Below are positions 1 to 6,191 of a stretch of DNA of 6,191 nucleotides, one piece after another. The stretch spans positions 1 to 6,191 of the forward strand of contig DAOVMD010000198.1 of assembly GCA_030630935.1 (NCBI GenBank), in the 5' to 3' direction. The DNA is from Candidatus Mcinerneyibacteriota bacterium (GTDB lineage: Bacteria; AUK180; JAQVHJ01). How positions within the stretch are numbered: the stretch's first letter is position 1; each line of letters begins with the position of its first letter. Both the position numbers and the translations under genes were made by a program. The notes beneath the pieces are model-generated. The model did not search any database. It had not been told where the DNA came from and saw only the letters and a list, made by a program, of their open reading frames with translations.

Positions 1-2249
1 GGAATATACTTCTCATCAAGATGAATTCTTAGAAATGATTCATAATATTCTGAGTATTTACTCCATTTATATTCTCTTTTTTCTGAAACAAATATAACCG
101 GCATTTGAATGTGAAATTCCAATTCATTACCTTCATCATCAAATGGTCCAATAAAATTATAACGATCAACCAAATCTAAAGCCATCATATCTAATATTTC
201 ACTACTGGAACTTTTAATTATTTTCTTTTTATATTTAATAGCATATTTATAATCATCTGGTTTGTGTAGGAATTGAATAACTATTTCTATTTTATCTTTT
301 CCTTTTGGAATCAATTCTTCCGGAACTGTTTTTTCTATAATTCCATCAAATTCCGGGACAGGTGGTATTATTTTAAAACTCTTTAAATCTTTCTCTACAA
401 TTTTTGTTAAATAATAACAATCCATATCAAAAGCTTTCAATTTTATTTCTATTAGATTCTGATCTATCTTATAGTATTTAAACTTTTCTTGAACCAATAT
501 TCTTAAATCATTACAACGCTCATTATCAATATAATTTTTATCAGATTTTCTTTTACTTGTTTTGAACTTATTAATTTGAATCTTTAAATCTTGTGTGTTT
601 TTAGATATGTTTTTATTTATTTTATCTTTCAATTCTTCACTAAATTCATTTTTGTTCATTCGATAAATTAATATATCCGAAATTATATCATTTGATAGCT
701 TATATAATTTTTTTTCACTTAGAATCAGATCTTTATTTTTATCCTCCAGTAAAAAATATCTCTTAGAGAATTCTTTAAATTGGTTATCAATAAAAACCGA
801 ATACTTTTCATATTCCTCCATTTCTTTAGAATACTTCTTTATTTTTTCTTCAAGTTCATTAATAATTTCATTAAATCTAAAAGGATCAGATTTCCGTTGA
901 TTATAAATGTCTTCTCTTAATGGAACAATTCTTCTGTATATATCTTTGAATTCTTTGTTCTTTTTGGAATCTTCTTGATGTTGAAAAAAGAATCTTTTTT
1001 TCGAAAATATTTTATCAACTCTTTTTCTTACAGCAAGATATGTTTGAATTTTATTATCAAATTGTTTTAAATCTTCTTTTTTTTCTTTAATTCGTTTTTT
1101 TAAACTCTTTATTTTAAAGAAATATGCAGGTTTCCTATTATGATAGCGGATTATATATACTTCTTTTAATTCTATTTCAAAATAGGAATGAATTACCCTA
1201 TCTCTTGAGTACTTATGTATAATTATCATGTAATCTTTCCTTAAAATTAGGAGTTGATCTTCAATCCTATTATGTCGAATATGTTGAATGATAAAGAAGA
1301 ATATAAAGGATAGAATTAATAATATTATATACAAATTATTCTTTTTTAATATTAATCTTCTCTCCTTCTTGATAATTAGTTTTTTCTTCGTTTTCTTCAC
1401 ATATTGAAAAACCGTATATATTATCATCAATATCCATAAAGTTATAAAAACTCTAATGCTTGTGAAGAATAAAAGAGATTCTACTTTATAATAGTGATAA
1501 CTAAAACTACCAATGATAACGGTTAAATAATACAAGAAAAATACGAAGATTCCTGAAGAAAGAAAAAAAGTAAATAGTAAAACCGTTTTTTTATTTTTCA
1601 AAATCTCTCTCTTAATATATAAAATAATTTCAACTAAAATCAGTAAAAACGTAATTAGAAAAAACCATTTTATTTTTTCTAATAAAAAAAGAGGAGATCG
1701 GTCTCTTATCAAGTGATGAAGTATAGGGTAAAAAAGAAATGTAAAAATTAATAATGTAATGATTAATATATTTATTACTAACATTAAGGAAAAAAAATTA
1801 TCATTTTTTTTTGTTATTTTATACTGAATGAAATGATATAAAGTAAAGGCTAAATAAATCACAAAAATCAAAGTAATAATATTTAAAAAATGATAATAAA
1901 AATCAAAATAAAAAGTAAACCTCCAATGAAATAACCAGAAAACAAGAAATAATAAGAAAAATATTGAGTTTATGATTATATAAGAATTGACTATCACTTT
2001 AAACATAATTTTTTCAATTTTAATTTGTGTTAAAATATGTCTAACAATAATAAATAATATTATTGTAATTATCAAAAAAAATTGAATTGATCCTGTTAGG
2101 GGAAGTTTTAAAAAGAATGAAAAACTTTTTGCAAGGTAAGATAATCCCTGAATTTCAAAACAAGTCAATGCTATTAACATCCAATATAGTAAAAAAGTTA
2201 AGATAAAAAGTAGAAAATTCCCAACTTTTTTCAAAGCATTAATAAACAT
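1..2249 (-). CDS. Large nine-TM membrane protein with a periplasmic coiled-coil region and TonB C-terminal-like domain (3' end outside window)
   Basis: An ATG at 2249-2247 opens a frame that stays open to the window edge (749 codons plus 2 nt); AGGA at 2257-2260 is a modest ribosome site 7 nt upstream. I see nine hydrophobic segments, near residues 9-31, 55-73, 86-108, 120-141, 153-175, 194-212, 223-246, 259-281 and 305-321. Lys/Arg-rich loops (74-85, 142-152, 212-222, 282-304) alternate with poorly charged ones, which predicts N-in, C-out. Residues 322-628 are Lys/Glu-rich, with likely coiled coil near 380-412 and 459-485. Residues 629-721 resemble the TonB C-terminal fold: a PPVPEFDG start, beta-like IEIVIQF, KSSSSEILDMMALDLV in place of the usual SSG...LD.AAL, then NF.GP...G and a final MPVIFV. 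TonB-like domains normally contact outer-membrane or periplasmic partners. No HEXXH is present, so it is not a standard BlaR1/M56 peptidase. The role is unknown. The open frame is certain; the domain call is inference by eye. Confidence 0.85.
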   Translation of the reverse strand, partial: MFINALKKVGNFLLFILTFLLYWMLIALTCFEIQGLSYLAKSFSFFLKLPLTGSIQFFLIITIILFIIVRHILTQIKIEKIMFKVIVNSYIIINSIFFLLFLVFWLFHWRFTFYFDFYYHFLNIITLIFVIYLAFTLYHFIQYKITKKNDNFFSLMLVINILIITLLIFTFLFYPILHHLIRDRSPLFLLEKIKWFFLITFLLILVEIILYIKREILKNKKTVLLFTFFLSSGIFVFFLYYLTVIIGSFSYHYYKVESLLFFTSIRVFITLWILMIIYTVFQYVKKTKKKLIIKKERRLILKKNNLYIILLILSFIFFFIIQHIRHNRIEDQLLILRKDYMIIIHKYSRDRVIHSYFEIELKEVYIIRYHNRKPAYFFKIKSLKKRIKEKKEDLKQFDNKIQTYLAVRKRVDKIFSKKRFFFQHQEDSKKNKEFKDIYRRIVPLREDIYNQRKSDPFRFNEIINELEEKIKKYSKEMEEYEKYSVFIDNQFKEFSKRYFLLEDKNKDLILSEKKLYKLSNDIISDILIYRMNKNEFSEELKDKINKNISKNTQDLKIQINKFKTSKRKSDKNYIDNERCNDLRILVQEKFKYYKIDQNLIEIKLKAFDMDCYYLTKIVEKDLKSFKIIPPVPEFDGIIEKTVPEELIPKGKDKIEIVIQFLHKPDDYKYAIKYKKKIIKSSSSEILDMMALDLVDRYNFIGPFDDEGNELEFHIQMPVIFVSEKREYKWSKYSEYYESFLRIHLDEKYI

Positions 2250-2286
2250 AGCTCAATCCTACTAACTTGCTTTTAAGAAAAACATT

Positions 2287-2350
2287 AGATTGCCGCAGTC
2301 GTCGCAATACTCCTCCTGGACGCTTCGCTAGATCTTCGATGCGCAATGAG
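2287..2350. repeat. Degenerate palindromic dispersed-repeat-like segment
   Basis: This stretch is visibly richer in G and C than the flanking genes. It begins AGATTGC and ends GCGCAATGAG, with an internal inverted pair ATTGC (2289-2293) and GCAAT (2304-2308), and motifs such as GACGCTTCGCTAG between. This layout resembles the dispersed palindromic repeats of the type CATTGCGAGG...AAGCAATCT found between genes in many bacterial genomes. It lies in the gap between transketolase and the large membrane protein gene. I see no convincing promoter for the membrane protein here. Membership of a repeat family is inferred from a single copy. Confidence 0.4.
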
Positions 2351-2388
2351 AAAATGGAGTTGTCGGACAGTCTTCGCGTTGTACAGGG

Positions 2389-2440
2389 TCTGCTCTCTGT
2401 TCTCAGATCTCTGTTATCTGTGAGGTTAACAGAGTTAACC
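2389..2440 (-). repeat. GGTTAAC-palindrome repeat, copy 1, overlapping the transketolase stop codon
   Basis: Read on the minus strand, it starts with GGTTAACTCTGTTAACC (2440-2424), a 7-bp stem with a TCT loop. A purine-rich tail follows with recurring words ACAGAGA, CTGAGAACAG and GAGCAGA. The same 17-nt palindrome and the word CTGAGAACAG recur in the opposite orientation at 5731-5800. The last sense codon and stop of transketolase (GGT TAA) are the first six bases of the element. No T-run follows the hairpin, so it is not a classical intrinsic terminator. Confidence 0.65.
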
Positions 2441-4402
2441 GAATTGCTGTTTTACTTTCCTTACTATATTTTCTACTGTGAATCCGAATTCCTTAAATAC
2501 TTTTGAGCCTGGAGCTGATTCCCCGAATCTTTCAATACCGATAACAATGCCATTTAGCCCGGTAAATTTTTCCCAGCCGATTGTCTGACCTGCTTCAACT
2601 GCAACTCGTTTTGTAACGGTCTTTGGTAAAACCTTCTCTTTATAATCATCTGATTGTTCATCAAAGAGTCTCCAGCATGGGATTGAAACAACTCTGACTT
2701 TCATGCCATCAGCTGCTAATTTTTCTTTTGCTTCGATTAAAAGATGTACTTCAGAACCTGCTCCGATTAAAATCACTTCAGGCGTTCCATCGCAATCAGA
2801 GAGGATGTACCCGCCTTTTGCGACTCCCTCTTTCACCGGATATTTTTCCAGGTTCATTGTAGGTAATGCCTGTCTTGTCAGGATCAATGCGGATGGTCCT
2901 TGATATCTTAAAGCAATTTTCCAGGCTTCGACTGTTTCATTTGCATCTGCCGGACGTAATACATAGAGGTTCGGGATTAGCCTTAATGACATAACATGTT
3001 CAATAGGTTGATGAGTTGGTCCGTCTTCCCCAACCCCTATACTATCATGAGTAAATATAAAAATTGAACGTGTCTTCATAAGTGCCGCTAACCTGATTGA
3101 ATGTCTCATATAATCTGAAAAGACCAGGAATGTTGCACCAAAAGGAATAATCCCATTATGTAAAGCCATCCCGTTTACAATCGCTCCCATTGCATGTTCT
3201 CTAATACCAAATCTAATATTTCTTTCAGGGAATTTACTGAAATCAGTTTTATTAGATGGTGCAAGGTCAGCTGACCCACCAATTAATTGAGGGATATGTT
3301 CTGCAAGAATGTTCAGGATTTTCCCTGATACAGACCGGGAAGCGACACCTTTATTTTCCATTTTAAATTCAGGAAGGATTGCATCCAAATCAATTGAGCA
3401 TTCGTTTTTAATCTGTTGATTAAATAACTCAGCATCGTCTTTGAATTTAGTTTTGTACTCATCAAATTTCAAATTCCAGTCATCTTCATACTTCTTCCCA
3501 TTTACCTTAAAGTTCTCAGTGAAATCCTTCAGTTCATCAGGAACATAGAATGTCGTGTCTACTGGCCATTTAAAGAATTCCTTTGTCTTTTTCATATCAT
3601 CAGGACCGAGAGGTGAACCGTGGGCTTTTTCTGAATCCTGTTTTGGACTACCATATCCAATATGCGTTCGAATTTTTATAATTGATGGTCTTCCATGATC
3701 GCCCTGAGCAATCTTAATTGCAGTTGAAAGCTCATCAATATCATTACCATCATCGACTTCAAGTGTATGCCATCTGTAAGAAGAAAATCTCTTCAAGACA
3801 TCTTCAGTGAATGTAATTTTTGTCTTACCTTCAATTGAAATTTTATTATCATCATATAGGTAAATAAGTTTCCCGAGTTTCAAATGCCCTGCCAAGGACG
3901 CGGCTTCTGAAGTTATTCCTTCCATTAAATCACCATCAGAAATCAAGGCATAAGTAAAATGGTTAATTATCTCATTACTACCTTTATTAAACTGTTTAGC
4001 GAGATACTTTTCGGCAAGAGCCATACCAACTCCCATTGCGAAACCTTGACCTAATGGACCGGTGGTTGCTTCAACACCTGGTGTAAAGGAATGTTCAGGG
4101 TGACCCGGTGTTTTACTTCCCCATTGCCTGAATTGTTTTAACTCTTCCATTGGAAGGTCATAACCGAATAAATATAATGCTGCATATAATAATGCCGAAC
4201 CATGACCTGCAGATAATATAAATCTATCACGGTTAAACCAATCAGGATTCATTGGATTAAACCTCATGAATTTTGACCATAAAGTATAAAGGATTGGTGC
4301 CGCACCTAATGGTAAACCCGGATGACCGGAGTTCGCAGCATCGACCATATCTATTGACAACATTCTAAGTGTATTGATCGTTAACTTATCTTTCTTTTCC
4401 AA
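2435..4402 (-). CDS. tkt: Transketolase (full length, TTG start)
   Basis: Transketolase moves a two-carbon ketol unit between sugar phosphates in the non-oxidative pentose phosphate pathway, using thiamine diphosphate and a divalent metal in the cytoplasm. At 655 residues it has the usual length and all three domains. The N-terminal domain has SGHPG with His27, SAGHG with His67, His101, TGPLGQG (114-120), the cofactor/metal motif SDGDLMEG (155-162) with DDN (184-186), and His260. The middle domain has Arg355, GGSADLAPS (374-382), the catalytic Glu401 within IREHAMG, and His451, Asp459 and His463 in HDSIGVGEDGPTHQP. The C-terminal domain ends with the typical FGESAPG...FGFT. The start codon is TTG at 4402-4400, chosen because of the strong AGGAGG upstream and the family-like N-terminus; the next Met is residue 14. 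It lies 35 nt after the peroxiredoxin stop and probably shares its transcript. The last codon and stop fall inside a repeat. Confidence 0.97.
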   Translation of the reverse strand: MEKKDKLTINTLRMLSIDMVDAANSGHPGLPLGAAPILYTLWSKFMRFNPMNPDWFNRDRFILSAGHGSALLYAALYLFGYDLPMEELKQFRQWGSKTPGHPEHSFTPGVEATTGPLGQGFAMGVGMALAEKYLAKQFNKGSNEIINHFTYALISDGDLMEGITSEAASLAGHLKLGKLIYLYDDNKISIEGKTKITFTEDVLKRFSSYRWHTLEVDDGNDIDELSTAIKIAQGDHGRPSIIKIRTHIGYGSPKQDSEKAHGSPLGPDDMKKTKEFFKWPVDTTFYVPDELKDFTENFKVNGKKYEDDWNLKFDEYKTKFKDDAELFNQQIKNECSIDLDAILPEFKMENKGVASRSVSGKILNILAEHIPQLIGGSADLAPSNKTDFSKFPERNIRFGIREHAMGAIVNGMALHNGIIPFGATFLVFSDYMRHSIRLAALMKTRSIFIFTHDSIGVGEDGPTHQPIEHVMSLRLIPNLYVLRPADANETVEAWKIALRYQGPSALILTRQALPTMNLEKYPVKEGVAKGGYILSDCDGTPEVILIGAGSEVHLLIEAKEKLAADGMKVRVVSIPCWRLFDEQSDDYKEKVLPKTVTKRVAVEAGQTIGWEKFTGLNGIVIGIERFGESAPGSKVFKEFGFTVENIVRKVKQQFG

Positions 4403-4407
4403 AATTT

Positions 4408-4413
4408 CCTCCT
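4408..4413 (-). promoter_or_regulatory. Ribosome binding site deciding the TTG start of transketolase
   Basis: The minus strand reads AGGAGG, then a 5-nt spacer, then TTG. No ATG lies between this site and residue 14, so the near-perfect Shine-Dalgarno fixes initiation at the TTG. Confidence 0.85.
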
Positions 4414-4437
4414 GTAGTTAATTTCTTCATTCCAGCC

Positions 4438-4908
4438 CTACTTCTTCTTTATTGCATCTAAAACCTCATTGATATCGGGAAGCGCTTTGATCGGGTAAAG
4501 TTTTGCCCAAACAATCTTACCATTCTCGTCAATCAGAATATTTGCTCTACCGGAAAATCCAAGTCTATCAATAAAGTTTTCATATTTCTTAGAGATTTCA
4601 CCATGGGGCCAAAAATCAGAGATTAATTTTAAATTCTTTAGTCCCATTTCATCTGACCAAGCTTTCTTTGATGGTGTTGAATCCACACTAACTCCTAACG
4701 GTATCGTAGCATTATCTTCAAATACCTTATAATTATTTTCAATGGAAAGCATCTGCTCTCTGCAGACCGATGTCCAAGCTAATGGATGAAAAGATAATAA
4801 AACCTTTTTCCCTTTAAAATTACTCAAAGATATTTCTTGATCAAATTGGTCCTTTAGTCTGAAATTCGGTGCATCTTCTCCAATTTTAATTAATCTCAAC
4901 TCAACCAT
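4438..4908 (-). CDS. One-cysteine peroxiredoxin (AhpE/Bcp-like, redoxin fold)
   Basis: Peroxiredoxins reduce hydrogen peroxide and organic hydroperoxides through a reactive cysteine in the cytoplasm. This 156-residue protein has the compact length of the AhpE/Bcp-like group. It opens with the usual IGEDAPNFRLKDQFDQEISL. The active-site motif PxxxTxxC is present as PLAWTSVC, with Pro42, Thr46 and the peroxidatic Cys49; Arg121 in GRANILID is the likely active-site arginine. Cys49 is the only cysteine, so there is no resolving cysteine within the chain and recycling must use an outside thiol or a partner protein. The ATG at 4908 is preceded by AGGAGG (4915-4920) with 6-nt spacing. It heads a probable two-gene operon with transketolase, driven by the promoter at 5041-5069. 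The exact subgroup (AhpE or Bcp/PrxQ) is uncertain. Confidence 0.93.
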   Translation of the reverse strand: MVELRLIKIGEDAPNFRLKDQFDQEISLSNFKGKKVLLSFHPLAWTSVCREQMLSIENNYKVFEDNATIPLGVSVDSTPSKKAWSDEMGLKNLKLISDFWPHGEISKKYENFIDRLGFSGRANILIDENGKIVWAKLYPIKALPDINEVLDAIKKK

Positions 4909-5034
4909 TTTTAACCTCCTATTTTAAATAAACTACTCCGGTGATATTACCTTATTGTTTGACCGGATATCAATAATCCGAAGATTCTTCTCAATATTAA
5001 TACAAAAGAACACAACTCATCCCTTTTCCCTGTA
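4909..5034 (-). promoter_or_regulatory. 5' leader of the peroxiredoxin-transketolase transcript
   Basis: If transcription starts about 7 nt beyond the -10 box, the leader is roughly 125 nt, long for a housekeeping gene. It contains two small inverted repeats that share bases and cannot form together: CGGAT/ATCCG (arms 4964-4968 and 4976-4980, 7-nt loop) and CCGGT/ACCGG (arms 4938-4942 and 4962-4966, 19-nt loop). I do not recognise a known riboswitch. Regulation by these structures is speculation; the stems are only 5 bp. Confidence 0.35.
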
Positions 5035-5040
5035 ATTGTA

Positions 5041-5069
5041 AATATACAATAAATTATTGAAATTGTCAA
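5041..5069 (-). promoter_or_regulatory. Strong sigma70-type promoter for the peroxiredoxin-transketolase operon
   Basis: On the minus strand the -35 box is TTGACA (5069-5064, perfect), the spacer is 17 nt and the -10 box is TATATT (5046-5041, five of six). It lies in the gap just after the lipoprotein stop codon and points at the peroxiredoxin gene. I see no intrinsic terminator between the lipoprotein stop and this promoter, so some read-through from the lipoprotein gene is possible. Confidence 0.8.
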
Positions 5070-5096
5070 GTAAAAAGAAAATTAAAAAATGAAGAA

Positions 5097-5378
5097 TTAT
5101 TTATAATACTTTTCCGCATCATCTAAGAACTTTGTCCAATCATCTGTCTGATAAAGCTTTGTGATACCCTCTCCATATTTTTTCATTACTTCTGCATTGT
5201 TAAGATCATATTTTTCAATGGCTGCGTATTTCTGATCATCAGTACCATAGTTTGTTGTTGCATAAAGTTCTAGTAAGTGCTCTCTATTGTCAGGATCAAA
5301 CTTAACCTTACCGCCACCACAACTGGCTAAACTAATTATAAATAATACTAGTAACAAACCAACAATGACCTTTTTCAT
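5097..5378 (-). CDS. Small lipoprotein of unknown function
   Basis: The 93-residue product begins with two lysines, a hydrophobic stretch (residues 4-16) and the lipobox LASC with Cys20. This is a clear signal-peptidase-II signal, giving a lipid-anchored mature protein of about 74 residues starting CGGG. The residue after Cys is Gly, not the Asp that marks inner-membrane retention in enterobacteria; that rule may not hold here. The mature part is charged and probably helical (NREHLLELYATTNYG, DDQKYAAIEKYD, a Tyr/Lys-rich end). I recognise no family. The ATG at 5378 is preceded by a G-rich site (AGGGGG, 5393-5388) at about 9 nt, and a promoter lies at 5417-5445. It appears to be a single-gene unit upstream of the peroxiredoxin operon. 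Confidence 0.88.
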   Translation of the reverse strand: MKKVIVGLLLVLFIISLASCGGGKVKFDPDNREHLLELYATTNYGTDDQKYAAIEKYDLNNAEVMKKYGEGITKLYQTDDWTKFLDDAEKYYK

Positions 5379-5416
5379 TTAATTTCACCCCCTTTTGGTG
5401 ATTTTAAATCATAAAT

Positions 5417-5445
5417 AGTTTAACATACTTTAATATAAAAATCAA
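5417..5445 (-). promoter_or_regulatory. Candidate promoter of the lipoprotein gene
   Basis: On the minus strand TTGATT (5445-5440) and TAAACT (5422-5417) are separated by 17 nt. Each box matches the sigma70 consensus at four of six positions, and the site is about 40 nt from the ATG, the expected distance. It is moderate in quality but the only good candidate in the gap. Confidence 0.5.
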
Positions 5446-5556
5446 ACGTTTTTTAGGGGACGTGGGTTGCATTTCGTTGCAGTATTATTTTTACTTCAGA
5501 GTTATCGCATCACGAGCAAAGCATGTGATGAACTCCATAGATGAACTCCTTAATTG

Positions 5557-5598
5557 TTTCATACGGGAGGATTAAGTTATTTAAACACCCGCATGAAA
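5557..5598. repeat. Inverted repeat, 11-bp arms
   Basis: TTTCATACGGG (5557-5567) and CCCGCATGAAA (5588-5598) pair at 10 of 11 positions; the remaining pair is a G-U wobble if transcribed from the minus strand. The 20-nt loop is AT-rich. No T-run follows, so a terminator role is not supported. Confidence 0.55.
5561..5595 (+). repeat. Diverged 35-bp direct repeat, copy A
   Basis: It runs from ATACGGGAGG to GCATG. It aligns without gaps to copy B at 5693-5727 with 25 of 35 identical bases; the ends (ATAYGGGAGG and GCATG) are the best conserved parts. Confidence 0.4.
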
Positions 5599-5620
5599 AT
5601 ATTAATCGGATATTTGATTC

Positions 5621-5658
5621 ATACAGTAGGGGCTTCCGGACGGACGCCCTTATCGTAT
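5621..5658. repeat. Long hairpin, 13-position stem
   Basis: ATACAGTAGGGGC (5621-5633) folds against GCCCTTATCGTAT (5646-5658) with one mismatch and two G-U pairs; the 12-nt loop is GC-rich (TTCCGGACGGAC). It is the strongest hairpin in the gene-free stretch apart from the terminator and the intron domains. It has no T-run on either side. It could be the core of a small palindromic element or a structured RNA. Confidence 0.5.
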
Positions 5659-5692
5659 TAACTAAGTATCCCGTAAAGATTTGATATGTTCG

Positions 5693-5727
5693 ATATGGGA
5701 GGGTTAAATTCTTTTAATCAGGGCATG
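5693..5727 (+). repeat. Diverged 35-bp direct repeat, copy B
   Basis: It is the partner of 5561-5595, 132 nt downstream. It starts ATATGGGAGG and ends GCATG, directly before the GGTTAAC palindrome. Unlike copy A it does not form the 11-bp inverted repeat. Confidence 0.4.
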
Positions 5728-5800
5728 TTTGGTTAACTCTGTTAACCAAACCGAGAGCTGAGAACTGAGAACAGTTGTTTTATAGAAAGCAGATAGCAGA
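5728..5800 (+). repeat. GGTTAAC-palindrome repeat, copy 2
   Basis: GGTTAACTCTGTTAACC at 5731-5747 is identical to the copy at the end of transketolase but on the opposite strand. Here the stem extends by TTT/AAA to 10 perfect base pairs around a TCT loop (5728-5750). The tail has related words: GAGAGCTGAGAACTGAGAAC, then AGCAGATAGCAGA. Confidence 0.65.
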
Positions 5801-5857
5801 AAAGGGAAATGTTTATCTTATTGTTCAGTAAAAGTATGAGTAAGAGGCGTTTGAGAT

Positions 5858-5880
5858 AAAAAACTCCCCGATTAGGGGAG
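5858..5880 (-). terminator. Rho-independent terminator, minus strand
   Basis: CTCCCC (5864-5869) and GGGGAG (5875-5880) form a GC-rich 6-bp stem with a 5-nt loop. On the minus strand it is followed at once by six T residues (5863-5858). It is nested in a weaker outer inverted repeat, AGTAAGAG (5839-5846) with CTCTTACT (5885-5892). No T-run follows on the plus strand, so it stops transcripts coming from the intron side and insulates the lipoprotein gene from them. Confidence 0.8.
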
Positions 5881-5967
5881 CTAACTCTTACTTCTTACTC
5901 GAACTGAAGTTTCCAAGAGGAAACTTTTCCCCGACACCGTTTGGGATACAATGCTTTGGTTCGGGAA
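5881..5967 (-). other. Structured stretch just upstream of the terminator (possible small RNA or 3' UTR)
   Basis: Read on the minus strand, two hairpins precede the terminator. The first pairs TTCCCGA (5967-5961) with TCGGGGAA (5934-5927) with one bulged G. The second is a perfect 8-bp stem, AAGTTTCC/GGAAACTT (5926-5919 and 5914-5907), with a 4-nt loop. Together with the terminator this gives three consecutive stems in about 110 nt, a plan common in small RNAs and 3' UTRs. No convincing minus-strand promoter is visible upstream and no RNA family is recognised. Confidence 0.25.
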
Positions 5968-6092
5968 GAAATAATTAAAAAATAATGTTTTGTTTGTTTT
6001 TTCAGCGTGTTCAGTGTGTGAAGTTTACCCCGAATCTCTACGTAGTTCGAGGTGGTTAATTTTTATTTTTGCTTTTCTTTTTTTGTCGAGTA

Positions 6093-6133
6093 GGCGCTTC
6101 GTCCTCATAAATTTTATAATGAGAACGAGCGCC
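6093..6133 (-). ncRNA. Group II intron domain VI with branch-point adenosine
   Basis: The minus-strand arms GGCGCT plus CGTTCTCAT (6133-6119) pair with ATGAGGACG plus AGCGCC (6108-6100 and 6098-6093), giving 15 pairs around a 10-nt loop. The only interruption is one unpaired A, at 6099 (or equivalently 6098). A single bulged A on the 3' side, 8-9 nt from the intron end, is the hallmark of the branch point used for lariat formation. Confidence 0.8.
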
Positions 6134-6140
6134 CCTCACA

Positions 6141-6173
6141 GAACCCGCCGTGCGGTTTTCCCGCAACGGGCTC
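6141..6173 (-). ncRNA. Group II intron domain V (catalytic hairpin)
   Basis: The 33-nt minus-strand hairpin begins GAGCCCG and ends CGGGTTC. It carries the catalytic AGC triad at its positions 2-4, including the conserved G-U wobble. A lower stem, a 2-nt bulge on the 3' side (CG) and an upper TGCGG/CCGCA stem match the family's shape. The terminal loop reads GAAAA, one base longer than the usual GNRA tetraloop if the stem is paired as given. Confidence 0.85.
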
Positions 6174-6191
6174 TTCGCTAATATTCTCAAC

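Follow-up and report, generated by a model that had tools for sequence, protein, structure and literature searches.

The stretch of DNA analyzed here (the window, contig C444, 6,191 bp) is a contig in full, from a genome of 3.16 Mb in 471 contigs that is 80% complete. It raises the question of what a protein might do that joins nine predicted membrane segments to a long charged arm and a domain of the TonB_C type, a domain whose presence is usually taken to mean energy coupling to receptors. The initial annotation had proposed a new kind of envelope-spanning sensor or energy coupler. The features on which our reading is based are collected in Table 1.

Table 1. Features of the nine-TM gene and its surroundings, in window coordinates
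Feature	Position	Strand	Basis or remark
Open frame, 749 aa, GC 22%, 3' end missing at contig edge	3..2249	-	ATG at 2249
AGGA, possible ribosome-binding site	2257..2260	-	7 nt before ATG; read from sequence
Polytopic part, residues 12-324, nine hydrophobic helices	1278..2216	-	N-in/C-out predicted by positive-inside
Predicted periplasmic arm, residues 325-628, Lys/Glu-rich, 3 Pro in 304	366..1277	-	Largely helical by prediction
Region found by query-blind profile of paralogue C termini (profile positions 8-136 of 139)	90..464	-	E 2.8e-6
TonB_C core, residues 676-720 (SSSSEILDMMA ... MPVIF)	90..224	-	Pfam, pairwise, and PDB-profile comparisons
Extension past TonB_C, residues 721-749 onward beyond contig end	3..89	-	
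Transketolase, upstream, same orientation	2435-4402	-	
AhpC/TSA peroxiredoxin, upstream, same orientation	4438-4908	-	
Small lipoprotein-like frame, upstream, same orientation	5097-5378	-	

The frame extends over at least 749 codons and meets no stop up to the contig end. At the base composition of the gene, one would expect 10% of codons to be stops, and a run of this length would arise by chance with a probability of ~1e-34; the chance-frame reading was dropped, and the single unbroken frame described initially stands. Recovery of the rest of the gene failed, as the first bases of the contig matched no other contig.

The transketolase and the peroxiredoxin beside the gene have no envelope role, and in the sister genus transketolase is followed by what reads as mfd, with no counterpart of the nine-TM protein at that place. 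The GC content of the gene (0.222) is the lowest among 47 sampled frames of the genome (mean, 0.340; standard deviation, 0.038), a sign of foreign origin or rapid change that may account for the difficulty of finding homologues. Base composition, the lack of a homologue beyond the genome, and the absence after transketolase in the sister genus would all suit an A+T-rich gene that evolves fast or was acquired recently, with little function and a worn TonB_C end. We regard this as very improbable, given 749 stop-free codons at such a stop frequency, the ordered charges of the loops, and the conservation of motif positions in the TonB_C-type domain.

Hydropathy places nine hydrophobic segments in the N-terminal part (residues 12-30, 51-69, 85-103, 123-141, 155-173, 193-211, 228-246, 259-277, and 306-324), and the helices of a full-chain AlphaFold2 model, which is of low confidence, coincide with all nine, in agreement with the earlier count. 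The odd loops, taken as inside, contain 25 Lys and Arg residues, and the even ones, taken as outside, contain 7 (binomial p = 0.005). On the strength of this bias, the N terminus is predicted to lie inside and the 425-residue tail outside, a topology that rests on hydropathy and charge; the cytoplasmic-tail reading was rejected, and the periplasmic C terminus predicted in the initial annotation is retained. The longest inner loop has 28 residues, leaving no cytoplasmic output domain. Two charges, E207 and R266, are buried within the membrane part, His residues occur only near the helix ends, and an SHL[ST] motif is absent. Residues 1 to 330 returned no match in Pfam, NCBIfam, or PDB.

Taken alone, the nine-TM protein scores below the curated cutoffs for TonB_C, with 19.4 bits against Pfam PF03544 (cutoff, 24.6) and 18.9 bits against TIGR01352 (cutoff, 27.1); the curated TonB_C match to the last 150 residues has an E value of 0.0015. 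A six-frame search of the genome was made with a profile built only from the C termini of three other proteins (C124a, C124b, and C446), the nine-TM protein being left out. This blind profile picked out the C-terminal region (Table 1), which ranked among the TonB_C proteins of the genome, and the true stretch scored 28.5 bits, compared to 13.4 bits for the best of 5,000 shuffles. BLASTP with the C-terminal part gave E values of 9e-7 against C124b and 7e-6 against C446, and the top PDB sequences were solved TonB structures (E, 0.002), both for the paralogue-only profile and for a profile with the nine-TM protein added. Because the blind profile, the shuffles, and the pairwise and PDB matches agree despite the weak single-sequence score, we accept the homology, and sequence comparison supports residues 676 to 720 well as a TonB_C homologue. 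The resemblance proposed at the outset is thus real at these residues, and the profile match that it predicted was obtained. Structure prediction of the tail, also suggested there, was of little use: AlphaFold2 without an alignment gave a pLDDT of 43.7 for the full chain and 29.9 for residues 584 to 749, so that the models were of too low a quality to be compared with known folds, and it was the profile comparison that returned TonB structures.

The genome holds a dozen other TonB_C proteins, and the closest sequences to the C-terminal part are C124a, C124b, and C446, each with one TM segment, a long Pro-poor arm (that of C446 likewise), and a C-terminal TonB_C over the Pfam cutoff. The plan of the nine-TM protein, described initially as without a standard counterpart, still has no whole-length homologue in the sequences searched, but it is less isolated than it had seemed, since these three proteins are one-TM relatives of its arm-plus-domain half. 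The distance from the last TM segment to the LDxxA motif is comparable, at 380 residues in the nine-TM protein versus 348 to 355 in the paralogues. The paralogues have one TM segment rather than nine, and their chains stop right after TonB_C, unlike that of the nine-TM protein. Nor are the arm sequences detectably alike: the comparison of the arm with the paralogue arms ranked 206 among 2,000 shuffles, and 2,241 of 3,000 shuffles were as good as the match of the last-TM region. As arm and last TM segment are no closer than shuffled sequences, common descent of the whole arm with those of the paralogues is not established. The Lys/Glu-rich stretch of about 300 residues is present as first described; the description as partly coiled coil is reasonable without being proved, as one 28-residue window has a heptad pattern equaled by 2 of 100 shuffles. 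As a reading rather than a result, the nine-TM protein looks like the paralogue plan with a polytopic anchor, eight helices having been added.

The neighbors of these paralogues read as envelope genes, not receptor genes. C124a and C124b are encoded by tandem one-TM/arm/TonB_C genes (L056, 3008-5784) directly after genes that read as mlaE, mlaF, and mlaD, and the gene for C446 comes after murJ; both sets of neighbors were annotated by eye and not with profiles. The C124a/C124b pair may provide lipid transport with a periplasmic link. C446 also gave a weak match to tolA_full (E, 0.002).

TonB_C was seen in other settings as well. A MalG-like ABC sugar permease at L055 (2289-3488, plus strand) carries it as an insert, after its first membrane segment and before the permease core, in a frame with both Pfam BPD_transp_1 and TonB_C over the cutoff. 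The same insertion occurs at L060 (TonB_C at 3701-3943, plus strand), and these cases come from two genera of the family. A single protein at L050 (2514-4118, minus strand) combines, in this order, a thioredoxin-like/AhpC domain, a Pro-rich arm, and TonB_C. One-TM/arm/TonB_C proteins lie near a canonical tonB at L059 (4259-4396, minus strand; exbB is also close by) and at L051 (1165-1302, plus strand), again in two genera, and comparable proteins occur across the class.

Does the TonB_C domain mark the nine-TM protein as an energy transducer? In such a scheme the polytopic part, or a bound ExbB/ExbD, would use the proton gradient and pull an outer-membrane receptor via TonB_C. The genome has the necessary parts, encoding two ExbB, four ExbD, canonical TonBs, and nine plug-domain receptors over the cutoff, and the buried E207 and R266 could serve a proton path, although buried charges are common among transporters. 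One canonical TonB is encoded on contig C230, where an ExbB, three ExbD, and a plug-domain receptor are encoded as well. The nine-TM gene, in contrast, lies outside any Ton operon, isolated behind transketolase, with ExbB and ExbD encoded elsewhere in the genome and not on its contig. The likeness to TonB (PF03544, TIGR01352) consists of the homologous C-terminal domain, predicted to be periplasmic, and the long arm that leads to it from the membrane. TonB has one TM segment, an SHLS His, and a Pro-rich arm, and the canonical TonBs of this genome have a membrane His (e.g., in AFILHLVFG) and arms with 16 to 18% Pro; the nine-TM protein has nine segments, no such His in its hydrophobic cores, and 1% Pro, and its residues continue beyond the domain. 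A D-box strand just after the TM segment of TonB binds ExbD (PMC10907165); as far as the accessible text of that literature goes, the D-box is defined by binding and strand propensity, with no fixed consensus. Since the SHLS-type intramembrane His and the Pro-rich arm are both absent, energy coupling is not supported by the sequence; the "energy coupler" of the initial annotation is not upheld, and we judge a true energy transducer to be improbable.

TolA combines a TonB-like domain at its C terminus with a long helical arm in the periplasm, and the nine-TM protein has both features in common with it by prediction. TolA, however, has one TM segment and works with TolQR, and the nine-TM protein has no such link.

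The M56/BlaR1-TonB fusions are a second known arrangement in which several TM segments are followed by a periplasmic TonB_C. They have about four TM segments and an HEXXH motif, whereas the nine-TM protein has nine segments, an arm of about 300 residues, no HEXXH (as initially reported), and no match to an M56 profile. We surveyed TonB_C frames in 126 genomes and inspected 20 long frames outside the home class, among the best matches listed; all four of the four-TM frames among them carry HEXXH, and within this sample no standard protein has the nine-TM plan, which bears out the earlier remark. A sensor, in which the membrane part or the arm would detect the envelope state through TonB_C contact and signal inward, as supposed for M56/BlaR1-TonB, has a precedent in these HEXXH proteins of surveyed genomes. 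It finds little in the present sequence to work with (no HEXXH, no output domain, no adjoining regulator), and we think it a poor candidate, about as doubtful as the transducer.

Wider searches returned no whole-protein homologue in the contigs of 85,000 species, either with the protein or with the paralogue alignment as the query, nor in viral contigs or 60 relatives. Two matches were discounted: that in G004 (E, 0.001) covers only a short membrane stretch, and that in G025 involves a stretch that also resembles Mfd. An alignment including the nine-TM protein had no stretch conserved enough for scanning, the defense and phage libraries gave nothing useful for it, and the literature search found no paper describing the nine-TM/arm/TonB_C layout.

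The adjacency of paralogues to mla and murJ, together with the presence of TonB_C inside an ABC permease, suggests a role for TonB_C as a docking module in this lineage. In this genome the domain occurs on proteins encoded next to lipid-transport genes, within an ABC permease, on a thioredoxin-like protein, and on the nine-helix protein, a spread suggesting that it can act as a general module for docking across the periplasm. In that case the automatic label "energy transducer TonB" would be misleading for such proteins, and it would become testable whether polytopic inner-membrane proteins are tethered to the outer membrane.

From sequence features we infer docking, tethering, and a lack of energy coupling. 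The polytopic nine-helix part would anchor the protein in the inner membrane, the helical arm of ~300 residues would reach out through the periplasm, and the TonB_C-type domain would dock on a periplasmic or outer-membrane partner, probably by strand addition, like TonB with TonB boxes. The protein would then be a passive tether or adaptor, not a motor subunit, and would represent a lineage-specific form of the one-TM/arm/TonB_C plan in which extra helices replace the single anchor. Probably it belongs, as a private variant, to a small family of tethers that span the envelope of the host bacterium. We give an even chance to a non-motor tether that joins an inner-membrane unit to such a partner. 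Against it stand the below-cutoff TonB_C score of the protein alone, an arm and a last TM segment no nearer to those of the paralogues than shuffled sequences, the lack of a known homologue or partner gene, neighboring genes without a part in the envelope, and a domain that is not at the chain end as it is in the paralogues.

Nine helices exceed the need of an anchor, and they could instead form a transporter, flippase, or glycan enzyme that the arm and TonB_C merely position at an outer-membrane partner. That relatives of the arm-plus-domain half adjoin Mla lipid-transport and MurJ flippase genes, and that an ABC sugar permease of the same genome contains a TonB_C insert, would fit such a role; the blank profile searches over residues 1 to 330 and the poor structure model count against it. 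A polytopic transporter or enzyme of unknown family, with a built-in arm and TonB_C joining an inner-membrane reaction to an outer-membrane partner without ExbBD, is in our estimate unlikely, if less so than a transducer or a sensor. If true, it would be one of several uses of the TonB_C docking module in the lineage.

Just upstream of the nine-TM gene lies an intergenic repeat (window 2266-2376) with about 40 partial copies in the genome, on either strand. One copy adjoins a 668-residue frame (L093, 254-2257, plus strand; 30% GC) with six TM segments and a long tail, which has no family match and no similarity to the nine-TM protein. Near the best copy is a very A+T-rich frame (L067, 4347-5291, minus strand; 25% GC), the end of which, where Pfam reports no TonB_C, has by eye the look of a worn one.
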